Part shown: positions 1 through 64,000 of the stretch, piece by piece
Layout of the letters: the number at the start of each line of letters is the position of its first letter
Position numbering within the stretch: the stretch's first letter is position 1
Assembly (NCBI RefSeq): GCF_030373185.1
Contig: NZ_JAUCZH010000004.1
Span: 186,001 to 250,000, forward strand
Source: Tabrizicola sp.
Lineage (GTDB): Bacteria; Pseudomonadota; Alphaproteobacteria; Rhodobacterales; Rhodobacteraceae
Length of the DNA stretch: 64,000 nucleotides
Reading direction: 5' to 3'
The notes under the pieces: generated by a model
The model's database searches: none
What the model saw: the letters and a program-made list of their open reading frames with translations, nothing else
Told to the model about the DNA's origin: nothing
Program-made: the position numbers and the translations under genes

Positions 1-185
1 ACGTCTTCGATCTGCTCGGACGACACCTGTTCAGGGGGAAGAACCGTGTTCAGCTGGTCATAGGTGATGTAGCCACGCTCCTTGGCGTCGGCGATCATCT
101 TCTTGACCGCAGCCTGGCTCATGTCGAGCGAGACATCGGCTTCGTCGGCTTCCGGCTTGGTATCGTCTGTGTCCTTGAGGGCCAT
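1..185 (-). CDS. rpoD: RNA polymerase sigma factor RpoD, N-terminal fragment (runs off the window)
   Basis: Only the first 61 or so codons are present; the gene continues beyond position 1. The start ATG at 185-183 is preceded by an AAGGAG Shine-Dalgarno. The product begins MALKDTDDTKPEADEADVSL and continues with the acidic, helical region 1.1 typical of the primary (sigma-70) factor, including a KERGYITYDQLN stretch. It lies 74 bp downstream of dnaG on the same strand, the usual dnaG-rpoD arrangement, so the two are probably co-transcribed. Because the core-binding and promoter-binding regions are outside the window, the call rests on region 1.1 and on the neighbour. Confidence 0.9.
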   Translation of the reverse strand, partial: MALKDTDDTKPEADEADVSLDMSQAAVKKMIADAKERGYITYDQLNTVLPPEQVSSEQIED

Positions 186-259
186 GTGGTCTCCTTGAGG
201 GCGAATCGGGACTTGGCTGTCGAATCAATAACGCGAATCAGGCTGGGGGAAAGGCCGAA

Positions 260-2170
260 TCAGCGGTTTTTCTTGACCCAGACCTGGCTATCGATCAGGG
301 CTTGCAGATGTTTTGACAAGGCGGCGCGGTCTTCGCCCAGATCCTTTGTGTCGTTGTTTACGGTCCGTTCTGACCGGTGTCGTGCTGCGGCGGCCTGTGA
401 AAGCCGCCAGGTCAGGCCTTCGTCAGCCAGACCTTCCATGTCCTCAACCGCCTCCTCTATCTCGCGCCGCGCGCCGCGCCGGGCATCCAGCTTCGCCAGT
501 TCTTCGGCGAGGCAAAGCATGGCAAGCGCATCATCGCCCGCATTTCGGACAGGCGGCGCAATTGCGACATGGGGGCGCGACATCAGGGCGTCAAGGGCAG
601 CGGGCGCTGCTACTCGGATCCGGGCAGCCAGGTCTTCCTTCCCGTCATGGCTCAGGATCAGGTGCCGGAGCGAGTCATGGTCCGGGCCAATGAGGTCAAG
701 CCGTTCCAGCGCGGCCTCAAACCGTTGGATCAAGGCCGGGTGCAGGATCAGCGTGGCCAGAATGACGGCTTCGCGCAAGGCTTCATCGACCGGACCAGAG
801 CCTTGGGCCAAAAGCGACGACCGGGTGCTGGCCAGCGCGCCACCGGGTGGGGCAAAGCGGCGGCCACCGGGCTGAAACGGTCGTCGGGTGCCAAACAGCG
901 CCTCGCGCAGACGCTTCATTTCCTCGATATAATGCGCCTTGATCGAAGGGTCGACGATGCGGGCAAGATGGGTGCGCAACGTCTTGTCGAGGGCCGCCTT
1001 GCGCTCGGGGCTATCAAAACTGCGGCCCTCGGTCTCGCGTTGCCACAAGAGTTGTACCATGGGCCGCGCACCATCAAGCACGGCCTGCATCGCCGACGGT
1101 CCTTGCGCCTTCAACAGATCGTCAGGGTCCATGCCGCCGGGCAGAATGGCAAAGCGCAGGCCCTTTCCGGCCTCCAGAAGCGGCAACGCGAGGTCAATCA
1201 CCCGCTGCGCCGCGCGCAGTCCTGCGGTGTCGCCATCCAGCGCCACGATCGGCTCATCGCTGATCCGCCAGATCAGGCGCAACTGGTCTTCGGTCACCGC
1301 CGTCCCAAGCGGGGCCACGGCTGCGGTGAACCCGGCTTCGGACAGGGCGATCACATCCATGTAGCCTTCGGCCATGATCAGCGGCTTGCCCTTGCCTGCC
1401 GCTTCGCGCGCGCGTGGCTGGTTGAACAGGTTCCGCCCCTTGTCGAAAAGTTCGGTCTCGGGGCCGTTCAGATACTTGGCCTGCGCGTTCGGATCGAGAC
1501 TGCGCCCGCCAAGACTGATCGCCCGCCCGCGCCCGTCGCGGATCGGAAAGATGATGCGCGCCCGGAACCGGTCATAAAGCTGGCCGTTGTCGGATTTGGC
1601 CACAAGCCCGCTGGCGACCATCAGGTCCGGGTCCACGCCCTTTGCCGCCAGCATGTCGCGCAGGGCGTGAAAACCATCCGGCGCCCAGCCGATGTCCCAC
1701 CGATCCCAGGCGGCCTCGGTCAGCCGACGTTTGTCAGCCAGATAGCGCCGCGCCTCGGCACCTGCAGCGGTCTTGAGCTGAAGTCGGTAAAATTTCACCG
1801 CCTCTTCCATGACCTGCGCCAGCTCGCTGCGCCGGTCGGCCCGTTCGGCGGCTTTGGGATCACGCGCCGGAACAGTCATCCCCGCCTCGCGCGCCAGAAC
1901 CTCCACCGCTTCCATGAAGGACAGGTTTTCCACCTCTTTCACGAAACTCAGCGCATCGCCCTTCGCATGGCAGCCGAAACAGTAGTAGAACCCCTTGCGG
2001 TCATCGACATGAAAGCTGGCCGACTTTTCCTGATGGAATGGACAGGGCGCCCAGAAGTCGCCCTTGGCAAGGTTCGACTTGCGCATGTCCCAAGTGACCT
2101 TTTTCCCCACGACCGAGGAAAGGGTCACCCGCGTGCGCAACTCGTCAAGGAATCCATTGGGCAGGCTCAT
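260..2170 (-). CDS. dnaG: DNA primase
   Basis: Synthesises RNA primers for the replisome. At 636 residues it has the normal DnaG size. The N-terminal CHC2 zinc-binding domain shows C43, H46, C64 and C67 (CPFH...CFGC). The TOPRIM catalytic core follows, with E268 in the AEGYMD motif and D312/D314 in ALDGD, the residues that bind catalytic magnesium. The C-terminal 150 or so residues are the variable helicase-binding domain. The start ATG at 2170 has an AGGTGG ribosome site. rpoD follows in the same direction, as in the macromolecular synthesis operon of other proteobacteria. Confidence 0.97.
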   Translation of the reverse strand: MSLPNGFLDELRTRVTLSSVVGKKVTWDMRKSNLAKGDFWAPCPFHQEKSASFHVDDRKGFYYCFGCHAKGDALSFVKEVENLSFMEAVEVLAREAGMTVPARDPKAAERADRRSELAQVMEEAVKFYRLQLKTAAGAEARRYLADKRRLTEAAWDRWDIGWAPDGFHALRDMLAAKGVDPDLMVASGLVAKSDNGQLYDRFRARIIFPIRDGRGRAISLGGRSLDPNAQAKYLNGPETELFDKGRNLFNQPRAREAAGKGKPLIMAEGYMDVIALSEAGFTAAVAPLGTAVTEDQLRLIWRISDEPIVALDGDTAGLRAAQRVIDLALPLLEAGKGLRFAILPGGMDPDDLLKAQGPSAMQAVLDGARPMVQLLWQRETEGRSFDSPERKAALDKTLRTHLARIVDPSIKAHYIEEMKRLREALFGTRRPFQPGGRRFAPPGGALASTRSSLLAQGSGPVDEALREAVILATLILHPALIQRFEAALERLDLIGPDHDSLRHLILSHDGKEDLAARIRVAAPAALDALMSRPHVAIAPPVRNAGDDALAMLCLAEELAKLDARRGARREIEEAVEDMEGLADEGLTWRLSQAAAARHRSERTVNNDTKDLGEDRAALSKHLQALIDSQVWVKKNR

Positions 2171-2233
2171 GCCACCTATATTGGCCCCGGGCGCGCGACT
2201 GTCCAGCCACAGCGAAACCGAGCGTGCCTGTGC

Positions 2234-2247
2234 GGGGGCTGGCCCCC
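2234..2247 (-). other. GC-rich hairpin after the amine oxidase gene
   Basis: A GGGGG/CCCCC stem with a four-base loop lies just downstream of the FAD oxidoreductase stop (2262) and upstream of dnaG. There is no T-run, so it is more likely an mRNA 3'-end stabiliser or weak attenuator than a full intrinsic terminator. Similar hairpins occur at 4944 and 5719 in the same gene block. Confidence 0.4.
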
Positions 2248-2261
2248 ACTGCCGACAGGGC

Positions 2262-3572
2262 TCACAAGCCCAGCCGGTCGCGCATTGAATACCAGGTCAT
2301 GGCCAGCACCAGAAGCGGCCAGCGCAAGGCGGCACCACCGGGAAAACGCGGTTGTGGCAGGCTGGCCATCAGATCGAAGCCCGCTGATTGGCTGGCCGTG
2401 GCTTGTGCCAGAAGCTTGCCGGCAAGCGTGGCCAATGCGACCCCATGGCCGGAATAGCCGGAGGCGGACAGCACATTCGGCCTGATCCTGGTAAAGCAGG
2501 GCATACGGTTGAGCGTGATCGCAAGCGTCCCGCCCCAGGCATGGTCGATCCGCACGTCTTTCAGCTGCGGATAAACCTCCAGCATCGGTTTGGACACGGT
2601 CTTCACGATATCGGGGAAGCGGTAGCCATAGCTTTCGCCGCCGCCGAACAGAAGGCGGTTATCCTCGCTCAGTCGCCAGTAATTGACCACGAACTTGGTG
2701 TCGGCCACGGCGACGGGTTCGGCAAGCACTGCCGCCGCACGATCACCCAGGGGTTCGGTCGCGATGATGAAATTGTTGATCGGCATCACCTTGGCCGCGA
2801 CCTTTGGCTCCAGCCCGCCCAGATAGCCGTTCGCCGCAAGGATCACCGTGTCGCAGGTCACACTGCCTTTTGCCGTCCGCACCACGGGCTTAGGCCCATG
2901 GTCGATGCCGATGACCTCGCTGCCCTCATGCAGGCGTGCGCCTGCCGTCGCGGCCGCCCTCGCCAGCCCCAACGCGAAGTTCAGCGGGTGAACATGGCCC
3001 GCCCCCCGGTCCACCTCGCCGCCCTTGTAGACGGTCGAGCCGATCAGGCGGCGAATGCCGGCGCGGTCCAGCGCTTCCAGCTGGGCATACCCGTAGTCGC
3101 GGTGCAGCTTTTCGGCGTAGGCATGCGTCTCGCGCACCTCGGCATCGGTCCAGCAGGCATGGGCGACGCCGGGCTGGAACGTCACCCCCGCCATCGAGTG
3201 ATCGGCGATCAGCTGGCGCACCAGGGCCTTGGCATCCTCGGCCAGATCCCACAGGCGGTGCGCGTCTTCCTTGCCCACCGTCTTTTCGATCCAGACCTGA
3301 TCTTGCCGCTGGCCGCTGCCGACCTGCCCCCCGTTACGCCCCGAAGCGCCAAACCCCATCCGGTGCGCTTCCAAAAGCACCACCGACAGGCCCGCCTCGG
3401 CCAGATGCAGTGCCGCTGAAAGCCCGGTATAGCCACCGCCGACAATGCAGACATCCGCCGTCACCACCCCGGTCAGCGCCGGGAACGGCACCACCGGCAC
3501 CGCAGTTGCAGCGTACCAGCTTGGCGGGTATTGCCCCGCCCGGTCATTGGCGTACAGAAGGTTCAGCCGCAT
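2262..3572 (-). CDS. FAD-dependent amine oxidoreductase (PuuB/DAO family)
   Basis: A DAO-fold flavoprotein of 436 residues. The Rossmann FAD-binding motif GGGYTG lies at residues 45-50, followed by LSAALHLAEAGLSVVLLEA, and the C-terminal FAD-contacting segment contains SGYSGHGV. The best family match by eye is gamma-glutamylputrescine oxidase (PuuB), which deaminates gamma-glutamylated amines to aldehyde, ammonia and peroxide. An upstream in-frame ATG at 3605 exists, but I chose 3572 because it overlaps the glutamine-synthetase-like stop by one base (TGATG), the signature of translational coupling. Its partners are two GS-like ligases and an amidotransferase, which supports a gamma-glutamylation pathway. 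The exact substrate is not known. Confidence 0.85.
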   Translation of the reverse strand: MRLNLLYANDRAGQYPPSWYAATAVPVVPFPALTGVVTADVCIVGGGYTGLSAALHLAEAGLSVVLLEAHRMGFGASGRNGGQVGSGQRQDQVWIEKTVGKEDAHRLWDLAEDAKALVRQLIADHSMAGVTFQPGVAHACWTDAEVRETHAYAEKLHRDYGYAQLEALDRAGIRRLIGSTVYKGGEVDRGAGHVHPLNFALGLARAAATAGARLHEGSEVIGIDHGPKPVVRTAKGSVTCDTVILAANGYLGGLEPKVAAKVMPINNFIIATEPLGDRAAAVLAEPVAVADTKFVVNYWRLSEDNRLLFGGGESYGYRFPDIVKTVSKPMLEVYPQLKDVRIDHAWGGTLAITLNRMPCFTRIRPNVLSASGYSGHGVALATLAGKLLAQATASQSAGFDLMASLPQPRFPGGAALRWPLLVLAMTWYSMRDRLGL

Positions 3573-4927
3573 CAGACGTTCAAGAGCAGATGCTCCCGCT
3601 CCCACGGGCTGATCACTTGCAGGAACTCCTTGTATTCGTTCCGTTTCACGCTGTCATAGACCTTCACGAACTCTGGCCCCATCACCTCTTTCAGCGCGTC
3701 GTCCTCGTCCAGCAGGTCGAGGGCATCACCAAGATTCACCGGAATATCTTCTGAATCGATATAGGCTGAACCACTGAATTCCGGCCGGCATTGGACCTTG
3801 TTCATCAGCCCCAGATATCCACAGGCAAGGGTCGAGGCGATACCGAGATAAGGGTTGCAATCCATCCCCGGCAGGCGGTTTTCGATCCGCCGCCCAGCCG
3901 GGCTGCTGATCGGGACGCGCAGGCCCGTGGTCCGGTTGTCACGGCCCCATTCAAGGTTGATCGGGGCGGCGAAGTCGGGGACGTAGCGGCGGTAGGAGTT
4001 CACGTAAGGCGCGAAGAGCGCGACTGCGGCACCGAGGTGCTTTTGCAATCCACCGATGAAGTGCAGGAAGGCCTCGGTCTCTTCCCCCTTGGGGCCGGCA
4101 AAGATGTTCTTGCCGGTCTTCATGTCCACCACAGAGGTGTGGATGTGCATCGCCGATCCCGGCTCTCCTGCGATCGGCTTGGCCATGAAAGTCGCAAAGC
4201 AATCGTGGCGCAGCGCGGCTTCGCGGATAAGGCGCTTGAAGAAGAACACTTCGTCCGCCAGCCGGATCGGATCGCCATGCGCGAGGTTCAGTTCGATCTG
4301 CCCTGCCCCGCCTTCTTGCAGGATACCGTCGATTTCCAGCCCCTGCGCCTCGGCGAAGTCATAGATGTCGTCGATCACCTTGCCGTATTCGTCCACCGCC
4401 GACATCGAATAGGCCTGCTTGCCCGCAGCCCGGCGGCCAGAGCGGCCCATCGGCGGCATGATCGGCTGGTTCGGGTCGATGTTGCGGGCGGTCAGGAAAA
4501 ACTCCATCTCGGGCGCCACGACCGGCCTCCACCCTTGGGCGGCGTAAAGGTCCAGGATCCGGCGCAGCACGTTGCGGGGGCTGAAGGGGACAGGATTGCC
4601 CTCTTGGTCCTTGGCGTCATGCACGACCTGAAGCGTCACATCCGCTGTCCAGGGGGCGGCGGTGGCGGTGGACCAGTCGGGTTCAAGGATCATGTCAGGT
4701 TCGGTAAAGGCATCAAACGGATTGTCGGCCCATTCGCCGGTGATCGTTTGCAGGAAGATAGAGTTCGGCAGGAAATAGCTTGTCTGCTTGCCGAATTTCG
4801 CGGCAGGCATCGCCTTGCCGCGCGCCACCCCGGCAATGTCGCCGATGATGCATTCCACTTCATCCACACGGCGGTTGCCGATGTAGTCGCGTGCTGCCTC
4901 GGGCAGTTGGTCGGTCCATTTGGACAT
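3572..4927 (-). CDS. Glutamine synthetase family ligase (gamma-glutamyl-amine synthetase type)
   Basis: A 451-residue GS-fold protein, close in length to PuuA/GlnA-like ligases that join glutamate to an amine using ATP. Visible GS motifs are the metal-binding EMEFF segment, MHIHTSVVD (the HxHxS-like nucleotide/glutamate loop), NLEWGRDNRTTGLRVP and the terminal RIENRLPG segment containing the catalytic-site arginine and glutamate. It lacks the C-terminal adenylylation segment expected of assimilatory GlnA. It is coupled to the downstream FAD oxidoreductase and lies 36 bp from the amidotransferase gene upstream. Gamma-glutamylation of putrescine or another amine is an inference from neighbours. 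Confidence 0.87.
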   Translation of the reverse strand: MSKWTDQLPEAARDYIGNRRVDEVECIIGDIAGVARGKAMPAAKFGKQTSYFLPNSIFLQTITGEWADNPFDAFTEPDMILEPDWSTATAAPWTADVTLQVVHDAKDQEGNPVPFSPRNVLRRILDLYAAQGWRPVVAPEMEFFLTARNIDPNQPIMPPMGRSGRRAAGKQAYSMSAVDEYGKVIDDIYDFAEAQGLEIDGILQEGGAGQIELNLAHGDPIRLADEVFFFKRLIREAALRHDCFATFMAKPIAGEPGSAMHIHTSVVDMKTGKNIFAGPKGEETEAFLHFIGGLQKHLGAAVALFAPYVNSYRRYVPDFAAPINLEWGRDNRTTGLRVPISSPAGRRIENRLPGMDCNPYLGIASTLACGYLGLMNKVQCRPEFSGSAYIDSEDIPVNLGDALDLLDEDDALKEVMGPEFVKVYDSVKRNEYKEFLQVISPWEREHLLLNV

Positions 4928-4943
4928 ATGTCACACATTGTTT

Positions 4944-4956
4944 GGGGGTGGCCCCC
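4944..4956 (-). other. Intercistronic GC hairpin
   Basis: GGGGG-TGG-CCCCC in the 36-bp spacer between the amidotransferase gene and the downstream GS-like gene. It is short but strong, and is one of three look-alike hairpins in this operon. No poly-T tail is present. Confidence 0.35.
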
Positions 4957-4963
4957 GCGCACA

Positions 4964-5674
4964 TCAGGCGCGGAGCTTCTCGGCCCCATTGGATTTTGCT
5001 TGGTGGTTCAGAAAGAACGTTGCAATGCGGCCCGCCATGGTCTGATCGTCCAGTGGCTTGGCAAAACGGTCACGCGCGGCGGCCATCAGGTCTTCCGGTA
5101 CAAGCCCAGGGCCGCGGGTGCGCATCAGGCCCTCAACGAATTCATTCCGGAATTCGGGGTGCGCCTGGACGCTGAACATGCGGTCATCATAAAGGAGCGC
5201 CGCGTTCTCACAGAACTCGTTCGTGGCCAGCACCTTGGCACCTTCAGGCTTTTGCGTCACCTGATCGCGGTGCCAGGCGTTCAGCCGAAGGGTTTCACCG
5301 CCAAAGTCGTATTCCGTCGGACCGACAGACCAGCCGCCGTCATAGCGTTCAACCTTTCCGCCCATCGCCTGCGCGATGATCTGATGGCCAAAGCACACCC
5401 CCACCACCGGCACCTGTTCGCCGTAGGCCTTGCGGATGAACGCTTCCAACGGCTTGATGAACGGGTGATCCTCATATGCGCCGTGGCGTGACCCGGTGAT
5501 CAGCCAGCCGGCGCAGTCATGCACGTCGCCCGGAAACTCCATCGCTTCGACATGGTAGCGGCGGAAGGTCAGGCCCCTGCCTGCCAGCAGGGTTTCGAAG
5601 AAGTCCGGATAGTCACCGTGTTCGTCGCGAAGCGCGTCGGGCGAGGCGCCGGTCTGAAGGATGCCGATCTGCAT
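4964..5674 (-). CDS. Class I glutamine amidotransferase (GMP-synthase-like GATase)
   Basis: A 236-residue protein with the complete class I amidotransferase triad: C94 in VGVCFGHQ, H172 and E174 in AHPEF. The sequence belongs with the GMP-synthase-type GATase group (COG0518-like) rather than the PuuD group, but in this context it could play the PuuD role, hydrolysing gamma-glutamyl intermediates. The start at 5674 (MQIGILQTG) was preferred over an ATG 60 bp upstream because it begins directly with the first beta-strand of the fold. It is flanked on both sides by GS-like genes. The physiological reaction is inferred, not shown. Confidence 0.85.
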   Translation of the reverse strand: MQIGILQTGASPDALRDEHGDYPDFFETLLAGRGLTFRRYHVEAMEFPGDVHDCAGWLITGSRHGAYEDHPFIKPLEAFIRKAYGEQVPVVGVCFGHQIIAQAMGGKVERYDGGWSVGPTEYDFGGETLRLNAWHRDQVTQKPEGAKVLATNEFCENAALLYDDRMFSVQAHPEFRNEFVEGLMRTRGPGLVPEDLMAAARDRFAKPLDDQTMAGRIATFFLNHQAKSNGAEKLRA

Positions 5675-5718
5675 GGGTCTCGGTCCGTTGTGATGCTTGT
5701 GCTGAAGGTGGGCGCTTG

Positions 5719-5741
5719 GCCCCCCTTTGGTCAAGGGGGGC
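5719..5741 (-). other. Intercistronic hairpin between GS-like and amidotransferase genes
   Basis: A 9-bp perfect stem, GCCCCCCTT against AAGGGGGGC, with a five-base loop, in the 75-bp spacer between the upstream GS-like gene (stop at 5750) and the amidotransferase start (5674). It could reduce downstream expression or protect the upstream message from 3' decay. Confidence 0.5.
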
Positions 5742-5749
5742 GCATGCTG

Positions 5750-7090
5750 TCAGACCGTGTCGAGGTAAAGCTCGACCCGTTCTTCCGGCGAAAGCTCGGC
5801 GATGTAGTGCATTTCCTGCCGCTTGGTCTGCACCAGATTGCGGATCAGTTCCTTGGGCAGGAAACGGTAAAGGCTGTCGGAATGTTCGAACGCGTCAATC
5901 GCGGCTTCCCATGAGGATGGGATCTGCGGCAGGTCCATCGCATAGGCGTTGCCGGTCACCGCCGGTGGCGGCTCCATCTCGTCGTCGATCCCGGTAAGCG
6001 CGGCACCAAGGATGGCAGCCAGCATCAGATAGGGGTTCACGTCGCCACCCGCCACCCGGTGTTCGATCCGTCGCGCAGCCGGGTTGCCTGCCGGAATACG
6101 AATGGCCGCGGTGCGGTTTTCATAGCCCCACGAAATCGCCGTGGGCGCGTGCTTGTCGGGGACAAGGCGTTCGTAGCTGTTGAAATGCGGCGCGAACAGC
6201 AGCGTGCTGTCATGCATCGCCGCGAGGCAGCCTGCAACCGCATGACGCAGCTGCGCCGTGCCTTTTGGGCCGCCGGAGTCAAAGATATTGTCACCCTTTG
6301 CATCCAGCACCGAGAAATGCGTGTGCAGCCCCGAACCGGAATAATCAGCATAGGGTTTCGCCATGAAGCTGGCCGCAAAGCCGTGGCGCCGCGCCAGACC
6401 CTTGACCAGCATCTTGAACAGCCACGCATCATCTGCGGCGCGCAGCGCGTCATCGCAATGCATCAGGTTCACCTCGAACTGGCCAAGGCCGGTTTCCGAG
6501 GTGGTGGTGTCGGCGGGAATATCCATCGCCTCGCAGGCGTCGTAGAGGTCGGTGAAGAAGGTGTCGAAGGCGTCAAGCGCGCGGATCGACAGGGTTTCCG
6601 CCGCCTTCCGGCGCTTGCCTGACCGTGGGCTGGCCGGAACCTGCATGGTCTTGCCAGAGTCATCGATCAGAAAGAACTCCAGCTCCATCGCGCAGACCGG
6701 GGTCAGCCCCTTGGCCTTGTAGCGTTCCACCACGGCGCGCAGCGCATGGCGGGGGTCACCCTCATAGGGTTGGCCGTTTTCGCGGAACATCCAGATCGGC
6801 AGCAGCGCCGTCGGCGCCTCCAGCCAAGGCATTGGCATGAAACCGCGTTCGGTCGGCTTCAACAGGCCGTCGGCGTCGCCCTGTTCAAAGACCAGCGGGC
6901 TGTCGTCGATATCTTCGCCCCAGATATCAAGGTTCAGGACCGAGAACGGGAACCGTGTCCCGTTCTTCACCACATTTTCGGCAAAACGGGCCGGCACACG
7001 CTTTCCCCTTGCCTGTCCGTTCAAGTCAACAGCGGCCACGCGGATCGTCCGCACATCCGGATGTTTGCGCAAATAGTCTTTCATCATCAT
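5750..7090 (-). CDS. Second glutamine synthetase family ligase
   Basis: A 446-residue GS-fold protein paralogous to the one at 3572-4927. Motifs include CAMELEFF, TSETGLGQFEVNL, GLHTHFSV, ISWGYENRTAAIRIP and RIEHRVAGGDVNPYL. Three consecutive ATG codons (7090, 7087, 7084) start the gene and no good Shine-Dalgarno is visible, so the exact start is uncertain by a few residues. It is the first gene of the leftward gamma-glutamylation block, after a 152-bp gap that holds the palindrome at 7221. Two GS-like ligases around one GATase suggest either two substrates or two steps. Adenylylation-type regulation is not expected. Confidence 0.87.
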   Translation of the reverse strand: MMMKDYLRKHPDVRTIRVAAVDLNGQARGKRVPARFAENVVKNGTRFPFSVLNLDIWGEDIDDSPLVFEQGDADGLLKPTERGFMPMPWLEAPTALLPIWMFRENGQPYEGDPRHALRAVVERYKAKGLTPVCAMELEFFLIDDSGKTMQVPASPRSGKRRKAAETLSIRALDAFDTFFTDLYDACEAMDIPADTTTSETGLGQFEVNLMHCDDALRAADDAWLFKMLVKGLARRHGFAASFMAKPYADYSGSGLHTHFSVLDAKGDNIFDSGGPKGTAQLRHAVAGCLAAMHDSTLLFAPHFNSYERLVPDKHAPTAISWGYENRTAAIRIPAGNPAARRIEHRVAGGDVNPYLMLAAILGAALTGIDDEMEPPPAVTGNAYAMDLPQIPSSWEAAIDAFEHSDSLYRFLPKELIRNLVQTKRQEMHYIAELSPEERVELYLDTV

Positions 7091-7220
7091 CGTTGTTCAG
7101 GCAGGGCATGAACCGCCCACGCACAGACCCCCATGGTCCGGCAGGCAGGTTTCGGATCATGCCCTTGATCCCATCCCCTGTTTTTTTGATCCCCGGCGCG
7201 GGCCGTTATGGCGCCTGCAC

Positions 7221-7234
7221 AATTTGATCAAATT
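7221..7234. promoter_or_regulatory. 14-bp perfect palindrome, candidate operator
   Basis: AATTTGATCAAATT is a perfect inverted repeat in an otherwise GC-rich spacer between the ABC permease gene and the second GS-like gene. Two further TTGATC copies lie at 7165-7170 and 7186-7191, exactly 21 bp (two helical turns) apart. This is the natural place for control of the GS/amidotransferase genes that start at 7090. The regulator is unknown. Confidence 0.4.
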
Positions 7235-7242
7235 CGAGGTTA

Positions 7243-8073
7243 CTATCGGATGATCTGTGGACGCAAGCGAATTCTGCTTTTCTGGTTCGACGGCAAGTGC
7301 CGGTTCAGGCGACGGTTCACCAGTCCGAAGGCAAAGGTCAAAAGCAGGGTCAAAGCGATGAAATAAACGGCAACGATCGGATATGGCACGAAAGGGTTGA
7401 AGGTCTTGTCGGCAAAATACTTGGCGTAATAAAGCGCGTCGCCCATTTGGCGGAAGGCAGGGAAGCCACTGAAGAACACCAGTGTCGTGGCATGGAACAG
7501 GAAGATCGCTTCGTTGGTGTAAGACGGCCAGGCCAGCCGCAACATGGTTGGCCACTGGATACGGCGGAACTTTTGCCAACCAGTAAGCCCGTAAGCCTCG
7601 GCCGCCTCAAGATCACCTTTCGGGATCGACTTCAGTGCGCCGTGGAAGATCTCGGCGGCATAGGCCGAGGTGTTCAGGAACAAGACAAGCAGCGCCCCGG
7701 CCCAGGCCCGCGTTGTCCATGCGGTTTCCAGCGTGAAGCCCAGAACGTTGATCCCGACCTTGGGCAGAAGTTGCAGCGATTCATAGGCAAGGAAGAACTG
7801 GATAAACAGCGGAGACCCGCGAAAGATGAAGACGAACCATTCAGCAGGCTTGCGCAAAAGCATCCGGCGCGAAGATTTCGCCAGCGCCACCGCGATGGCG
7901 AAAAAGAACCCGAAGGCCAGCGCCAGCACCCCGAAATATACATTCCAGATCAGCCCTGACCCGATCAGCGTAAATTGCTGACACAAGGTGAAGTCGGTGC
8001 GCGGCAAGAGGTTCTCGCCATAGCCGATCGAGCGGAACGCATAGGCCTGAACCGTTTCCCAACAGGTCATCAT
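7243..8073 (-). CDS. Polar amino acid ABC transporter permease (HisM type)
   Basis: An inner-membrane permease of 276 residues from the His/Glu/Gln/Arg/opine family. Several hydrophobic helices are visible, and the EAA loop reads EAAEAYGLTGWQKFRRIQWP, the contact site for the ATPase. It overlaps the upstream permease gene by 4 bp (8070-8073), so the two are translationally coupled. It is the last gene of the transporter set before the GS-like genes. The substrate cannot be read from the permease; the adjacent catabolic genes suggest an amino acid or amine. Confidence 0.9.
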   Translation of the reverse strand: MMTCWETVQAYAFRSIGYGENLLPRTDFTLCQQFTLIGSGLIWNVYFGVLALAFGFFFAIAVALAKSSRRMLLRKPAEWFVFIFRGSPLFIQFFLAYESLQLLPKVGINVLGFTLETAWTTRAWAGALLVLFLNTSAYAAEIFHGALKSIPKGDLEAAEAYGLTGWQKFRRIQWPTMLRLAWPSYTNEAIFLFHATTLVFFSGFPAFRQMGDALYYAKYFADKTFNPFVPYPIVAVYFIALTLLLTFAFGLVNRRLNRHLPSNQKSRIRLRPQIIR

Positions 8074-8945
8074 CCGGCCTTTCGCATGGCTTCACCCGCC
8101 GCCGTGGCCTGCCCGTGGCTCAGCCGCGCTGATATGCGTGCCAGCACGATTTCAGAGACCTTGGTGAAGGCCAGGTAGAAGACCAGAAGGCCAAGGAAAT
8201 ACCACAGCCGCCAGTCGGGGTGCGGATATTCATAGGCTTGGGTCTTTGACCCACCCAGCTCCCGCGCCCAGAAGACGATATCCTTGACGCCCAGCAGGAA
8301 CAGCAGCGGCGTGGCCTTGATCAGGATCATCCACAGGTTTGACAACCCCGGCAACGCAAAGACCCACATCTGCGGCACAAGGATGCGGCGAAAGACCTGA
8401 GACTGACTCATCCCGTAGGCCTCGGCCGTTTCAAGCTGCGCCTTTGGGACCGCGTTCATCGCGCCGTAAAGCACGTTCGCCGCAAAGGCGCCAAAGACAA
8501 GCGCGAAGGTAAAGACCGCAAGCGCAAAGCCGTAGGCCTGATGCCAGATCGCCGAGGACTTGCCGAGCGGCACCTTTGCTTCCGGGCAGACGCGGAACTC
8601 CAGCCCCTGCCATGGCCAGCTATGGTCCGGGCAGACGGCAAGGCTTTTGAGGTATTCGATCCCCTGATCCAGCGCGATGACGAAAAACAAGAAGAACACG
8701 ATGTCAGGCACGCCCCGGACTATTGCGGCATAGCCCTTGCCCAGCAGGCTGACCGGCAGGAACCTTGACCGCGACGCCGTCGCCCCGGCAAAGCCCATGG
8801 CAAGCGCGGTAGGCGCGGTGATGGCCAGAAGGCCCAGCACCGTGACAAACGACCAATAGAAATCAAGATGCTTGCCTGACGTCAGGTAGCACATGGCCCA
8901 TGTCAGGCCTTCAATCGCTTTGGGGTCGGCGCAGGCGGCGAACAT
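8070..8945 (-). CDS. Polar amino acid ABC transporter permease (HisQ type)
   Basis: A 291-residue inner-membrane permease, partner of the gene at 7243. The EAA loop is ETAEAYGMSQSQVFRRILVP. The N-terminal region carries an extra segment of about 60 residues between the first helices, with several cysteines and tryptophans (PDHSWPWQG), which is probably periplasmic. It follows the binding-protein gene after a 40-bp spacer that contains a 10-bp-stem hairpin. Confidence 0.9.
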   Translation of the reverse strand: MFAACADPKAIEGLTWAMCYLTSGKHLDFYWSFVTVLGLLAITAPTALAMGFAGATASRSRFLPVSLLGKGYAAIVRGVPDIVFFLFFVIALDQGIEYLKSLAVCPDHSWPWQGLEFRVCPEAKVPLGKSSAIWHQAYGFALAVFTFALVFGAFAANVLYGAMNAVPKAQLETAEAYGMSQSQVFRRILVPQMWVFALPGLSNLWMILIKATPLLFLLGVKDIVFWARELGGSKTQAYEYPHPDWRLWYFLGLLVFYLAFTKVSEIVLARISARLSHGQATAAGEAMRKAG

Positions 8946-8952
8946 CAGGAAC

Positions 8953-8976
8953 GGGGCGCGGCCAAAGCCGCGCCCC
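8953..8976 (-). other. Strong intercistronic hairpin after the binding-protein gene
   Basis: A perfect 10-bp stem, GGGGCGCGGC against GCCGCGCCCC, with a CAAA loop (seen on the plus strand). It lies between the periplasmic binding-protein gene and the permease genes. In ABC operons such hairpins commonly stabilise the binding-protein message and lower permease expression. There is no T-run, so it is not a complete terminator. Confidence 0.65.
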
Positions 8977-8985
8977 CTGCCTTTG

Positions 8986-9705
8986 TCAGAATTTGGCCGT
9001 TTCCGGACCGAAGTGCTTTTCGATCAGAGCATTCAGCGACCCGTCATCCTTCATCGTCTGGATGGCAGCATTGAACTTGTCTTTCAGTTCTGCATCGCTT
9101 TCGCGCAGGCCAAGGCCCACACCACCGCCCAATTGCACCTCATCAGCGACGAACATCAGCTCGCCATTCGACTCCGCCACGATCGGGGCAAGGAAGTCCT
9201 TGTCGGCAAAGACGGCCACGGCCTCGCCATTGCGCACGGCGGCAATCGTTTCATCCGGGGTTGCAAATTCCAGCAGGGTTGCGCCGGATTCGGCCACATA
9301 TCCCGCCTGAATGGTCGAGACCTGCGCCGAGACCACGCCCGTCAGATCTGCATCCGCAGAAAGGGCAACATAGGCCGAGGCAGCCGGCGGGAAGTAGTTC
9401 TGGCTGAAATCGATCACTTCGTCGCGTTCGTCGGTGATGCTCATCCCGGCGATGATCACGTCATAGTTGCCGGACTGAAGGTTGGGGATGATGCTGTCCC
9501 AGTCATTCGTGACCCATTCGCAGGTCAGGGCGGCACGGGCGCAAAGCTCATCCCCCACGTCGCGTTCAAAGCCCGCGATTTCGCCAGCGTCGTTGATGAA
9601 GTTGAAGGGCGGGTAGGCACCTTCGGTGCCAAGACGCACGACATCCTGCGCGAAAGCCGCGCCGGATACCGCGACCATGGCGGTGGCAAGAAGCAGTTTT
9701 TTCAT
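8986..9705 (-). CDS. Periplasmic amino acid-binding protein (first of two)
   Basis: A 239-residue cluster 3 solute-binding protein. It has a clear Sec signal, MKKLLLATAMVAVSGAAFA, with predicted cleavage before QD. The mature start VVRLGTEGAYPPFNFINDAG, the central GMSITDERDEVIDFSQNY segment and the GxGLG hinge region are typical of lysine/arginine/ornithine- and histidine-binding proteins. It is followed by a stabilising hairpin and the two permease genes. The ligand is not determinable here. Confidence 0.92.
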   Translation of the reverse strand: MKKLLLATAMVAVSGAAFAQDVVRLGTEGAYPPFNFINDAGEIAGFERDVGDELCARAALTCEWVTNDWDSIIPNLQSGNYDVIIAGMSITDERDEVIDFSQNYFPPAASAYVALSADADLTGVVSAQVSTIQAGYVAESGATLLEFATPDETIAAVRNGEAVAVFADKDFLAPIVAESNGELMFVADEVQLGGGVGLGLRESDAELKDKFNAAIQTMKDDGSLNALIEKHFGPETAKF

Positions 9706-9738
9706 CTGAAGTCTCCCCTTTGGGTTGGTTGCGCCAGT

Positions 9739-10446
9739 TCAATTGAACCAGCGGGTTTCGAAACCCTGAAGCGTTCCATCCGCGCGCATCGCGTCAAGGG
9801 CCGCGTTCAAGGTGTCAAGCAATGCGACGTTGCCCTTGCAGACGGCCATGGCCACTCCGTCATCCGGGATCAGGTCGGAATAGAGAAAGTCAAAGCCGTT
9901 CGCCTGCACGAAGACTTCGATATCGGCGCGCGTCTGAAAAGGGCCAAGCGCCAGATCAACCTGCCCGGTGCGCAACGCCTCCAGCACTTCGGGCTCGGTT
10001 GGAAAGCTGACCCTGGCCAGCCCGAGGTTGCGCAGATGTGCTTCGTGGACGGTGCCGGACTGCACCGCGATCAGGGCGCGGTCGGGTGGCAGCGCGCCGG
10101 GGCGGCCGATATACCATTCTTCGGGTTCGGTGGTGTAATATGAGCGCGTGAAATCCACCAGGGCCTTGCGTTCGTCATTCACCGCCATACCACCCAGCAC
10201 CACATCGAAGTGGCCCGACATCACGCCCGGGATCAACTGATCAAAGTTGGCTAGCTGCCATGCACAGACCAGCGCCGCGCGCGAGCAGATTTCATCCATC
10301 ACGTCGCGTTCGAAACCAGTGATCACGCCCGTCTCATCCACCAGAACATAGGCCGGGAACGGGCCATCGGTGCCGATGGTCACGGTTTCCGCTGAAACAA
10401 GCGTCAGCCCGGTGGCCAGCGCTGCAATGGTGCTAACGCATGTCAT
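9739..10446 (-). CDS. Second periplasmic amino acid-binding protein of the same operon
   Basis: A 235-residue cluster 3 binding protein clearly related to its neighbour (GTDGPFPAYVLVDETGVITGFERDVMDEIC; GMAVNDERKALVDFTRSYY). The start at 10446 gives a short signal peptide ending VSA before ETVTIG, and overlaps the ATPase stop by one base (TGATG), so translation is coupled. An ATG 123 bp upstream lies inside the ATPase gene and was rejected. Two binding proteins for one permease pair suggest a broadened substrate range. Divergence from its neighbour is considerable, so this is not a recent duplicate. Confidence 0.88.
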   Translation of the reverse strand: MTCVSTIAALATGLTLVSAETVTIGTDGPFPAYVLVDETGVITGFERDVMDEICSRAALVCAWQLANFDQLIPGVMSGHFDVVLGGMAVNDERKALVDFTRSYYTTEPEEWYIGRPGALPPDRALIAVQSGTVHEAHLRNLGLARVSFPTEPEVLEALRTGQVDLALGPFQTRADIEVFVQANGFDFLYSDLIPDDGVAMAVCKGNVALLDTLNAALDAMRADGTLQGFETRWFN

Positions 10447-11228
10447 CAAGCCGCCGTTGCCGACAGGAACCCGCGCAGGCGGGCGCTTTGCGGGTTGCCG
10501 AACAGGCTTGCGGGCGGCCCCTCTTCCTCGATCCGGCCCTGATGCAGGAAGATGACGTGGTCCGAACAATCCGCCGCAAGCTTCATGTCATGCGTCACAA
10601 GGATCATCGTGCGCCCCTCATCGGCAAGGGCCTTGATGACGCGGACAACCTCTTGTTCCAGTTCGGGATCAAGCGCCGATGTCGGCTCATCGAACAACAG
10701 GGCGCGCGGCTCCATGCACAAGGCCCGCGCGATGGCCGCGCGCTGCTGCTGGCCGCCGGAAAGCTGGGCCGGCCAGGCATCGGCCTTGTCCGCGATCCCG
10801 ACCTTGGCCAGGTATTGCCGCGCCTTCGCCTCTACCTCTTTCGGATCGCGTTTCAGCACCGTCACCGGCGCCTCCATCACGTTTTGCAGGATGGTAAGAT
10901 GCGCCCAGAGATTGAACTGCTGGAAGACCATTGAAAGATTGGTGCGGATGCGCGTGACCTGCACGCGGTCGGCGGGATGGCGGTCCAGACCCTCACCCTT
11001 CCAACGCACGGCTTCGCCCTCAAAGCGGATATCGCCCTGCTGGCTGTCTTCCAGCAGATTGCAGCACCGCAAAAGCGTGGATTTTCCCGACCCGGAAGAC
11101 CCGATAAGCGAAATCACATTGCCGCGCGGGGCGACAAGGTCAACGCCCTTCAACACCTCAAGCGGACCATAGCATTTGTGCAGGTCGCGGATTTCGATGA
11201 CCGGTGTGTCAGGGGTGTCAGCGGACAT
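10446..11228 (-). CDS. Polar amino acid ABC transporter ATP-binding protein (HisP/GlnQ type)
   Basis: A 260-residue ATPase with Walker [13 protein letters not shown]-loop FQQFNLWAH, signature [15 protein letters not shown] and Walker [15 protein letters not shown] chose the ATG at 11228 ([13 protein letters not shown]) because AGAAG lies at a suitable distance and the conserved domain starts 10 residues later; ATGs at 11249 and 11288 are alternatives. It is the first gene of the leftward transporter operon (ATPase, two binding proteins, two permeases), with a 102-bp upstream spacer for the promoter. Confidence 0.93.
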
Positions 11229-11330
11229 GGAGCTTCTGGTCAAGGACATCTGGCATGCGAGTAGTGCCGAGATTTTGCGACAATGCAACGTGCATTCAGC
11301 CCGAAAATCAACTGTGACGCGGCGATATGA

Positions 11331-12101
11331 TCAGTTTGCAGGCGCAAACTGGTCTGGTGCGGGCGGATTTGGCACCGCGAGATAAGCGGCCTCGGCGATC
11401 CGCACGATGCCCTTCAGCCGCAACGTCGCGCGGTCAACTGGCGCAAGAGCGGCGATGGCGTCGGCAAGAGCGTCATGGATCAGATCGGCTGGTGCGCCCC
11501 TTGCCGCGATGTAGGGCAGCCCGGGGGTGGGATCGGTCACATCGATCACCCGCAGGCGTTCGGTCACCGGATCGACCCCATGCATCAGTTCCCATGTCAC
11601 GGCGTCCAATGCGGCGATGTCAGCCTTGCCATCGGCCACGGCATGCGCCGAAAGCCGGTGACCGCCGGTCTGCACCACAGGCGGCAAGGTCAGGCCCCGC
11701 TTCGCCGCATGGATCTGGGGGGCGGCCCAGCCGGATTGCGACAACGGCTCGTTGTAGGCGAAAGCCGCGCCATCGAAATCCGCGAATGTTGCGCGCGGAT
11801 CGTCAGAGCGGACGACAAAAACCGATCGGTAATACCCGGGCGGGCAGCCATCTACCCCGAAGTCAGGCGTGCCGACATAGGCTACATAGCCCTGCAAGCG
11901 CGCGCGAAACGGGTAGCCACAGGTTTGCGACAGCACCAGATCGGGCGCTTCCCATGCGGGCCAGAAAGCCCCCTCACCCCGCGTAAGATCCTTGGGTGCC
12001 GCAACGCCCCGGGCAAGCAGCCTTTCGCGCACCGCAACCCAAAGCCGGTCATTCGCGCCCGTAGCCGGGCCGAAATCATACATCCCGAGACTTGCAATCA
12101 T
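11331..12101 (-). CDS. PhnD-like phosphate/phosphonate-binding-type protein without signal peptide
   Basis: A 256-residue protein of the PhnD-like periplasmic-binding fold: TRGEGAFWPAWEAPDLVLSQ, GYPFRARLQGYVAYVGTPDF and the serine-rich FAYNEPLSQSG ligand loop, with late KADIAALDAVTWEL. Members normally serve phosphonate/phosphite import or sensor modules. Here no signal peptide is visible (it begins MIASLGMYDFGP) and no permease or ATPase accompanies it. Its start overlaps the TerB-like gene stop by 4 bp. The role is unknown; a cytoplasmic binding or sensing function is possible, as is a mis-set start. Confidence 0.75.
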   Translation of the reverse strand: MIASLGMYDFGPATGANDRLWVAVRERLLARGVAAPKDLTRGEGAFWPAWEAPDLVLSQTCGYPFRARLQGYVAYVGTPDFGVDGCPPGYYRSVFVVRSDDPRATFADFDGAAFAYNEPLSQSGWAAPQIHAAKRGLTLPPVVQTGGHRLSAHAVADGKADIAALDAVTWELMHGVDPVTERLRVIDVTDPTPGLPYIAARGAPADLIHDALADAIAALAPVDRATLRLKGIVRIAEAAYLAVPNPPAPDQFAPAN

Positions 12102-12547
12102 TCCCGTTCCGCCCCGCGTTCCGCGCGCTGCCGAGCCTGTGCCGATTCAACATCGGTCAGCCCCAGAAGGTTTGCCACCAGCCGAATGAGGCGGTCTTCC
12201 TCGGCGTCGCGCAAGCCATCGGCCAGCGCGACAGACCACAGCGCTTCCATCAGATCGGCCCGGTCGTCCAGCGCCGTTGCCGCCTTCAGCGCCCGGGTAA
12301 AGCGCACGGTATCAGGGGCCTGTGCTTCCAGTTCTTCGGCCTCGGTGCGCAATTTTGCGGCCTCGAACGGGCCAAAGTGATGCCGACGCGCCAGAACACG
12401 GTCAATCTTCTCGACCTCTTCCGCAGAATATAGCCCGTCGGTCCGGGCGATACGCACCAAAAGTGCCGCAAGCGCCAGTCGGGCGTCCGGTTCGGGCAAG
12501 GCGGTGGGGGCGGGCGCCATGAGGCGGCGAAGAAGTGCGTCGATCAT
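12098..12547 (-). CDS. TerB family tellurite resistance-like protein
   Basis: A 149-residue, all-helical acidic protein matching the TerB/DjlA-N domain: LALAALLVRIARTDGLYSAEEVEKIDRVL in the first repeat and ALWSVALADGLRDAEEDRLIRLVANLLGL in the second. The acidic residues of each helical hairpin (D, E) form the presumed metal site. Such small TerB proteins are widespread in alphaproteobacteria and most have no proven link to tellurite. It is coupled to the PhnD-like gene and lies 9 bp from rlmJ. Confidence 0.82.
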   Translation of the reverse strand: MIDALLRRLMAPAPTALPEPDARLALAALLVRIARTDGLYSAEEVEKIDRVLARRHHFGPFEAAKLRTEAEELEAQAPDTVRFTRALKAATALDDRADLMEALWSVALADGLRDAEEDRLIRLVANLLGLTDVESAQARQRAERGAERE

Positions 12548-12556
12548 AGGCCCTAT

Positions 12557-13354
12557 CTATGTCCCCAACCCGGGTTTGGAAAGCGTCGCGAATCGTTTAC
12601 CAAGTGCGGTCAGTTCCGCCGCCAACCCGTATGGCGGGTTGACGAAGAACAGGCCCGATCCTTCCATCCGATGCCCGTCGCGCACCGGCGGAAACCGCAC
12701 CTCATGGCGCAAGCCATCGGGGAACGCCGTCTCCAGGGCGCGCAGCATCGGGCCATGCGCGCCGCCTTTCAGGATCGGATACCACAGGATCAGCATCCCG
12801 ACGTTCCATTTGCGGTTCAGCGCCGCCATGTGACGTGGGATCGCGTCGTAATCAGCCTTCACCTCATAGGACGGATCGATCAGCATCAGCCCGCGCCGGG
12901 GCGTCGGGGGGGTGATCGCCAAGGCCAGCTCAAACCCGTCCTTCTGATAGACCTGCGCGCCCCAATCCTTTGCCACGCTGCGCAGATGCGTCACCTCTTG
13001 TGGATGGAGTTCCGCAAGATGCAGGCTGTCAGTCTCCCGCAGGCCAAGTGCTGCAATCAGGGGCGAGCCGGGATAGGCCCGCAGGCCATAGGCCGCCCGC
13101 GCCTCGGCCAGCCGCTGCCGGTAGGGGTGAGTTTCGGGAAACAGCCGTTCCGCCAGCCCGATTCCGGCGGCCGCTTCACCGGTCTTCGCCGCCTCGTCGG
13201 CATCAAGGTCATAGACCCCGCGCCCGGCATGCGTTTCGATATAGCTGAGCGGCTTGTCCTTTTGCGTTAGGTAATCCAGCACCCAGGCCAAGGCGGCATG
13301 CTTATGCACATCCGCAAGGTTCCCGGCATGGTAAAGATGTTGATAGGACAGCAT
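12557..13354 (-). CDS. rlmJ: 23S rRNA (adenine-2030-N6)-methyltransferase RlmJ
   Basis: A 265-residue SAM-dependent methyltransferase. The family hallmarks are the N-terminus MLSYQHLYHAGNLADVHKH, the ETHAGRGVYDL SAM-binding segment and the catalytic DPSYE tetrapeptide region (LMLIDPSYEVK; usually DPPYE), followed by MLILWYPI. The C-terminus GSGLFFVNPPYGL is also characteristic. The S in DPSYE replaces the more common P. It is the first gene of a leftward run with the TerB-like and PhnD-like genes. Confidence 0.93.
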   Translation of the reverse strand: MLSYQHLYHAGNLADVHKHAALAWVLDYLTQKDKPLSYIETHAGRGVYDLDADEAAKTGEAAAGIGLAERLFPETHPYRQRLAEARAAYGLRAYPGSPLIAALGLRETDSLHLAELHPQEVTHLRSVAKDWGAQVYQKDGFELALAITPPTPRRGLMLIDPSYEVKADYDAIPRHMAALNRKWNVGMLILWYPILKGGAHGPMLRALETAFPDGLRHEVRFPPVRDGHRMEGSGLFFVNPPYGLAAELTALGKRFATLSKPGLGT

Positions 13355-13466
13355 CCCCCTGCCCTAACCGGGTTTGCGCGGCTTGAAAAGTCATCCCAGA
13401 GCGCAGCCCGCCGCCACTGGCACAAGGTCAATTCCATGCTATCTGGTAATGGGCAAAGGAGCGCCC

Positions 13467-13862
13467 ATGTCCGTCATCACCCTTTACGTCAGCACTGCCG
13501 TCGTCTTTCTGGTCCTTGATGCCATCATGTTGACCATGGTGATGAAGCCGCTGTTCAGCCGCCATATCGGCCCGCTTCTGGCTGACCCGATCCGCGTCGC
13601 CCCCGCAGCGCTGTTCTACCTCGCCTATGTTGCGGGCGTGATCTACCTCGTGTCGCTGCCCGGGCTGCGCAGCGGCGCGCCTGTGGTAGTGCCGGCCTTG
13701 ATCATCGGCCTGATGGCGTACGGCACTTATGAATTCACGTCATGGGCGGTGATGCGTGACTGGCATTGGCAGATGGTGGTGACCGACCTGCTTTGGGGCG
13801 GGGTTCTGACCGCCTTTTCCGCATGGGCGGGGGTGACGGTCACGCGGATGATCCACGGCTGA
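13467..13862 (+). CDS. DUF2177 family membrane protein
   Basis: A 131-residue integral membrane protein with four predicted helices: residues near 5-27, 45-65, 70-95 and 105-125. Conserved features include FLVLDAIMLTMV at the start, the YVAGVIYL helix, the GTYEFTSWAVMRDW segment and a final WGGVLTAFSAW helix. The start ATG at 13467 has a strong AAAGGAG ribosome site; two upstream in-frame ATGs were rejected for that reason. No function is established for the family. Confidence 0.85.
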   Translation: MSVITLYVSTAVVFLVLDAIMLTMVMKPLFSRHIGPLLADPIRVAPAALFYLAYVAGVIYLVSLPGLRSGAPVVVPALIIGLMAYGTYEFTSWAVMRDWHWQMVVTDLLWGGVLTAFSAWAGVTVTRMIHG

Positions 13863-13974
13863 GACCGAAGCCGATCCGACCACCGTTTGCCGCCCGTTTC
13901 GGCCTGTGCTAAAGGCTTGGCCCGCTAGAGCCAAGTGTGGCACCCCGTTGCCGGAAGTCGAAAGGAAGACCCCG

Positions 13975-14301
13975 ATGATCCTTTACGGTATCCCCACCTG
14001 CGACACCTGCAAGAAGGCGCTGAAGGCGCTGAAGGCGGCAGGAAAAGAGGTCACGTTCCACGACGTCCGTGCCACCCCGATGACCGAGGCAGAAATCGCC
14101 ACCATTGTCATCGAATTCGGCTCGCGCGCGATAAACAGCCAGTCGACAACCTATCGGGCCTTCAACGACTATCTGAAGGCATCCGAGCCAGAAGCGCAGA
14201 TCGCGGCACAGCCGACTGTCATGAAGCGGCCGGTCATCCGTGACGGCGACCAGTGGTACCTGGGATGGGACAGCGCGACCGAAGCCGCGCTGACTGCTTA
14301 A
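13975..14301 (+). CDS. ArsC/Spx-family reductase-like protein
   Basis: A 108-residue thioredoxin-fold protein. The N-terminal motif GIPTCDTCKKALKAL has the CxxC expected of the YffB/Spx branch, and the late MKRPVIRDGDQWYLGW contains the RP motif of the ArsC family. Substrate is unknown; the family includes arsenate reductases and glutathione-dependent reductases. AAAGGAAG precedes the start. Its TAA stop at 14299-14301 is interlocked with the TAA stop of the convergent cold-shock gene (14298-14300). Confidence 0.85.
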   Translation: MILYGIPTCDTCKKALKALKAAGKEVTFHDVRATPMTEAEIATIVIEFGSRAINSQSTTYRAFNDYLKASEPEAQIAAQPTVMKRPVIRDGDQWYLGWDSATEAALTA

Positions 14302-14504
14302 AGGAGACGCAGGTCGCCTGCTGACTGTTTCCCGTCGCGGCCCGATTGAAGTTCGTAGCCGATCTTCTGGTTGTCGTTCAGGCCTTTCAACCCGGCGCGT
14401 TCTACCGCCGAGATATGCACGAAAACGTCCTTGCCGCCATCATCGGGGGCGATGAACCCGTAACCTTTGGTCGAATTGAACCACTTCACGGTGCCTGTCG
14501 GCAT
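14298..14504 (-). CDS. Cold-shock protein (CspA family)
   Basis: A 68-residue single-domain cold-shock/RNA chaperone protein. RNP1 is KGYGFIAPDD and RNP2 is DVFVHIS, both intact on the OB fold. The start MPTGTVKWFN at 14504 has an AGGAG ribosome site; the longer upstream in-frame extension lacks conservation and was rejected. It converges on the ArsC-like gene with shared stop bases. Confidence 0.95.
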   Translation of the reverse strand: MPTGTVKWFNSTKGYGFIAPDDGGKDVFVHISAVERAGLKGLNDNQKIGYELQSGRDGKQSAGDLRLL

Positions 14505-14640
14505 GCCGCTTCTCCTCTCAGAACCCCCCGCGGCGCCATTGCCGCGAGCCGTGCCACCAGGTCTTCCAGGGCCTTCGTTCAGAGAGGCGGTCAGGAAATC
14601 TGTCGTCACTCCGGCGATGATGCCAAGGATTCGCCGAAAA

Positions 14641-15180
14641 TCAAGCTGCAAGGCGGGAAGTGGTCCCGGCAAGCAGGCGATCCGCCGAAAAGGGACCAGC
14701 GCCTTTGGTGATCAGCACAAGAAACAGCAGCATCCAGAAAGCCCGCTGATCCAGGATCAGCGCATCCGACGCCCGGTCGAACCATGCCCCGGACCCGGCC
14801 CCATGTCCGACGATATCGGTCAGGCTTTGCACAAGGACGAACCCCACCATCCCCAGGGCAGCCAGACGAGTGAGAAGACCCAGTACGATCAGCAGCGGCA
14901 AGACATACTCTGCCCATGCCCCGGCCAGCACCACCAGACGGTGCCAAAGACCCATCTGGCCAACATCATAGCCGACCGCCTCGAAGACCTTGGGAAAGAT
15001 CTGCGCGTAAGACCCCATCGACGGGGTGAACAGACCATCCAGCTTTGTCGCTGCCGAGGCCCAGAAATAGGCAAACAGAACAGCAGCGAAGACCAGTCGC
15101 GCGGCGGTAGGCAACAGCCAGTCGCCGTGCCTGTCGGCGCTATTGACCGCGCTGTGATAGAGGGAAAGCAGCCTGTTCAT
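14641..15180 (-). CDS. bufD: DoxX family membrane protein of the bufferin operon
   Basis: A 179-residue membrane protein with four hydrophobic helices and the DoxX-type YFWASAATKLDGL segment near residues 38-50, followed by VGLWH- and PLLIVLGLLTRLAALGM-like segments. It overlaps the DUF2063 gene by 4 bp (15177-15180), so it is the last gene of the bufA-bufB-bufC-DoxX set. DoxX proteins accompany many bufferin operons; the role is unknown but may relate to thiol or quinone redox chemistry at the membrane. The symbol bufD is assigned by context. Confidence 0.82.
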   Translation of the reverse strand: MNRLLSLYHSAVNSADRHGDWLLPTAARLVFAAVLFAYFWASAATKLDGLFTPSMGSYAQIFPKVFEAVGYDVGQMGLWHRLVVLAGAWAEYVLPLLIVLGLLTRLAALGMVGFVLVQSLTDIVGHGAGSGAWFDRASDALILDQRAFWMLLFLVLITKGAGPFSADRLLAGTTSRLAA

Positions 15181-15908
15181 TCGTCCACTCCGATAATGGC
15201 CCTGCCGGAAATCAGCAGGGAAAGGATTCCGGGCAGGTTGACCGAAGCCCCGGCCTGATCAAGGCTTTGTCCAAGGGTGCGTTTCTCCAGCAGCCCTTGC
15301 AGGAAAGCACCGCCGCCACTTGGCAAACGCTGGGGACGGGGGTCGAATTCCGGCCGCAGGATCACGGCGTCTTCCGGTCCCGGAACGGGCGGCGGGCCAC
15401 CTTCGGCATTCGCCGCCCAGATCGAGACCACGGGCCAATGCGACCGGACCAGCCGCAGCGACGGTGCCAGCCGCAGGCGCAGCCCGGCAATGTCTGCACC
15501 GATCAGGCGCTGAAATTCGGCATCTGGCAGCGGCTGGATGTCGGCCGCGTGATAGCTTTCGCGCATCGCCTGATCCAGACGGGCAACGTCGGGCAGATAG
15601 CCCAGATGGGCTACTGGCGGGAATCCCTCAAGAAATCCGGGCATCGCGTCGCCATAAAGCATCAGCATCCGCGAGTTCGGCGGATGGGCGCGCAGGAAGA
15701 CCCCGGCCATGGCGGCAAAGAATTCATCCCCAACCAGCTTGCGCACGGTCGGAAATGCCGCCTCCAAAGCACGGGTCAGGGATGAGGCAACGTTGTTGCG
15801 GTAGACCGAAAACCGCTTTGGCGCTGGCCGACCGGTCGGGTCGGTGATGCCGACGGGAATGTCGGCTTCCGGGTCCAGCAGCGCCCGGGCAAAATCGGTC
15901 TGGGTCAT
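15177..15908 (-). CDS. bufC: DUF2063/BufC-type partner protein of the DUF692 enzyme
   Basis: A 243-residue protein. The N-terminal half is a DUF2063 (HvfC/BufC) domain: [37 protein letters not shown], then [21 protein letters not shown] and [12 protein letters not shown]. The C-terminal part is less conserved. In RiPP pathways this protein recruits the precursor peptide to the DUF692 (MNIO) enzyme. Its start overlaps the bufB stop by 4 bp and its stop overlaps the DoxX gene by 4 bp, indicating a tightly coupled enzyme module. Confidence 0.87.
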
Positions 15909-16753
15909 GCCACCGCCTCCAGCACGCGGGCGGCGCGGGCGGCTTCATCCACAAGAACCGGCCAGTCGGGAACATCATTGTCCCACTCGATCAGCGTCGG
16001 CAGCGGGCCGGCCTTGGCGATGACATGCGCGTAAAGAGCCCAGACCGGATCCACCACTTCTGCCCCGTGGCTGTCGATCAGGAGGCGGTTGCCATGATCG
16101 TCGCGGTCCTCATCATGGCCGCCAAGGTGGATTTCTCCAACATGAAGCAGCGGGAAACGGTCCAGATAGGACTGAGGATCATAATCCTGATTTACGCCAG
16201 AGACATAGACGTTGTTCACGTCCAGCAACAGTCCACAGCCGGTGCGCTCTGCGATCTGGGTAAGAAACGCCACCTCTTCCATCGCGGTTTCCGAGAAAGC
16301 GACGTAGGTCGATGGGTTTTCCAACAGCATCCGGCGGCCAAGCACGTCCTGGACCTGATTGATGTGCGCACAGACCCGGGCGAGGGTCGCTGTGGTGTAG
16401 GGCAAGGGCAGAAGGTCGTTCAGATAGGCCCCGTCATGGGTCGACCATGCGAGGTGTTCGGAAAAGCTGGCCGGGTTCAGCCAGCCACACAGGGTCTTGA
16501 GCCGTTCAAGGTGGTCAAGGTCCAGGGCCGCCTCACCCCCGATGGACAGACCCACGCCATGCACCGAAATCGGGAATCGCTGGGCAAGGTGGCGCAGTTG
16601 TGCAAGGGGGCGGCCCCCGTCGCCCATATAGTTCTCTGCGTGAATCTCCAGCCAGCCGACCGGACCGGGATCAGCAAGGATCGACGCGAAGTGCTGCGGT
16701 TTGTAGCCGGTGCCGGGTTTCGCGGGCAATCCGCCCCCAGTCTGGTCAAGCAT
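15905..16753 (-). CDS. bufB: DUF692 multinuclear iron enzyme (MNIO; BufB-type)
   Basis: A 282-residue TIM-barrel protein with the full DUF692 ligand set: E36/H38/E40 in LEIHAEN, H65 in SVHGVGLS, E99/H100 in SEHLAW, E145/N146 in LENPSTY, D178/N180 in LLDVNN, H209 and H213 in GEIHLGGH, H229 in DSHG and E256 in IEWD. MNIO enzymes use iron and oxygen to modify cysteines; in bufferins they form thiooxazole-type heterocycles (established for homologues, inferred here). The start at 16753 has GGGGGA upstream; an ATG 60 bp earlier was rejected because it overlaps the intercistronic hairpin. Confidence 0.92.
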
Positions 16754-16775
16754 CACAAGTCCCCCGAAAAAGTCA

Positions 16776-16800
16776 CCCCCCGGTCGGCAGGACCGGGGGG
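16776..16800 (-). other. Intercistronic hairpin between the bufferin precursor and its maturation genes
   Basis: A perfect 10-bp stem (CCCCCCGGTC against GACCGGGGGG) with a five-base loop, 10 bp after the bufA stop and 23 bp before the bufB start. On the transcribed strand TGACTTTTT follows, a weak T-tract. This is what one expects of a partial terminator that makes the precursor more abundant than its enzymes. Confidence 0.7.
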
Positions 16801-16809
16801 CAAAAATGG

Positions 16810-17115
16810 TCAAGCACTCGGCAGATCGCGGTCAAGTGCTTCGAGGCTGCCCATGCGGGCCATGCCATCGGCACCGGCGGGCAGTTCCATGGTTGCACAG
16901 GTGCCTGCCGGAACCAGCGTCCACGCGTTGCCCTGATAATCGACCTTCGAGGTGCCAGCGCAGGTCGTGCCTTCGCCCGCAGCGCAGTCATTCTGACCAG
17001 CCAGCGAAACGCCGAAGCACTTTTCGTTTTCCTGCGCCGAAGCGGTGGTGGCGGCGCCGGAAAGAGCGGCCGCAAAGGCGCCGGCGATGACAAGCGATTT
17101 CGATTGATACGACAT
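16810..17115 (-). CDS. bufA1: Bufferin-type RiPP metallophore precursor (DUF2282, BufA1)
   Basis: A 101-residue secreted protein. The Sec signal ends TTASA before QENEKC. The mature part has four cysteines in the DUF2282 pattern: KCFGV (C33), DCAAG (C44), TCAGTS (C52) and the GTC near residue 72. DUF2282 proteins adjacent to DUF692 and DUF2063 genes are bufferins, ribosomal peptides described in Caulobacter as copper-binding, with cysteines modified before export. The start MSYQSKS at 17115 fits the signal peptide; the upstream in-frame ATG was rejected. It is the first gene of the operon. Confidence 0.9.
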
Positions 17116-17139
17116 GTTGGTTGCATCCCTTGAGTTGGT

Positions 17140-17158
17140 GGTCGCACCGTTTGCGACC
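17140..17158. promoter_or_regulatory. Inverted repeat upstream of the bufferin precursor gene
   Basis: GGTCGC-N7-GCGACC, centred about 34 bp upstream of the bufA1 start codon. It could be a regulator site for metal-responsive control or a hairpin in the 5' leader. No sigma-factor or regulator gene is adjacent, so the trans-acting partner is unknown. Confidence 0.4.
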
Positions 17159-17250
17159 CGGACAGGATTAGGCTGACACACCGCTCACAAGACACCCACG
17201 GACGCGTGATCCACGGATTCGTGAGGCGGATTGCCGCAGGGCAGAATCGG

Positions 17251-17277
17251 AAAAGCCCCGCCGACCGGCGAGGCTTT
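17251..17277 (-). terminator. Intrinsic terminator of thrS
   Basis: On the minus strand, GCCTCGCCGG-TCGGCGGGGC forms a near-perfect stem followed by TTTT, 24 bp past the thrS stop (17301). It separates thrS from the bufferin operon, which implies that bufA1 has its own promoter in 17116-17250. Confidence 0.85.
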
Positions 17278-17300
17278 ACGTTTTTTATCAGTATCTTGTA

Positions 17301-19247
17301 TCAATTCCCGGAGGGGGACAAAGCCTCAAACCCGAAGGTTGCAATCGCAGAATCGAGGCTGATCGTTTCAGTCCGCGTCTCGCCAAGGCGGCGAACTGAA
17401 ACAGTCCGCGCCTCGACTTCCTGCATCCCGATGGCCAGGATCACGGGAACCTTGCCGACCGAATGTTCGCGGACCTTGTAGTTGATCTTTTCGTTGCGCA
17501 CGTCCGCCTCGGCCCGGACGCCTGCCTTTTGCAGCGCGGCCACCACCTCATGCACGAAGGGGTCAGCGTCCGAGACGATGGACGCAACAACAACCTGCCG
17601 GGGTGCCAGCCAGAACGGCAATCTCCCGGCGTAGTTTTCCAAAAGGATGCCGATGAAGCGCTCGAACGACCCCAAGACGGCGCGGTGCAGCATGACGGGC
17701 CGATGCTTCATCCCGTCTTCGCCCACGTATTCGGCGTCCAGCCGCACCGGCAGGTTGAAGTCTGCCTGGAAGGTGCCGCACTGCCATTCGCGGCCAATGG
17801 CGTCGGTCAGTTTGAAATCCAGCTTGGGGCCATAGAACGCACCGTCGCCGGGGTTGATCGTATAGGGCAAGCCAAGCCCTTCGATGGCCTTTTGCAACGC
17901 GGTTTCAGCCTTGTCCCAAACCTCATCCGACCCCACGCGCACGTCGGGGCGGGTGGACAGCTTGATGTCGAATTTCTCAAACCCGAGGTCGCGGTAGACC
18001 GATGACAAAAGCGCGATGAAACCCGCGCATTCCGCCTCGATCTGGTCCTCGGTGCAGAAGATATGCGCGTCGTCCTGGGTAAAGCCGCGCACACGCATAA
18101 GCCCGTGCATGGAGCCAGAGCTTTCATAGCGGTGGCACGACCCGAATTCCGCCAGGCGCAAGGGCAGGTCACGGTAGGACTTCAGACCCTGGTTGAAGAT
18201 CTGCACATGGCAGGGGCAGTTCATCGGCTTCAGCGCGTTGATCCGCTTTTCCTTGGCGCCCTCCTCGTCCACCTCAACGATGAACATGTTCTCGCGGTAG
18301 GCTTCCCAGTGGCCGGATTTTTCCCACAGCACACGGTCCACGACCTGCGGTGTCCTGATTTCCTTGTAGCCCGCCTGCCGCAACCGCCCGCGCATGTAGT
18401 CTTCCAGCGTGCGGTAGATCATCCAGCCGTTCGGGTGCCAGAACACCATGCCGGGCGCTTCTTCCTGAATGTGGAACAGCTCCATTTCGCGGCCAAGTTT
18501 CCGGTGGTCGCGCTTGGCAGCCTCTTCCAGCATCGTCAGATGCGCTTTCAGGTCATCGCGGTTGCGGAACGCCACACCATAGATGCGCTGCAACATGGGC
18601 CGCGAGGCATCGCCCAGCCAATAGGCCCCTGCCACATGCGTCAGCTTGAAGGCATCGGCTGGCACTTGGCCCGTGTGTTGCAGGTGCGGCCCCCGGCACA
18701 GGTCTTGCCAGTCGCCGTGCCAATACATCCGCAGGTCTTCGCCTTCGGGGATGCGGTCGATCAGCTCCAGCTTGAAGGGTTCGTGCCGGCCCCGGTAGTA
18801 TTCCACCGCCCGCGCCCGTTCCCAGACCTCTGTCCGCACCGGGTCACGCGCGTTGATGATCTGCTTCATCTTCGCTTCGATCTGGCCAAGATCCTCGGGC
18901 GTGAAGGGTTCCTCACGGTCGAAATCGTAAAACCATCCGTAATCGCGCACCGGGCCGATGGTGACCTTCACATCCGGCCAGATTTCCTGAACCGCCCGGG
19001 CCATGATATGCGCAAGGTCGTGCCGGATCAGTTCCAGCGCCGGGGCTTCATCCTTCAGGGTGTTCAGGCTGATCTTGGCATCCGCATGGATCGGCCATGC
19101 CAGATCCCAGTGCTTGCCATCCACCTGCGCCGAAATCGACGCCTTGGCCAAGGACGGCGCGATGCTTGCGGCCACTTCGGCAGGGGTCACGCCCGCCGGG
19201 TAGCTGCGGATGTTGCCGTCGGGAAATGTCAGGGAAATCTGGCTCAT
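17301..19247 (-). CDS. thrS: Threonyl-tRNA synthetase
   Basis: A 648-residue class II synthetase. An N-terminal TGS domain (residues 1-65) is followed by the editing domain with the [11 protein letters not shown] and [15 protein letters not shown] segments, then the catalytic core: motif 2 region [21 protein letters not shown] and motif 3 [15 protein letters not shown]. The anticodon-binding domain completes the C-terminus ([15 protein letters not shown]). The start [10 protein letters not shown] at 19247 has GAGGAA upstream; the longer reading starting at 19277 has no support. Confidence 0.97.
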
Positions 19248-19425
19248 GTGCCTGTTCCTCGTCAGTTTGGCGCCCACGATGCGCCCGGTTGCGGGTTATG
19301 TCGGGCGCTGTCTTGCCCGCCGGGCCGGGTGAAGTCAAGCCAGCCGCCAGACGCCACCGGCAATTCTTCGCGCGTGGGTTGCGCGGGGCCTCACCCTTGC
19401 CGCATCTCACGATTATAGTGGGCGC

Positions 19426-20202
19426 ATGACAACCTACCTCACCACCCCGCAAGGTCGCCACATCGCCTATCACCGCACCGAAGGCCGTGGCCCGGGGGTG
19501 GTCTTTCTCGGCGGCTTCCGGTCCGACATGACCGGATCAAAGGCGCTGCATCTGCAAGACTGGGCCAAGGCCACCGGCCGGGCGTTCCTGCGGTTCGACT
19601 ATTCCGGCCATGGCGCCTCACGCGGGGCGTTTGTCGATGGCGCTATCGGTGACTGGCGCGGCGATGCCGTGGCGGTTATCGAAGGGTTGACCGATGGTCC
19701 GCAGGTTCTGGTCGGATCATCCATGGGGGGGTGGATCGGGCTGCTACTGGCGCGCGACATGGCCAGCCGGATCGCGGGCGTTGTCGGTATCGCCGCGGCC
19801 CCCGATTTCACCGAACGAATGTGGTCTGAGGATTTCTCCGCCGCCGACCGCGCCACACTTCTGGCACAGGGGGTCTTGTTGCGCCCCTCGGACTATTCCG
19901 ACGAGCCCTACCCGATCACCCGCCGGCTGATCGAGGATGGGCGACACAATCTGGTGCTGGACCAGCCATTGAGGCTGCCCTTTCCCGTGCGACTGCTGCA
20001 AGGCACGGCAGATACCGACGTGCCTCCGTCAGTTGCGCTGCGGCTTCTGGACCACATCGACAGCTCCGACTTGCGCCTGACGCTGGTCAAGGGTGCCGAC
20101 CACCGCTTTTCCTCCCCTGCCTGTCTCGATCTGATCACTGAAACGGTTGAACAGGTGATCGGCCTGCATGAAGCCGCTGCGGCGGAGGACGCTGCTGAAT
20201 AG
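19426..20202 (+). CDS. Alpha/beta hydrolase (ABHD10-like)
   Basis: A 258-residue alpha/beta hydrolase. The oxyanion segment is VFLGGFRSDMTGSKA, the nucleophile elbow is GSSMGGW, the acid is probably the aspartate in GTADTDVP, and the catalytic histidine is in KGADHRFSS. It resembles the ABHD10 acyl-thioesterase group seen in many alphaproteobacteria. There is no Shine-Dalgarno, but a TATAGT hexamer at 19414-19419 is placed so that transcription could start at the ATG, giving a leaderless message. The natural substrate is unknown. Confidence 0.85.
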   Translation: MTTYLTTPQGRHIAYHRTEGRGPGVVFLGGFRSDMTGSKALHLQDWAKATGRAFLRFDYSGHGASRGAFVDGAIGDWRGDAVAVIEGLTDGPQVLVGSSMGGWIGLLLARDMASRIAGVVGIAAAPDFTERMWSEDFSAADRATLLAQGVLLRPSDYSDEPYPITRRLIEDGRHNLVLDQPLRLPFPVRLLQGTADTDVPPSVALRLLDHIDSSDLRLTLVKGADHRFSSPACLDLITETVEQVIGLHEAAAAEDAAE

Positions 20203-20358
20203 CATCAATCAAACAATTACTGGACAACCAGCAGGACGTCGGCTCTTTGTCCGGTGGTTTATCCTCCTTTGAATCCATTATCTTATCGGCTATGGTGACG
20301 GGACAAGAGATACCGTCTATCATCCATTTTCCCGCAACTTCGCCAAAGGCTGCTTCGG

Positions 20359-21078
20359 ATGAACGAACCGGTTGTCCTGATCCCGGGCTTCATGGCGGAT
20401 GCCCGCGCCTTCATGCCTCAGATCGTGGGTCTGGGCCAGACGCGGCCGGTTATCCTGCTTGCCCCCAGCCTGTCCGACACCGTGGAAAAGGTGGCAATCG
20501 AGGCGGCCGCGGCCCTGCCTGCCCGCTTTGCCGTCATTGGCCACGGTCTTGGCGGAAACGTCGCCATCGAGCTTTTTCGCCGCAGGCCCGATGCCGTCAG
20601 CCGTATCGCCCTGATTGCCACAGATCCGCTCCCGGAACCGCCGCAGCTTGCCGCCGCGCAAGAGGCGCTGCTGGTTGCCGCCAAGACCGGACACATGGCC
20701 GATTGCATCGCCCAGATGCTGCCCGAGGCCGCACTTTTCGATGCGCCATGGCGCGGCGAGGTGCTGGCACTGGTGCAGGACATGGCGGCCACCCTTGGCC
20801 CCGATCAGTTCCAGCGTCAGATCCGCGCCCTTCAGCGCCGCCCCGACCAGCAAAAGACGTTGCGCAAGGCCAATGTCCCGGCGCTGATCCTGGCGGGCGA
20901 GGCGGATACCGTCGTCCCGCGCCGCCGGGCCGAGTTTCTCGCCGGAATGATGCCGCAGGGCTGCCTTGAGGTCATTCCCGAGGCAGGCCACCTGCCGCAG
21001 CTTGAACAACCCGAGACCGTGACCCGGGCGCTGGAGACGTTCCTTTCGGGTCGCCTTCCGACGCTGTTACTGTGCTGA
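20359..21078 (+). CDS. Alpha/beta hydrolase fold protein lacking the nucleophile serine
   Basis: A 239-residue alpha/beta hydrolase by fold: PVVLIPGFMADARAF at the start, LILAGEADTVVP with the acid and EAGHLPQLEQPE with the histidine. The nucleophile elbow reads GHGLGG where active enzymes have GHSLGG; the codon is GGT. No cysteine or serine replaces it at the same site. The protein is therefore probably not a conventional serine hydrolase. The rest of the gene is intact and uses normal codons, so it does not look like a decaying pseudogene. Its 3' end overlaps the convergent phaZ by 12 bp. Confidence 0.82.
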   Translation: MNEPVVLIPGFMADARAFMPQIVGLGQTRPVILLAPSLSDTVEKVAIEAAAALPARFAVIGHGLGGNVAIELFRRRPDAVSRIALIATDPLPEPPQLAAAQEALLVAAKTGHMADCIAQMLPEAALFDAPWRGEVLALVQDMAATLGPDQFQRQIRALQRRPDQQKTLRKANVPALILAGEADTVVPRRRAEFLAGMMPQGCLEVIPEAGHLPQLEQPETVTRALETFLSGRLPTLLLC

Positions 21079-22338
21079 TGCCAGCGCGATCTTTGCCTTG
21101 CGACCAGCGCCGGAATTCGCATCGATGAAATTCAGCACCAGCGGCCGGATGTTGAGACGCCAGCTTTTGCCCGCGAAGATGCCGTAATGGCCCGCGCCGG
21201 GTTCAAGGTGTTGGGCCTTCTTGTCATCCGCCAACCCGGTCAGCAGTTTCAGCGCCGCAACGCATTGCCCGGGGGCCGAGATGTCATCATTCGCACCTTC
21301 GACCGTCATGACGGCAACCTTGGTGATCGCCCCCATGTCCACCTTGCGACCGGCCACGACGAAATCATTCGTCGCAATCTCACGGTTCTTGAAGATGCGC
21401 TCGACGGTGGACAGGTAGAATTCCGCCGTCATGTCCATCACGGCAAGGTATTCGTCATAGAATCGGTTGTGGGCGTCATGATCCGAACCTTCCCCGCGCG
21501 AGACGCGGAGGATCTGATCGGAAAATGCCTTGCCGTGGCGTTCGGCGTTCATCGTGATGAAGCTTTGCAGCTGCAAGAGGCCCGGATAGACCAGCCGCCC
21601 CGCGCCCTTGTATTTGAAGCCGACCCGCTGGATTGCCAGATGTTCCAGCTGCCCCATGGTCACCCGGCGGCCAAAGTCCGTCACCTCGGTCGCGGCGGCG
21701 TCGGGATCAACCGGCCCACCGATCAACACCAGCGACCGGGGCTGCGCTTCGGGGTCTTCGGCGGCAAGGTAGGCGGTGGCGGCAAGGGCCAGCGGCACCG
21801 GCTGACAAACCGCGATGACATGGGTGTCAGGGCCAAGCGCCTTCATGAACTCGGCCAGATAAAGCGTGTAATCCTCGACGTCGAACTTGCCCGCGCTGAC
21901 CGGAATGTCACGCGCATTGTGCCAGTCCGTCACATAGACGTCGGCATTAGGCAGCAGGCTGGCAACCGTGGACCGCAGAAGCGTGGCGTAATGCCCCGAC
22001 ATCGGTGCCACCAGCAACACCTTGCGCGCCATCGGCGCCCGGCGGCGCACGAAGAATTGCACCAGATCACCGAACGGCTTTTCGACCACGGGCGTCACGT
22101 CGACCAGATGATCGGTGCCATCAGGACCGACGATCGACCGGATGCCCCAGTCAGGCTTCGCGATCATGCGGCCGAAAGTGCGTTCCGTCACCTCGCCCCA
22201 GGCGGCCATCAGCGGCAGCACCGGGTTCATCGACATGGCGAAGGCCGGGTAACTTGCGAAGGCGCGGGCCGAGGCACCCAACCACTCATTCGTGTTGCGC
22301 GCACTTTCCATCAGGTCGTAGGTGAACATATACTTCAT
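21067..22338 (-). CDS. phaZ: Intracellular poly(3-hydroxyalkanoate) depolymerase
   Basis: A 423-residue enzyme that mobilises stored PHA. It begins with the characteristic MKYMFTYDLMESARNTNEW. The probable nucleophile is C178 in HVIAVCQPV, as in Cupriavidus PhaZa1, where a cysteine replaces the usual serine; YVTDWHNARDIP lies in the middle and the histidine is in EPGAGHYGIF near the C-terminus. The start at 22338 was chosen because it matches the family N-terminus and the longer frame does not. It is divergent from phaC, the synthase, with 98 bp between. Confidence 0.93.
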   Translation of the reverse strand: MKYMFTYDLMESARNTNEWLGASARAFASYPAFAMSMNPVLPLMAAWGEVTERTFGRMIAKPDWGIRSIVGPDGTDHLVDVTPVVEKPFGDLVQFFVRRRAPMARKVLLVAPMSGHYATLLRSTVASLLPNADVYVTDWHNARDIPVSAGKFDVEDYTLYLAEFMKALGPDTHVIAVCQPVPLALAATAYLAAEDPEAQPRSLVLIGGPVDPDAAATEVTDFGRRVTMGQLEHLAIQRVGFKYKGAGRLVYPGLLQLQSFITMNAERHGKAFSDQILRVSRGEGSDHDAHNRFYDEYLAVMDMTAEFYLSTVERIFKNREIATNDFVVAGRKVDMGAITKVAVMTVEGANDDISAPGQCVAALKLLTGLADDKKAQHLEPGAGHYGIFAGKSWRLNIRPLVLNFIDANSGAGRKAKIALASAQ

Positions 22339-22436
22339 CGCATCTCCTTGCCCGCAGGGGGGCCGATGTGGCATGGCCGACCAGGGCGTGGCGACACGAT
22401 GCTGCACAGCGGCGAAGATAGGGGGGAAACGTCAGC

Positions 22437-24245
22437 ATGACAACAGAAGAGAATGCTCTTGGTCCAGAGGCCGAAGCACGGGCCGCACGGCTGAACGCCA
22501 ACCTTGCCAAGGTTGACGAGTTGTCAAAGCGCCTGACCGCCGCGCTGACCCATCGCCGCCAGACCGATCCCTCGCTGCACGGCCCCGCGCCAGACGTCTA
22601 CATGAAAGCCGCTGCCGCCTACCTGGCCGAGATGATGCAGAACCCCGCGAAGGTGGTGGAACATCAGATCAATTACTGGGGCAAGACGCTGAAACATTAC
22701 GTCGAAGCACAGCAAGTGCTGGCCAAGGGCGAATTGAAGGCCCCCCCGGACCCCGGCCCGAAGGACCGCCGCTTTTCAAACCCGCTTTGGGAAACGCACC
22801 CGTTCTTCAACTACCTCAAGCAGCAATACCAGTTGAACTCGGAAGCGATCACCACCGCTGTCGGCGACATGGAGGCGCTGCCGCCCGAAGACCGCCGCCG
22901 GGTGGAATATTTCACCCGGCAGATCGTCGACATGTTCAGCCCGACGAATTTTCTTGGCACCAATCCTGAAGCGCTTGAAAAGGCCGTGGCCACCGATGGC
23001 GAAAGTCTGGTGCAGGGGCTCGAGAACCTTGTCCGTGACATCGAGGGCAATCAGGGCGACCTGCTGGTCACCCTTGCTGACCGCGAGGCATTCAAGGTGG
23101 GCGAAAACCTCGCCACGACCCCCGGTGCCGTGGTCTACCGCAACAAGATGCTGGAACTGATCCAGTATGAGCCCACGACCGAAAAGGTCCACAAGACCCC
23201 TCTGCTGATTTTCCCGCCGTGGATCAACAAATTCTACATCATGGACCTCAAGCCGCAGAATTCGCTGATCAAGTGGATCGTGGATCAGGGCTTTACACTG
23301 TTCGTGGTCAGCTGGGTCAACCCCGACAGCAGCTATGCCGGCACCAGCATGGATGACTACATGCGTGACGGCTATCTGCGCGCCATGGCCGAGGTGCGTC
23401 GGATCACCGGCGAGAAAAAGATCAACGCCGTCGGCTATTGCATCGCCGGCACCACGCTTGGCCTGACACTGGCGCATCTGCAAAAGGCCGGGGATGAAAC
23501 CGTCAAGTCGGCCACCTTCTTCACCACCCTCGCCGATTTTTCCGATCCGGGCGAGGTGGGCGTCTTCCTGAATGACGATTTCGTCGACGGCATCGAACGC
23601 CAGACCGCGCAGGACGGTATCCTGTCGCGGACCTTCATGAGCCGGACCTTCAGTTTCCTGCGGTCAAACGACCTGATCTACAGCCCGGCGATCAAATCCT
23701 ACATGCTGGGCGAGGCACCGCCCGCCTTTGATCTGCTTTACTGGAACGGCGACGGCACCAACCTGCCCGCGAAAATGGCCGTGGAATACCTGCGCGGCCT
23801 GTGTCAGGGCGACGGCTTTGCCAAGGGCGAGTTTCCAGTCTTTGGCCGCCCTGTCAGCCTTGCAGACATCAAGCTGCCCCTTTGCGCCATCGCCTGTGAG
23901 ACTGACCACATCGCCCATTGGCGCGGCAGCTTCAACAGCATCAAGCAGATGGGATCGGCCGACAAGACCTTCATCCTGTCGCAGTCGGGCCATATCGCCG
24001 GGATCATCAATCCGCCATCCAAGGACAAATACGGCCACTACACCAATGATGGCCCGATAGCAGGCGACCCGGAGGACTGGCTGAAGGGGGCCACCTTCCA
24101 CAAGGGCAGCTGGTGGCCGCGCTGGCGCGACTGGCTGGCAGAACGTTCCGGGCCGATGATCAAGGCGCGGGTTCCGGTTGATTCGCTGGCAGCCGCACCG
24201 GGAACTTATGTGGTGGCCACCCCTGCCCCGATTGCAGGTCTCTGA
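22437..24245 (+). CDS. phaC: Class I poly(R)-hydroxyalkanoic acid synthase
   Basis: A 602-residue PHA synthase, normal for class I. It polymerises 3-hydroxyacyl-CoA on the granule surface. The lipase-like box is GYCIAGTTLG with the catalytic cysteine at residue 335. Other hallmarks are PPWINKFYIMDL, the WVNPD segment, and GHIAGIINPPSKDKYGHY, which carries the catalytic histidine. It is divergent from phaZ and followed by phaP and phaR, the complete granule locus. A degenerate CTGC-ACA-GCGG sits at 22402, but I do not count it as a firm PhaR site. Confidence 0.96.
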   Translation: MTTEENALGPEAEARAARLNANLAKVDELSKRLTAALTHRRQTDPSLHGPAPDVYMKAAAAYLAEMMQNPAKVVEHQINYWGKTLKHYVEAQQVLAKGELKAPPDPGPKDRRFSNPLWETHPFFNYLKQQYQLNSEAITTAVGDMEALPPEDRRRVEYFTRQIVDMFSPTNFLGTNPEALEKAVATDGESLVQGLENLVRDIEGNQGDLLVTLADREAFKVGENLATTPGAVVYRNKMLELIQYEPTTEKVHKTPLLIFPPWINKFYIMDLKPQNSLIKWIVDQGFTLFVVSWVNPDSSYAGTSMDDYMRDGYLRAMAEVRRITGEKKINAVGYCIAGTTLGLTLAHLQKAGDETVKSATFFTTLADFSDPGEVGVFLNDDFVDGIERQTAQDGILSRTFMSRTFSFLRSNDLIYSPAIKSYMLGEAPPAFDLLYWNGDGTNLPAKMAVEYLRGLCQGDGFAKGEFPVFGRPVSLADIKLPLCAIACETDHIAHWRGSFNSIKQMGSADKTFILSQSGHIAGIINPPSKDKYGHYTNDGPIAGDPEDWLKGATFHKGSWWPRWRDWLAERSGPMIKARVPVDSLAAAPGTYVVATPAPIAGL

Positions 24246-24294
24246 CATTTCAGCAGCATTCCAGAGGGTTGGCCTGTAGCAACCGCAGGCATTG

Positions 24295-24305
24295 CTGCAA
24301 TGCAG
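24295..24305. promoter_or_regulatory. PhaR binding site 1 (CTGC-AAT-GCAG)
   Basis: A perfect match to the CTGC-N3-GCAG consensus established for PhaR of Paracoccus denitrificans. It lies 19 bp upstream of the phaP -35 hexamer. The phaR gene is just downstream of phaP, which supports local control. Confidence 0.75.
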
Positions 24306-24313
24306 AAAAATAC

Positions 24314-24342
24314 TTGAAATGCTGCGGTGCAGCATCTATATT
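24314..24342 (+). promoter_or_regulatory. Promoter of the phasin gene
   Basis: TTGAAA at 24314-24319 and TATATT at 24337-24342 are separated by exactly 17 bp. The second PhaR box falls in the spacer, so PhaR binding would block RNA polymerase. The phaP ATG is at 24392. Confidence 0.75.
24322..24332. promoter_or_regulatory. PhaR binding site 2 (CTGC-GGT-GCAG)
   Basis: A second perfect CTGC-N3-GCAG box, 27 bp after the first and inside the -35/-10 spacer of the phaP promoter. Confidence 0.8.
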
Positions 24343-24391
24343 CCTTTCATCGGAAAGCGGGCGGGTGCTCGCACATAGCGGAGTATATCAG

Positions 24392-24841
24392 ATGACCAAG
24401 ACCCCCGATTTCGCCAAAGTCATGCAGGACATGATGGCTTCCCTGCCGGTTGACTCGTCAGCCATGCAGAACGCGTTCAAGACCCAGGCCGCCTTCGCCG
24501 AGAAATTCTCGAAAGTCGCCCTTGAGGCTGCTGAAAAGTCCACCGAGATCACCTCGAAGTGGGCCAAGGATTCGATCGCCAAGCTGACGGACGTCTCCAA
24601 AGCCAAGGCTGAGCCGACCGAATACACCAAGTCGGTGACCGATTTCGCTTCGGCCGCTGCCGAAATGGCTGCCGAAAACATGGCCGCCTTCGCTGAAGTC
24701 GCCAAGAAAGTGCAGATGGAAACCGTCGAGCTGATGCTGGCCGCTGGCAAGGACATGTCGGAAGACGCGACCGCCGCTGTCAAGAAAGCCACTGCCGAAG
24801 TGTCGTCGGTGGCCAAGAAAGCCGCTGCAGCTGCGAAGTAA
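24392..24841 (+). CDS. phaP: Phasin (PHA granule-coating protein)
   Basis: A 149-residue, alanine- and lysine-rich, almost wholly helical protein of the phasin family: FKTQAAFAEKFSKVALEAAEKS, then EITSKWAKDSIAKL and repeated AAEMAAENMAAFAEVAKK segments. The C-terminus is an AAxxKKAAAAAK tail. It coats PHA granules. The start MTKTPDF at 24392 has GGAG upstream; the longer frame starting at 24269 would include the promoter and was rejected. Expression is probably repressed by PhaR until granules titrate the repressor, based on the two sites upstream. Confidence 0.92.
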   Translation: MTKTPDFAKVMQDMMASLPVDSSAMQNAFKTQAAFAEKFSKVALEAAEKSTEITSKWAKDSIAKLTDVSKAKAEPTEYTKSVTDFASAAAEMAAENMAAFAEVAKKVQMETVELMLAAGKDMSEDATAAVKKATAEVSSVAKKAAAAAK

Positions 24842-24880
24842 TTTGCAGGCGTAACGAGTGTGCGCCCCTTGTGGGGTGTC

Positions 24881-24920
24881 GGGCGGGCCGGGTTTCACCC
24901 CGAGCCCGCCCTTTCTTTTT
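24881..24920 (+). terminator. Intrinsic terminator of phaP
   Basis: An eight-base GGGCGGGC/GCCCGCCC stem, extended inside the loop by CGGG/CCCG pairing, followed by TTTCTTTTT. It ends the strong phasin transcript before phaR. Confidence 0.92.
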
Positions 24921-24974
24921 GCATTTCCCTCCCGTAGGCTTCTCTGCACCTGCACAAAGTCCCCGGGGGGAATC

Positions 24975-25529
24975 ATGGCCGATACCGACAAGCCGCTTCT
25001 GATCAAGCGCTACGCCAGCCGCCGCCTCTACAATACCGAAACGTCAGATTATGTGACGTTGGAAGATATCGCGGGGTTCATCCGTCAGGGGCGCGAGGTG
25101 CAGATCGTAGATCTGAAATCGGGCGACGACCTTACCCGCCAGTATCTGTTGCAGATCGTCGCGGAACATGAATCCAAGGGCGAAAGCGTATTGCCAGTGG
25201 ATGTGCTGACCGACCTTGTCCGCAGCTACACCTCGGGCGTGCAATCGATAGTGCCGCAGTTCCTTGCCACATCCTTCGAAATGCTGCGCAACAGCCAGAC
25301 GAAGATGATGGAAAACCTGACCGCATTCCCCAACCCCATGGCCGCCGTTCCAGGGTTCGATGCGATGCGCAAGCAGCAGGAAGCCTTTCTAAAGTCGATG
25401 ATGGGCGGGATGCCCGGCTGGAACGCCTCTGGCCCAGCGCCCGAGGATGAAACGCCAGCCGCCCCCGACGACATAGCTGAAATCAAGAAGCAATTGGCTG
25501 AGTTGCAGAAGAAGCTGTCAAAGCTCTGA
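24975..25529 (+). CDS. phaR: PHA synthesis repressor PhaR
   Basis: A 184-residue DNA- and PHA-binding repressor. The N-terminal DNA-binding domain contains the near-invariant IKRYASRRLYNTETSDYVTLED and IRQGREVQIVDLKSGDDLTR; the central region (YTSGVQSIVPQFLATSFEML) binds granules; a short coiled coil ends the protein (IKKQLAELQKKLSKL). The start MADTDKP at 24975 follows GGGGGGAA. It is 133 bp from phaP behind a terminator, so it has its own promoter. Two PhaR boxes lie at the phaP promoter. Confidence 0.95.
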   Translation: MADTDKPLLIKRYASRRLYNTETSDYVTLEDIAGFIRQGREVQIVDLKSGDDLTRQYLLQIVAEHESKGESVLPVDVLTDLVRSYTSGVQSIVPQFLATSFEMLRNSQTKMMENLTAFPNPMAAVPGFDAMRKQQEAFLKSMMGGMPGWNASGPAPEDETPAAPDDIAEIKKQLAELQKKLSKL

Positions 25530-25532
25530 CCG

Positions 25533-26483
25533 ATGGCCGAAGCTGAGGGCCGTGTCACACTTTGGGGGATCGAGGTTTTCGTCGCCGCTGCCGAAGAGGG
25601 ATCAATCTCGGCTGCAGCGCGGCGTCTGGGTGTCAGCCCTTCGGCGGTCAGCCAGCAGCTTTCCGGGTTGGAGACCGTGCTTGGCGCCGTGCTCCTGGAC
25701 CGTTCCGGTCGCCCGATGCCGGTGACCCCCGCCGGTGCGATGTTCCGCCGCCACGCCCAGACCATCCTGAACGCGGCCAGCGAAGCGCGCGCCGAACTGG
25801 CCATGGCCGACCTTGCCGGCATGACAACCCTGCGCCTTGGGGTGATCGAGGATTTTGACGGCGATGTGACCCCACGCCTGCTGTCCTTGCTGGCGAAAGA
25901 TCTGAAGGGATGCCGCTTTCTTCTGGAGACTGGCGCAAGTCACCGGCTGCTCGACCAGTTGGAGGCACGGGCGCTTGATATCGTTGTTGCCGCCGATTCC
26001 GCCAGCGATCCCCCAAGCGACGGCAGTTGGCGGGAAGTGCATCCGTTGATGTCGGAACCCTTCGTGGCCGTCTGCCCGGCGGGCGCGCGGCCGGAAGACT
26101 TGCCACTGATCCAGTATACCGCCCGTCATCTCATGGGCCGTCAGATTGCCGCCCATCTGCTGCGTCAAGGCGTCCGGCTTGGGCATCGCTTCGAGCTGGA
26201 CAGCTATGCCGCGATCATGGCGATGGTCGCAGGGGGCGAAGGCTGGACGATCCTGACCCCGCTGGCGCTGCATCAGGCGCGCGCGTTCCGCGCCTTGGTC
26301 GAAGTGCGGCCCCTGCCTTTTGCCCCGCTGGAACGAACCCTGTCGCTGACCGCCCGCGCCGGAATACTGCGCGACGTGCCGGGCCAGATCGCAGCGCATC
26401 TGAAGCTGCTGATCGCGCAGGAAGTCATCGCGCCGACGCTGGCGGACTGGCCGTGGCAGGCACCTGCGCTTCGTGTTCTTTGA
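25533..26483 (+). CDS. LysR family transcriptional regulator
   Basis: A 316-residue LysR-type regulator. The N-terminal winged helix-turn-helix reads VFVAAAEEGSISAAARRLGVSPSAVSQQLSGLE; the rest is the co-inducer-binding domain. It starts 3 bp after the phaR stop with no ribosome site of its own, so it is translated with phaR. LysR regulators are not a usual part of pha loci; the target is unknown. The neighbouring gene on the right is convergent, so the usual divergent-target rule gives no hint. Confidence 0.9.
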   Translation: MAEAEGRVTLWGIEVFVAAAEEGSISAAARRLGVSPSAVSQQLSGLETVLGAVLLDRSGRPMPVTPAGAMFRRHAQTILNAASEARAELAMADLAGMTTLRLGVIEDFDGDVTPRLLSLLAKDLKGCRFLLETGASHRLLDQLEARALDIVVAADSASDPPSDGSWREVHPLMSEPFVAVCPAGARPEDLPLIQYTARHLMGRQIAAHLLRQGVRLGHRFELDSYAAIMAMVAGGEGWTILTPLALHQARAFRALVEVRPLPFAPLERTLSLTARAGILRDVPGQIAAHLKLLIAQEVIAPTLADWPWQAPALRVL

Positions 26484-26525
26484 TCAGACCAAGCCTGCAA
26501 AAGCGTGGCCGACGCCGAAACCTGA

Positions 26526-27713
26526 TCAGACCCGCGCCTCGGCTGCTGCTTCGACAATGGCATCCGCGATGTAGTCAAGCTCCGGCCCGGTCAGGCGGGT
26601 CGGAAGCCGCACGTCGCAAGCGCGCATCAGCATGGCACGGGTCTGCGGCAATTCAGGCTGATCGCCAAGAAACTGCCAGTTCCAGAAGGCCCTTGCGTTG
26701 CCTTCGCTCAGGCCAAACACCTGAACCGCCACGCCGCGCGCCTTGGAGGCGGCCTGAAAGCCCAGCGCCTGCGCGTCTGTCCAGTCGCCCGACAGGTTGA
26801 ACTGAATCGAATCGGGCGCCCGCACTTCCGGCCCAAGCGGATCCGGCACCGACAGATGCGCCGAGGCGTTCAGCCTTGCCGCCACATGGTCATGGTTCGC
26901 CCGCCCTTTTTCGACCCGCTCTGCCACCAGGGGCAGTTGCGGACGGATCACGGCGGCTGACAGGTTCTGCATCCTCAGATTATACAAAGGCAGCTTGTTC
27001 TGCCAATGCGCGCACGAGTTTGACAGGCCGGGGTGCTTTTTCCAGTTCGTTTCATAGGCGCCCGACATGATGATCGCCCGCGCGGCGATTTCCGGGTCAT
27101 CGGTGATCATGATGCCACCTTCGCCCGCGTTCACCATCTTGTAGGACTGAAAGCTGAAGCAGCCGACCTTGCCGATCGTGCCGATGTTGCGCCCGCCCCA
27201 GACCGTGCCAAGGCTGTGCGCCGCGTCCTCGATCACCGGGATGCCCGCCGCATCGCACAGCGCCATGATCGCGTCCATGTCCGAGGTATGTCCCCGCATA
27301 TGGCTGATCATTACTGCGCCTGCGCCCGGCAACTTGGCAGCGAAATCTTCCATGTTCACACGGTAGTTTTCGCCCACTTCCACCAGAACCGGCTCACAAT
27401 CGGCATGAACGACCGAAGACGGGACTGCGGCAAAAGTGAAGGCCGGGATAAGAACCTTCGCACCGCGCGGCAGGTCCAGCGCCTTCAGCGCCAGAAACAG
27501 CGCCGCCGAACAGGATGACACTGCAAGCGCGTAGCGCGTTCCCAGAAGGGCGGCAAACTCGGCCTCCAGCAGGGCCACGGGCGCATCCTGAGGTGCGGTA
27601 TAGCGAAACAGGTCACCCGAGGAGAGCAGCCTGTCAATCTCGGCCCGCGCGGCTTCGGGGATCGGTTCGGCGTCATAGACGTTCGGGGCGATTGTCTGAC
27701 CGTCGGGGGCCAT
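26526..27713 (-). CDS. DegT/DnrJ/EryC1 family PLP-dependent aminotransferase-like protein
   Basis: A 395-residue fold-type I PLP protein. Family features: LEAEFAALLGTRYALAVSSCSAALFLAL (phosphate-binding), VIEDAAHSLG (the aspartate that contacts PLP), and FSFQSYKMVNAGEGG with the Schiff-base lysine. The family usually makes amino sugars or aminocyclitols, but no sugar-nucleotide or glycan gene is nearby. The start at 27713 (MAPDGQTIAP) was chosen over one 69 bp upstream for its AAGGTG site. It lies 93 bp downstream of the sarcosine oxidase genes on the same strand; a link to them is not evident. Confidence 0.85.
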   Translation of the reverse strand: MAPDGQTIAPNVYDAEPIPEAARAEIDRLLSSGDLFRYTAPQDAPVALLEAEFAALLGTRYALAVSSCSAALFLALKALDLPRGAKVLIPAFTFAAVPSSVVHADCEPVLVEVGENYRVNMEDFAAKLPGAGAVMISHMRGHTSDMDAIMALCDAAGIPVIEDAAHSLGTVWGGRNIGTIGKVGCFSFQSYKMVNAGEGGIMITDDPEIAARAIIMSGAYETNWKKHPGLSNSCAHWQNKLPLYNLRMQNLSAAVIRPQLPLVAERVEKGRANHDHVAARLNASAHLSVPDPLGPEVRAPDSIQFNLSGDWTDAQALGFQAASKARGVAVQVFGLSEGNARAFWNWQFLGDQPELPQTRAMLMRACDVRLPTRLTGPELDYIADAIVEAAAEARV

Positions 27714-27806
27714 GTTGCACCTTTTCTGAAACTCAGGTTCAGGAAAGATGTAAACCCCTGTTCCGTGACGCGCCAGTGACAAGTTTCCGCTCAGGTGGCT
27801 TTCCGC

Positions 27807-28355
27807 CTAGGATTTCATCGCCGCGCGCGCCGCAAGGGCCTGCATCGCTGCCTCAAACTCGTGCCAGGCGGTGCGGGCCATCGACCGGAAGACCATCACC
27901 TCGAAAGCATAATCGCCGGTCCGCAGGATCACCGCGTTCATGTGGTTGACCGGCGCCCGGACCACCCGCCCCACCGGAAAGGCCGAAAGCCGCAGGTCCA
28001 GCGGCACCAGACGCGCCAGCACATCCACCGCCCCCGGGCCACCCAGCGCCAGAACCGCCCAGCCATCGGTCTGATCGCTGACCGCAGCACCTTCCAGCGT
28101 CGGCGGCACCACGCCAGTCAGAAACGCCTGATCCCGCCCGTTCCAGACAATCCGCGTGCCTTTCTTTTCGATGAAAGCATTTGGCGCGGGGAAGGTCAGC
28201 CCAATGGATTTCAACCCCTTGGCCAAAGCCTTCGCCCCATCCGGGTAGACCGCGACCGAGGTGATCGGCCCGACTTCAGCCTCGGCGAGGGTGGCCCCGG
28301 CAAGATGCTGCGCCGAAAAGCCTTCAAGTGCGGATTTGGCAATAAGTTCAGGCAC
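27807..28355 (-). CDS. soxG: Sarcosine oxidase subunit gamma
   Basis: A 182-residue protein with the SoxG pattern: LEGFSAQHLAGATLAEAEVG near the N-terminus, GWAVLALGGPGAVDVLARL in the middle and VVRAPVNHMNAVILR later. It is part of the heterotetrameric sarcosine oxidase that oxidatively demethylates sarcosine to glycine with tetrahydrofolate as one-carbon acceptor. It overlaps soxA by 8 bp and ends the soxBDAG operon. Confidence 0.93.
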   Translation of the reverse strand: MPELIAKSALEGFSAQHLAGATLAEAEVGPITSVAVYPDGAKALAKGLKSIGLTFPAPNAFIEKKGTRIVWNGRDQAFLTGVVPPTLEGAAVSDQTDGWAVLALGGPGAVDVLARLVPLDLRLSAFPVGRVVRAPVNHMNAVILRTGDYAFEVMVFRSMARTAWHEFEAAMQALAARAAMKS

Positions 28356-31257
28356 GAAGTTTCTCCCCCTCGGGGTCGTGGAAGACGGGGTGGCAGACCT
28401 CGCAGATCACGTCCAGCCCGCGCAAATGATCAACCAGCCGGATGCGTTCACCCACCCGCGCGCGACCGTCCTTCAGGAAGCCCAAGCCCAGCCATGCCCC
28501 AACCGTGGGCGACCAGCCGACCGAGGTGACATAGCCTTGATCGGTCTCACGGTGGATTTCCATCCCCGGCACAAACAGATGAGCCCCGGCGCTGATCGTG
28601 TCGGCGGCTTTCAGGCCGACCAGCTGTTCACGCTCTGGCCCCCACATCCCCGGCCGCTGCGCGGCGGCCTTGCCGATGCAGTCCTTCTTGGCGCTGACCA
28701 TCTTTTCCATGCCGATGTCATGCGCGGTGATCCGCCCGTGGATTTCGGCATGGGTGATGAAGCCCTTTTCGATCCGAAGAACGTTCAGCGCCTCCATCCC
28801 GTAAGGCCCACCGCCCATGGTTTCTGCCCGGGCCAGCAGATCGCGGAACAAGGCCTCGCCAAAGCGGGTTGGCACGGCAACCTCATACCCCTCTTCACCG
28901 CTGAAACTGATCCGGAAGAGCCGCCCGTCAACCCCGCCGATCCGCACCGGAGCGACGCCCATGAAGGGCAGGTCAACCGGCGCTTCAAGAAAGGAATTCA
29001 CCAGCTCCCGCGCCTTCGGCCCGGCAATGGCAAACTGCGCCCAAGCCTCGGTGGCCGAGATGAACCGCACCTGCCAATCGGCACAAAACGCCTGATGCAC
29101 GAAATCCAGATGCCGCATCACCAGCCCCGCCGCCGCGGTGGTGGTGGTCATGAGGTAGTGATCAGCCCCCAACCGGGCGCTGGTGCCATCGTCCAGCACC
29201 AACCCGTCTTCACGCAGCATCAGACCATAGCGCACCCGACCCACTGGCAGCGTCGAAAAGGTGTTGGTATAGACGAAATCAAGGAACCGCCCGGCGTCCT
29301 TGCCCTGAATGTCGATCTTGCCCAACGTCGAGACATCGGCCACCCCGACCGCCTGCCGGACCATCATGACCTCGCGGTCACAAGCCTCGCGCCAGGTTTT
29401 CTCGCCCGGCTTGGGGAAATAGCTGGGCCGATACCACAGCCCCGCCTCGATCATCGGCGCGCCCCGGTCGCGGCTGGCCTGATCACTGGTCAGGAACCGC
29501 TGCGGCGCGAAGCCCTCGCCCCGGCCACCAGCCCCCATCGCGGCGATGGAAACCGGCACATAGGGCGGGCGGAAGGTGGTGGTTCCGGTTTCAGGTATCC
29601 CCCGCCCCGTCGCATCCGCCAAAACCGCCAGCGCCGAGACGTTGGACGATTTCCCCTGGTCAGGCGCCATGCCTTGCGTGGTGTAGCGCTTCATATGCTC
29701 GACACTGCGGAAACCTTCCTGCGCGGCCAGCTTCACGTCCTTGGTCGTCACGTCATTGGCAAAGTCGAGCCATGCCCGCCCCTTGCCTTCCACCGCCCAT
29801 ACCGGCTTCAGGCCATAGGGCGCATCTTCGGCTTCCGGCAGATCGATGCTGACCTTCCGGCCCAGCGCCAGCGCCATCTTCAGCGCCGCCGCGTGGCCAG
29901 TGGCCAAGGCACCATGCGTCGACATCGACCCGTTCGCAGCACCCACCGCGACCAGCCCCGGCACCGCCCCGTCCATCGGCACGAAGGCTGCAAGCTCCGC
30001 ATCCCAACGCGGGCGGCCGTTCATGTGGCAGGTCAGGTGCAAGGTCGGGTTCCAGCCGCCTGACATCGCCAGACAATCGGTCTCGATCTCGAAGGTCTCG
30101 CCCCCCTTGCGCACCTGAATGCCGGTCAGCCCCAGCCGACCCCGGCTGCCAACAACCTCGGCCCCCAGATGCACCGGGCAATCTTCAACGGCGCTTGCGT
30201 CCGGGCGCGGGTCGATGATCGCGGCCACCTGCACCCCGGCCGCCATCAGATCACGCGCCACACCCCGTGCGGCGTCGGTATTGGCAAACACCGCTACCCG
30301 CTTGCCCGGGCTGACCCCGTAACGGTTCAGGTAGGTCCGCACCGCCGAGGCCATCATGATCCCCGGTCGGTCGTTGTTCTCAAACGCAATCGGCCGCTCC
30401 AGCGCGCCGGTTGCCAGCACGGCATGCGGTGCCACGATCCGCCAGAAACATTCGCGCGGCAGGTTCGGGCGCGCGGGCTTGTGCAGCCCCACCCGCTCCA
30501 GAGCGCCATAGGTGCCGTGGTCATAGGCCCCGGTCACGGCCGTCCGCGTCATGATCCGGACATTCGGCATCGCGGTCAGTTCGGCCACCACGCTGGCAAC
30601 CCAATCCCCTGCCGACATCCCGCCGATCATCCCGCCATCCGACAACAGGCGCCCACCGATCTGATGACTTTCCTCGGCCAGAATCACATCCGCCCCGGCC
30701 TGCCCGGCGGTCAAGGCCGCCATCAACCCGGCCGGGCCAGACCCGATCACCAGCACGTCACAAAACGCAAAGGCCTTTTCATAGACCCCCTCATCATGCT
30801 TTCCCGACAGGCTTCCCAGCCCCGCAGCGCGCCGGATGATCGGCTCATAAAGCCCTTCCCAGAAGGCTCGCGGCCACATGAACGTCTTGTAATAGAACCC
30901 AGCGCTCAGGAACGGCGACAGATAGTCATTCACCGCCAGAAGATCGAACCGCAGGCTACCCAAACGGTTCTGGCTTTGCGTCACCAGCCCCTCGAACACC
31001 TCCTGCACGGTCGCCCGCACGTTCGGTGTCTGGTTCTTCGGCCCCAAGACCTCGACCAGCGCGTTCGGCTCTTCGGACCCGGCGGTCAGCACCCCACGCG
31101 GGCGGTGATACTTGAACGACCGCCCGATCAGCCGCACGTCATTGGCCAGAAGTGCCGAGGCCAGCGTATCGCCCTTGTAGCCGGCATAATCCTTGCCATC
31201 GAACCGAAAGCGCACCGGCTTCGTGCGGTCGATCAGCCCCTTGCCGTCGATCCTCAT
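28348..31257 (-). CDS. soxA: Sarcosine oxidase subunit alpha
   Basis: A 969-residue subunit. The N-terminal ferredoxin-like domain contains YAGYKGDTLASALLANDVRL; a NAD-binding Rossmann domain follows with VIGSGPAGLMAALTAGQAGA near residue 170; the C-terminal third is a GcvT-like aminomethyltransferase domain that binds tetrahydrofolate (YGLMLREDGLVLDDGTSARL, GEEGYEVAVP, MEALNVLRIEKGFI). Length matches the family. It overlaps soxD by 4 bp and soxG by 8 bp. Confidence 0.96.
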   Translation of the reverse strand: MRIDGKGLIDRTKPVRFRFDGKDYAGYKGDTLASALLANDVRLIGRSFKYHRPRGVLTAGSEEPNALVEVLGPKNQTPNVRATVQEVFEGLVTQSQNRLGSLRFDLLAVNDYLSPFLSAGFYYKTFMWPRAFWEGLYEPIIRRAAGLGSLSGKHDEGVYEKAFAFCDVLVIGSGPAGLMAALTAGQAGADVILAEESHQIGGRLLSDGGMIGGMSAGDWVASVVAELTAMPNVRIMTRTAVTGAYDHGTYGALERVGLHKPARPNLPRECFWRIVAPHAVLATGALERPIAFENNDRPGIMMASAVRTYLNRYGVSPGKRVAVFANTDAARGVARDLMAAGVQVAAIIDPRPDASAVEDCPVHLGAEVVGSRGRLGLTGIQVRKGGETFEIETDCLAMSGGWNPTLHLTCHMNGRPRWDAELAAFVPMDGAVPGLVAVGAANGSMSTHGALATGHAAALKMALALGRKVSIDLPEAEDAPYGLKPVWAVEGKGRAWLDFANDVTTKDVKLAAQEGFRSVEHMKRYTTQGMAPDQGKSSNVSALAVLADATGRGIPETGTTTFRPPYVPVSIAAMGAGGRGEGFAPQRFLTSDQASRDRGAPMIEAGLWYRPSYFPKPGEKTWREACDREVMMVRQAVGVADVSTLGKIDIQGKDAGRFLDFVYTNTFSTLPVGRVRYGLMLREDGLVLDDGTSARLGADHYLMTTTTAAAGLVMRHLDFVHQAFCADWQVRFISATEAWAQFAIAGPKARELVNSFLEAPVDLPFMGVAPVRIGGVDGRLFRISFSGEEGYEVAVPTRFGEALFRDLLARAETMGGGPYGMEALNVLRIEKGFITHAEIHGRITAHDIGMEKMVSAKKDCIGKAAAQRPGMWGPEREQLVGLKAADTISAGAHLFVPGMEIHRETDQGYVTSVGWSPTVGAWLGLGFLKDGRARVGERIRLVDHLRGLDVICEVCHPVFHDPEGEKLRA

Positions 31258-31517
31258 TTCGCCCTCTCCGCCACCAATTCCACAGCTGATATCTCATGAG
31301 TCACCGTGTTGCGCGTGACCAAAAGCCACTGCGCGCAGCCCGCCTCGTGATACCAAAGGTCGCGCGTCATCCCCGCCGGATTGTCCCGCAGATGCAGATA
31401 GTTGTCCCACGCCGCAGGCTCTGCATCGACTTCGGGGCGGTGCAGATAATCTTCCGCTCCATAGTAATGGAACTCTCGCCGGTCCCGTTCACCGCAAAGG
31501 GGGCATTTCAGGCGCAT
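31254..31517 (-). CDS. soxD: Sarcosine oxidase subunit delta
   Basis: An 87-residue zinc-binding subunit. It begins MRLKCPLCGERDRREFHYYG, giving the first two zinc cysteines (C5, C8), and the WYHEAGCAQWLLVTRNT segment supplies the third cysteine and the histidine. The start at 31517 is set by this N-terminus rather than by the ATG 27 bp upstream. It overlaps soxA by 4 bp and follows soxB after 90 bp. Confidence 0.94.
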   Translation of the reverse strand: MRLKCPLCGERDRREFHYYGAEDYLHRPEVDAEPAAWDNYLHLRDNPAGMTRDLWYHEAGCAQWLLVTRNTVTHEISAVELVAERAK

Positions 31518-31607
31518 GACTCTTCCCGCATTTTCTGTCCCCAATTATCCCCGCCCGAGGCTTCCGCACGTTCCGCAAGGTGCAACCCTTCCCGCATCTC
31601 GTCCCCC

Positions 31608-32858
31608 TCAATGCAGGTTATGCTGGCTGCCGGTGCCTTCTTCGTCCAGAAGATGCCCAGTCGCAAAGCGGTTCAAACGGAATTTGCGCGCAACCTCGTG
31701 GCTTTCGCCGGTCGCCATCAGATGCGCCATGCACCAGCCACTTGCCGGCACGGCCTTGAACCCACCGTAGTTCCAGCCGCAATCGATGAACAGCCCCTCG
31801 ACATGCGTCTTGTCGATGATCGGGCTGCCATCCGGCGACATGTCCATGATCCCGCCCCAGCTGCGCAAGACCTTGGCCCGCCCGATCATCGGCATCAGAG
31901 TCATCCCGGCTTCCATCACATGTTCGACCATCGGCAGGTTCCCCCGGCTGGCGTAGCTTGCGTAGAAATCCAGATCGCCCCCGAAAACCAGCCCGCCCTT
32001 GTCGGACTGGCTGATATAGAAATGCCCCATGCCGAAACTGACGACATGGTTGATCACCGGCTTCAGGCCCTCGGTCACGAAGGCCTGAAGGACATGGCTT
32101 TCGATCGGCAACCGCATCCCCGCCATCGCGGCGACCTGACTTGACCGCCCCGCCACGATGATCGCCACCTTCTTGGCCCGGATCGCCCCGCGTGAGGTCT
32201 GCACCCCCTTCACCACACCGTTTTCGATGTCGATCCCCGTTACCTCGCAGTTCTGGATCAGGTCCACCCCGCGCCGGTCGGCCCCGCGCGCATAGCCCCA
32301 GGCCACCGCATCATGCCGGGCGCTGCCCCCCCGAGGGTGCAACAAGCCGCCATAGATCGGAAACCGCGTCTGCTCGAAATCCAGATAGGGCAGGTGTTCG
32401 CGCACACCTTCCCGGTCCAGCAGGATTGCATCATCGCCCTGATTGATCATCGCATTGCCGCGCCGGGCGAAGGCATCGCGCTGGCCGTCGGAATGGAAAA
32501 GGTTGATCAGCCCGCGCTGCGAATGCATCACGTTGTAGTTCAGCTCGGCTTCCAGCCCTTCCCATAGTTTGAGGCTGTGGCTGTAGAATTCCGAATTGCC
32601 CGGCAGAAAGTAGTTGGCCCGGACAATGGTTGTGTTCCGCCCGATGTTGCCCGACCCGATATAGCCCTTCTCAAGCACCGCGACATTCGTCAGCCCGTGG
32701 TTCTTGGCCAGATAGAAGGCCGTCGCCAGCCCGTGTCCGCCACCGCCGATGATGATCGCGTCATATTCGGCCTTCGGTGCCGGGTCGCGCCATGCCGGCT
32801 TCCAGCCCTTGTTGCCGAAAAGCCCTTCGGTGATGACCTTCAGACCTGAATAGCGCAT
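31608..32858 (-). CDS. soxB: Sarcosine oxidase subunit beta
   Basis: A 416-residue flavoprotein subunit that oxidises sarcosine. FAD motif AIIIGGGGHGLATAFYLAK near residues 34-52; RNTTIVRANYFLPGNSEFY follows. H174 in GGLLHPRGGSARHD is in the position of the histidine that covalently carries FMN in heterotetrameric enzymes (by family knowledge, not shown here). It is the first gene of the operon, divergent from the secreted unknown protein. The electron-transfer scheme and tetrahydrofolate channel are shared with soxA. Confidence 0.95.
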   Translation of the reverse strand: MRYSGLKVITEGLFGNKGWKPAWRDPAPKAEYDAIIIGGGGHGLATAFYLAKNHGLTNVAVLEKGYIGSGNIGRNTTIVRANYFLPGNSEFYSHSLKLWEGLEAELNYNVMHSQRGLINLFHSDGQRDAFARRGNAMINQGDDAILLDREGVREHLPYLDFEQTRFPIYGGLLHPRGGSARHDAVAWGYARGADRRGVDLIQNCEVTGIDIENGVVKGVQTSRGAIRAKKVAIIVAGRSSQVAAMAGMRLPIESHVLQAFVTEGLKPVINHVVSFGMGHFYISQSDKGGLVFGGDLDFYASYASRGNLPMVEHVMEAGMTLMPMIGRAKVLRSWGGIMDMSPDGSPIIDKTHVEGLFIDCGWNYGGFKAVPASGWCMAHLMATGESHEVARKFRLNRFATGHLLDEEGTGSQHNLH

Positions 32859-33040
32859 GGGTGAACCTTTCCTGTCGCTTTCATCTGACCGCGACAGCCA
32901 CGGTTATTCAATACGCTTGCGCGTTTTCCGCGCCAAATGACGACACCATGCGTCGCAATCGAACGGCGCACCACAGGGTTGATCGCGGGTTGCACACCGT
33001 GCAAGCCTCGCCTGATCAGCTTTTTCAACCCGGATGGCCA

Positions 33041-33862
33041 ATGACCTGCACACACCCACTTCTCGCTCTATGCCTTGCCACTGCTGGCTTTTCCGCGGTT
33101 CCCGCGCTGGCCGAAGACAGCCGTGGCTGGCGCACAGGCTCTGGCGCACCTTACCCATCCGACAGCTTTCGGGTTGCGCATTACGTCAGCGACGGGCTGC
33201 TTGCCGGTGACAAGGTCAGCCTTGTCTTCGGCAGTTCCGGCACCAATCCGATCGCACTTTACAACATCCTGGGAGACCCGGATGGCATGGTGGACGCCTT
33301 TTTGCAGGTGGATCAGGACTTCCCCGATCTGATCCCGTCGCTGCAAGAGTACTGCTTCCTGCGGCCCTCGGTCGGCAATGACGAAGACGCGCTCGCGTTT
33401 TGCGTTCTCGAAGACCTGATGGCCGACGCCTACGCCGAACTTTCCGTCCTGGTGGATTTCTCCGACCTGATCCAAGGCGACGACCCCGTCCACCGTGTTG
33501 GGGCTGCGGGCGCAACCGACAGGGTGACGAATACCTTCATTCCGTTTGTGGAAGTCCAGCAAGGCGCAACCTGCAGCAATGATCTGGCCGCAACGATCTG
33601 CGCGGTCTGCTTTGCGGATTTCCAGTCGCTTGCCTTCGGCGAGGGGGGCGAGAGCTGCGGAGCCTCGATCGAAACGCCTGGCCTGGCAGCGGTTCAGATG
33701 ACGATGCCATGGTTCGACTTCATCAGCCTTCCGATCGGCAGCGCAACGGATTTCGGCCAACTCAAGCTGACCGTGAGGCTTGTCAGACAGTCAGGCAAGA
33801 CCTTCGATATCTCATACGAAAGCGGTGATCTGATGGCGGCGCTGTTCGGCCCCAGAGGCTGA
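33041..33862 (+). CDS. Secreted protein of unknown function, cysteine-containing
   Basis: A 273-residue protein that I do not recognise. It has a Sec signal, LLALCLATAGFSAVPALA, cleaved before EDS. The mature part has cysteines in the CFLRPS, FCVLED, TCSNDL, ICAVCF and SCGAS contexts, enough for two or three disulfides, and no membrane segment. The start at 33041 is set by the signal peptide; the ribosome site is weak and a longer frame opens at 32861. It is divergent from soxB and convergent on gdhA, so it appears monocistronic. Confidence 0.65.
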   Translation: MTCTHPLLALCLATAGFSAVPALAEDSRGWRTGSGAPYPSDSFRVAHYVSDGLLAGDKVSLVFGSSGTNPIALYNILGDPDGMVDAFLQVDQDFPDLIPSLQEYCFLRPSVGNDEDALAFCVLEDLMADAYAELSVLVDFSDLIQGDDPVHRVGAAGATDRVTNTFIPFVEVQQGATCSNDLAATICAVCFADFQSLAFGEGGESCGASIETPGLAAVQMTMPWFDFISLPIGSATDFGQLKLTVRLVRQSGKTFDISYESGDLMAALFGPRG

Positions 33863-33883
33863 CACCCCCCCGGGGCCGAATGC

Positions 33884-35317
33884 CTAAAGCCCCTTGGACC
33901 GGTAGGTCTGCGCCACCCTGCTGATCGACACGATATAGGCGGCGACACGCAGATCCTCGACCCCTTCGCGGCCGTGCCAGACTTCGCGCATGGCCTGATA
34001 GGCCGTCCGCATCGTGTCATCGAGGCCAGAGCGCACCAGCGCAAGCTCGTCAGAGCCTTGCAGGAACTTCTCCTTGAACCCCGCGCCCAGCGTCCAGCCA
34101 AGATGCTGGTCCGCGCTCAGCCGTTCCAGTTCCTCGACCAGAAGCCGGCTTCGCGCTTCTTCCGCCCGGCGCTGCATCCGGCCAAACCGGATGTGGGACA
34201 GGTTCTTGACCCATTCGAAATAGGACACCGTAACCCCACCCGCATTGGCATACATGTCAGGGATGATCACGCAGCCCTTTTGCCGCAGGATCTCGTCCGC
34301 GCCAAAAGTGATCGGGCCGTTGGCCGCCTCGATGATCAGCGGCGCCTTGATCCGGGCGGCGTTCTCAAGGTTGATGACTCCTTCCAGAGCAGCCGGGATA
34401 AGCAGGTCGCAGTCTTCTTCCAGCACGGCCGCGCCATCGGCCACATGGGTGCCGCCGGGGTAACCCTCCATCAACCCGCCGTGACCGTTCATCCAATGGC
34501 GCACATCTTCCACGTCAAGCCCGGCCGGATCCAGCAAGGCACCATCCCGTTCGATGATGGCGATGACCTTGCAGCCGTCTTCCTCGCTCAGGAACTTGGC
34601 GGCGTGATAGCCCACATTGCCAAGGCCCTGAATGATCACCCGCTTGCCGTCCAGCCCACCGGACAGGCCTGCCCGGGCCACATCTTCGGGGTGGCGGAAG
34701 AACTCGCGCAGCGCGTATTGCACGCCGCGACCGGTTGCCTCGACCCGGCCCTGAATCCCGCCGGCGTGGGGCGGCTTTCCGGTCACGCAGGCCTTGCCGT
34801 TGATGTCGGTGGTGTTCATCCGCATGTACTGATCCGCGATCCATGCCATCTCACGCTCACCCGTCCCCATGTCGGGGGCGGGGACGTTCTGGGCCGGATG
34901 GATCAGGTCGCGCTTGATCAGTTCATAGGCGAAGCGGCGCGTGATCTGTTCCAGTTCATGTTCGTCCCACTGTCGCGGGTCGATGCACAACCCGCCCTTG
35001 GACCCCCCGAACGGCGTTTCCACCAAGGCGCATTTGTAGGTCATCAGCGCGGCCAGCGCCTCTACCTCGTCCTGATTGACCGACAGCGCAAATCGGATGC
35101 CGCCCTTTACCGGTTCCATATGTTCCGAATGGACGGAACGGTAACCGGTGAAAGTCTCGATCTTGCCGCGCAGGCGCACGCCGAAGCGGACCGTGTATGT
35201 CGAATTGCAGACGCGGATCTTCTGTTCCAGTCCGGGGCTCATGTCCATGAGCTTCGCAGCCCGGTTGAACATCAGATCGACCGATTCACGAAAACTCGGC
35301 TCTCCGGTGACTTGCAT
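33884..35317 (-). CDS. gdhA: Glutamate dehydrogenase (Glu/Leu/Phe/Val dehydrogenase family)
   Basis: A 477-residue dehydrogenase interconverting glutamate and 2-oxoglutarate. Family motifs: the substrate loop VKGGIRFALSVNQDEVEALA, the catalytic-lysine region TPFGGSKGGLCIDP, the catalytic aspartate in VPAPDMGTGEREM, and the dinucleotide-binding VIIQGLGNVGYHAAKFL. The start MQVTGEPSF at 35317 has a strong GGGAGG site; an upstream ATG at 35440 is unsupported. NAD or NADP preference cannot be judged safely. It has a 374-bp upstream gap shared with the Tad genes. Confidence 0.94.
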   Translation of the reverse strand: MQVTGEPSFRESVDLMFNRAAKLMDMSPGLEQKIRVCNSTYTVRFGVRLRGKIETFTGYRSVHSEHMEPVKGGIRFALSVNQDEVEALAALMTYKCALVETPFGGSKGGLCIDPRQWDEHELEQITRRFAYELIKRDLIHPAQNVPAPDMGTGEREMAWIADQYMRMNTTDINGKACVTGKPPHAGGIQGRVEATGRGVQYALREFFRHPEDVARAGLSGGLDGKRVIIQGLGNVGYHAAKFLSEEDGCKVIAIIERDGALLDPAGLDVEDVRHWMNGHGGLMEGYPGGTHVADGAAVLEEDCDLLIPAALEGVINLENAARIKAPLIIEAANGPITFGADEILRQKGCVIIPDMYANAGGVTVSYFEWVKNLSHIRFGRMQRRAEEARSRLLVEELERLSADQHLGWTLGAGFKEKFLQGSDELALVRSGLDDTMRTAYQAMREVWHGREGVEDLRVAAYIVSISRVAQTYRSKGL

Positions 35318-35691
35318 GCCTTCCCTCCCTGTCCGGCAGGGCGCTTGACCCGCGCCCGGGGCAACCGTAACGCCCAATTCTCGCTTGTGAACCCGGGAAC
35401 TGTGCCTTTGGCCGATGGTAGCGTTACCGGCCCTGACCACATCCTTGCGAAGGGACGTAACGAATCGGTTAAGGCGCGATAGGGAAGCGGGTCATTGAAG
35501 GACGGCATCGGGCAGGCAGATTTGACACAATTTGGTGCATTAGCCTCTTGAGCAACCCGAGACTGTTTCCAGATTCCGCAGTTTTTCATGCTTAACAGCG
35601 GAAATGCCACACTTCTGCCAGAAGTTATGCCTTAATGGATTGTTGAACTCCTGCTCTGCTGCGGGCTTGGCTGCCATTTTGAAAGGTTGCG
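35318..35691. other. 374-bp intergenic region between gdhA and the Tad-like operon
   Basis: This divergent spacer holds the gdhA ribosome site and presumably promoters for both sides. I see no convincing coding frame in it: the frames that cross it lack ribosome sites and recognisable family features. Its last part (35540-35691) is visibly AT-richer than the surroundings and contains the candidate CtrA box at 35632. No RNA gene or riboswitch was recognised. Confidence 0.5.
35632..35646. promoter_or_regulatory. Candidate CtrA-like box upstream of the Tad-like operon
   Basis: TTAA-N7-TTGA, one mismatch from the alphaproteobacterial CtrA consensus TTAA-N7-TTAA, 46 bp before the first gene of the pilus-related operon. 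CtrA often controls motility and pilus genes. The match is short and could be chance. Confidence 0.25.
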
Positions 35692-37464
35692 ATGATGCGT
35701 GAATCGACATTTCGGTCGGTCTTCGGACAATTGAATCTTTCCGTGAAACGCTTCCGTGATGACGAAAGCGGTGCGCTCACCTTCTTCATGCTGCTCATGT
35801 TCGTTCTGATGATCATGTTCGGCGGTATCGCGGTTGATGTGATGCGCTTTGAAACCCGCCGCGTGGCAATGCAGCAGACCCTTGACCGTGCAGCCCTTGC
35901 TGCCGCCAGCCTGACCCAGACGCGCACGCCGCAAGTGATTGCCGCCGACTGGTTTGAGAAGGCCGGCCTTGGCGAAGACCTTGCCATGGTGGAATTTTCT
36001 GATCCGACCGTCGCTGCGGTCTCGGACGCCGGTCTGCGCCGGGTGACCATGTCCGCCCGGGTCCGGTCCTACAACTTCTTCATGGGCATTTTCTCGGACA
36101 ACGACTACCTTGACGGCCCGACCCATACCGAAGCCGCGCAAGGCGTGTCGGAGATCGAGGTCATCATGGTTCTCGACATTACAGGGTCGATGGGCGGAAG
36201 TGCTGGAAACGGCAAGACCAAGATTGAAGCGCTGCGTGACGCCGCCTCCGACTTTGTCACAATCGTCAAAGGAAATGACACCAAGGATGGGGTTTCGATC
36301 GGCCTGGTGCCTTACGCCGCACAGGTGAACATCCCGGTGAATCTGCGCGACCAGTTCACCGCGATCAACATCTCGACCTGGGACGGTATCGCGAATGCCG
36401 GCGTTCCCAATATCAACTGCTTTGAATTTCCGACCAGCACCTACGGCACCACCGGCATATCATTGACGACCCCTATCAGGATGGCAGCTGTGGCGGACGC
36501 CAACAACGGCGTTTCGAACACGACCAGCTTCCTTGCGCCGGTGGCTCCCAATGCCGCGTCGCGCGCCTGCACGACGGTGAACGACGTAGCTTCGACGGCG
36601 CACAACGAAGCCACCGCAAATCAGGTCTTCCTGCCGACCAAGAACGGTGATGCCGTGAAGGAACGGATCTCGCGCCTTGTCGCGGCAGGCAACACCTACA
36701 TCGCCGTGGGCATGCGCTGGGGAACCGCGCTGATCGACGAGAGCGCGCGCCCGATCTACACCGCAATCGGTGACGCTTCGGTCGCAGGCCGCCCGGCCAA
36801 CAACGACTCCATCGAAACCCGGAAGATCATCATCCTGATGACCGACGGATCGCATGTCACGAACCAGTACATCCTTGATGCCTACAAGACCGGCTTGTCG
36901 CCCATCTGGCGTGGTTCTTCGGATGGCAACTTTGCCATCCGCTATACCAACGGTGGTCCGGCCCGGACCAACGGCACGCGGCCGAGTTGCGCAGGGAGCA
37001 GAACCTACTTCGTGCCGCACCTGCAAAGTGCGCAATCATGCCAGTCAGGTGCCTGGCTTTCAACGCCGTCCTGGACCGGCAGCGGCACCGTGCGCCAGCT
37101 CGACTGGAGCGAAGTCTGGCGCTATGTGCGGGTCAGTTGGGTCGCCCGGCAGCTTTACATGCGGTCAAACGTCAGCGGGACGGGTACCTACAACACGATC
37201 ATGGGCCAGTTCCGCGGAACTTACCTGTCCAGCACAACCAACATGAACACCCTGCTGCAACAGAACTGCACAGCGGCCCGCAACGCCGGTGTTGAGATCT
37301 ACGGGATCGCCTTTGCCGCTCCGACGGGCGGACAGACCCAGATCAACGGCTGCGCGTCATTCCCCAAGGAAAACTACTACTTCAACGCAACCGACGGCGA
37401 CAAACTGCAGGCCGCGTTCAGGCAGATTGCCACCGACATCTCGGAACTGAGGCTGACCCAATGA
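35692..37464 (+). CDS. TadG-like pilus assembly protein with von Willebrand A domain
   Basis: A 590-residue protein with a single N-terminal membrane helix (LTFFMLLMFVLMIMFGGIAVDVM, residues about 30-52) preceded by the RDDESG motif that marks TadE/TadG proteins. From residue 155 a VWA domain begins: VIMVLDITGSMGGS gives the metal site with threonine in place of the usual second serine (DxTxS). The second half continues the VWA fold with several cysteines. Such proteins are attached to the inner membrane and expose the VWA domain to the periplasm. It overlaps the next gene by 4 bp. It is separate from any tad ATPase gene here. Confidence 0.87.
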   Translation: MMRESTFRSVFGQLNLSVKRFRDDESGALTFFMLLMFVLMIMFGGIAVDVMRFETRRVAMQQTLDRAALAAASLTQTRTPQVIAADWFEKAGLGEDLAMVEFSDPTVAAVSDAGLRRVTMSARVRSYNFFMGIFSDNDYLDGPTHTEAAQGVSEIEVIMVLDITGSMGGSAGNGKTKIEALRDAASDFVTIVKGNDTKDGVSIGLVPYAAQVNIPVNLRDQFTAINISTWDGIANAGVPNINCFEFPTSTYGTTGISLTTPIRMAAVADANNGVSNTTSFLAPVAPNAASRACTTVNDVASTAHNEATANQVFLPTKNGDAVKERISRLVAAGNTYIAVGMRWGTALIDESARPIYTAIGDASVAGRPANNDSIETRKIIILMTDGSHVTNQYILDAYKTGLSPIWRGSSDGNFAIRYTNGGPARTNGTRPSCAGSRTYFVPHLQSAQSCQSGAWLSTPSWTGSGTVRQLDWSEVWRYVRVSWVARQLYMRSNVSGTGTYNTIMGQFRGTYLSSTTNMNTLLQQNCTAARNAGVEIYGIAFAAPTGGQTQINGCASFPKENYYFNATDGDKLQAAFRQIATDISELRLTQ

Positions 37465-38018
37465 CCCGCCTTCGCGCCTTCATTGCCGATGAACGCGGCA
37501 CCGCGACGATCGAGTTCGTGCTGATCATCCCGGTCGTCCTGCTGATCTTCATGGCATCGATGGAAAGCAGCCTGTTCATGGCGCGAAGCGTGATGCTGGA
37601 GCGCAGTGTGGACATCGTGGTGCGCGACATCCGGCTGGGCAGCCTGAGCGGGCTGACCCATGCCCAGCTCAAGCGTCGCATCTGCGAAACCAGCGCCTTG
37701 GTCTATTCGATCGACACTTGCGTCGATGCGATGCGGATCTGGATGCAGCCGATCAACACCGCCGATTTCGCCATGGTCGCCCCGCCACGCAGTTGTGTGG
37801 ATCGGTCTGAACCGATCGACCCCTTGCAGGAACCGACCGGCGATGAGTTCAAGTTCGGGGTAGACAATGACATCATGCTGATGCGCATCTGCCTTAAGGA
37901 AGAGCCGATGTTCCCGACCACGGTGATCGGTGCGTCGCTGATCGCGGATGAGACGGACGGAAACTATGCGCTGCTGACCACAAGCGTGTTTGTCAACGAA
38001 CCAGGGTCTGGATCATAA
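37461..38018 (+). CDS. TadE-like pilus assembly protein
   Basis: A 185-residue protein with the TadE signature: DERGTATIEFVLIIPVVLLI, a prepilin-like membrane helix with the essential glutamate near residue 19, then a periplasmic tail containing CETSALVYSIDTC. Overlaps its neighbours by 4 bp upstream and by one base downstream (TAATG), so the three pilus-related genes are translationally coupled. Confidence 0.88.
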   Translation: MTRLRAFIADERGTATIEFVLIIPVVLLIFMASMESSLFMARSVMLERSVDIVVRDIRLGSLSGLTHAQLKRRICETSALVYSIDTCVDAMRIWMQPINTADFAMVAPPRSCVDRSEPIDPLQEPTGDEFKFGVDNDIMLMRICLKEEPMFPTTVIGASLIADETDGNYALLTTSVFVNEPGSGS

Positions 38019-38596
38019 TGAAGTCGCTTCGCAACAGCCTGCGGTCATTTGCCAAGGATGAAAGCGGCGTCCTGCTGGCCGAATTCCTGCTTTTGATACC
38101 CTTCATGATCTGGGGTTTTGTCGCCCTGTTTGTCTATTGGGACGTGTTCCGGACAATCAACGTGACCCAGAAGGCCGCCTATTCTGTCGCAGACCTCTTG
38201 TCGCGTCAGGCCGTGGTGACGCCCGAGTTTGTCGATGGCCTGCAAAGCGTGCTGGCCTTCCTGACACCGGGAACACCGGACTCTCGCATTCGGATCACCA
38301 GCATGGAATACGACGCTGGTGACGATGAATATGACCTGCTGTTCTCCCGGTCTCCGGGCGGGAAGGTGCCAGAGCATACATCGGTGTCGATTCAATTGCT
38401 TAAGCCGCAGATTCCGATCATGGATGACCTTGATTCCGTGATCATCGTTGAAACATGGGTAGACTATGTGCCGTCCTTCGACACTGGGCTTCTGAACATG
38501 ACGCCGGGCGTGGACAATCAGACCTTCATGCAGTTCATCGTGACCCGGCCGCGGACGCGCAGGCTTTGCCTTGCCGGATCGGTGACTTGCGTCTGA
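38018..38596 (+). CDS. Second TadE-like pilus assembly protein
   Basis: A 192-residue TadE/TadF-type protein: AKDESGVLLAEFLLLIPFMIWGF is the pilin-like helix with its glutamate, followed by a periplasmic domain and a final CLAGSVTC that could form a disulfide. It is the third gene of the TadG-TadE-TadE trio. No CpaB, CpaC, CpaF or TadA gene is in the window, so the secretion machinery must be elsewhere. Confidence 0.87.
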   Translation: MKSLRNSLRSFAKDESGVLLAEFLLLIPFMIWGFVALFVYWDVFRTINVTQKAAYSVADLLSRQAVVTPEFVDGLQSVLAFLTPGTPDSRIRITSMEYDAGDDEYDLLFSRSPGGKVPEHTSVSIQLLKPQIPIMDDLDSVIIVETWVDYVPSFDTGLLNMTPGVDNQTFMQFIVTRPRTRRLCLAGSVTCV

Positions 38597-38673
38597 TTGT
38601 CGCGACGCCGGATTGATGCGGAATGAGCCCGGCAAACCCGGCTTGGGCGCTTTGGATCAGATTGGAGTCTGGC

Positions 38674-38874
38674 TTGCCCAAGCGTCTTGTCATGGTTCCA
38701 GCACTGCTTGCGCTTTGCGCCTGTGGCAATTGGGTGAACCAGGGCGAACAGACTCCTATTCTGCCGATTGAAAGCTTGCTGGCTCAGGCTGAATTGGCCG
38801 GCCCCGATCCCGGCCCCGGGCTTGCCGCCCGCGCGGCGGCCCTTCGCGCGCGCGCCGCAAGCATTGCACCCTGA
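38674..38874 (+). CDS. Small putative lipoprotein
   Basis: A 66-residue product starting at TTG 38674, chosen because GGAG lies 6 bases upstream. The sequence PKRLVMVPALLALCACGNW has a hydrophobic segment ending in a possible lipobox (LCAC, cysteine about residue 17). The rest is short and alanine-rich. It follows the Tad-like genes after 77 bp and may belong to their operon. I do not recognise a family. ATG codons at 38623 and 38692 are alternative starts. Confidence 0.5.
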   Translation: MPKRLVMVPALLALCACGNWVNQGEQTPILPIESLLAQAELAGPDPGPGLAARAAALRARAASIAP

Positions 38875-38956
38875 GCGCCACGCGCCTGACAGCGTTGCAC
38901 CCCGCCCGGCTTCCGGCTAACAGACAGGGGTTCGCCATCAGCCTGAGGTTCCGCCC

Positions 38957-40255
38957 ATGTCCGCCGCCCCCTTGCGTCTTGGTCTTGCCGGCCTTGGAAC
39001 CGTCGGCATCGGTGTGGTCAAGATCGTTCAGGCCCATGCCGACCTGATCGCCGCACGGTCTGGCCGCGCCGTGTCGATCACAGCCGTCTCTGCGCGGGAT
39101 CCAAAGAAGAACCGAGACGCAGACCTTTCCGCCTATGCTTGGGAAACCGACCCGGTGGCCCTGGCCAGCCGCAATGATGTCGATGTCTTCGTCGAGGTGA
39201 TGGGTGGCCATGACGGCCCCGCCAAGGCCGCGACTGAAGCTGCCATCGCTGCGGGCAAGGATGTGGTCACCGCCAACAAGGCGCTCTTGGCCCACCACGG
39301 CCAGGCCCTAGCCCTTGCAGCCGAAACCGCAGGCAGCACCCTTCGGTTCGAGGCTGCGGTCGCCGGTGGCATCCCGGTGATCAAGGCGCTGACTGAAGGT
39401 CTTGCCGGCAACCGGATCAAGCGCGTCATGGGGGTGATGAATGGTACCTGCAATTATATCCTGACCCGGATGCAATCGGCGGGCCTGCCCTATGACGCGG
39501 TGTTCGAGGAAGCCCGACAGCTTGGCTATCTGGAGGCCGACCCGAACCTTGATGTCGGCGGCATCGATGCGGGCCACAAGCTTTCGCTGCTTGCTGCCAT
39601 CGCTTTCGGAACCCGCGTCAGTTTTGACGCGGTGGAACTGGAAGGCATCGGCAATGTCTCGATCGACGATATCCGTCTGGCTGATGACATGGGCTACCGG
39701 ATAAAACTTCTGGGCGTCGCCCAGATGACCGGGCGCGGGCTGGAACAGCGCATGACCCCTTGTCTGGTGCCAGCCGACAGCCCCCTTGGCCAGTTGCAGG
39801 GCGGAACGAACATGGTCGTTCTGGAAGGCGACAGCGTTGGCCAGATCGTCCTGCGTGGCCCCGGTGCCGGGATGGGGCCAACCGCCAGCGCCGTCATGGC
39901 CGACGTGATCGACATCGCCCGTGGCCTGCGTCTTCCCACGTTTGGCATCCCTGCGGCCGATCTTGTCCAGCCCACCGCTGCCAGCGCCGCAACGCCTGCA
40001 CCCTATTACCTGCGCATGACGCTGCTCGACAAGCCCGGCGCGCTGGCCAAGATCGCCACCTGCCTTGGCGAGGCTGGCATCTCCATTGACCAGATGCGAC
40101 AGCTGCACCGCCCCGGGGACCGTGCTGAAGACGCGGTCGTCCTGATCGTCACCCACAAGGCCGCCCCTGCCGACATTGCCGAGGCCATGTCTCGCTTTGC
40201 CCCGACCGGCGTCCTTGTCGGCGCGCCGGTGGCAATCCGGATCGAGGAAGTCTGA
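38957..40255 (+). CDS. hom: Homoserine dehydrogenase
   Basis: A 432-residue enzyme of the aspartate pathway, reducing aspartate semialdehyde to homoserine for threonine and methionine. The N-terminal NAD(P) site reads GLAGLGTVGIGVVK; the catalytic region contains EAAVAGGIPVIKAL and VMGVMNGTCNYILTRM; a C-terminal ACT domain (YYLRMTLLDKPGALAKIATC, about residues 350-432) is the usual threonine-sensing regulatory domain. It is 180 bp upstream of glpX. Confidence 0.96.
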   Translation: MSAAPLRLGLAGLGTVGIGVVKIVQAHADLIAARSGRAVSITAVSARDPKKNRDADLSAYAWETDPVALASRNDVDVFVEVMGGHDGPAKAATEAAIAAGKDVVTANKALLAHHGQALALAAETAGSTLRFEAAVAGGIPVIKALTEGLAGNRIKRVMGVMNGTCNYILTRMQSAGLPYDAVFEEARQLGYLEADPNLDVGGIDAGHKLSLLAAIAFGTRVSFDAVELEGIGNVSIDDIRLADDMGYRIKLLGVAQMTGRGLEQRMTPCLVPADSPLGQLQGGTNMVVLEGDSVGQIVLRGPGAGMGPTASAVMADVIDIARGLRLPTFGIPAADLVQPTAASAATPAPYYLRMTLLDKPGALAKIATCLGEAGISIDQMRQLHRPGDRAEDAVVLIVTHKAAPADIAEAMSRFAPTGVLVGAPVAIRIEEV

Positions 40256-40434
40256 AGCCCTGACGGCAGGCCTTGCAGGGCCTGCCATGCGACTGAACGC
40301 CTGTCACGCCGACTTTCGGTTCCGGCAAGGCAGGTATGGCGCTCACCCGTGCAAAACCGTTAGCGTCACCATCCTTGCCGTGCCGCGAAGCCCCGGTTAG
40401 ACGGGACCGGAATTGGGGCCGGGAGGGGCATTTC

Positions 40435-41400
40435 ATGTCGGACAAACTGAATTTTCAGGACAGGCTCCTTAGCCTTGGCCTTGGCCGGGTTTCGGAAGCT
40501 GCCGCCCTTGCCTCGGCGCGGTTGATCGGGCGCGGCGATGAAAAGGCCGCGGATCAGGCTGCCGTCAACGCGATGCGCGACCAGCTGAACCTGTTGGATA
40601 TCAAGGGTGTCGTCGTGATCGGCGAAGGTGAGCGTGACGAAGCCCCGATGCTTTACATCGGTGAAGAGGTCGGAACCGGCCACGGCCCAGAGGTGGACAT
40701 CGCGCTTGACCCCCTGGAAGGCACCACATTGACCGCCAAGGACATGCCGAACGCGCTGACCGTCATCGCCATGGCACCGCGCGGCACGCTGCTGCACGCC
40801 CCGGATGTCTACATGGACAAGCTCGCCATCGGCCCCGGCCACAAGCCCGGCACGGTGACCCTGACGATGACCCCGTCCGAGCGGGTCTCGGCGCTTGCAT
40901 CCGCCAAGGGATGCTCCACCGAAGATATCACCGTCTGTGTCCTTGACCGCCCGCGCCATGAGGACATGATCCGCGAACTTCGGTCTACCGGTGCCGCGAT
41001 CCGACTGATCACCGATGGCGACGTCGCCGGGGTGATGCATTGTGCCGAACCCGAAATCACGGGTATCGACATGTATATGGGTTCAGGCGGAGCGCCAGAA
41101 GGGGTGCTTGCGGCGGCGGCACTGAAATGCATGGGTGGCCAATTCTATGGCAAACTGCTGTTTCGCAACGACGATGAGCGCGCACGCGCACGCAAGGCTG
41201 GCATCACCAACTTCGACCGCGTCTACACCCGTGACGATCTGGTCCGCGCCGACGTGATCTTTTCGGCCACCGGCGTGACCTCCGGCTCGCTTCTGGCGGG
41301 TATCAAGCGCGAACCCGGCTGGGTCACGCTGGAGACCATCCTGATGCGGTCAAAGACCGGATCGGTGCGGCGGATGACCTACCGCAGCCCGATGCGCTGA
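40435..41400 (+). CDS. glpX: Fructose-1,6-bisphosphatase class II (GlpX)
   Basis: A 321-residue lithium-sensitive-type sugar phosphatase: ALASARLIGRGDEKAADQAAVNAM, GEGERDEAPMLYIGEEVG with the metal acidic residues, ALDPLEGTTLTA (the DPxxGT motif) and YMGSGGAPEGVLAAAAL. It makes fructose-6-phosphate for gluconeogenesis and may also act on sedoheptulose bisphosphate. The start MSDKLNFQD at 40435 has GGGAGG upstream; an ATG 99 bp before is unsupported. Confidence 0.95.
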   Translation: MSDKLNFQDRLLSLGLGRVSEAAALASARLIGRGDEKAADQAAVNAMRDQLNLLDIKGVVVIGEGERDEAPMLYIGEEVGTGHGPEVDIALDPLEGTTLTAKDMPNALTVIAMAPRGTLLHAPDVYMDKLAIGPGHKPGTVTLTMTPSERVSALASAKGCSTEDITVCVLDRPRHEDMIRELRSTGAAIRLITDGDVAGVMHCAEPEITGIDMYMGSGGAPEGVLAAAALKCMGGQFYGKLLFRNDDERARARKAGITNFDRVYTRDDLVRADVIFSATGVTSGSLLAGIKREPGWVTLETILMRSKTGSVRRMTYRSPMR

Positions 41401-41456
41401 AGCCGCCCCAAACCACAGATCGGGGTTCGCCGCCGACTGTCCGGCCCCGCAACCGG

Positions 41457-41792
41457 TCAGGCTTTCAGCCTGTATCGGCCCGGCTCCTCGAACACGTCGA
41501 TCACCCGCGTCCCGGCCTTGATCTGCGCGCCATGTGGTGTGCCGGCTGCAATGAAGTAGCTGTCGCCGGGGCGACAGATCCTCGTCTCACTCCCGATGGT
41601 GAATTCGATCTCACCCTCGACAACCGTTCCCCATTGCGCACCGTGCGCATGGGTCGGAAGCTGCATGTCCTTCAGGAAAGTGAAGAACGCCACCAATCCC
41701 GCATCAGAGCGCACGACGGCGGTTTGCACCACGTCATCGGGAAACGGCACATCAATGCCAGGGAATGACTGGATGAAATTGGGAAAAGGCAT
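41457..41792 (-). CDS. Cupin domain protein
   Basis: A 111-residue single-domain cupin. Motif 1 is THAHGAQWGTVVEGEIEF with the metal-binding histidines and glutamate; motif 2 is CRPGDSYFIAAGTPHGAQI. The start MPFPNFIQSF at 41792 has AAAGGA upstream. The function is unknown; small cupins include isomerases, dioxygenases and ligand-binding proteins. It is a lone leftward gene between glpX and recJ. Confidence 0.85.
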   Translation of the reverse strand: MPFPNFIQSFPGIDVPFPDDVVQTAVVRSDAGLVAFFTFLKDMQLPTHAHGAQWGTVVEGEIEFTIGSETRICRPGDSYFIAAGTPHGAQIKAGTRVIDVFEEPGRYRLKA

Positions 41793-41970
41793 GGGGGGTA
41801 TCCTTTGCTGCAAAGCTTGGCCATTCATTAGCCTACTGGCCCAAAGCCAGCGCACGCCACCGAATTCCACGGCCCATCGCTCCATGCCGGACCAGACGTC
41901 CACCGGGACCGTTGCCGAAGCCGCGCGCACGCCCCTTGCAAGCCGCCCCCCTTTGCGGCACCCCTAGACC

Positions 41971-43719
41971 ATGACCGCTCTCCCTGCCTTCCTGAACGTT
42001 GAAGCCTCGCTGACCGGCCGCCGCTGGACTGGCCCCGATCCTGCGCAAGACCGCCTCTCGCAGGCGATGGCGCAGACCACCCGCCTTCCCCTGCCCCTTT
42101 GCCGGATCCTCGCCACCCGTGGGGTTGCGCCCGAGGATGCACCGGCCTTCCTCGCCCCCGCCCTGCGCGACCTACTTCCCGACCCCCTCACCCTGAAGGA
42201 CATGGCCCCTGCCGCCGCCCGTCTGATCCGGGCCGTGGCCGCCCGCGAGAAGATCGCCATCTTCGCTGATTATGATGTCGATGGCGGCTCATCTGCAGCG
42301 CTTCTCATCATCTGGCTGCGGGCCATGGGATGCGAAACGACCCTTTATATCCCTGACCGTATCGACGAAGGCTATGGCCCGAACGTTCCTGCGATGGCCG
42401 CTCTTGCCGCCAGTCACAGCCTGATCCTCTGTGTCGATTGCGGCACCCTGTCCCACGAACCCATTGCAGCGGCCAAGGGTGCCGATGTGGTCATCCTTGA
42501 CCACCACCTCGCCTTGGAGACGCTGCCCCCCGCGCTGGCAGTCGTGAACCCCAACCGGCAGGATGAAGACGGCAGCCTTGCGCATCTGTGCGCCGCCGGT
42601 GTGGTGTTCCTGATACTGGTGGAAGCCAATCGCCAGCTGCGCGGCAACGGCCAGCAAGGCCCGGACCTGATGCCGATGCTAGACCTTGTGGCGCTGGCGA
42701 CGGTGGCCGATGTCGCGCCGCTGATCGGGGTCAATCGGGCCTTCGTGCGCCAAGGGCTCAAGGTCATGGCGCGGCGGGAACGTGTTGGCCTGCGCGCGCT
42801 GGCCGATGTGGCGCGGATGGATCAGGCACCAACCGCTTACGCCTTGGGGTTTCTGCTTGGCCCCCGGGTCAACGCGGGCGGGCGGATCGGGCAGGCTGAC
42901 CTTGGCGCGCGGCTTCTGGCCACCGACAACGCCACCGAGGCGATGGCGATGGCCGCACGGCTGGACCAGTTGAACACCGACCGGCGCGAGATTACCGAAG
43001 CCGTCCGCGCAGAGGCCTTGGCCCAGGCAGAATCGCGCGGGCTGGACGGCCCGCTTGTCTGGGCGGCGGCGGAAGGTTGGCACCCGGGCGTGGTGGGCAT
43101 CGTCGCCGCACGCCTGAAAGAGGCGGCGCAGCGGCCTGCCATCGTGATCGGCTTTGACGGGGACGAGGGCAAAGGCTCGGCCCGGTCGATCCCCGGCGTC
43201 GATCTGGGGGCCGCAATCCAGCGCATCGCGGCCGAAGGGCTCATCGTCAAGGGCGGTGGCCACAAGATGGCTGCCGGCCTGACGCTGACCCGCGCCCAGC
43301 TTGAACCCGCAATGGCGCGGCTGGCTGACCTTCTGGCACGGCAGGGTGCTGGTGACGGCGGTCCACGGGATTTGCGGATCGACAGCCTCTTGACCACGAC
43401 CGCCGCCACCGTGGACCTGCTTGAACAGATCGAAAGCGCCGGCCCCTTCGGTGCCGCCGCCCCCGCACCGCGCTTTGCATTTGCCAATGTTGCCGTCAGC
43501 GCCCGGCGGATCGGTGAAAGCCACCTGAAACTGACCGCCTCGGATGGCTCTGGTCCGGGACTGGACGCCATTGCCTTCGGGGCTTTCGACGGCCCACTTG
43601 GGCCGGCGCTGGAAAACCCCGGCCACAGGCGATTTCACCTTGCCGGGCGGCTGGAACTGAACCACTGGAACGGTCGCACCCGGGTTCAGTTGCGGCTTGA
43701 AGACGCAAGTCCGGCCTGA
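41971..43719 (+). CDS. recJ: Single-stranded-DNA-specific exonuclease RecJ
   Basis: A 582-residue 5'-3' exonuclease of recombination and repair. The DHH family motifs are FADYDVDGGSSAAL (motif I), CVDCGTLSHE (motif II) and VILDHHLALE (motif III, with the DHH); the DHHA1 domain follows with KGSARSIPGVDLGAAI and KGGGHKMAAGLTL. An OB-fold completes the C-terminus. A typical neighbour of hom and glpX in Rhodobacteraceae. Confidence 0.96.
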   Translation: MTALPAFLNVEASLTGRRWTGPDPAQDRLSQAMAQTTRLPLPLCRILATRGVAPEDAPAFLAPALRDLLPDPLTLKDMAPAAARLIRAVAAREKIAIFADYDVDGGSSAALLIIWLRAMGCETTLYIPDRIDEGYGPNVPAMAALAASHSLILCVDCGTLSHEPIAAAKGADVVILDHHLALETLPPALAVVNPNRQDEDGSLAHLCAAGVVFLILVEANRQLRGNGQQGPDLMPMLDLVALATVADVAPLIGVNRAFVRQGLKVMARRERVGLRALADVARMDQAPTAYALGFLLGPRVNAGGRIGQADLGARLLATDNATEAMAMAARLDQLNTDRREITEAVRAEALAQAESRGLDGPLVWAAAEGWHPGVVGIVAARLKEAAQRPAIVIGFDGDEGKGSARSIPGVDLGAAIQRIAAEGLIVKGGGHKMAAGLTLTRAQLEPAMARLADLLARQGAGDGGPRDLRIDSLLTTTAATVDLLEQIESAGPFGAAAPAPRFAFANVAVSARRIGESHLKLTASDGSGPGLDAIAFGAFDGPLGPALENPGHRRFHLAGRLELNHWNGRTRVQLRLEDASPA

Positions 43720-43790
43720 CAGTGGCCTTTCGCAAGATTTCCCTTGCAGAACATCGGCACCCGTTTTAGACACCGCCCCACCGAAAGCGT

Positions 43791-43865
43791 GGCCCGTTCG
43801 TCTATCGGTTAGGACACCAGGTTTTCAACCTGGGAAGAGGGGTTCGACTCCCCTACGGGCTGCCA
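43791..43865 (+). tRNA. tRNA-Glu (anticodon TTC), copy 1
   Basis: 75 nt with CCA encoded. The acceptor stem pairs GGCCCGT with ACGGGCT (first pair G-U), the D-arm and T-arm are normal (GGTTCGACTCC), and the anticodon loop TTTTCAA between CCAGG and CCTGG gives TTC, glutamate. Identical base for base to the copy at 44825. Confidence 0.97.
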
Positions 43866-43977
43866 CTCGGTTTCTCTTCACGGATATGTCAGCAGTTGAC
43901 AGGCACCGCGCGACGCGCTGTGCTTGATTGCGGGCGTTTGCCCCATAAACTGACCAAAATCTTATTGAAGGTGACCC

Positions 43978-44778
43978 GTGATCAAGATTTCCCGCCTTGC
44001 CGCCGTTGTTGTCATCACCCTGTTGCCGCTGTCGGCACAGGCCACAAGTTGTAGTGACACCGGGGGCAAGTATGAAGGCTGGAAGGCCGAGATGGCCGCC
44101 GAGGCAAAGGCGTCCGGCGTCGGCAAGCGTGGCATTGAAGCGCTGATGGCGTCCTCCTATTCCAAGGCTACCATCGGGGCCGACCGCAACCAGAAAAGCT
44201 TCAAGTATTCCCTGGACAAGTTTCTACAGGTCCGCGGGGCAGATACGATTGTAGCGCAAGGACGGTCCCGCAAAGCCAAAAACGCCGAGTTCTATGACGC
44301 ACTTGAGGCCCGATATGGCGTTCCCGCCGGCGTTCTGATCGCGATTCATGGGATGGAAACCGCTTTTGGCGGCTTCATGGGCGACACCAACGTGGTTTCA
44401 GCCATTGCCACCCTGACCTACGACTGCCGCCGGTCCGATTTCTTTCGCCCACACCTGATCGGCGCGCTCAAGCTGGTGGATCAGGGGTCGATCTCGATGG
44501 CAACGGTCGGTGCCAAACACGGTGAGCTTGGCCACACCCAGTTTCTGCCCGGCAATGCCCTGACCTATGGGGTCGATGGCAACGGCGACGGCAAGGTCGA
44601 TTTCTACAACATGACCGACGCGCTTGCCTCAACTGCGAATTTCCTGCGCCAGAAGGGCTGGCAACCCGGCAAGGGCTATCAGGAAGGCGAGCCGAATTTC
44701 GAAGTGATCAAGCAATGGAACGCGGCAAAGGTCTACCAGCAGGCCATCGCGATCATGGGCGCAAGGATCGACCGCTGA
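43978..44778 (+). CDS. Lytic murein transglycosylase, MltB family
   Basis: A 266-residue secreted enzyme that cleaves peptidoglycan glycan chains. GTG start at 43978 with GAAGG upstream; signal peptide ends LSAQA before TSC. The catalytic glutamate is E127 in AIHGMETAFGG; the late GHTQFLPGNALTYGVDGNGDG and TADALASTANFLRQKGWQPG-like segments are typical of the family. It is flanked on both sides by identical tRNA-Glu genes, which is unusual; no integrase or phage gene accompanies it. Confidence 0.9.
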   Translation: MIKISRLAAVVVITLLPLSAQATSCSDTGGKYEGWKAEMAAEAKASGVGKRGIEALMASSYSKATIGADRNQKSFKYSLDKFLQVRGADTIVAQGRSRKAKNAEFYDALEARYGVPAGVLIAIHGMETAFGGFMGDTNVVSAIATLTYDCRRSDFFRPHLIGALKLVDQGSISMATVGAKHGELGHTQFLPGNALTYGVDGNGDGKVDFYNMTDALASTANFLRQKGWQPGKGYQEGEPNFEVIKQWNAAKVYQQAIAIMGARIDR

Positions 44779-44824
44779 TTGCCCCTTGCACCTGCCCGCG
44801 CCGCGCCTTAGGAAGCGCGCCAGT

Positions 44825-44899
44825 GGCCCGTTCGTCTATCGGTTAGGACACCAGGTTTTCAACCTGGGAAGAGGGGTTCGACTCCCCTACGGGCTGCCA
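44825..44899 (+). tRNA. tRNA-Glu (anticodon TTC), copy 2
   Basis: Identical over all 75 nt to the copy at 43791, including the encoded CCA. The identity extends only two bases before (GT) and two after (CT or CTT region), so the duplicated unit is essentially the tRNA itself. Confidence 0.97.
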
Positions 44900-45000
44900 C
44901 TTCCCCCTTCTGTTACAATTCGCCAACGGCCATGTGACTGGCATTCAGGGCCGGGATCGGCTTGATGTGCACAACAGTTTTGCCAGCCGGGACGTCCATC

Positions 45001-46215
45001 ATGCTTCGCAGTCTTGCCGCCTTTCTTTTGCTGTCCACCGCCGCCGTTGCCGATACCGCCGATGGTGAGGCACTGAAGGGATTGACCTGGGATCAGGTTG
45101 TCGAACAAGCGCGCGGCGGCACGGTAAACTGGTTCATGTGGGGCGGTGCCGACAACATCAATCAATATGTCTCGGACCATATCGGCGGCATCCTGAAGCG
45201 CGACCACGGCATAACCCTGAACCGCATAGGCGTGGCCGACGCGGTAGAGGTGGTCAACATCGTGCTGTCGGAAAAAGAGGCCGGAGTGACCGACGCCGGC
45301 ACCGTGGACCTGATCTGGATAAACGGTGAAAATTTCCGATCGATGAAGCAGGCCGATCTTGCCTTTTGTGGCTATACTGATCTGTTGCCGAATAACCTGC
45401 TGGTAAACTGGGACAATCCGGCGATTTCCAATGACTTCGGCGTTCCGGTCGATGGCTGCGAGGTGCCGTGGAATACGGTGCAGTTCGCTTTCGCCCATGA
45501 CAGCGCCGTGCTGCCAGAGCCGCCCCGGTCGATGGCTGACCTTCTGGATTGGATCAAGGCCAACCCAGGCCAGTTCACCTATCCCGCCCCGCCGGATTTC
45601 ACCGGGTCCGTCTTTGTCCGCCATGTCTTTTATCACGCGGCCGGGGGGGCAGATGCGCTGCTTGGTCCCTTTGATCAGGCAAGGTTCGATGACGCCGCCG
45701 CAAAGACTTGGGCCATCCTGAACGAGATCGAACCCTTTCTCTGGCGTGAGGGGCAGACCTATCCCAACACGATCGTCCAGATGAACGAGCTTTTCGCCAA
45801 TGGCGAAGTGGCCTTTACCTTCAACTATGACCCGGCGCAGTTCGGCCTTGCGGTGCAGGCGGGAATCTATCCCGAAAGCACCCGATCCTTCGGTCTGACC
45901 GACGGCACAATCGGCAACACCAACTACACGCTGATTCCCTTCAACTCGCCCAACAAGGCAGCGGCGATGGTGGTGCAGAACCTGCTTTTGTCGGGCGAGG
46001 CGCAGTTGGAAAAGGCCAAGCCCGAGGTTTGGGGCGCATCCCCCGCTATCGAGATTTCGCGCACCGCAGCCGATGTTCAGGCCGGTTTTGCCGCGATCGA
46101 GGGCCACGCCTCGGTGGTTTCGGCCGAGGAACTGGCGAAGGCCGCGCTTCCCGAATTGCAGGCCGACTGGCTGACTGCGATCGAGGCCGGCTGGAAGGCA
46201 AACGTCGGCAACTGA
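45001..46215 (+). CDS. ABC transporter substrate-binding protein (YnjB-like, COG4134 type)
   Basis: A 404-residue periplasmic protein. The signal peptide MLRSLAAFLLLSTAAVA is cleaved before DTAD. The mature protein has NWFMWGGADNINQYVSD near the N-terminus and GVADAVEVVNIVLSEKEAG, then LIWINGENF, the pattern of YnjB and thiamine/iron-type binding proteins. The start at 45001 was chosen over 44962 because it gives a clean signal peptide. It leads a four-gene importer. The substrate is not known even for E. coli YnjB. Confidence 0.85.
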   Translation: MLRSLAAFLLLSTAAVADTADGEALKGLTWDQVVEQARGGTVNWFMWGGADNINQYVSDHIGGILKRDHGITLNRIGVADAVEVVNIVLSEKEAGVTDAGTVDLIWINGENFRSMKQADLAFCGYTDLLPNNLLVNWDNPAISNDFGVPVDGCEVPWNTVQFAFAHDSAVLPEPPRSMADLLDWIKANPGQFTYPAPPDFTGSVFVRHVFYHAAGGADALLGPFDQARFDDAAAKTWAILNEIEPFLWREGQTYPNTIVQMNELFANGEVAFTFNYDPAQFGLAVQAGIYPESTRSFGLTDGTIGNTNYTLIPFNSPNKAAAMVVQNLLLSGEAQLEKAKPEVWGASPAIEISRTAADVQAGFAAIEGHASVVSAEELAKAALPELQADWLTAIEAGWKANVGN

Positions 46216-46273
46216 ACCTGCCGCTTGCCTGCGCTCGCATTTCGCGAGAGCCTGACGCCAGAGCCCAAGGGAC

Positions 46274-47149
46274 ATGACCTTGACCAAGCGGACCCGGATC
46301 ATTCTGCTGCTTGCCCCGGCGCTTGTGCTTTTGGGGGGGCTGTTCTTCTCGGCCCTGGGGTTGGGGCTGCTGCGGTCACTTCGCTACATGCCGTCGATCG
46401 GGCTGTCAGAGCCTGACTTGGCCGCATACATCGCCGTTCTGTCTTCGCCGGGCTTTCTGGCGTCGCTTGGCCTGTCACTCTGGATAGCGGGTGCTTCCAC
46501 GCTCATCTCGGTGATGATCGCACTTGGCGCGGCGCTCTTGCTGCGGCAGACCTTTCCCGGGCGACAGTTCATTGCATTTCTGTTCCAGTTGAACCTGACG
46601 ATACCGCATATCGTCGGGGCCATTGGGATCCTTTACCTCTTTTCGCAATCCGGTGCCTTTGCCCGGCTGGCCTTTGCCGGCGGGCTGATCGGCCGACCGG
46701 GGGATTTTCCGGCGCTGGTCCATGATCCTTTTGCCATCGGGATCATCCTGCAATATGTCTGGAAAGAGGTGCCGTTCATCGGCCTGATCCTTCTGGCCAA
46801 CATGCAGGCCATTGGTGAAGATCACGAGTCCACCGCCCGCAGCCTTGGGGCGACGCGCTGGCAGGCCTTTGTCCATGTCCTGTTGCCGATGCTGATGCCG
46901 GGGCTGGTTGCCGCCTCGGCGCTGGTTTTTGCCTTTGCCTTCGGGGCCTACGAGATTCCGCTGATCCTTGGCGCAAGCGCGCCCGAAGCGCTGCCAGTGC
47001 TGGCTTACCGCAGCTATACCGATGTCGATCTTGCCGCCCGGCCCGAAGCCATGGCCATGGCCATGATCATCGCACTCCTGGGCGGGGCGATGGTGCTGGT
47101 CTACGCCCGCTTTACCCGTCCGGCGGGAAGGGGGCGCAATGCGCGCTGA
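46274..47149 (+). CDS. ABC transporter permease (first half of a YnjC-like pair)
   Basis: A 291-residue inner-membrane protein with six predicted helices. The EAA loop is ARSLGATRWQAFVHVLLPMLMPG. It starts with AAGGGAC upstream and overlaps the next permease gene by 11 bp. In E. coli the corresponding YnjC is one fused permease; here two separate genes take that place. Confidence 0.88.
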   Translation: MTLTKRTRIILLLAPALVLLGGLFFSALGLGLLRSLRYMPSIGLSEPDLAAYIAVLSSPGFLASLGLSLWIAGASTLISVMIALGAALLLRQTFPGRQFIAFLFQLNLTIPHIVGAIGILYLFSQSGAFARLAFAGGLIGRPGDFPALVHDPFAIGIILQYVWKEVPFIGLILLANMQAIGEDHESTARSLGATRWQAFVHVLLPMLMPGLVAASALVFAFAFGAYEIPLILGASAPEALPVLAYRSYTDVDLAARPEAMAMAMIIALLGGAMVLVYARFTRPAGRGRNAR

Positions 47150-47945
47150 CGTCTTTCGCCTGATCGCGGGGATTACGCTGGCGCTTTGGCTGGTGCTGCC
47201 GCTGGTGCCGCTTGCCATCTGGTCTTTCGCGCATGGCTGGCGCTTTCCCGACATCCTGCCGCGCGACTGGTCGCTGAAGGCATGGGCCTACGCGTTCTCG
47301 CCGACCTCTGGCGTCGTGGGAAGCCTTGGGCTGACCCTGTTCATCGCCGCCGCGACCACGGTCCTTGCGGCACTTGTCGGCGTGCCTGCGGGCCGTGCGC
47401 TTGGCTTGCACGCCTTTCGTGGCAAGGCGATTGTCACCCTTGTTCTCTTGGCCCCGGCCATCGTGCCGGGGATCGCGGTGGCGCTTGGGCTCCATGGGGT
47501 CTTTCTGCGGCTGGGGCTGACCGGCACGGTCAGCGGCGTGATCCTTGCGCATCTGATCCCGGTCATTCCCTATATGACGCTGATCATGGCCTCGGTTTTT
47601 TCCAGCTTTGATACCACCTATGAGGATCAGGCCCGCAGCCTTGGCGCCCGCCCCCATCAGGTGTTCATCCATGTCACCCTGCCCGCGATCCTGCCGGGGC
47701 TGATGATCGGAGCACTCTTTGCCTTTCTTGTTTCGTGGTCGCAATATTTGCTGACGCTGTCGATCGGCGGCGGCAGGGTCCAGACCCTGCCGCTGACCCT
47801 GTTCACCTTTGCCAGTTCCGGCCGCAATGATGTGACCGGGGCGATTGCGATGATCTACATCCTGCCGGGTCTCCTGGTACTTTTGTTGACCGCGCGACAC
47901 CTGACCGGGCGCAATGCCGCACTGACACCAAGGGTAGCCCCATGA
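47139..47945 (+). CDS. ABC transporter permease (second half of a YnjC-like pair)
   Basis: A 268-residue permease with six predicted helices and the EAA loop ARSLGARPHQVFIHVTLPAILPG. It overlaps both the preceding permease and the following ATPase gene (4 bp), so the set is tightly coupled. Confidence 0.88.
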   Translation: MRADVFRLIAGITLALWLVLPLVPLAIWSFAHGWRFPDILPRDWSLKAWAYAFSPTSGVVGSLGLTLFIAAATTVLAALVGVPAGRALGLHAFRGKAIVTLVLLAPAIVPGIAVALGLHGVFLRLGLTGTVSGVILAHLIPVIPYMTLIMASVFSSFDTTYEDQARSLGARPHQVFIHVTLPAILPGLMIGALFAFLVSWSQYLLTLSIGGGRVQTLPLTLFTFASSGRNDVTGAIAMIYILPGLLVLLLTARHLTGRNAALTPRVAP

Positions 47946-48979
47946 CTGCGCTTGATCTGGCAGGGCTGACCAAACGCTACCCGGTGAATACCGCGCCCAC
48001 GGTGCAAGCGCTTGACCTGACAGTTGAAAGCGGCAGCCTGACGGCGCTGCTTGGGCCATCGGGGTCCGGCAAGACGACCGTCATGAAGCTGATCGCCGGG
48101 CTTTTGACCCCGGACGAGGGCGATATCAGGCTGGGCGGCCAGTCGATCCGCGACCTGCCCCCTGAACGGCGGCGGGTGGTGATGGTGTTTCAAAGCCCGC
48201 TGCTCTTTCCACATATGACGGTGGCGGAGAATGTTGGTTTCGGTCTGCGGATGCGGGGCGTTGCGCCAAGCCAGACTGCCGCGCGCACCGCTGCCATGCT
48301 GGAAAAGGTTCGACTGACAGGGCTTGGCACCCGCCGCCCGGTCGAGTTGTCCGGTGGCCAGCAGCAGCGGGCGGCGCTGGCCCGGGCGCTGGTGTTGGAG
48401 CCGGACCTCCTTTTGCTGGATGAACCACTCTCGAACCTTGACGCATCGCTGCGCGACGAGATGCGCGATCTGATCCTGAGCTTGCAACGCGAAACCGGCG
48501 TAACCACGCTGGTCGTGACCCACGACCAATCCGAGGCGGTCATTCTGGCTGACCGGATCGCCCTTCTCCTGGACGGCAGGCTTGCGCAACATGCGACCCC
48601 GGACGAAATCTACCGCCGCCCGGCCTCCCGGGCTGTGGCCGAGTTCTTCGGGGGGGTGAACTTTCTGCCCGGACAGGCGGCTGGGGGTGTCTTTCAATCC
48701 GACCTTGGCCCGCTGCCGCTGCCGCCCGGCCACATCAAGGGCGGGAGTGTCCTGACAATCCGACCCGAGGCGATCGTGCTTGGACCGGGGCCTGATGCAC
48801 GAGACGCCACAGTTCTGGCCTGCACCTTTCTTGGCACCCAGACGCGGGTCGAGCTTGATCTGGGTGGCACACGGTTGCAGGCCCTGACAAACCCGTGGGC
48901 CGCAAGCGAACTTGCGCCCGGAGACAGGGTCGACGTGACCTTGCCACAGGACGCACTTTGGCTGTTGTCCGGCAGCTGA
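47942..48979 (+). CDS. ABC transporter ATP-binding protein (YnjD/PotA-like)
   Basis: A 345-residue ATPase: Walker A GPSGSGKTTVMK, Q-loop FQSPLLFPHM, signature [15 protein letters not shown], Walker B LLLLDEPLSNLDAS, and an H-loop VVTHDQSEAV. The C-terminal 110 residues form a TOBE-like regulatory domain (GSVLTIRPEAIVLG). It energises the YnjBCD-like importer. The family is close to those for spermidine, iron(III) and thiamine, so the substrate is open. Confidence 0.9.
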   Translation: MTALDLAGLTKRYPVNTAPTVQALDLTVESGSLTALLGPSGSGKTTVMKLIAGLLTPDEGDIRLGGQSIRDLPPERRRVVMVFQSPLLFPHMTVAENVGFGLRMRGVAPSQTAARTAAMLEKVRLTGLGTRRPVELSGGQQQRAALARALVLEPDLLLLDEPLSNLDASLRDEMRDLILSLQRETGVTTLVVTHDQSEAVILADRIALLLDGRLAQHATPDEIYRRPASRAVAEFFGGVNFLPGQAAGGVFQSDLGPLPLPPGHIKGGSVLTIRPEAIVLGPGPDARDATVLACTFLGTQTRVELDLGGTRLQALTNPWAASELAPGDRVDVTLPQDALWLLSGS

Positions 48980-48986
48980 GCCCCGC

Positions 48987-50033
48987 TCAGGCCCCGTGGG
49001 AGGCCAACAGAACCGCCATACCGCGCCCGGCATGTTTGGCCGCGTATAGCGCGCGGTCGGCGGCAGCAAGGATCTGGACAGCATCCGGTGCGGCAAGATC
49101 AAGTGACCGGACGATCCCGATACTGGCAGAGACGCGACAAGGCTGGCCTTCAAACGCCATCGGTTCGGAGACCCGTGCGATGATCCGCGTGGCAATGGCC
49201 TGAAGCGTTTCCGGGTCGGTTCTGCCAGACAGGATGATCACGAATTCATCGCCACCAACGCGCGCGGCACAATCCTCGGCCCGGACCTGTTCGCGAAGGA
49301 TGCGGCCGACGGTCTCCAGCACGAAGTCGCCGGCGGCATGGCCCAGCGTGTCATTGACGGACTTGAAGAAATCAAGATCCATGTGCAACAGGCCGAAGGG
49401 GGCCTGCGCCGCGCACAGCCGTTCCAGCACCAGATCAGCCGCCCGCCGGTTGCGCAGGCCGGTCAGCGGATCGGTCAGAGCCTCTTCGGCGGCGGCGACG
49501 CGAGCGCCTTCAAGCCGCAGGTTCAGCCCGCGCAATTCCCGGGTGACGGCGGCATTGGCCTCGGCCAGATAAAGCAGTTCCATCGCCAGTTCGGTTGCGG
49601 CGAAATCGGCGTCGGTCAGGCAGAATTCCCGTACTGCGGCAATCAGGTCGATGCCGAAAGACAGGTTCAGCAGCACCGCACCACCCTCCGAAGGCCCACC
49701 CTCCGAAGCTCCGCCACCCAAGGCGATGTCAACGGGCAGGCGCTGGCCAAGTCCGCGCAGCCCCACCCTTTCGCGGTGGCGCGGCACGATGCGGAACCGC
49801 TGCCCGGCGCGGTCCAGAACTTCATCAACCGTGACCGCCCCACCCGGTGATCGCACTTCAAACAGATCCTGAAACCGGGCGCCGATGACGGCCTGCCCCT
49901 CAAGCACACGCATCAACGTTGGCCCGGCGCTGATGACACAGCCCGAGGCGTCAAGCAGCAGATGCATCGGCATGAAACGTGACAGGCCGTCATGCCCGAT
50001 GGTCAAGACTGGTTCCTGCATTCTTTCAGTCAT
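48987..50033 (-). CDS. Diguanylate cyclase with H-NOX-associated (HNOBA) domain
   Basis: A 348-residue protein. Residues 1-140 are an HNOBA/PAS-like domain: FMPMHLLLDASGCVISAGPTLMRVL and IGARFQDLFEV. A coiled coil links it to a GGDEF domain from about residue 185: LTDPLTGLRNRRA, LHMDLDFFKSVNDTLGHAAG and the intact catalytic RVGGDEFVII. It should make cyclic di-GMP. No EAL domain is present. A 15-bp direct repeat at 49681-49708 encodes SEGGP/SEGGA in the first part. It lies 3 bp downstream of the H-NOX gene, its usual partner. Confidence 0.92.
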   Translation of the reverse strand: MTERMQEPVLTIGHDGLSRFMPMHLLLDASGCVISAGPTLMRVLEGQAVIGARFQDLFEVRSPGGAVTVDEVLDRAGQRFRIVPRHRERVGLRGLGQRLPVDIALGGGASEGGPSEGGAVLLNLSFGIDLIAAVREFCLTDADFAATELAMELLYLAEANAAVTRELRGLNLRLEGARVAAAEEALTDPLTGLRNRRAADLVLERLCAAQAPFGLLHMDLDFFKSVNDTLGHAAGDFVLETVGRILREQVRAEDCAARVGGDEFVIILSGRTDPETLQAIATRIIARVSEPMAFEGQPCRVSASIGIVRSLDLAAPDAVQILAAADRALYAAKHAGRGMAVLLASHGA

Positions 50034-50036
50034 CTC

Positions 50037-50612
50037 TCAACGCTCTGGCAAGGCAAGGTCGAAACGGCGGCCCGAGCCGTGAAAGCTGTCCAGAATTCGA
50101 ACAGTAATCCGGTCACCGCCATCTGGGGTGATCAGGCAAAGCGTGCCATAGTCATCGGCCATCGCGGTAAGCATGCCCACCAGAACCCGCAAGATGCCCC
50201 TGAGTTGCGATTTGCACCAGATCTCGAACTGATCGGCACCGATTTCGCGCAAGGTGATGACCGGAAGATCAAGGTCAGGCAAGGCAAGGCGGGCGCGGCC
50301 GGGCATTTCTTCAAGCGAGTGCAGAAAGTCGGCATAGCTGGTTCCGCCGAACCGCAACAGCCGGCGCGCGCCTTCCTGACCAGGGTTCGTGACCAGATAA
50401 GTCCCCATGTCTTCCCATATGGTTTCAACCGGCCGCCCCAGCACATCAGCCGCGTGTTCCGCCACGCGGTCGGCCATGCCTGCATCATAGCGCAGCATCG
50501 GCTCGAAAGTCTCGACTGCCAGCGAGGACCGGCGGCAGACAGCCTGCCAGATTGCTGGCCCGAAGGTATCGCGGACGTAGCCTTGCAGGGACCGCAGCAA
50601 AAGCGCATCCAT
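50037..50612 (-). CDS. H-NOX domain protein with degenerate heme-binding residues
   Basis: A 191-residue protein of the heme-nitric oxide/oxygen-binding fold. It begins MDALLLRSLQGYVRDTFGPAIW, as H-NOX proteins do, and ungapped comparison with soluble guanylate cyclase places P104 (FLHSLEEMPGRARL) at the proximal-heme histidine; the YxSxR heme-propionate motif is CxSxL (WCKSQLRG). The protein therefore probably does not bind heme in the normal way. It is adjacent to the HNOBA-GGDEF gene. The start at 50612 matches the family; an ATG at 50642 is possible. Confidence 0.85.
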   Translation of the reverse strand: MDALLLRSLQGYVRDTFGPAIWQAVCRRSSLAVETFEPMLRYDAGMADRVAEHAADVLGRPVETIWEDMGTYLVTNPGQEGARRLLRFGGTSYADFLHSLEEMPGRARLALPDLDLPVITLREIGADQFEIWCKSQLRGILRVLVGMLTAMADDYGTLCLITPDGGDRITVRILDSFHGSGRRFDLALPER

Positions 50613-50696
50613 GTCAGCCCCCAAAATGGTTTCCGACGCCATGCTAATCCGTATCGGTTAACAAAACCCAAGGGACGCACTTTCTCAGGAAATCCC

Positions 50697-52424
50697 TCAC
50701 GGCAGCATCAAAAGTCCGGTCTCGCCGGTGCCAAGCTGGTTGATCAATGCCGGGGTAAGGGGCGGCGGTGTCTCACGCCATGCGCGCAGCAAGGCGACCA
50801 TTTCCTCGGACTGGGGATAGCGGCCATCGGGGCGCAGGGCCTGACGTGTGATCAGCATGCCCTCAGCACCAAGATAGAGGCCGACAACCTCGGCAAAGTC
50901 GGCGCTGCGTTCAAGGATCAGCATCGCCTCTTCACCGGGATAGGCGGGCAAGAGATCAGCCACCACCATCAGGCAGGCGGGCTGCCCATCTTCCAACTCG
51001 CGGTCGCAGACCGCTTGCCAATCGCGCAGCATGTAATCGGCCGCGCCGGCAAGCAGCGTGTCGCGGGTTCCTGTGGCCGTAGCGGGCTGCACGGGCATCA
51101 GGTCCGCAAGTGCCTTGGCCGCCATCGCATGACTGTTTCCTCCGGGGTCATCATCGCCCGCTAGCCGGGCGGCAAGGGCTTCCTGGCCCGGAGCCTTGGC
51201 CAGTTCGGCAAGCACGGCAAGAGCATCCGCCCCCGGTCGCCCCCATTTCTCAAGCGCGCGCAGATCCAGATCCGCAACCGCCGTATGGCCCGCCTGAAAC
51301 CGCGCAAGCTGGCTGTTGGCGGAGATCAGTTCGGCATTCAGCAGCGGTGTCAGCCAAAGCCCAGCCAACGCGATCACCACCAGCGCGATGCGGATATTTG
51401 CCTGGCGGACCCGCTCCATCCAGCCAGCGCCACGCAGGATCGCAACCGCATAGACCGCGCCATAGGCAAGCCCCAGCCCGGTCAAAAGGGCCACAAAGAC
51501 CCGTTCCGGCGTCCAGCCGTGCTGGTCTACCCGCAGCCAGATCGCCCAGCAGGCAAGGCCGCCAAGCAGCGGCAGGATCAGCGCCATGGCCTGCGCCGCG
51601 CCGCGCAAGACCGGGCTTTGCGTCGCTTCCGCATCGCTTTGGTCGACAGCGATCGAGACCAGAGAAACGCCCGCTGCCACCATGGTCAAAAGCAAAAGCG
51701 CAGGTGACAGGCCGTTGAAAAGCCCCTCCAGCCCTCGAAATGGCAGCGCGGCGAGAAAAACCAGCATCACCCCAAGCACCACCGGCAAAAGCAGACGGAA
51801 CAGCCGCAACACCAGATAGGGCGACAGAAGCTCTGCCAGTTCATAGACCACCGCCATGCCAAGACCCAGCACCGCCCCGGTGACGATCAGCGGCACGATC
51901 CCGTACTCCAGCAGATCGTCGATCACCGTGACGCCGACGATCTGCAAGACCTGATCGGAAAGGAAGATCACCAGCCAGACCAGCCCGGTGAAGGCCCATG
52001 CAGCGGCGAAACGCACCACGATCGACCAGGCCTCAAGGAACAGCGCGCCATAGTCGCGCCAACCGCTGCGGGCATCTGCGATCAGGAACGGCACCGGCAA
52101 GGTGGCCACGACAAGGGCTGCCAAGGCGGCTAGCGGCGAATTGAAGATCTGGTCAGCGACCTCGTAGCGCTGCCCCGCCAGCCAGACGAGCGCCGCCGTC
52201 CCCGCCCCAAGACCGAAGGCGCGGGGCAAGGCACGCAGCAGCCCGATCGGTCCGGCCATTGCCAACGTCGCCGCGAACAAGACCGAGACAAGCGCAATCG
52301 CTACCAGCGCCACGCGGTCGCCGATCAGGTTGCGGTCCGCCGCCTCGACCAGCGCCCAAAGGAGCACGCCGCCGGTGGCCCCGGTCAGGGTCAGCCACCA
52401 CCGATCTGCCATCTGCCCACCCAT
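50697..52424 (-). CDS. DUF4153 family multi-spanning membrane protein
   Basis: A 575-residue protein with about ten hydrophobic helices in the N-terminal 360 residues (WLTLTGATGGVLLWALVEA, VALVAIALVSVLFAATLAM and others), followed by a soluble C-terminal region rich in leucine and alanine. The pattern LARFQAGHTAVADLDLRALEKWGRPG is shared by DUF4153 proteins. Start at 52424 with AAGGGAAA. The function is unknown. It is 84 bp from the H-NOX gene on the same strand, but no link is evident. Confidence 0.85.
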   Translation of the reverse strand: MGGQMADRWWLTLTGATGGVLLWALVEAADRNLIGDRVALVAIALVSVLFAATLAMAGPIGLLRALPRAFGLGAGTAALVWLAGQRYEVADQIFNSPLAALAALVVATLPVPFLIADARSGWRDYGALFLEAWSIVVRFAAAWAFTGLVWLVIFLSDQVLQIVGVTVIDDLLEYGIVPLIVTGAVLGLGMAVVYELAELLSPYLVLRLFRLLLPVVLGVMLVFLAALPFRGLEGLFNGLSPALLLLTMVAAGVSLVSIAVDQSDAEATQSPVLRGAAQAMALILPLLGGLACWAIWLRVDQHGWTPERVFVALLTGLGLAYGAVYAVAILRGAGWMERVRQANIRIALVVIALAGLWLTPLLNAELISANSQLARFQAGHTAVADLDLRALEKWGRPGADALAVLAELAKAPGQEALAARLAGDDDPGGNSHAMAAKALADLMPVQPATATGTRDTLLAGAADYMLRDWQAVCDRELEDGQPACLMVVADLLPAYPGEEAMLILERSADFAEVVGLYLGAEGMLITRQALRPDGRYPQSEEMVALLRAWRETPPPLTPALINQLGTGETGLLMLP

Positions 52425-52555
52425 GTGCTTTCCCTTGTCTGTTTCGTTGCAGCTTATGCGCGACAGCACGCGGGGGCCATAGTCAGGATGTCCCGCATGG
52501 TTGCATGAACCGCCAAAGCCAGCGATCCTCGCTTCACCCGCATGGAGATGCAGAT

Positions 52556-53011
52556 ATGGCCAGTCCGACCCTGATCATCCGCCGCCTTGCCCCAGAAGAC
52601 GAGGCCGATTGGCGCCGCCTCTGGACAGACTATCTGACTTTTTATGGGACTTCGCTGCCAGACGCCGTCTTCAGCACGACCTTCGCGCGGCTTCTGGGGG
52701 ATGATCCCCGCGATTTCAACGGGTTGATTGCCACGCTGGATGGGCAGGCAGTCGGCTTGGCGCATTACCTTTTCCACCGCCATTGCTGGAAGATCGAGGA
52801 GGTCTGCTATTTGCAGGATCTCTACCTCGATCCCGCCGCGCGTGGCAGGGGCCTTGGGTGCGCGCTGATCGAGGCGGTCTATGCGGCTGCCGATACGGCA
52901 GGCGCGCCGGCGGTCTACTGGCTGACACAGGACTCCAACCTTCAGGCGCGCGCGCTTTATGATCGGGTGGGACAGCTGACACCCTTCATCGAGTACAACC
53001 GCGCGCCTTGA
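52556..53011 (+). CDS. GNAT family N-acetyltransferase
   Basis: A 151-residue acetyltransferase. The acetyl-CoA site is in VCYLQDLYLDPAARGRGLGCALIEAVYA, and the C-terminal YDRVGQ completes the fold (RALYDRVG). The start MASPTLIIRR at 52556 has GGAG upstream, 8 bases away. The acceptor is unknown; the family acetylates small molecules, ribosomal proteins and others. Confidence 0.9.
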   Translation: MASPTLIIRRLAPEDEADWRRLWTDYLTFYGTSLPDAVFSTTFARLLGDDPRDFNGLIATLDGQAVGLAHYLFHRHCWKIEEVCYLQDLYLDPAARGRGLGCALIEAVYAAADTAGAPAVYWLTQDSNLQARALYDRVGQLTPFIEYNRAP

Positions 53012-53030
53012 CCCGCCGCTTGGGACAAGA

Positions 53031-53423
53031 TCACTTCCCTTGCAACAGCCGGACATATTCAGCCAATTGCACCAGCCGCACCGGGGTTGGCGTGGCGATC
53101 CCGTCTCCACCATCATAGGGAACGAGTTCGCCCTGCAACAACGGCCCGAATTGCGGCATTGCCGACGCGCTGTCGCGCCCGGTATAGCCCCAGATCTTGG
53201 CCATGACCCGCGTTCCCGGAAATTCACCGCCGTCGCGCGCCGAAAGCTGCGTCAGGTCCACCGGACGCTGGTCCAGCCCCGCAGCCCCCGGCCCGTCACC
53301 CTTGCCGGAACTGCCATGGCAGGCCGCGCAGTAGGTTGCGAAATCTTCGGCACCAGTCGGCTGATCCTCTGGCATGCAGGCCGCAAGTGCCAGCGGCAGC
53401 AGCATCCATCCAAGTCGTATCAT
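53031..53423 (-). CDS. Cytochrome c, probable lipoprotein
   Basis: A 130-residue protein. It begins MIRLGWMLLPLALAACMPED, a lipobox (LAAC), so it should be acylated at the cysteine. The heme motif is CAACH and the axial methionine is in SAMPQFGP. Its start at 53423 has GGGAGGAAA upstream. It is a single-heme, class I type c; no oxidase or reductase gene is nearby. The next gene upstream, 16 bp away, is lolD, which exports lipoproteins. Confidence 0.9.
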   Translation of the reverse strand: MIRLGWMLLPLALAACMPEDQPTGAEDFATYCAACHGSSGKGDGPGAAGLDQRPVDLTQLSARDGGEFPGTRVMAKIWGYTGRDSASAMPQFGPLLQGELVPYDGGDGIATPTPVRLVQLAEYVRLLQGK

Positions 53424-53439
53424 GGCCGTTTCCTCCCGA

Positions 53440-54120
53440 TCATTCGACAACCCGTCCCTGCGCCAGACGGACAACGCGGTCCATCCGCGCCGCAAGTTCC
53501 ATGTTATGCGTGGCGATCAAGGCTGAAAGCCCCGTTTCGCGCACCAGGGCCATCAACACGCCGAAAACCTGATCCGAGGTTGCCGGGTCAAGGTTTCCGG
53601 TCGGCTCATCGGCAAGCAGCAGCCCGGGACCGTTGGCCAAGGCACGGCAAAAGGCCACCCTTTGCTGTTCGCCGCCCGACAGCGCGGCAGGCCGGTGGTC
53701 CGCCCGCGCTGCCACACCAACCTTGCCCAGCAGATCCCGCGCCCGGATTTCAGCCTCGGCTTTCGGAATGCCGTTGGCCAGTTGCGGGATGACGATGTTC
53801 TCCAGCGCGCTGAATTCCGGCAAGAGGTGATGAAACTGGTAGATGAAGCCAACTTCGGCCCGGCGCGCCTCGGTCCGGGCGCGATCGGAAAGGCCGCTCA
53901 TCTCGCGCCCACCCAGCTTGACGGTCCCCTCGTCGGCCACATCCAGAAGCCCCGCAATGTGCAAAAGCGTGGATTTCCCGGCCCCCGACGGGGCCACCAG
54001 CGCCACCACCTCACCCCGGCCCACGGTGACCGTGGCGCCGCGCAGCACAATCACCTCGGACGGCTTGCCCCGGTTGTAACCCTTGGTGATCCCCTCCAGC
54101 GTCAGCATGGCCTCACTCAT
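53440..54120 (-). CDS. lolD: Lipoprotein-releasing ABC transporter ATP-binding protein LolD
   Basis: A 226-residue ATPase with Walker [14 protein letters not shown]-loop [11 protein letters not shown], signature [15 protein letters not shown] and Walker [16 protein letters not shown]. It drives detachment of outer-membrane lipoproteins from the inner membrane. It overlaps its permease gene by 8 bp, and is directly followed by a lipoprotein cytochrome c. Confidence 0.93.
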
Positions 54121-55399
54121 AGCGAAGCGCCTCCACCGGGTTCATCCGCGCCGCGCGCCGGGCCGGAAAGATCGTGACCACGAAAGACAGCCCCAGCGAC
54201 AGCCCCACCGCCGACATCACATCGCGCAGCTGCAACTGGGCGGGCAGAGAATAGATCCCCCGGATCGAAGGATCCCAGACCTGCGAGCCGTTCAGCCAGT
54301 TGATCCCGCTCATGATCGCGTCGATGTTCAGCGCGGTCAGGCAGCCCAAGGCCACCCCAGCAATGGTTCCCAAAACCCCGGTAAACGCGCCGCAGATGAA
54401 GAACACCCGCAGGACCGAGCCTTCGGTCAGGCCCATGGTCCGCAAGATGCCGATATCGCGGCCCTTGTTCTTGACCAGCATGATCAGGCCGGAAACGATG
54501 TTCATCGCCGCGATCAGCACGAGGACCGACAGGATCACGAACATCACGTTATCCTCGATGTCGAGGGCGCGCAGGAAGGCGCCGGAACTGTCCTTCCACG
54601 TCCACAGCATCGCCGAAGGCCCGGCCGCGTTCAGGATCGGCAGGGCATACCCCTCGATCGCATCGGGGTTTTCGACCATGACCTCGATTTCGTCGGCCAG
54701 GCCCTCCTTGTTGAAATAGCTCTGCGCCTCGATGAAGGGCATGTAGATGCGGGTAGTATCGATGTCATAGCGCCCGGCGGTGAAGATGTAGACCACCTCA
54801 TAGGCCTTGACCCGAGGGCTGGAGCCCATCGCCGTCTTCACCCCGCCCGGCGCGATCAGCCGCACCCGGTCGCCCACCGTCACGCCCAGTTCGCGCGCCA
54901 CGCCAGAGCCCAGCGCGATACCTTCTTCGAAACGTGCAAGATCGCCGATCGCATCCGCGCCAGCCCCAACCCGGGGGATCGAGGCCAGTGCCTCGGGCGA
55001 CAACCCGTAAACCTCGGCCCCGGTGGTGCGTTCGCCGTCCGTCACCATCAGCTTGCCCCGAATCAGGGGGGCGGCGCGGGTGACGCCCGGCACCTCCAGA
55101 AGCGCGGAGGCCATCGCATCCGCCGCCGTGAAGCCGCGCACGAACTGGCCATCTGCACCGACCTCACCCGCCGAATAGACGGTGACATGCGCGTTCGCGC
55201 CAAGGATCGTATCCACGAATTCCGCCCGGAACCCGGCGCGCACCGCCAGCGTCAGGATCAGCGCAAAGACCGCCAGCGTGATCCCGATCAGGCTGATCCA
55301 GGTCATGATGCTGACCCCGCCTTCGGCCCGCCGCGCGCGCAAATAGCGCCAGGCGATCATCCATTCAAAGGCCGAAAAGGGTGCTGTCCTGCCTGCCAT
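54113..55399 (-). CDS. Lipoprotein-releasing ABC transporter permease (LolC/LolE family, single-permease type)
   Basis: A 428-residue permease. Four helices: near residue 25 ([18 protein letters not shown]), then three in the C-terminal half ([41 protein letters not shown] and [17 protein letters not shown]). The long periplasmic domain lies between the first two. MacB-type ending ([15 protein letters not shown]). Only one permease gene is present, so the transporter is probably a homodimer of the LolF type rather than LolC-LolE. The start [10 protein letters not shown] at 55399 is set by the family N-terminus; the ATG at 55546 is unsupported. Confidence 0.9.
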
Positions 55400-55570
55400 C
55401 TGCGCCTTGTCATTCTTGTTGTTCTTGCTGGCGCGAACCTGACCCGCCCGCGCCGAAAGGTCAAGGAAGCCCGTCCGCGGCGCGCGCCTCTTTGCCCGGC
55501 CGGGCGCAAGGACCATCCCCGGCCGGAAAGGCCTTCCGGACATCAAGGCCGCAGCGCGGCTATGTACCCT

Positions 55571-56221
55571 TTACCGCGCCGCCCACAAAAGCCCGCGCCG
55601 CATCAGTTCCGCCGCCGGCCCGTGGTCGATCACAGTCGCTTGATGCCCAAGCGCGTTGTAATAGACGCACCCCTGCCCCCAGAATTTCGTGAACACCACC
55701 GGCATCGCCACCGGTCCGTTCGCCGCATGCGGTCCGTCCACCACCGGAAAATCGCAAACCGCATGGACACGCACCACCGGATCAACGTGCAGGTAATACT
55801 GCTCGGTCTGCACCGCGAAATCGCCCACCCCCGCCACAAGCGGGTCATCCGACACAATCCGCACCCCGTAATCCACCCCGTCATTGCCGGGATGGGCGAC
55901 CCATTGCGCGCCGGTCATGAACTGCCAGTCCACATTCTCGCGGAAGGCGTCGCACATGCCGCCGTGGCACCCCGCCAGGCCCACGCCCGACGCGACGGCC
56001 GCGCAGGCGTTCAGGGCCTGTTCCTTGCCGATCTGGCTCATGGTCCAGACCGGCACGATCAGCGACAGGTCCGCCAGCGCGGCCGGATCGTCGAAACAGG
56101 TCAGCGTGTCAGTCACGGTCACCTGAAACCCCGCCTCGCCCAGCCAGCCCGCAAACAGGGCCGCCACCTTGTCCGGCTCATGCCCGTCCCATCCGCCCCA
56201 GGTGATCAGTGCCTTTGCCAT
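55571..56221 (-). CDS. ThuA-like domain protein
   Basis: A 216-residue protein of the ThuA family (trehalose utilization-like, a class I amidotransferase-like fold): ALITWGGWDGHEPDKVAALFA, SLIVPVWTMSQI, GVGLAGCHGGMCDAF and WVAHPGN, then FWGQGCVYYNALGH. The start at 56221 (MAKALITWG) has GGAGG upstream. The reaction is not known; the family is often found beside sugar-metabolism genes, but none is near here. Confidence 0.88.
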   Translation of the reverse strand: MAKALITWGGWDGHEPDKVAALFAGWLGEAGFQVTVTDTLTCFDDPAALADLSLIVPVWTMSQIGKEQALNACAAVASGVGLAGCHGGMCDAFRENVDWQFMTGAQWVAHPGNDGVDYGVRIVSDDPLVAGVGDFAVQTEQYYLHVDPVVRVHAVCDFPVVDGPHAANGPVAMPVVFTKFWGQGCVYYNALGHQATVIDHGPAAELMRRGLLWAAR

Positions 56222-56291
56222 GTCTGTCCTCCGCTTCGTTTGCACGCTAGGACCGCCCGGCCCAACGGTCAATCGGCATGCCAAGGTCTGT

Positions 56292-56316
56292 AATACTCGA
56301 CATAGTGTAAAGTATT
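56292..56316. promoter_or_regulatory. Inverted repeat upstream of the membrane protein/XRE pair
   Basis: AATACT-N13-AGTATT in an AT-rich island about 55-75 bp upstream of the gene at 56369. A local XRE regulator encoded two genes on makes this a candidate autoregulatory operator. The region is also the probable promoter; TTGACT at 56319 is close to the gene and lacks a clear -10. Confidence 0.35.
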
Positions 56317-56368
56317 CTTGACTCCGTGTCCGCTCCAACATACCAAGCCGACAAGAATGGAGGCCAAT

Positions 56369-56815
56369 ATGTCTTATGGAGAACGCGAAGCTCTTGCGGG
56401 CCTGCTCACAAGCCTGATCGTGATCGGCCTTTTCCTGTGGCGGTTGTCCGGCCAGATGGCTGCGGGTGTCTTCGATGGGCCGGATGCCTTGCAGCTCTGG
56501 GCGCGGTCGGTCTTGATCCTTATCGGCTGGTCAATTGCCATCGCCATCGTCGTGACCATCCTCTTCGCCATTCTCTACGGCATCCTGACCGGAGAGAAAC
56601 CTGACGACCGCCGCGACGAGCGCGACCGCGACATCGACCGCCGCGCGCTGACCTGGGCCTGGTATCTTCTGTCCTTCGGGCTTCTCGGCGTCATCGTCAG
56701 CCTTGCTTTCGGTGACACCGCCTTCAATGCGATGAACATGGTCCTTGCCCTGTGCATCCTGTCCGAGGCGTTCAGGGACGCGGCAAAGCTGGTCCTTTAC
56801 CGGCGTGGTGCCTGA
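56369..56815 (+). CDS. Small membrane protein paired with an XRE regulator
   Basis: A 148-residue protein with four predicted helices ([83 protein letters not shown]). A charged [17 protein letters not shown] loop separates the halves. The start has GGAGG upstream. It is followed at once by a short helix-turn-helix gene, a pairing seen in many bacteria. I do not know the function. Confidence 0.8.
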
Positions 56816-56816
56816 C

Positions 56817-57026
56817 ATGGCCCGCATCGAAAACCGGATCCGCCGGCTGCGCTTCGACGCCGGAGAGATGACCCAGAAAGACCTTGCCGACCGGGTTGGG
56901 GTGACCCGCCAGACAATCCTTGCCATCGAGAACGGCAAATACTTTCCGACCCTTGACCTCGCCTTCCGCATCGCGCGCGCCTTCGGCGTGCCGCTGGACG
57001 AGGTTTTCACCTTTCACGACGACTGA
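56817..57026 (+). CDS. XRE family helix-turn-helix regulator
   Basis: A 69-residue regulator consisting almost only of the DNA-binding domain: [20 protein letters not shown] is the helix-turn-helix and [20 protein letters not shown] completes the fold. It begins one base after the upstream stop (TGA C ATG), so it is co-translated with the membrane protein. The inverted repeat at 56292 is a candidate target. Confidence 0.92.
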
Positions 57027-57040
57027 ACCAGGAGCCTGTC

Positions 57041-58003
57041 ATGAAAATCGCAAGCTACACCGCCTATGGTGGCCCTGAAACCATAGCCATCACCGAAGCC
57101 CCGACCCCCAGCCCCGGCATGGGAGAGGTGGTGGTCCGCGTCCGCGCTGCACCCGTCACCGCAGGGGATGCGCGGCTGCGTTCAGGTCGGGTTCCGCGTG
57201 GCGTTGGTCTGCTGCTGCGCCTTGCCATCGGCCTGCGCCGCCCGCGGGTGGCCCCCGGCATCGCGTTTGCGGGCGAGGTGGCAGGCATCGGACCTGGCGT
57301 CACTGCCTTCTCCCCCGGCCAGCCGGTCTTTGGCCTGACGGGCTTCAAGGGCGGCGCGCATCGTGAATATCTGGTCATGAAGGCAAATGGCACAATTCTG
57401 CCCTTGCCGGAGACTTTGACATTCGAGTCCGGGGCGGCGTTTTTCTTTGGCGGTTTGACCGCAGCCGAATTCCTGATCGACCGCGCCCACCTTGCCCCCG
57501 GTGAACGCCTTCTGGTCGCAGGCGCGACCGGGGCCGTTGGCAGCGCCGCGGTCCAGATCGGCTGCCACCTTGGCGCGACGGTCAGTGCAACCGCTTCGCC
57601 TGCCAACCACCCTCTTGCCCGAAGCCTTGGCGCCGTTGAGGTCACGGACTATCGCAAGGGTCCGCCCCCCGGCCCTTTCGATGTGATCGTCGACGTGATG
57701 GGCTCGCTTGGCTGGCAGGGCGCACGGTCCCTGCTTGCCCCCGGCGGACGGCTGGTGCTGATCACGGCCGATCTGGCGCAGATGCTTGGCTCGGCCATCC
57801 GCCCGCACCGAGACGGGCGGCGGGTACTGACTGGCACCAACCGGGATGACCTGCCCGCGATGCAGCGTCTTCTGGCCCTGCATCAGGCGGGGGGATACAC
57901 GCCTGTCCTTGGACCCGTCCTGCCGTTTGAAAAGCTGTCCGAGGCCCATGCGATTGCCGAAAGCTTTCACAAGCCCGGAAACATCGTAGTGGTAATGTCG
58001 TAG
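57041..58003 (+). CDS. Zinc-independent alcohol dehydrogenase/quinone oxidoreductase family protein
   Basis: A 320-residue medium-chain reductase. The NADPH site GATGAVGSAAVQIGCHLGA is at about residue 166. None of the catalytic or structural zinc cysteines of alcohol dehydrogenases is present, so it belongs with the quinone oxidoreductase branch. Starts with AGGAG upstream and lies 15 bp after the XRE regulator gene, so it may be in the same operon. Confidence 0.9.
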   Translation: MKIASYTAYGGPETIAITEAPTPSPGMGEVVVRVRAAPVTAGDARLRSGRVPRGVGLLLRLAIGLRRPRVAPGIAFAGEVAGIGPGVTAFSPGQPVFGLTGFKGGAHREYLVMKANGTILPLPETLTFESGAAFFFGGLTAAEFLIDRAHLAPGERLLVAGATGAVGSAAVQIGCHLGATVSATASPANHPLARSLGAVEVTDYRKGPPPGPFDVIVDVMGSLGWQGARSLLAPGGRLVLITADLAQMLGSAIRPHRDGRRVLTGTNRDDLPAMQRLLALHQAGGYTPVLGPVLPFEKLSEAHAIAESFHKPGNIVVVMS

Positions 58004-58033
58004 GTCGGGGTTCCCCCCGACCCTCGCCCCAGT

Positions 58034-58696
58034 TCAGGCCAGCGCAACCGCGACGGCCGCAAAATGCAGGCCCGCCGCCACCGCGACAAACAGATGCCAG
58101 ATTGCGTTCTGGAACTGCAAACGTTCCCAGATGTAGAAACCGACCCCTGTCACATAGGTCAGACCACCCGCCACCAGAAGCCACAAGGACATCGCAGGCA
58201 AGGCCGCCGTGACCGGACCAACGGCGATGACCCCGACCCAGCCCAGCAGGATATAGGCAAGGATCGACAGCCTGTCATAGCGCCCCGGCAAGACCACCTT
58301 GACGGTGATCCCAAGCGCCGCCCCGGTCCAGACCACGCCGCTCAGAGCCAAGGCCCAGCCAACGCTTTCCAGATGCGGGATGATGGCGGTGTAGGTTCCC
58401 GCGATCATCACATAGATCATCGAATGATCAAACCGGCGCAAAAGCCACTTCAAGGCACCGGGCGGCGTCATGTTGTAGGCCAGCGAAAAGCCCCACATCA
58501 GAAAGAACCCGGCCGCGTAGACCGCCAGCGCCGCGAATGTCCCGATCCCTGCGGTTTGCAGCGCGTGAAACAGCAAAAGCGGAAAGGCGATCAACCCGGC
58601 CAGAAGCGCAAGGGCATGCACGATCCCGTCGGCAAGAAGCTCGTGCAGCGACAGATCGCGCTTGAACATGCGGGAATGGTCGGCAGGCAGGGTCAT
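58034..58696 (-). CDS. Hemolysin III (PAQR) family membrane protein
   Basis: A 220-residue protein with seven predicted helices and PAQR motifs: SLHELLADGIVHALALLAGL, NMTPPGALKWLLRRFDHSMIYVMIAGTYTA, and a late FQNAIWHLFVAVAAGLHF with the conserved histidine. The start at 58696 (MTLPADHSRM) was chosen over 58810; a second ATG at 58669 is also possible. Confidence 0.85.
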   Translation of the reverse strand: MTLPADHSRMFKRDLSLHELLADGIVHALALLAGLIAFPLLLFHALQTAGIGTFAALAVYAAGFFLMWGFSLAYNMTPPGALKWLLRRFDHSMIYVMIAGTYTAIIPHLESVGWALALSGVVWTGAALGITVKVVLPGRYDRLSILAYILLGWVGVIAVGPVTAALPAMSLWLLVAGGLTYVTGVGFYIWERLQFQNAIWHLFVAVAAGLHFAAVAVALA

Positions 58697-58843
58697 CGGG
58701 TCCAGCTTTGCGGCTACAGGCCCCTGAAAGCATGGCCCCATCGGCGGCCACGTCAAGTCAAAGACCTGCGATGTGACGCTGGGTAATAGCCCCGGACCTG
58801 TGAGCCCCAACCCGGATTGCGCGAACCTGGCCCGGCAAGACCC

Positions 58844-60184
58844 CTACCGGTGCGCGGCGTAGATCTGGGCGATCCGGTCAACTGCGGCTTCGGTCGACAA
58901 CTCCTCGCTGACACCAGTCCGGCGCGAGGTCAGTTCCACGATGCCCTTTTCCAGACCGCGCGGGCCGACAGTGATCCGCCACGGCAGACCGATCAGGTCC
59001 ATCGTCGCGAACTTGGCCCCGGCGCGTTCGTCGCGGTCGTCGTAAAGCGGTTCCAGGCCCTTGGCCAGAAGCGCCTTTTCAAGGCCCGCGCAGGCCGCAT
59101 CGGCGGCGGCATCACCTTGCTTGAGGTTCACGATCCCGACCGGGAACGGCGTCACGCCTTCCGGCCAGATGATGCCCTTGTCATCGTGGCTTGCCTCGAT
59201 GATCGCGCCCAGAAGGCGGGAAACGCCGATCCCATGGCTACCCATCTCGACCGGCACCTTGCCGCCATCCGCCGTGGTGACCTCGGCCCCCATGGATTCG
59301 GAATACTTGGTGCCGAAATAGAAGATCTGCCCGACCTCGATGCCCCGGCCAACCTTGCGATGCGCCTCTGGCACCTGATCGAAGACGGCAGGGTCGTGGG
59401 TTTCATCGGTGCGGGCGTAAAGGGTGGTGAACTCTTCGCAGACCTTCGCAACCTCGGCGCGGTTGTCATAGTCGATGTCGCGTTCGCCAAGTTTCAGCCC
59501 GGTCACCCGGTCATCATAGAAGACCTCGCTTTCGCCGGTCTGGGCCAGCACGAGGAATTCATGCGTATTGTCGCCGCCGATCGGGCCAGAGGCTGCGCGC
59601 ATCGGGATCGCGGTCAGGCCCATGCGTTCATAGGTGCGCAGATAGCTGACCATGTGGCGGTTGTAGGCATGCAGCGCCGCGTCGCGGTCGACGTCGAAGT
59701 TGTAGCCGTCCTTCATCAGGAATTCGCGCCCGCGCATCACGCCGAACCGGGGCCGCATCTCGTCGCGGAACTTCCACTGGATGTGGTAAAGCGTCAGCGG
59801 CAAGTCCTTGTAGCTGTTCACATGCGCCCGGAAGATGTCGGTGATCATCTCTTCGTTCGTCGGACCGTAAAGCATGTCCCTGTCCTGCCGATCCTTGATC
59901 CGCAGCATTTCCTGCCCGTAATCGTCATAGCGGCCGGACTCGCGCCACAGGTCGGCGGGCTGAAGGGTGGGCATCAGCAAGGGGATATGCCCGGCGCGGA
60001 TCTGTTCCTGATGCACGATCTCTTCGATCCGCTTCAGCACGCGAAACCCCAGCGGCAGCCAGGAATAGATCCCCGCCGCCTGCTGCTTGATCATCCCGGC
60101 CCGCAGCATGTAGCGGTGGGACACGATCTGCGCCTCGGCAGGGTTTTCCTTGAGGACGGGCAGGAAGTAGCGGGACAGACGCAT
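58844..60184 (-). CDS. proS: Prolyl-tRNA synthetase (short form without editing insert)
   Basis: A 446-residue class II synthetase, shorter than the 570-residue E. coli enzyme because the INS editing domain between motifs 2 and 3 is missing, as is usual in alphaproteobacteria. Motif 2 region [24 protein letters not shown]; motif 3 region [17 protein letters not shown]; the C-terminal anticodon-binding domain ([19 protein letters not shown]) follows. It runs leftward from 60184, 160 bp from the methyltransferase gene. Confidence 0.96.
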
Positions 60185-60344
60185 GGGGATGCCTATGGGT
60201 AAGGGGTCGGTTGCTCAACGGTCGCGGGCCAGGCGGTCCAGCGTTTCCTACCCGGTCGGGCGCGGGCAGGCAAGGCAGGAGCGGGCGGGCATGGGCGCGG
60301 CCAGCCGAGCGGCCAACCAAGCGACCTGGCCCCCGCGCGACGAC

Positions 60345-62063
60345 CTAAAGATCAAGGGCGCGCTGGCGAGAGGTGTCTTCCTCACGCGCGGCACGCTTGA
60401 AGGTGTCCTCGCGGCGGGCGGGCAGCTGGACGGCACGTTCGCGCAAGGCCATGGCCTGTTCGATGGTCACGATCTGGAGGCGGGGGACGGGGGCGAAGCC
60501 GGGTTCTTCGTGCAGGCCTGCCGATGCCGCCTCGGTCACCATGGGTTTTGTCGGTTCGGTCAGGGTGAGGAACACGCCGATCCCGGCCTTTTCGCGTTCG
60601 ATCACGCCCTTGAGGTCGCGGATCATGCTGACGCCGACATTTTCGCCCGCCTTGACGCTGACAACGCCGTGGCCGGTCTTGCCGTAGTAAAGCCGCCCGT
60701 CCAGACCGCGATCCGCGCCCTTCTTGCCAAGGTTGCCGGGCTGCGCGTCGATGAGCGAGAGCGCCCATTTTTCAAACTCGTGATACTTGCCCCGCGCGGC
60801 AAGGTCTTTTGCCCCGGCAAGGTCATTCGGAACGCCATGGGTCAGGAACTGGACGCCGGGAAAGGCGGAGCGCAGACGCTTTTCGATCAGGCCGATGGCA
60901 AGGTGGGTGACGTCGATGCCGATCCAACTCCGCCCGAGTTTTTCCGCCGCATGAACGGTGGTGCCGCAGCCGCAGAACGGATCAAGCACCACATCGCCGG
61001 GGTTGGAAGAGGCGCTAAGGATGCGTTCGAGGAGGGCGACGGGCTTTTGGGTGGGGTATCCGAGGCGTTCCTGGGCTTGGGAGTTAAGGGGCGGTATGTC
61101 GGTCCAGACGTCAGATAATGCGATTCCCTCTTGCTCGTCGATGTAACGCTTTTGTCTTGGAACCATGCCGGGCGCGGACTGAACGACCAGTCCAGCATCA
61201 TACGCGGCTTGCATTCGTTCCCGCGTCCAACGCCAAACTCTTGTTACTCCAAGGAATTCGTATGTCAAATTCGGTCTGTTGGAGTTTGGATTGATCAAAT
61301 TATCCAATTGATAGAGGCGACCGTCTGGGTCTTTATGCGAATACTTGGACCGCGTTTTTGCGGGCAAGTTATCCATATCGTAGGGGATATAAATCGCGCT
61401 ATCGTTCCACGTCGCGGCATCGGTCTTTTGATACACCAAGAGAACGTCGTGATTTGTTGGCAAGCGGCGCTTCATGAGCGACTTTCCGGTCATGCGCTGC
61501 CAAATAATCTCATTGCGGAAATTGACCGCTCCAAACACCGCATCCAACAAGATCTTCAGGTAGTGGCTCGCCGTCGGGTCGCAGTGCAGGTAGAGGCTGC
61601 CGGTGGGTTTCAGCACCCGGTGCAGCTCCAACAGCCGCACGGCCATCATGGCGAGGTAGGCCATCATGTCATTCTCACCCAGAAAGCCGCGCATGGCGCG
61701 CAGCATCTCGGCGGCGGCCCCGTTGCCGGAGCGGAGGACGTCGGTGAAGGCGGCCTCGGCGCTGTCGTTCCAATGCCAGGTGTCGTCAAACGCCTCGATC
61801 TGCGCGGCGGAGGACGCGCCGTCCGGGGCCTTGAACAACACATTGTAACTGGCGTTCGAGTTGAAGGGCGGGTCGAGATAGACGAGGTCCACGCTTTCCG
61901 ACGCGATGCTGTCGCGCAGCACGGCAAGGTTGTCGCCGTAGTGCAGGTGGTTGGTCGCCGGCGTTCCCTTGTGCTGGTTCGGGGAACCTATCCGCTGGCA
62001 GGGGTCAAGGGCAAGTGAAGCGCGGGCTTGACAGTCTTGGCGCTTGCCTGTCGGCTGCGGCAC
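60345..62063 (-). CDS. DNA methyltransferase with C-terminal restriction-endonuclease-like domain
   Basis: An amino- (N6-adenine or N4-cytosine) methyltransferase of the beta type: the catalytic DPPF motif is at 61863-61874 and the SAM-binding DPFCGCGTT follows later (about 60985-60958). The last 130 residues form a nuclease-like domain with GADRGLDGR and VVSVKAG, in the place of the D...(E/Q)xK centre but with serine for the acidic residue. The recognition region (about 61130-61560) is AT-rich and unlike the rest. No ATG sits at the conserved start; I use GTG at 62063 (AAGGG upstream), so the N-terminus is uncertain. Confidence 0.8.
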   Translation of the reverse strand: MPQPTGKRQDCQARASLALDPCQRIGSPNQHKGTPATNHLHYGDNLAVLRDSIASESVDLVYLDPPFNSNASYNVLFKAPDGASSAAQIEAFDDTWHWNDSAEAAFTDVLRSGNGAAAEMLRAMRGFLGENDMMAYLAMMAVRLLELHRVLKPTGSLYLHCDPTASHYLKILLDAVFGAVNFRNEIIWQRMTGKSLMKRRLPTNHDVLLVYQKTDAATWNDSAIYIPYDMDNLPAKTRSKYSHKDPDGRLYQLDNLINPNSNRPNLTYEFLGVTRVWRWTRERMQAAYDAGLVVQSAPGMVPRQKRYIDEQEGIALSDVWTDIPPLNSQAQERLGYPTQKPVALLERILSASSNPGDVVLDPFCGCGTTVHAAEKLGRSWIGIDVTHLAIGLIEKRLRSAFPGVQFLTHGVPNDLAGAKDLAARGKYHEFEKWALSLIDAQPGNLGKKGADRGLDGRLYYGKTGHGVVSVKAGENVGVSMIRDLKGVIEREKAGIGVFLTLTEPTKPMVTEAASAGLHEEPGFAPVPRLQIVTIEQAMALRERAVQLPARREDTFKRAAREEDTSRQRALDL

Positions 62064-62064
62064 T

Positions 62065-62919
62065 ATGCAACCCTTTGACAACCGCGCGTGGTTTCTGCTT
62101 CTGCCTGCCCTGCTGCTCCTCGGCGTGGTCGGGGCCTTGCCGCTTCTGGCCGTCTTCAATTACGGCTTGCACGACATCTTTACCTTGCAGGACGTGCATT
62201 GGGTGGGGGTGGAGTGGTATGACGATATCCTTGGGTCCGGGCGGTTCTGGGCCTCGCTTGGCCGCAGCCTGCTGTTTTCCACGCTGGCCTTGGGCATACA
62301 GGTGCCGCTGGGGATCTTGATTGCGCTGATGATCCTGCCCTTGGGCAAGCGGGCGATCTGGGTGCTGATGCTTTGCGCGCTGCCTTTGGTGGTGCCGTGG
62401 AACATGATCCCGATGATGTGGCTGGGGCTGATCAACCCCGAAAGCGGCCTGTTGGGGCCGGGGCTGGCGGCGGTGGGCTTTGACTGGAAGTTCACCGCGA
62501 TCCACACTTGGGCGCTGATCCTTGCGATGGACACATGGCACTGGCTGGGGCTGGTGGTGATCCTGTCTTATGCCGGATTGTCGGCCATTCCACCGGCCTA
62601 CCGGCAGGCGGCGGCGATTGACGGGGCCTCGCGGGTTGCGGTCTTTCGCCATATCGAACTGCCGCGGATCGCGGGGGCGCTGACCATCGTGTTCCTTTTG
62701 CGCTTTGTCGACAGCTTCATGATCTACACCGAGGCTTTCGCCATCAACGCAGGCGGCCCGAATGACGCGACGCGCTTTCTGTCGATCGAGCTGGGGGAAG
62801 AGATCAAGGGATTTTCCTACGGCCAGTCGGCGGCGCGGGCGAGCCTCTATTTCCTGATCGTTCTCAGCGTGGTCTGGGCCTTTGTCGTGGTGACCCGGCG
62901 GCGTGAGGTGCAGGGGTGA
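62065..62919 (+). CDS. ABC transporter permease (GlpP-like, carbohydrate/polyol type)
   Basis: A 284-residue permease. It starts MQPFDNRAWFLLLPALLLLG and has the EAA loop AAAIDGASRVAVFRHIELPR, then LLRFVDSFMIYTEAFAINAGGPNDAT. By recall this is close to GlpP, a glycerol ABC permease of rhizobia. It overlaps the next permease by 4 bp. TTGACA at 62028 is a possible -35 element but no good -10 follows. No ATPase or binding protein is in the window. Confidence 0.85.
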   Translation: MQPFDNRAWFLLLPALLLLGVVGALPLLAVFNYGLHDIFTLQDVHWVGVEWYDDILGSGRFWASLGRSLLFSTLALGIQVPLGILIALMILPLGKRAIWVLMLCALPLVVPWNMIPMMWLGLINPESGLLGPGLAAVGFDWKFTAIHTWALILAMDTWHWLGLVVILSYAGLSAIPPAYRQAAAIDGASRVAVFRHIELPRIAGALTIVFLLRFVDSFMIYTEAFAINAGGPNDATRFLSIELGEEIKGFSYGQSAARASLYFLIVLSVVWAFVVVTRRREVQG

Positions 62920-63707
62920 TCAGAACGCTGGTCCGGGTTGCGGGGTTGCTGGCGCTGGCGGGGTTCATCCTGTTGCCGTTTGCCCAGACGGTGATGGTCA
63001 GCTTCACCGCGACGATGCCACATCCCGGTGTGGTCGAGGGGACCATCGGGCTGGTCAATTACCGCAACCTGATGGCCACGCCGGAACTGCGGGCCTCGAT
63101 GCTGAATTCGGCGGTCTATGTGCTGTTGAACGTGGCGCTTTGCCTTGTGGCGGGGTTGCCTGCGGCCTACGCGCTGGCGCGCTATCGCTTTCTGGGCGAC
63201 CGGCATTTCCTGCTTTTGATCATCGCCTTCCGGGTGACGCCGCCAGTGGTGCTGTCCTTGCCGGTCTTCATCCTGTTCGCGCAGATCGGGCTGGTGAATT
63301 CTCCGGTCGGGATCGCGCTGGTCCACTGCCTGTTCAACCTGCCGGTGGCGATCTGGATCCTGTCCAGCTTCATCAGCGCCGTCCCACCCGAATTTGACGA
63401 AACGGCCTTTCTGGACGGCCATTCCCGGACAGGGTTCTTCTTTCGCCACCTGATCCCGGCCATTGCGCCGGGGATCGGGGTGGCGGCCTTCTTCTGCTTT
63501 ATCTTCTCATGGGTCGAAGTGGTCTTTGCCCGCATCCTGACGGTAACGGCGGGAAAACCGATCACGATGGCGATCAACGCACTTTTCGGGTTTCAGACCG
63601 ATATGGGGCTGGTCATGGCGATGACCGTGCTGTCACTGGTGCCGGGACTGGCGATGATCTGGTTTGTGCGCAACCACATCGCGCAAGGGTTCACGCTGCG
63701 GGCGTGA
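62916..63707 (+). CDS. ABC transporter permease (GlpQ-like, carbohydrate/polyol type)
   Basis: A 263-residue permease, second half of the pair, with the EAA loop TAFLDGHSRTGFFFRHLIPAI and the late FFCFIFSWVEVVFARIL. It resembles GlpQ of the rhizobial glycerol transporter. Its 3' end overlaps the convergent LuxR-type gene by 17 bp, so no further gene follows in this operon. Confidence 0.85.
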   Translation: MIRTLVRVAGLLALAGFILLPFAQTVMVSFTATMPHPGVVEGTIGLVNYRNLMATPELRASMLNSAVYVLLNVALCLVAGLPAAYALARYRFLGDRHFLLLIIAFRVTPPVVLSLPVFILFAQIGLVNSPVGIALVHCLFNLPVAIWILSSFISAVPPEFDETAFLDGHSRTGFFFRHLIPAIAPGIGVAAFFCFIFSWVEVVFARILTVTAGKPITMAINALFGFQTDMGLVMAMTVLSLVPGLAMIWFVRNHIAQGFTLRA

Positions 63708-64000
63708 CACCCTGCCCCAGCAGATCCTCGACAAAGAAGGCGGCAAACTGGGCGCGGCCTGACACGCCGGCCTTGGCATAGATATGGGTAAGCTGGGCGC
63801 GGACGGTTCCCGGTGCGGCCCCGCGGAGTTCGGCAATCTCGGCCACATCAAGGCCTTTCAGCGCAAGGAAAGCCACGTCGCGTTCCGCCGGGGTCAGCGC
63901 CCATGCCTGAAACTGCCGGGCGATCACATCGGACAAGGCCCCCCGGGCAACATCCAGCGCCGCCTCCTGGCTGTGCAAAAGCACGATCGTCCGCCGAAGC
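63691..64000 (-). CDS. LuxR-type helix-turn-helix regulator, C-terminal part (runs off the window)
   Basis: Only the C-terminal 100 or so residues are seen; the frame stays open to position 64000, so the true start is outside. The DNA-binding domain is ALTPAERDVAFLALKGLDVAEI, AELRGAAPGTVRAQLTHIYAKAGVSGRAQF, a four-helix LuxR/GerE domain. The upstream domain that would tell its input is not in the window. A GTG at 63984 could start a short form, but the frame continues beyond it. Confidence 0.82.
   Translation of the reverse strand, partial: LRRTIVLLHSQEAALDVARGALSDVIARQFQAWALTPAERDVAFLALKGLDVAEIAELRGAAPGTVRAQLTHIYAKAGVSGRAQFAAFFVEDLLGQGVTPAA

Follow-up and report, generated by a model that had tools for sequence, protein, structure and literature searches.

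The window, a 64,000-nucleotide stretch of a Tabrizicola sp. genome, carries on its minus strand a gene for a protein of the H-NOX (HNOB) fold that lacks the heme-ligating residues (50037..50612), directly followed on the same strand by a diguanylate cyclase gene (48987..50033) that, by Pfam, encodes the N-terminal part of an HNOBA domain and a GGDEF domain. The H-NOX frame has an in-frame alternative ATG at 50642, from which it spans 50037-50642 and encodes 201 amino acids. We preferred the start at 50612 because clade members begin with M-H-G-L at the second Met of the window protein; residue numbers counted from 50612 equal those counted from 50642 minus 10 (P104 = P114, H98 = H108, C133 = C143, and L137 = L147). 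At this start (50595-50612, minus strand), the window protein and that of its sole sampled congener (L033) read M-D-A-L-L-L, while the otherwise well conserved clade counterpart is mostly M-H-G-L-I-N, a genus-level change. In a Pfam profile search, the protein scored 70.3 bits against HNOB (cut-off 25.5) and was the only HNOB match in its genome, and its predicted model adopts the three-dimensional H-NOX fold.

The partner gene scored 137.2 bits against GGDEF, and the active-site motif (49242..49256, minus strand) is preceded at five residues by an RxxD site, RAED (49272..49283, minus strand), which we take to be the inhibitory I-site. Both motifs are intact, as a first-pass annotation of this DNA had reported for GGDEF, and they predict an active cyclase. 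That annotation also credited the partner with the H-NOX-associated domain; HNOBA does exceed its cut-off (24.7 versus 23.4 bits), but the match is borderline and, covering just positions 3-74 of the 216 in the profile, partial. The gene upstream of the H-NOX gene (50697..52469, minus strand) is weakly DUF4153-like (24.2 bits, under the cut-off of 27).

In a phmmer alignment with chains of Nostoc Alr2278, P114 (codon CCC, 50301..50303, minus strand) faces the proximal ligand His105, and C-K-S-Q-L (50202..50216, minus strand) faces YxSxR, the heme-propionate motif of H-NOX proteins. The single gap of this alignment falls far upstream of both sites, and the His105 numbering was checked. Both of these hallmarks of a heme-binding NO/O2 sensor H-NOX are replaced, and the placement of P104 at the proximal position and of C and L at the Y and R of YxSxR, as first annotated, was recovered. 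Canonical proteins (Nostoc Alr2278 and S. oneidensis SO2144) share the fold with the window protein, and Alr2278 also shares two glycines and Pro118, but unlike it they possess the His and YxSxR and bind heme.

The loss extends well beyond this genome. HNOB matches were present in 296 of 394 genomes of the same family; the window protein itself had matches in 287 of the 394, of which at least two (G004 and G294) concern the canonical type. A class-wide draw of 385 genomes gave 11 matches, five within the family and six outside; the five extra-family proteins that were aligned (L257, L259, L260, L261, and L263) have both His and YxSxR, and the sixth (L262), a shorter fragment, did not enter the alignment. 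Among the first 112 clade members, the window protein included, the proximal column held P in 86, N in 6, R in 5, H in 5, Q in 4, A in 2, G in 2, T in 1, and S in 1, versus His in all 31 canonical relatives. The comparison was then carried to 195 clade tips, a non-random sample of mostly well-ranked matches with 30 loci hand-picked, mostly for divergence, and made up of the first set, further genomes, and 80 named loci (the best 80 of at least 573 confirmed); here the column held P in 150, H in 11, R in 8, N in 6, Q in 5, E in 4, A in 3, G in 3, S in 2, and T, K, and D in one each, versus His in 37/37 canonical proteins. None of the 195 tips kept all of Y, S, and R of YxSxR, one kept two and 64 kept one, versus all three in 35 of the 37 canonical proteins; a text search for YxSxR anywhere in the sequence hit two tips (L102 and L239), away from the aligned place. 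The first-pass annotation had suggested such a comparison of relatives, and it shows the residue loss to be clade-wide rather than a one-off decay in this genome; because it is common to most relatives sampled, the loss exceeds chance. Additionally, the family contains a second, canonical His-bearing H-NOX (L002-L031), and 22 of the 30 genomes with it also carry the clade protein; a further genome (G360) has a canonical H-NOX plus pieces of the clade protein.

Across the 195 tips, P127 (P118 in Alr2278) is retained in 99%, and G80 and G156, which probably form the H-NOX hinge, are 100% conserved, which bears out the annotated conservation of fold-defining residues around the lost ligands. A cyclase gene lies downstream on the same strand in 212 of 217 clade loci; the remaining five end at a contig edge with 0-125 bases left, and every locus uncut by a contig end has the partner (212/212). 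The frames are at most 200 bases apart in 178 of these pairs and overlap by more than 200 bases in 34, the latter counted on stop-to-stop frames and not on start codons. Of the 212 partners, 209 contain GG[DE]EF and 207 the I-site (R..D-5aa-GG[DE]EF). A same-reading-frame check found no natural fusions of the two genes.

In the phylogenetic reconstruction, the 195 clade tips formed one branch without intruders (SH-aLRT 97) on a long stem (1.57). The window protein, of the Pro type and with the cyclase directly downstream, falls within it, and an R. sphaeroides-like sequence (L092) belongs to the same branch. The proximal column was excluded from this quick tree, in which many inner supports are weak. 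Scoring His against not-His required 11 changes for the 11 His tips, so that, on this tree, every His tip counts as a change of its own, although such counts do not separate gain from loss. We favor repeated gain, because Pro dominates most of the tree and a Pro codon (CCY) is one base step from a His codon (CAY). In the 18-tip subclade that includes D. shibae, His may instead have been retained, since Pro is not dominant there (P 6, N 4, E 4, H 3, and G 1).

The D. shibae sequence matters here, as it is the only clade member for which we found reported NO binding. The genome taken as D. shibae (G035) was assigned by a 6001-base stretch that matches a D. shibae DFL 12 plasmid record with 100% identity and unshifted coordinates and that also occurs in other plasmids, including one of Salipiger. 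Its one HNOB match falls within the clade and bears the proximal His (CAT); the tip closest to it in the phylogeny (L165) has Pro (CCC). The pair Dshi_2815/Dgc1 resembles that of the window in clade, gene pairing, absence of YxSxR, and a DUF4153-like gene upstream. It differs in the proximal His and in its reported behavior: two papers class the D. shibae protein among heme NO sensors on mutant and direct-assay evidence, binding NO and then inhibiting Dgc1 (PMC7232146, PMC8846402), and one of them points from it to the R. capsulatus homolog (PMC7232146). The residue it bears is absent from 184 of the 195 sampled tips. Genes of this clade are described as NO sensors. D. shibae is a rare His-bearing tip, with Pro in its closest relative, and NO sensing should not be extrapolated from it to the Pro type.

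Loss of the His itself is already in print, the H-NOX proteins of P. denitrificans and R. sphaeroides having been described as without the axial His (PMC5588039). By contrast, the proximal His was called "absolutely conserved" in a survey of V. cholerae H-NOX homologs (PMC7108781), put at about 600 sequences (PMC12329717); that survey apparently did not include the present clade, since its members would have broken the rule. Neither the extent of the loss nor the exceptional residue of D. shibae was found in the literature of the one library searched.

Judged from sequence, the window protein probably controls the cyclase without sensing NO through heme. We favor, with moderate confidence, the reading that it is a heme-independent partner of H-NOX fold that restrains the neighboring enzyme. 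The fold, and probably the hinge, would be retained without heme being bound in the H-NOX way, and the protein would keep the diguanylate cyclase in check, probably by contact with the HNOBA-like N-terminal part of the latter. With Pro in place of the iron-bound His, its rest shape may resemble an NO-bound H-NOX in which the Fe-His bond is broken; the inhibiting state would then be the default, to be released by another signal or by an altered protein level. The H-NOX domain of the sGC alpha subunit is similar in lacking heme within a cyclase complex (PMC6839917). Structural comparison did not order the states consistently: for the predicted model, which may echo structures used in its training, the gap in Z between the human sGC states was about 1, nearly a tie, and there was no such order with S. 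oneidensis (NO form 17.9, unligated 18.1) or Manduca sGC (active 15.6, inactive 15.7).

The P. denitrificans pair, Pden_3719 and DgcA (Pden_3720), is a Pro-type counterpart with the GGDEF gene directly downstream (L264, strain HAMBI_2443), although the protein is 34.6% identical to that of the window, was compared by sequence outside the tree, and is the only one of the two for which mutant phenotypes are reported. Mutation of hnoX is reported to impair biofilm in part and to speed up NO consumption, and the double cyclase mutant to overproduce biofilm (PMC5588039). These mutants fit inhibition of the cyclase; together with the fixed gene pair, they also fit the notion of a structural regulator raised in the first-pass annotation, whose view of lost ligands and of a pair that probably works in another way held up, while decay in this genome did not, the state being clade-wide. 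The P. denitrificans authors likewise suggested inhibition of DgcA by H-NOX, but, against the favored reading, they interpreted their own phenotypes as an action of NO through H-NOX (PMC5588039).

Heme might still be bound, by a non-canonical ligand, in a loosely held site, or with no ligand at all, and NO might then be sensed as reported for D. shibae, an alternative we consider unlikely. Loss of YxSxR does not by itself exclude heme, since the D. shibae protein, reported to bind NO and inhibit Dgc1 (PMC8846402, PMC7232146), is also without it. That protein has the proximal His, however, as one of 11 scattered His tips, and is no proxy for the Pro type. Clade positions that we assume to line the H-NOX pocket remain hydrophobic, in keeping with a bound heme. 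Against this reading, only two columns with His, Cys, Tyr, Met, or Lys exceed 90% in 112 members, namely Tyr52 (96%) and Tyr165 (97%); His12, Met49, Met161, His108, and Cys143 vary more. His98 (H108 from 50642; 50319..50321, minus strand), which the earlier annotation had named as a candidate alternative ligand, is improbable in that role, as it is kept in 73 of the 112 members, is Asp in D. shibae, and shares a helix with the proximal position, six residues ahead of it. Also against heme-based NO sensing, neither the genome of the window nor its one sampled congener has a match for NnrS, which we take to be an NO-linked membrane protein, while 170 of 388 family genomes had one, among them D. 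shibae with four. In this sample, a link between His and NO metabolism was not shown, NnrS being present in 6 of 9 His genomes, 45 of 97 Pro genomes, and 9 of 25 others (Fisher's test, H versus P, p 0.31).

Another small molecule might be sensed in the vacated pocket and relayed to the cyclase, a tentative proposal of low probability. A broader version strikes us as distinctly doubtful: in most Rhodobacteraceae, the cyclase-paired H-NOX would be no NO sensor but a receptor that accommodates a different, hydrophobic ligand in its emptied heme pocket, the scattered His tips, including D. shibae, would be secondary returns, and NO sensing as published would be an exception confined to one lineage.

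A cysteine-based redox sensor is very improbable. The heme-free V. cholerae H-NOX uses Cys of a zinc site to respond to oxidation (PMC7108781), and Cys (C143 in the window protein) is the most frequent residue where the Tyr used to be (63% of the clade), but Cys exceeds 20% at just two alignment columns of the 195 tips (45% and 63%), so a conserved three-Cys site is lacking. Decay to a functionless gene, to which the residues missing relative to canonical H-NOX and the altered start of the window's genus might point, deserves scant credence given the matches across the family (287/394, at least two of them canonical), open frames, near-invariant clade-specific residues, and fixed partner.

Should the Pro type prove to lack heme, c-di-GMP control across a large bacterial group would depend on a different input, and the natural Pro and His versions could show how H-NOX signals without heme.

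A gene similar to the DUF4153-like one of the window is the immediate upstream, same-strand neighbor in 89 of 223 loci (217 clade and six outgroup), including D. shibae and L092, and in 34 of the 80 named loci (the best 80 of at least 573). A neighbor clustering was noisy, with spurious frames mixed in and PleD-like and partner cyclases joined, and the cyclase and the DUF4153-like gene were the neighbors followed. The mixed cyclase cluster held 31 upstream minus-strand frames; at one locus (L230:1295-2860, minus strand), a second cyclase, REC-GGDEF and PleD-like by eye, lies upstream of the pair in divergent orientation. The Phaeobacter sp. G2 pair (L265:367-1920) is on a 120-kb plasmid, adjoining a trimethylamine methyltransferase-family gene. 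In the window, an ABC transporter operon with two permeases and a TOBE-domain ATPase (46274-48979, plus strand) converges with the cyclase gene.
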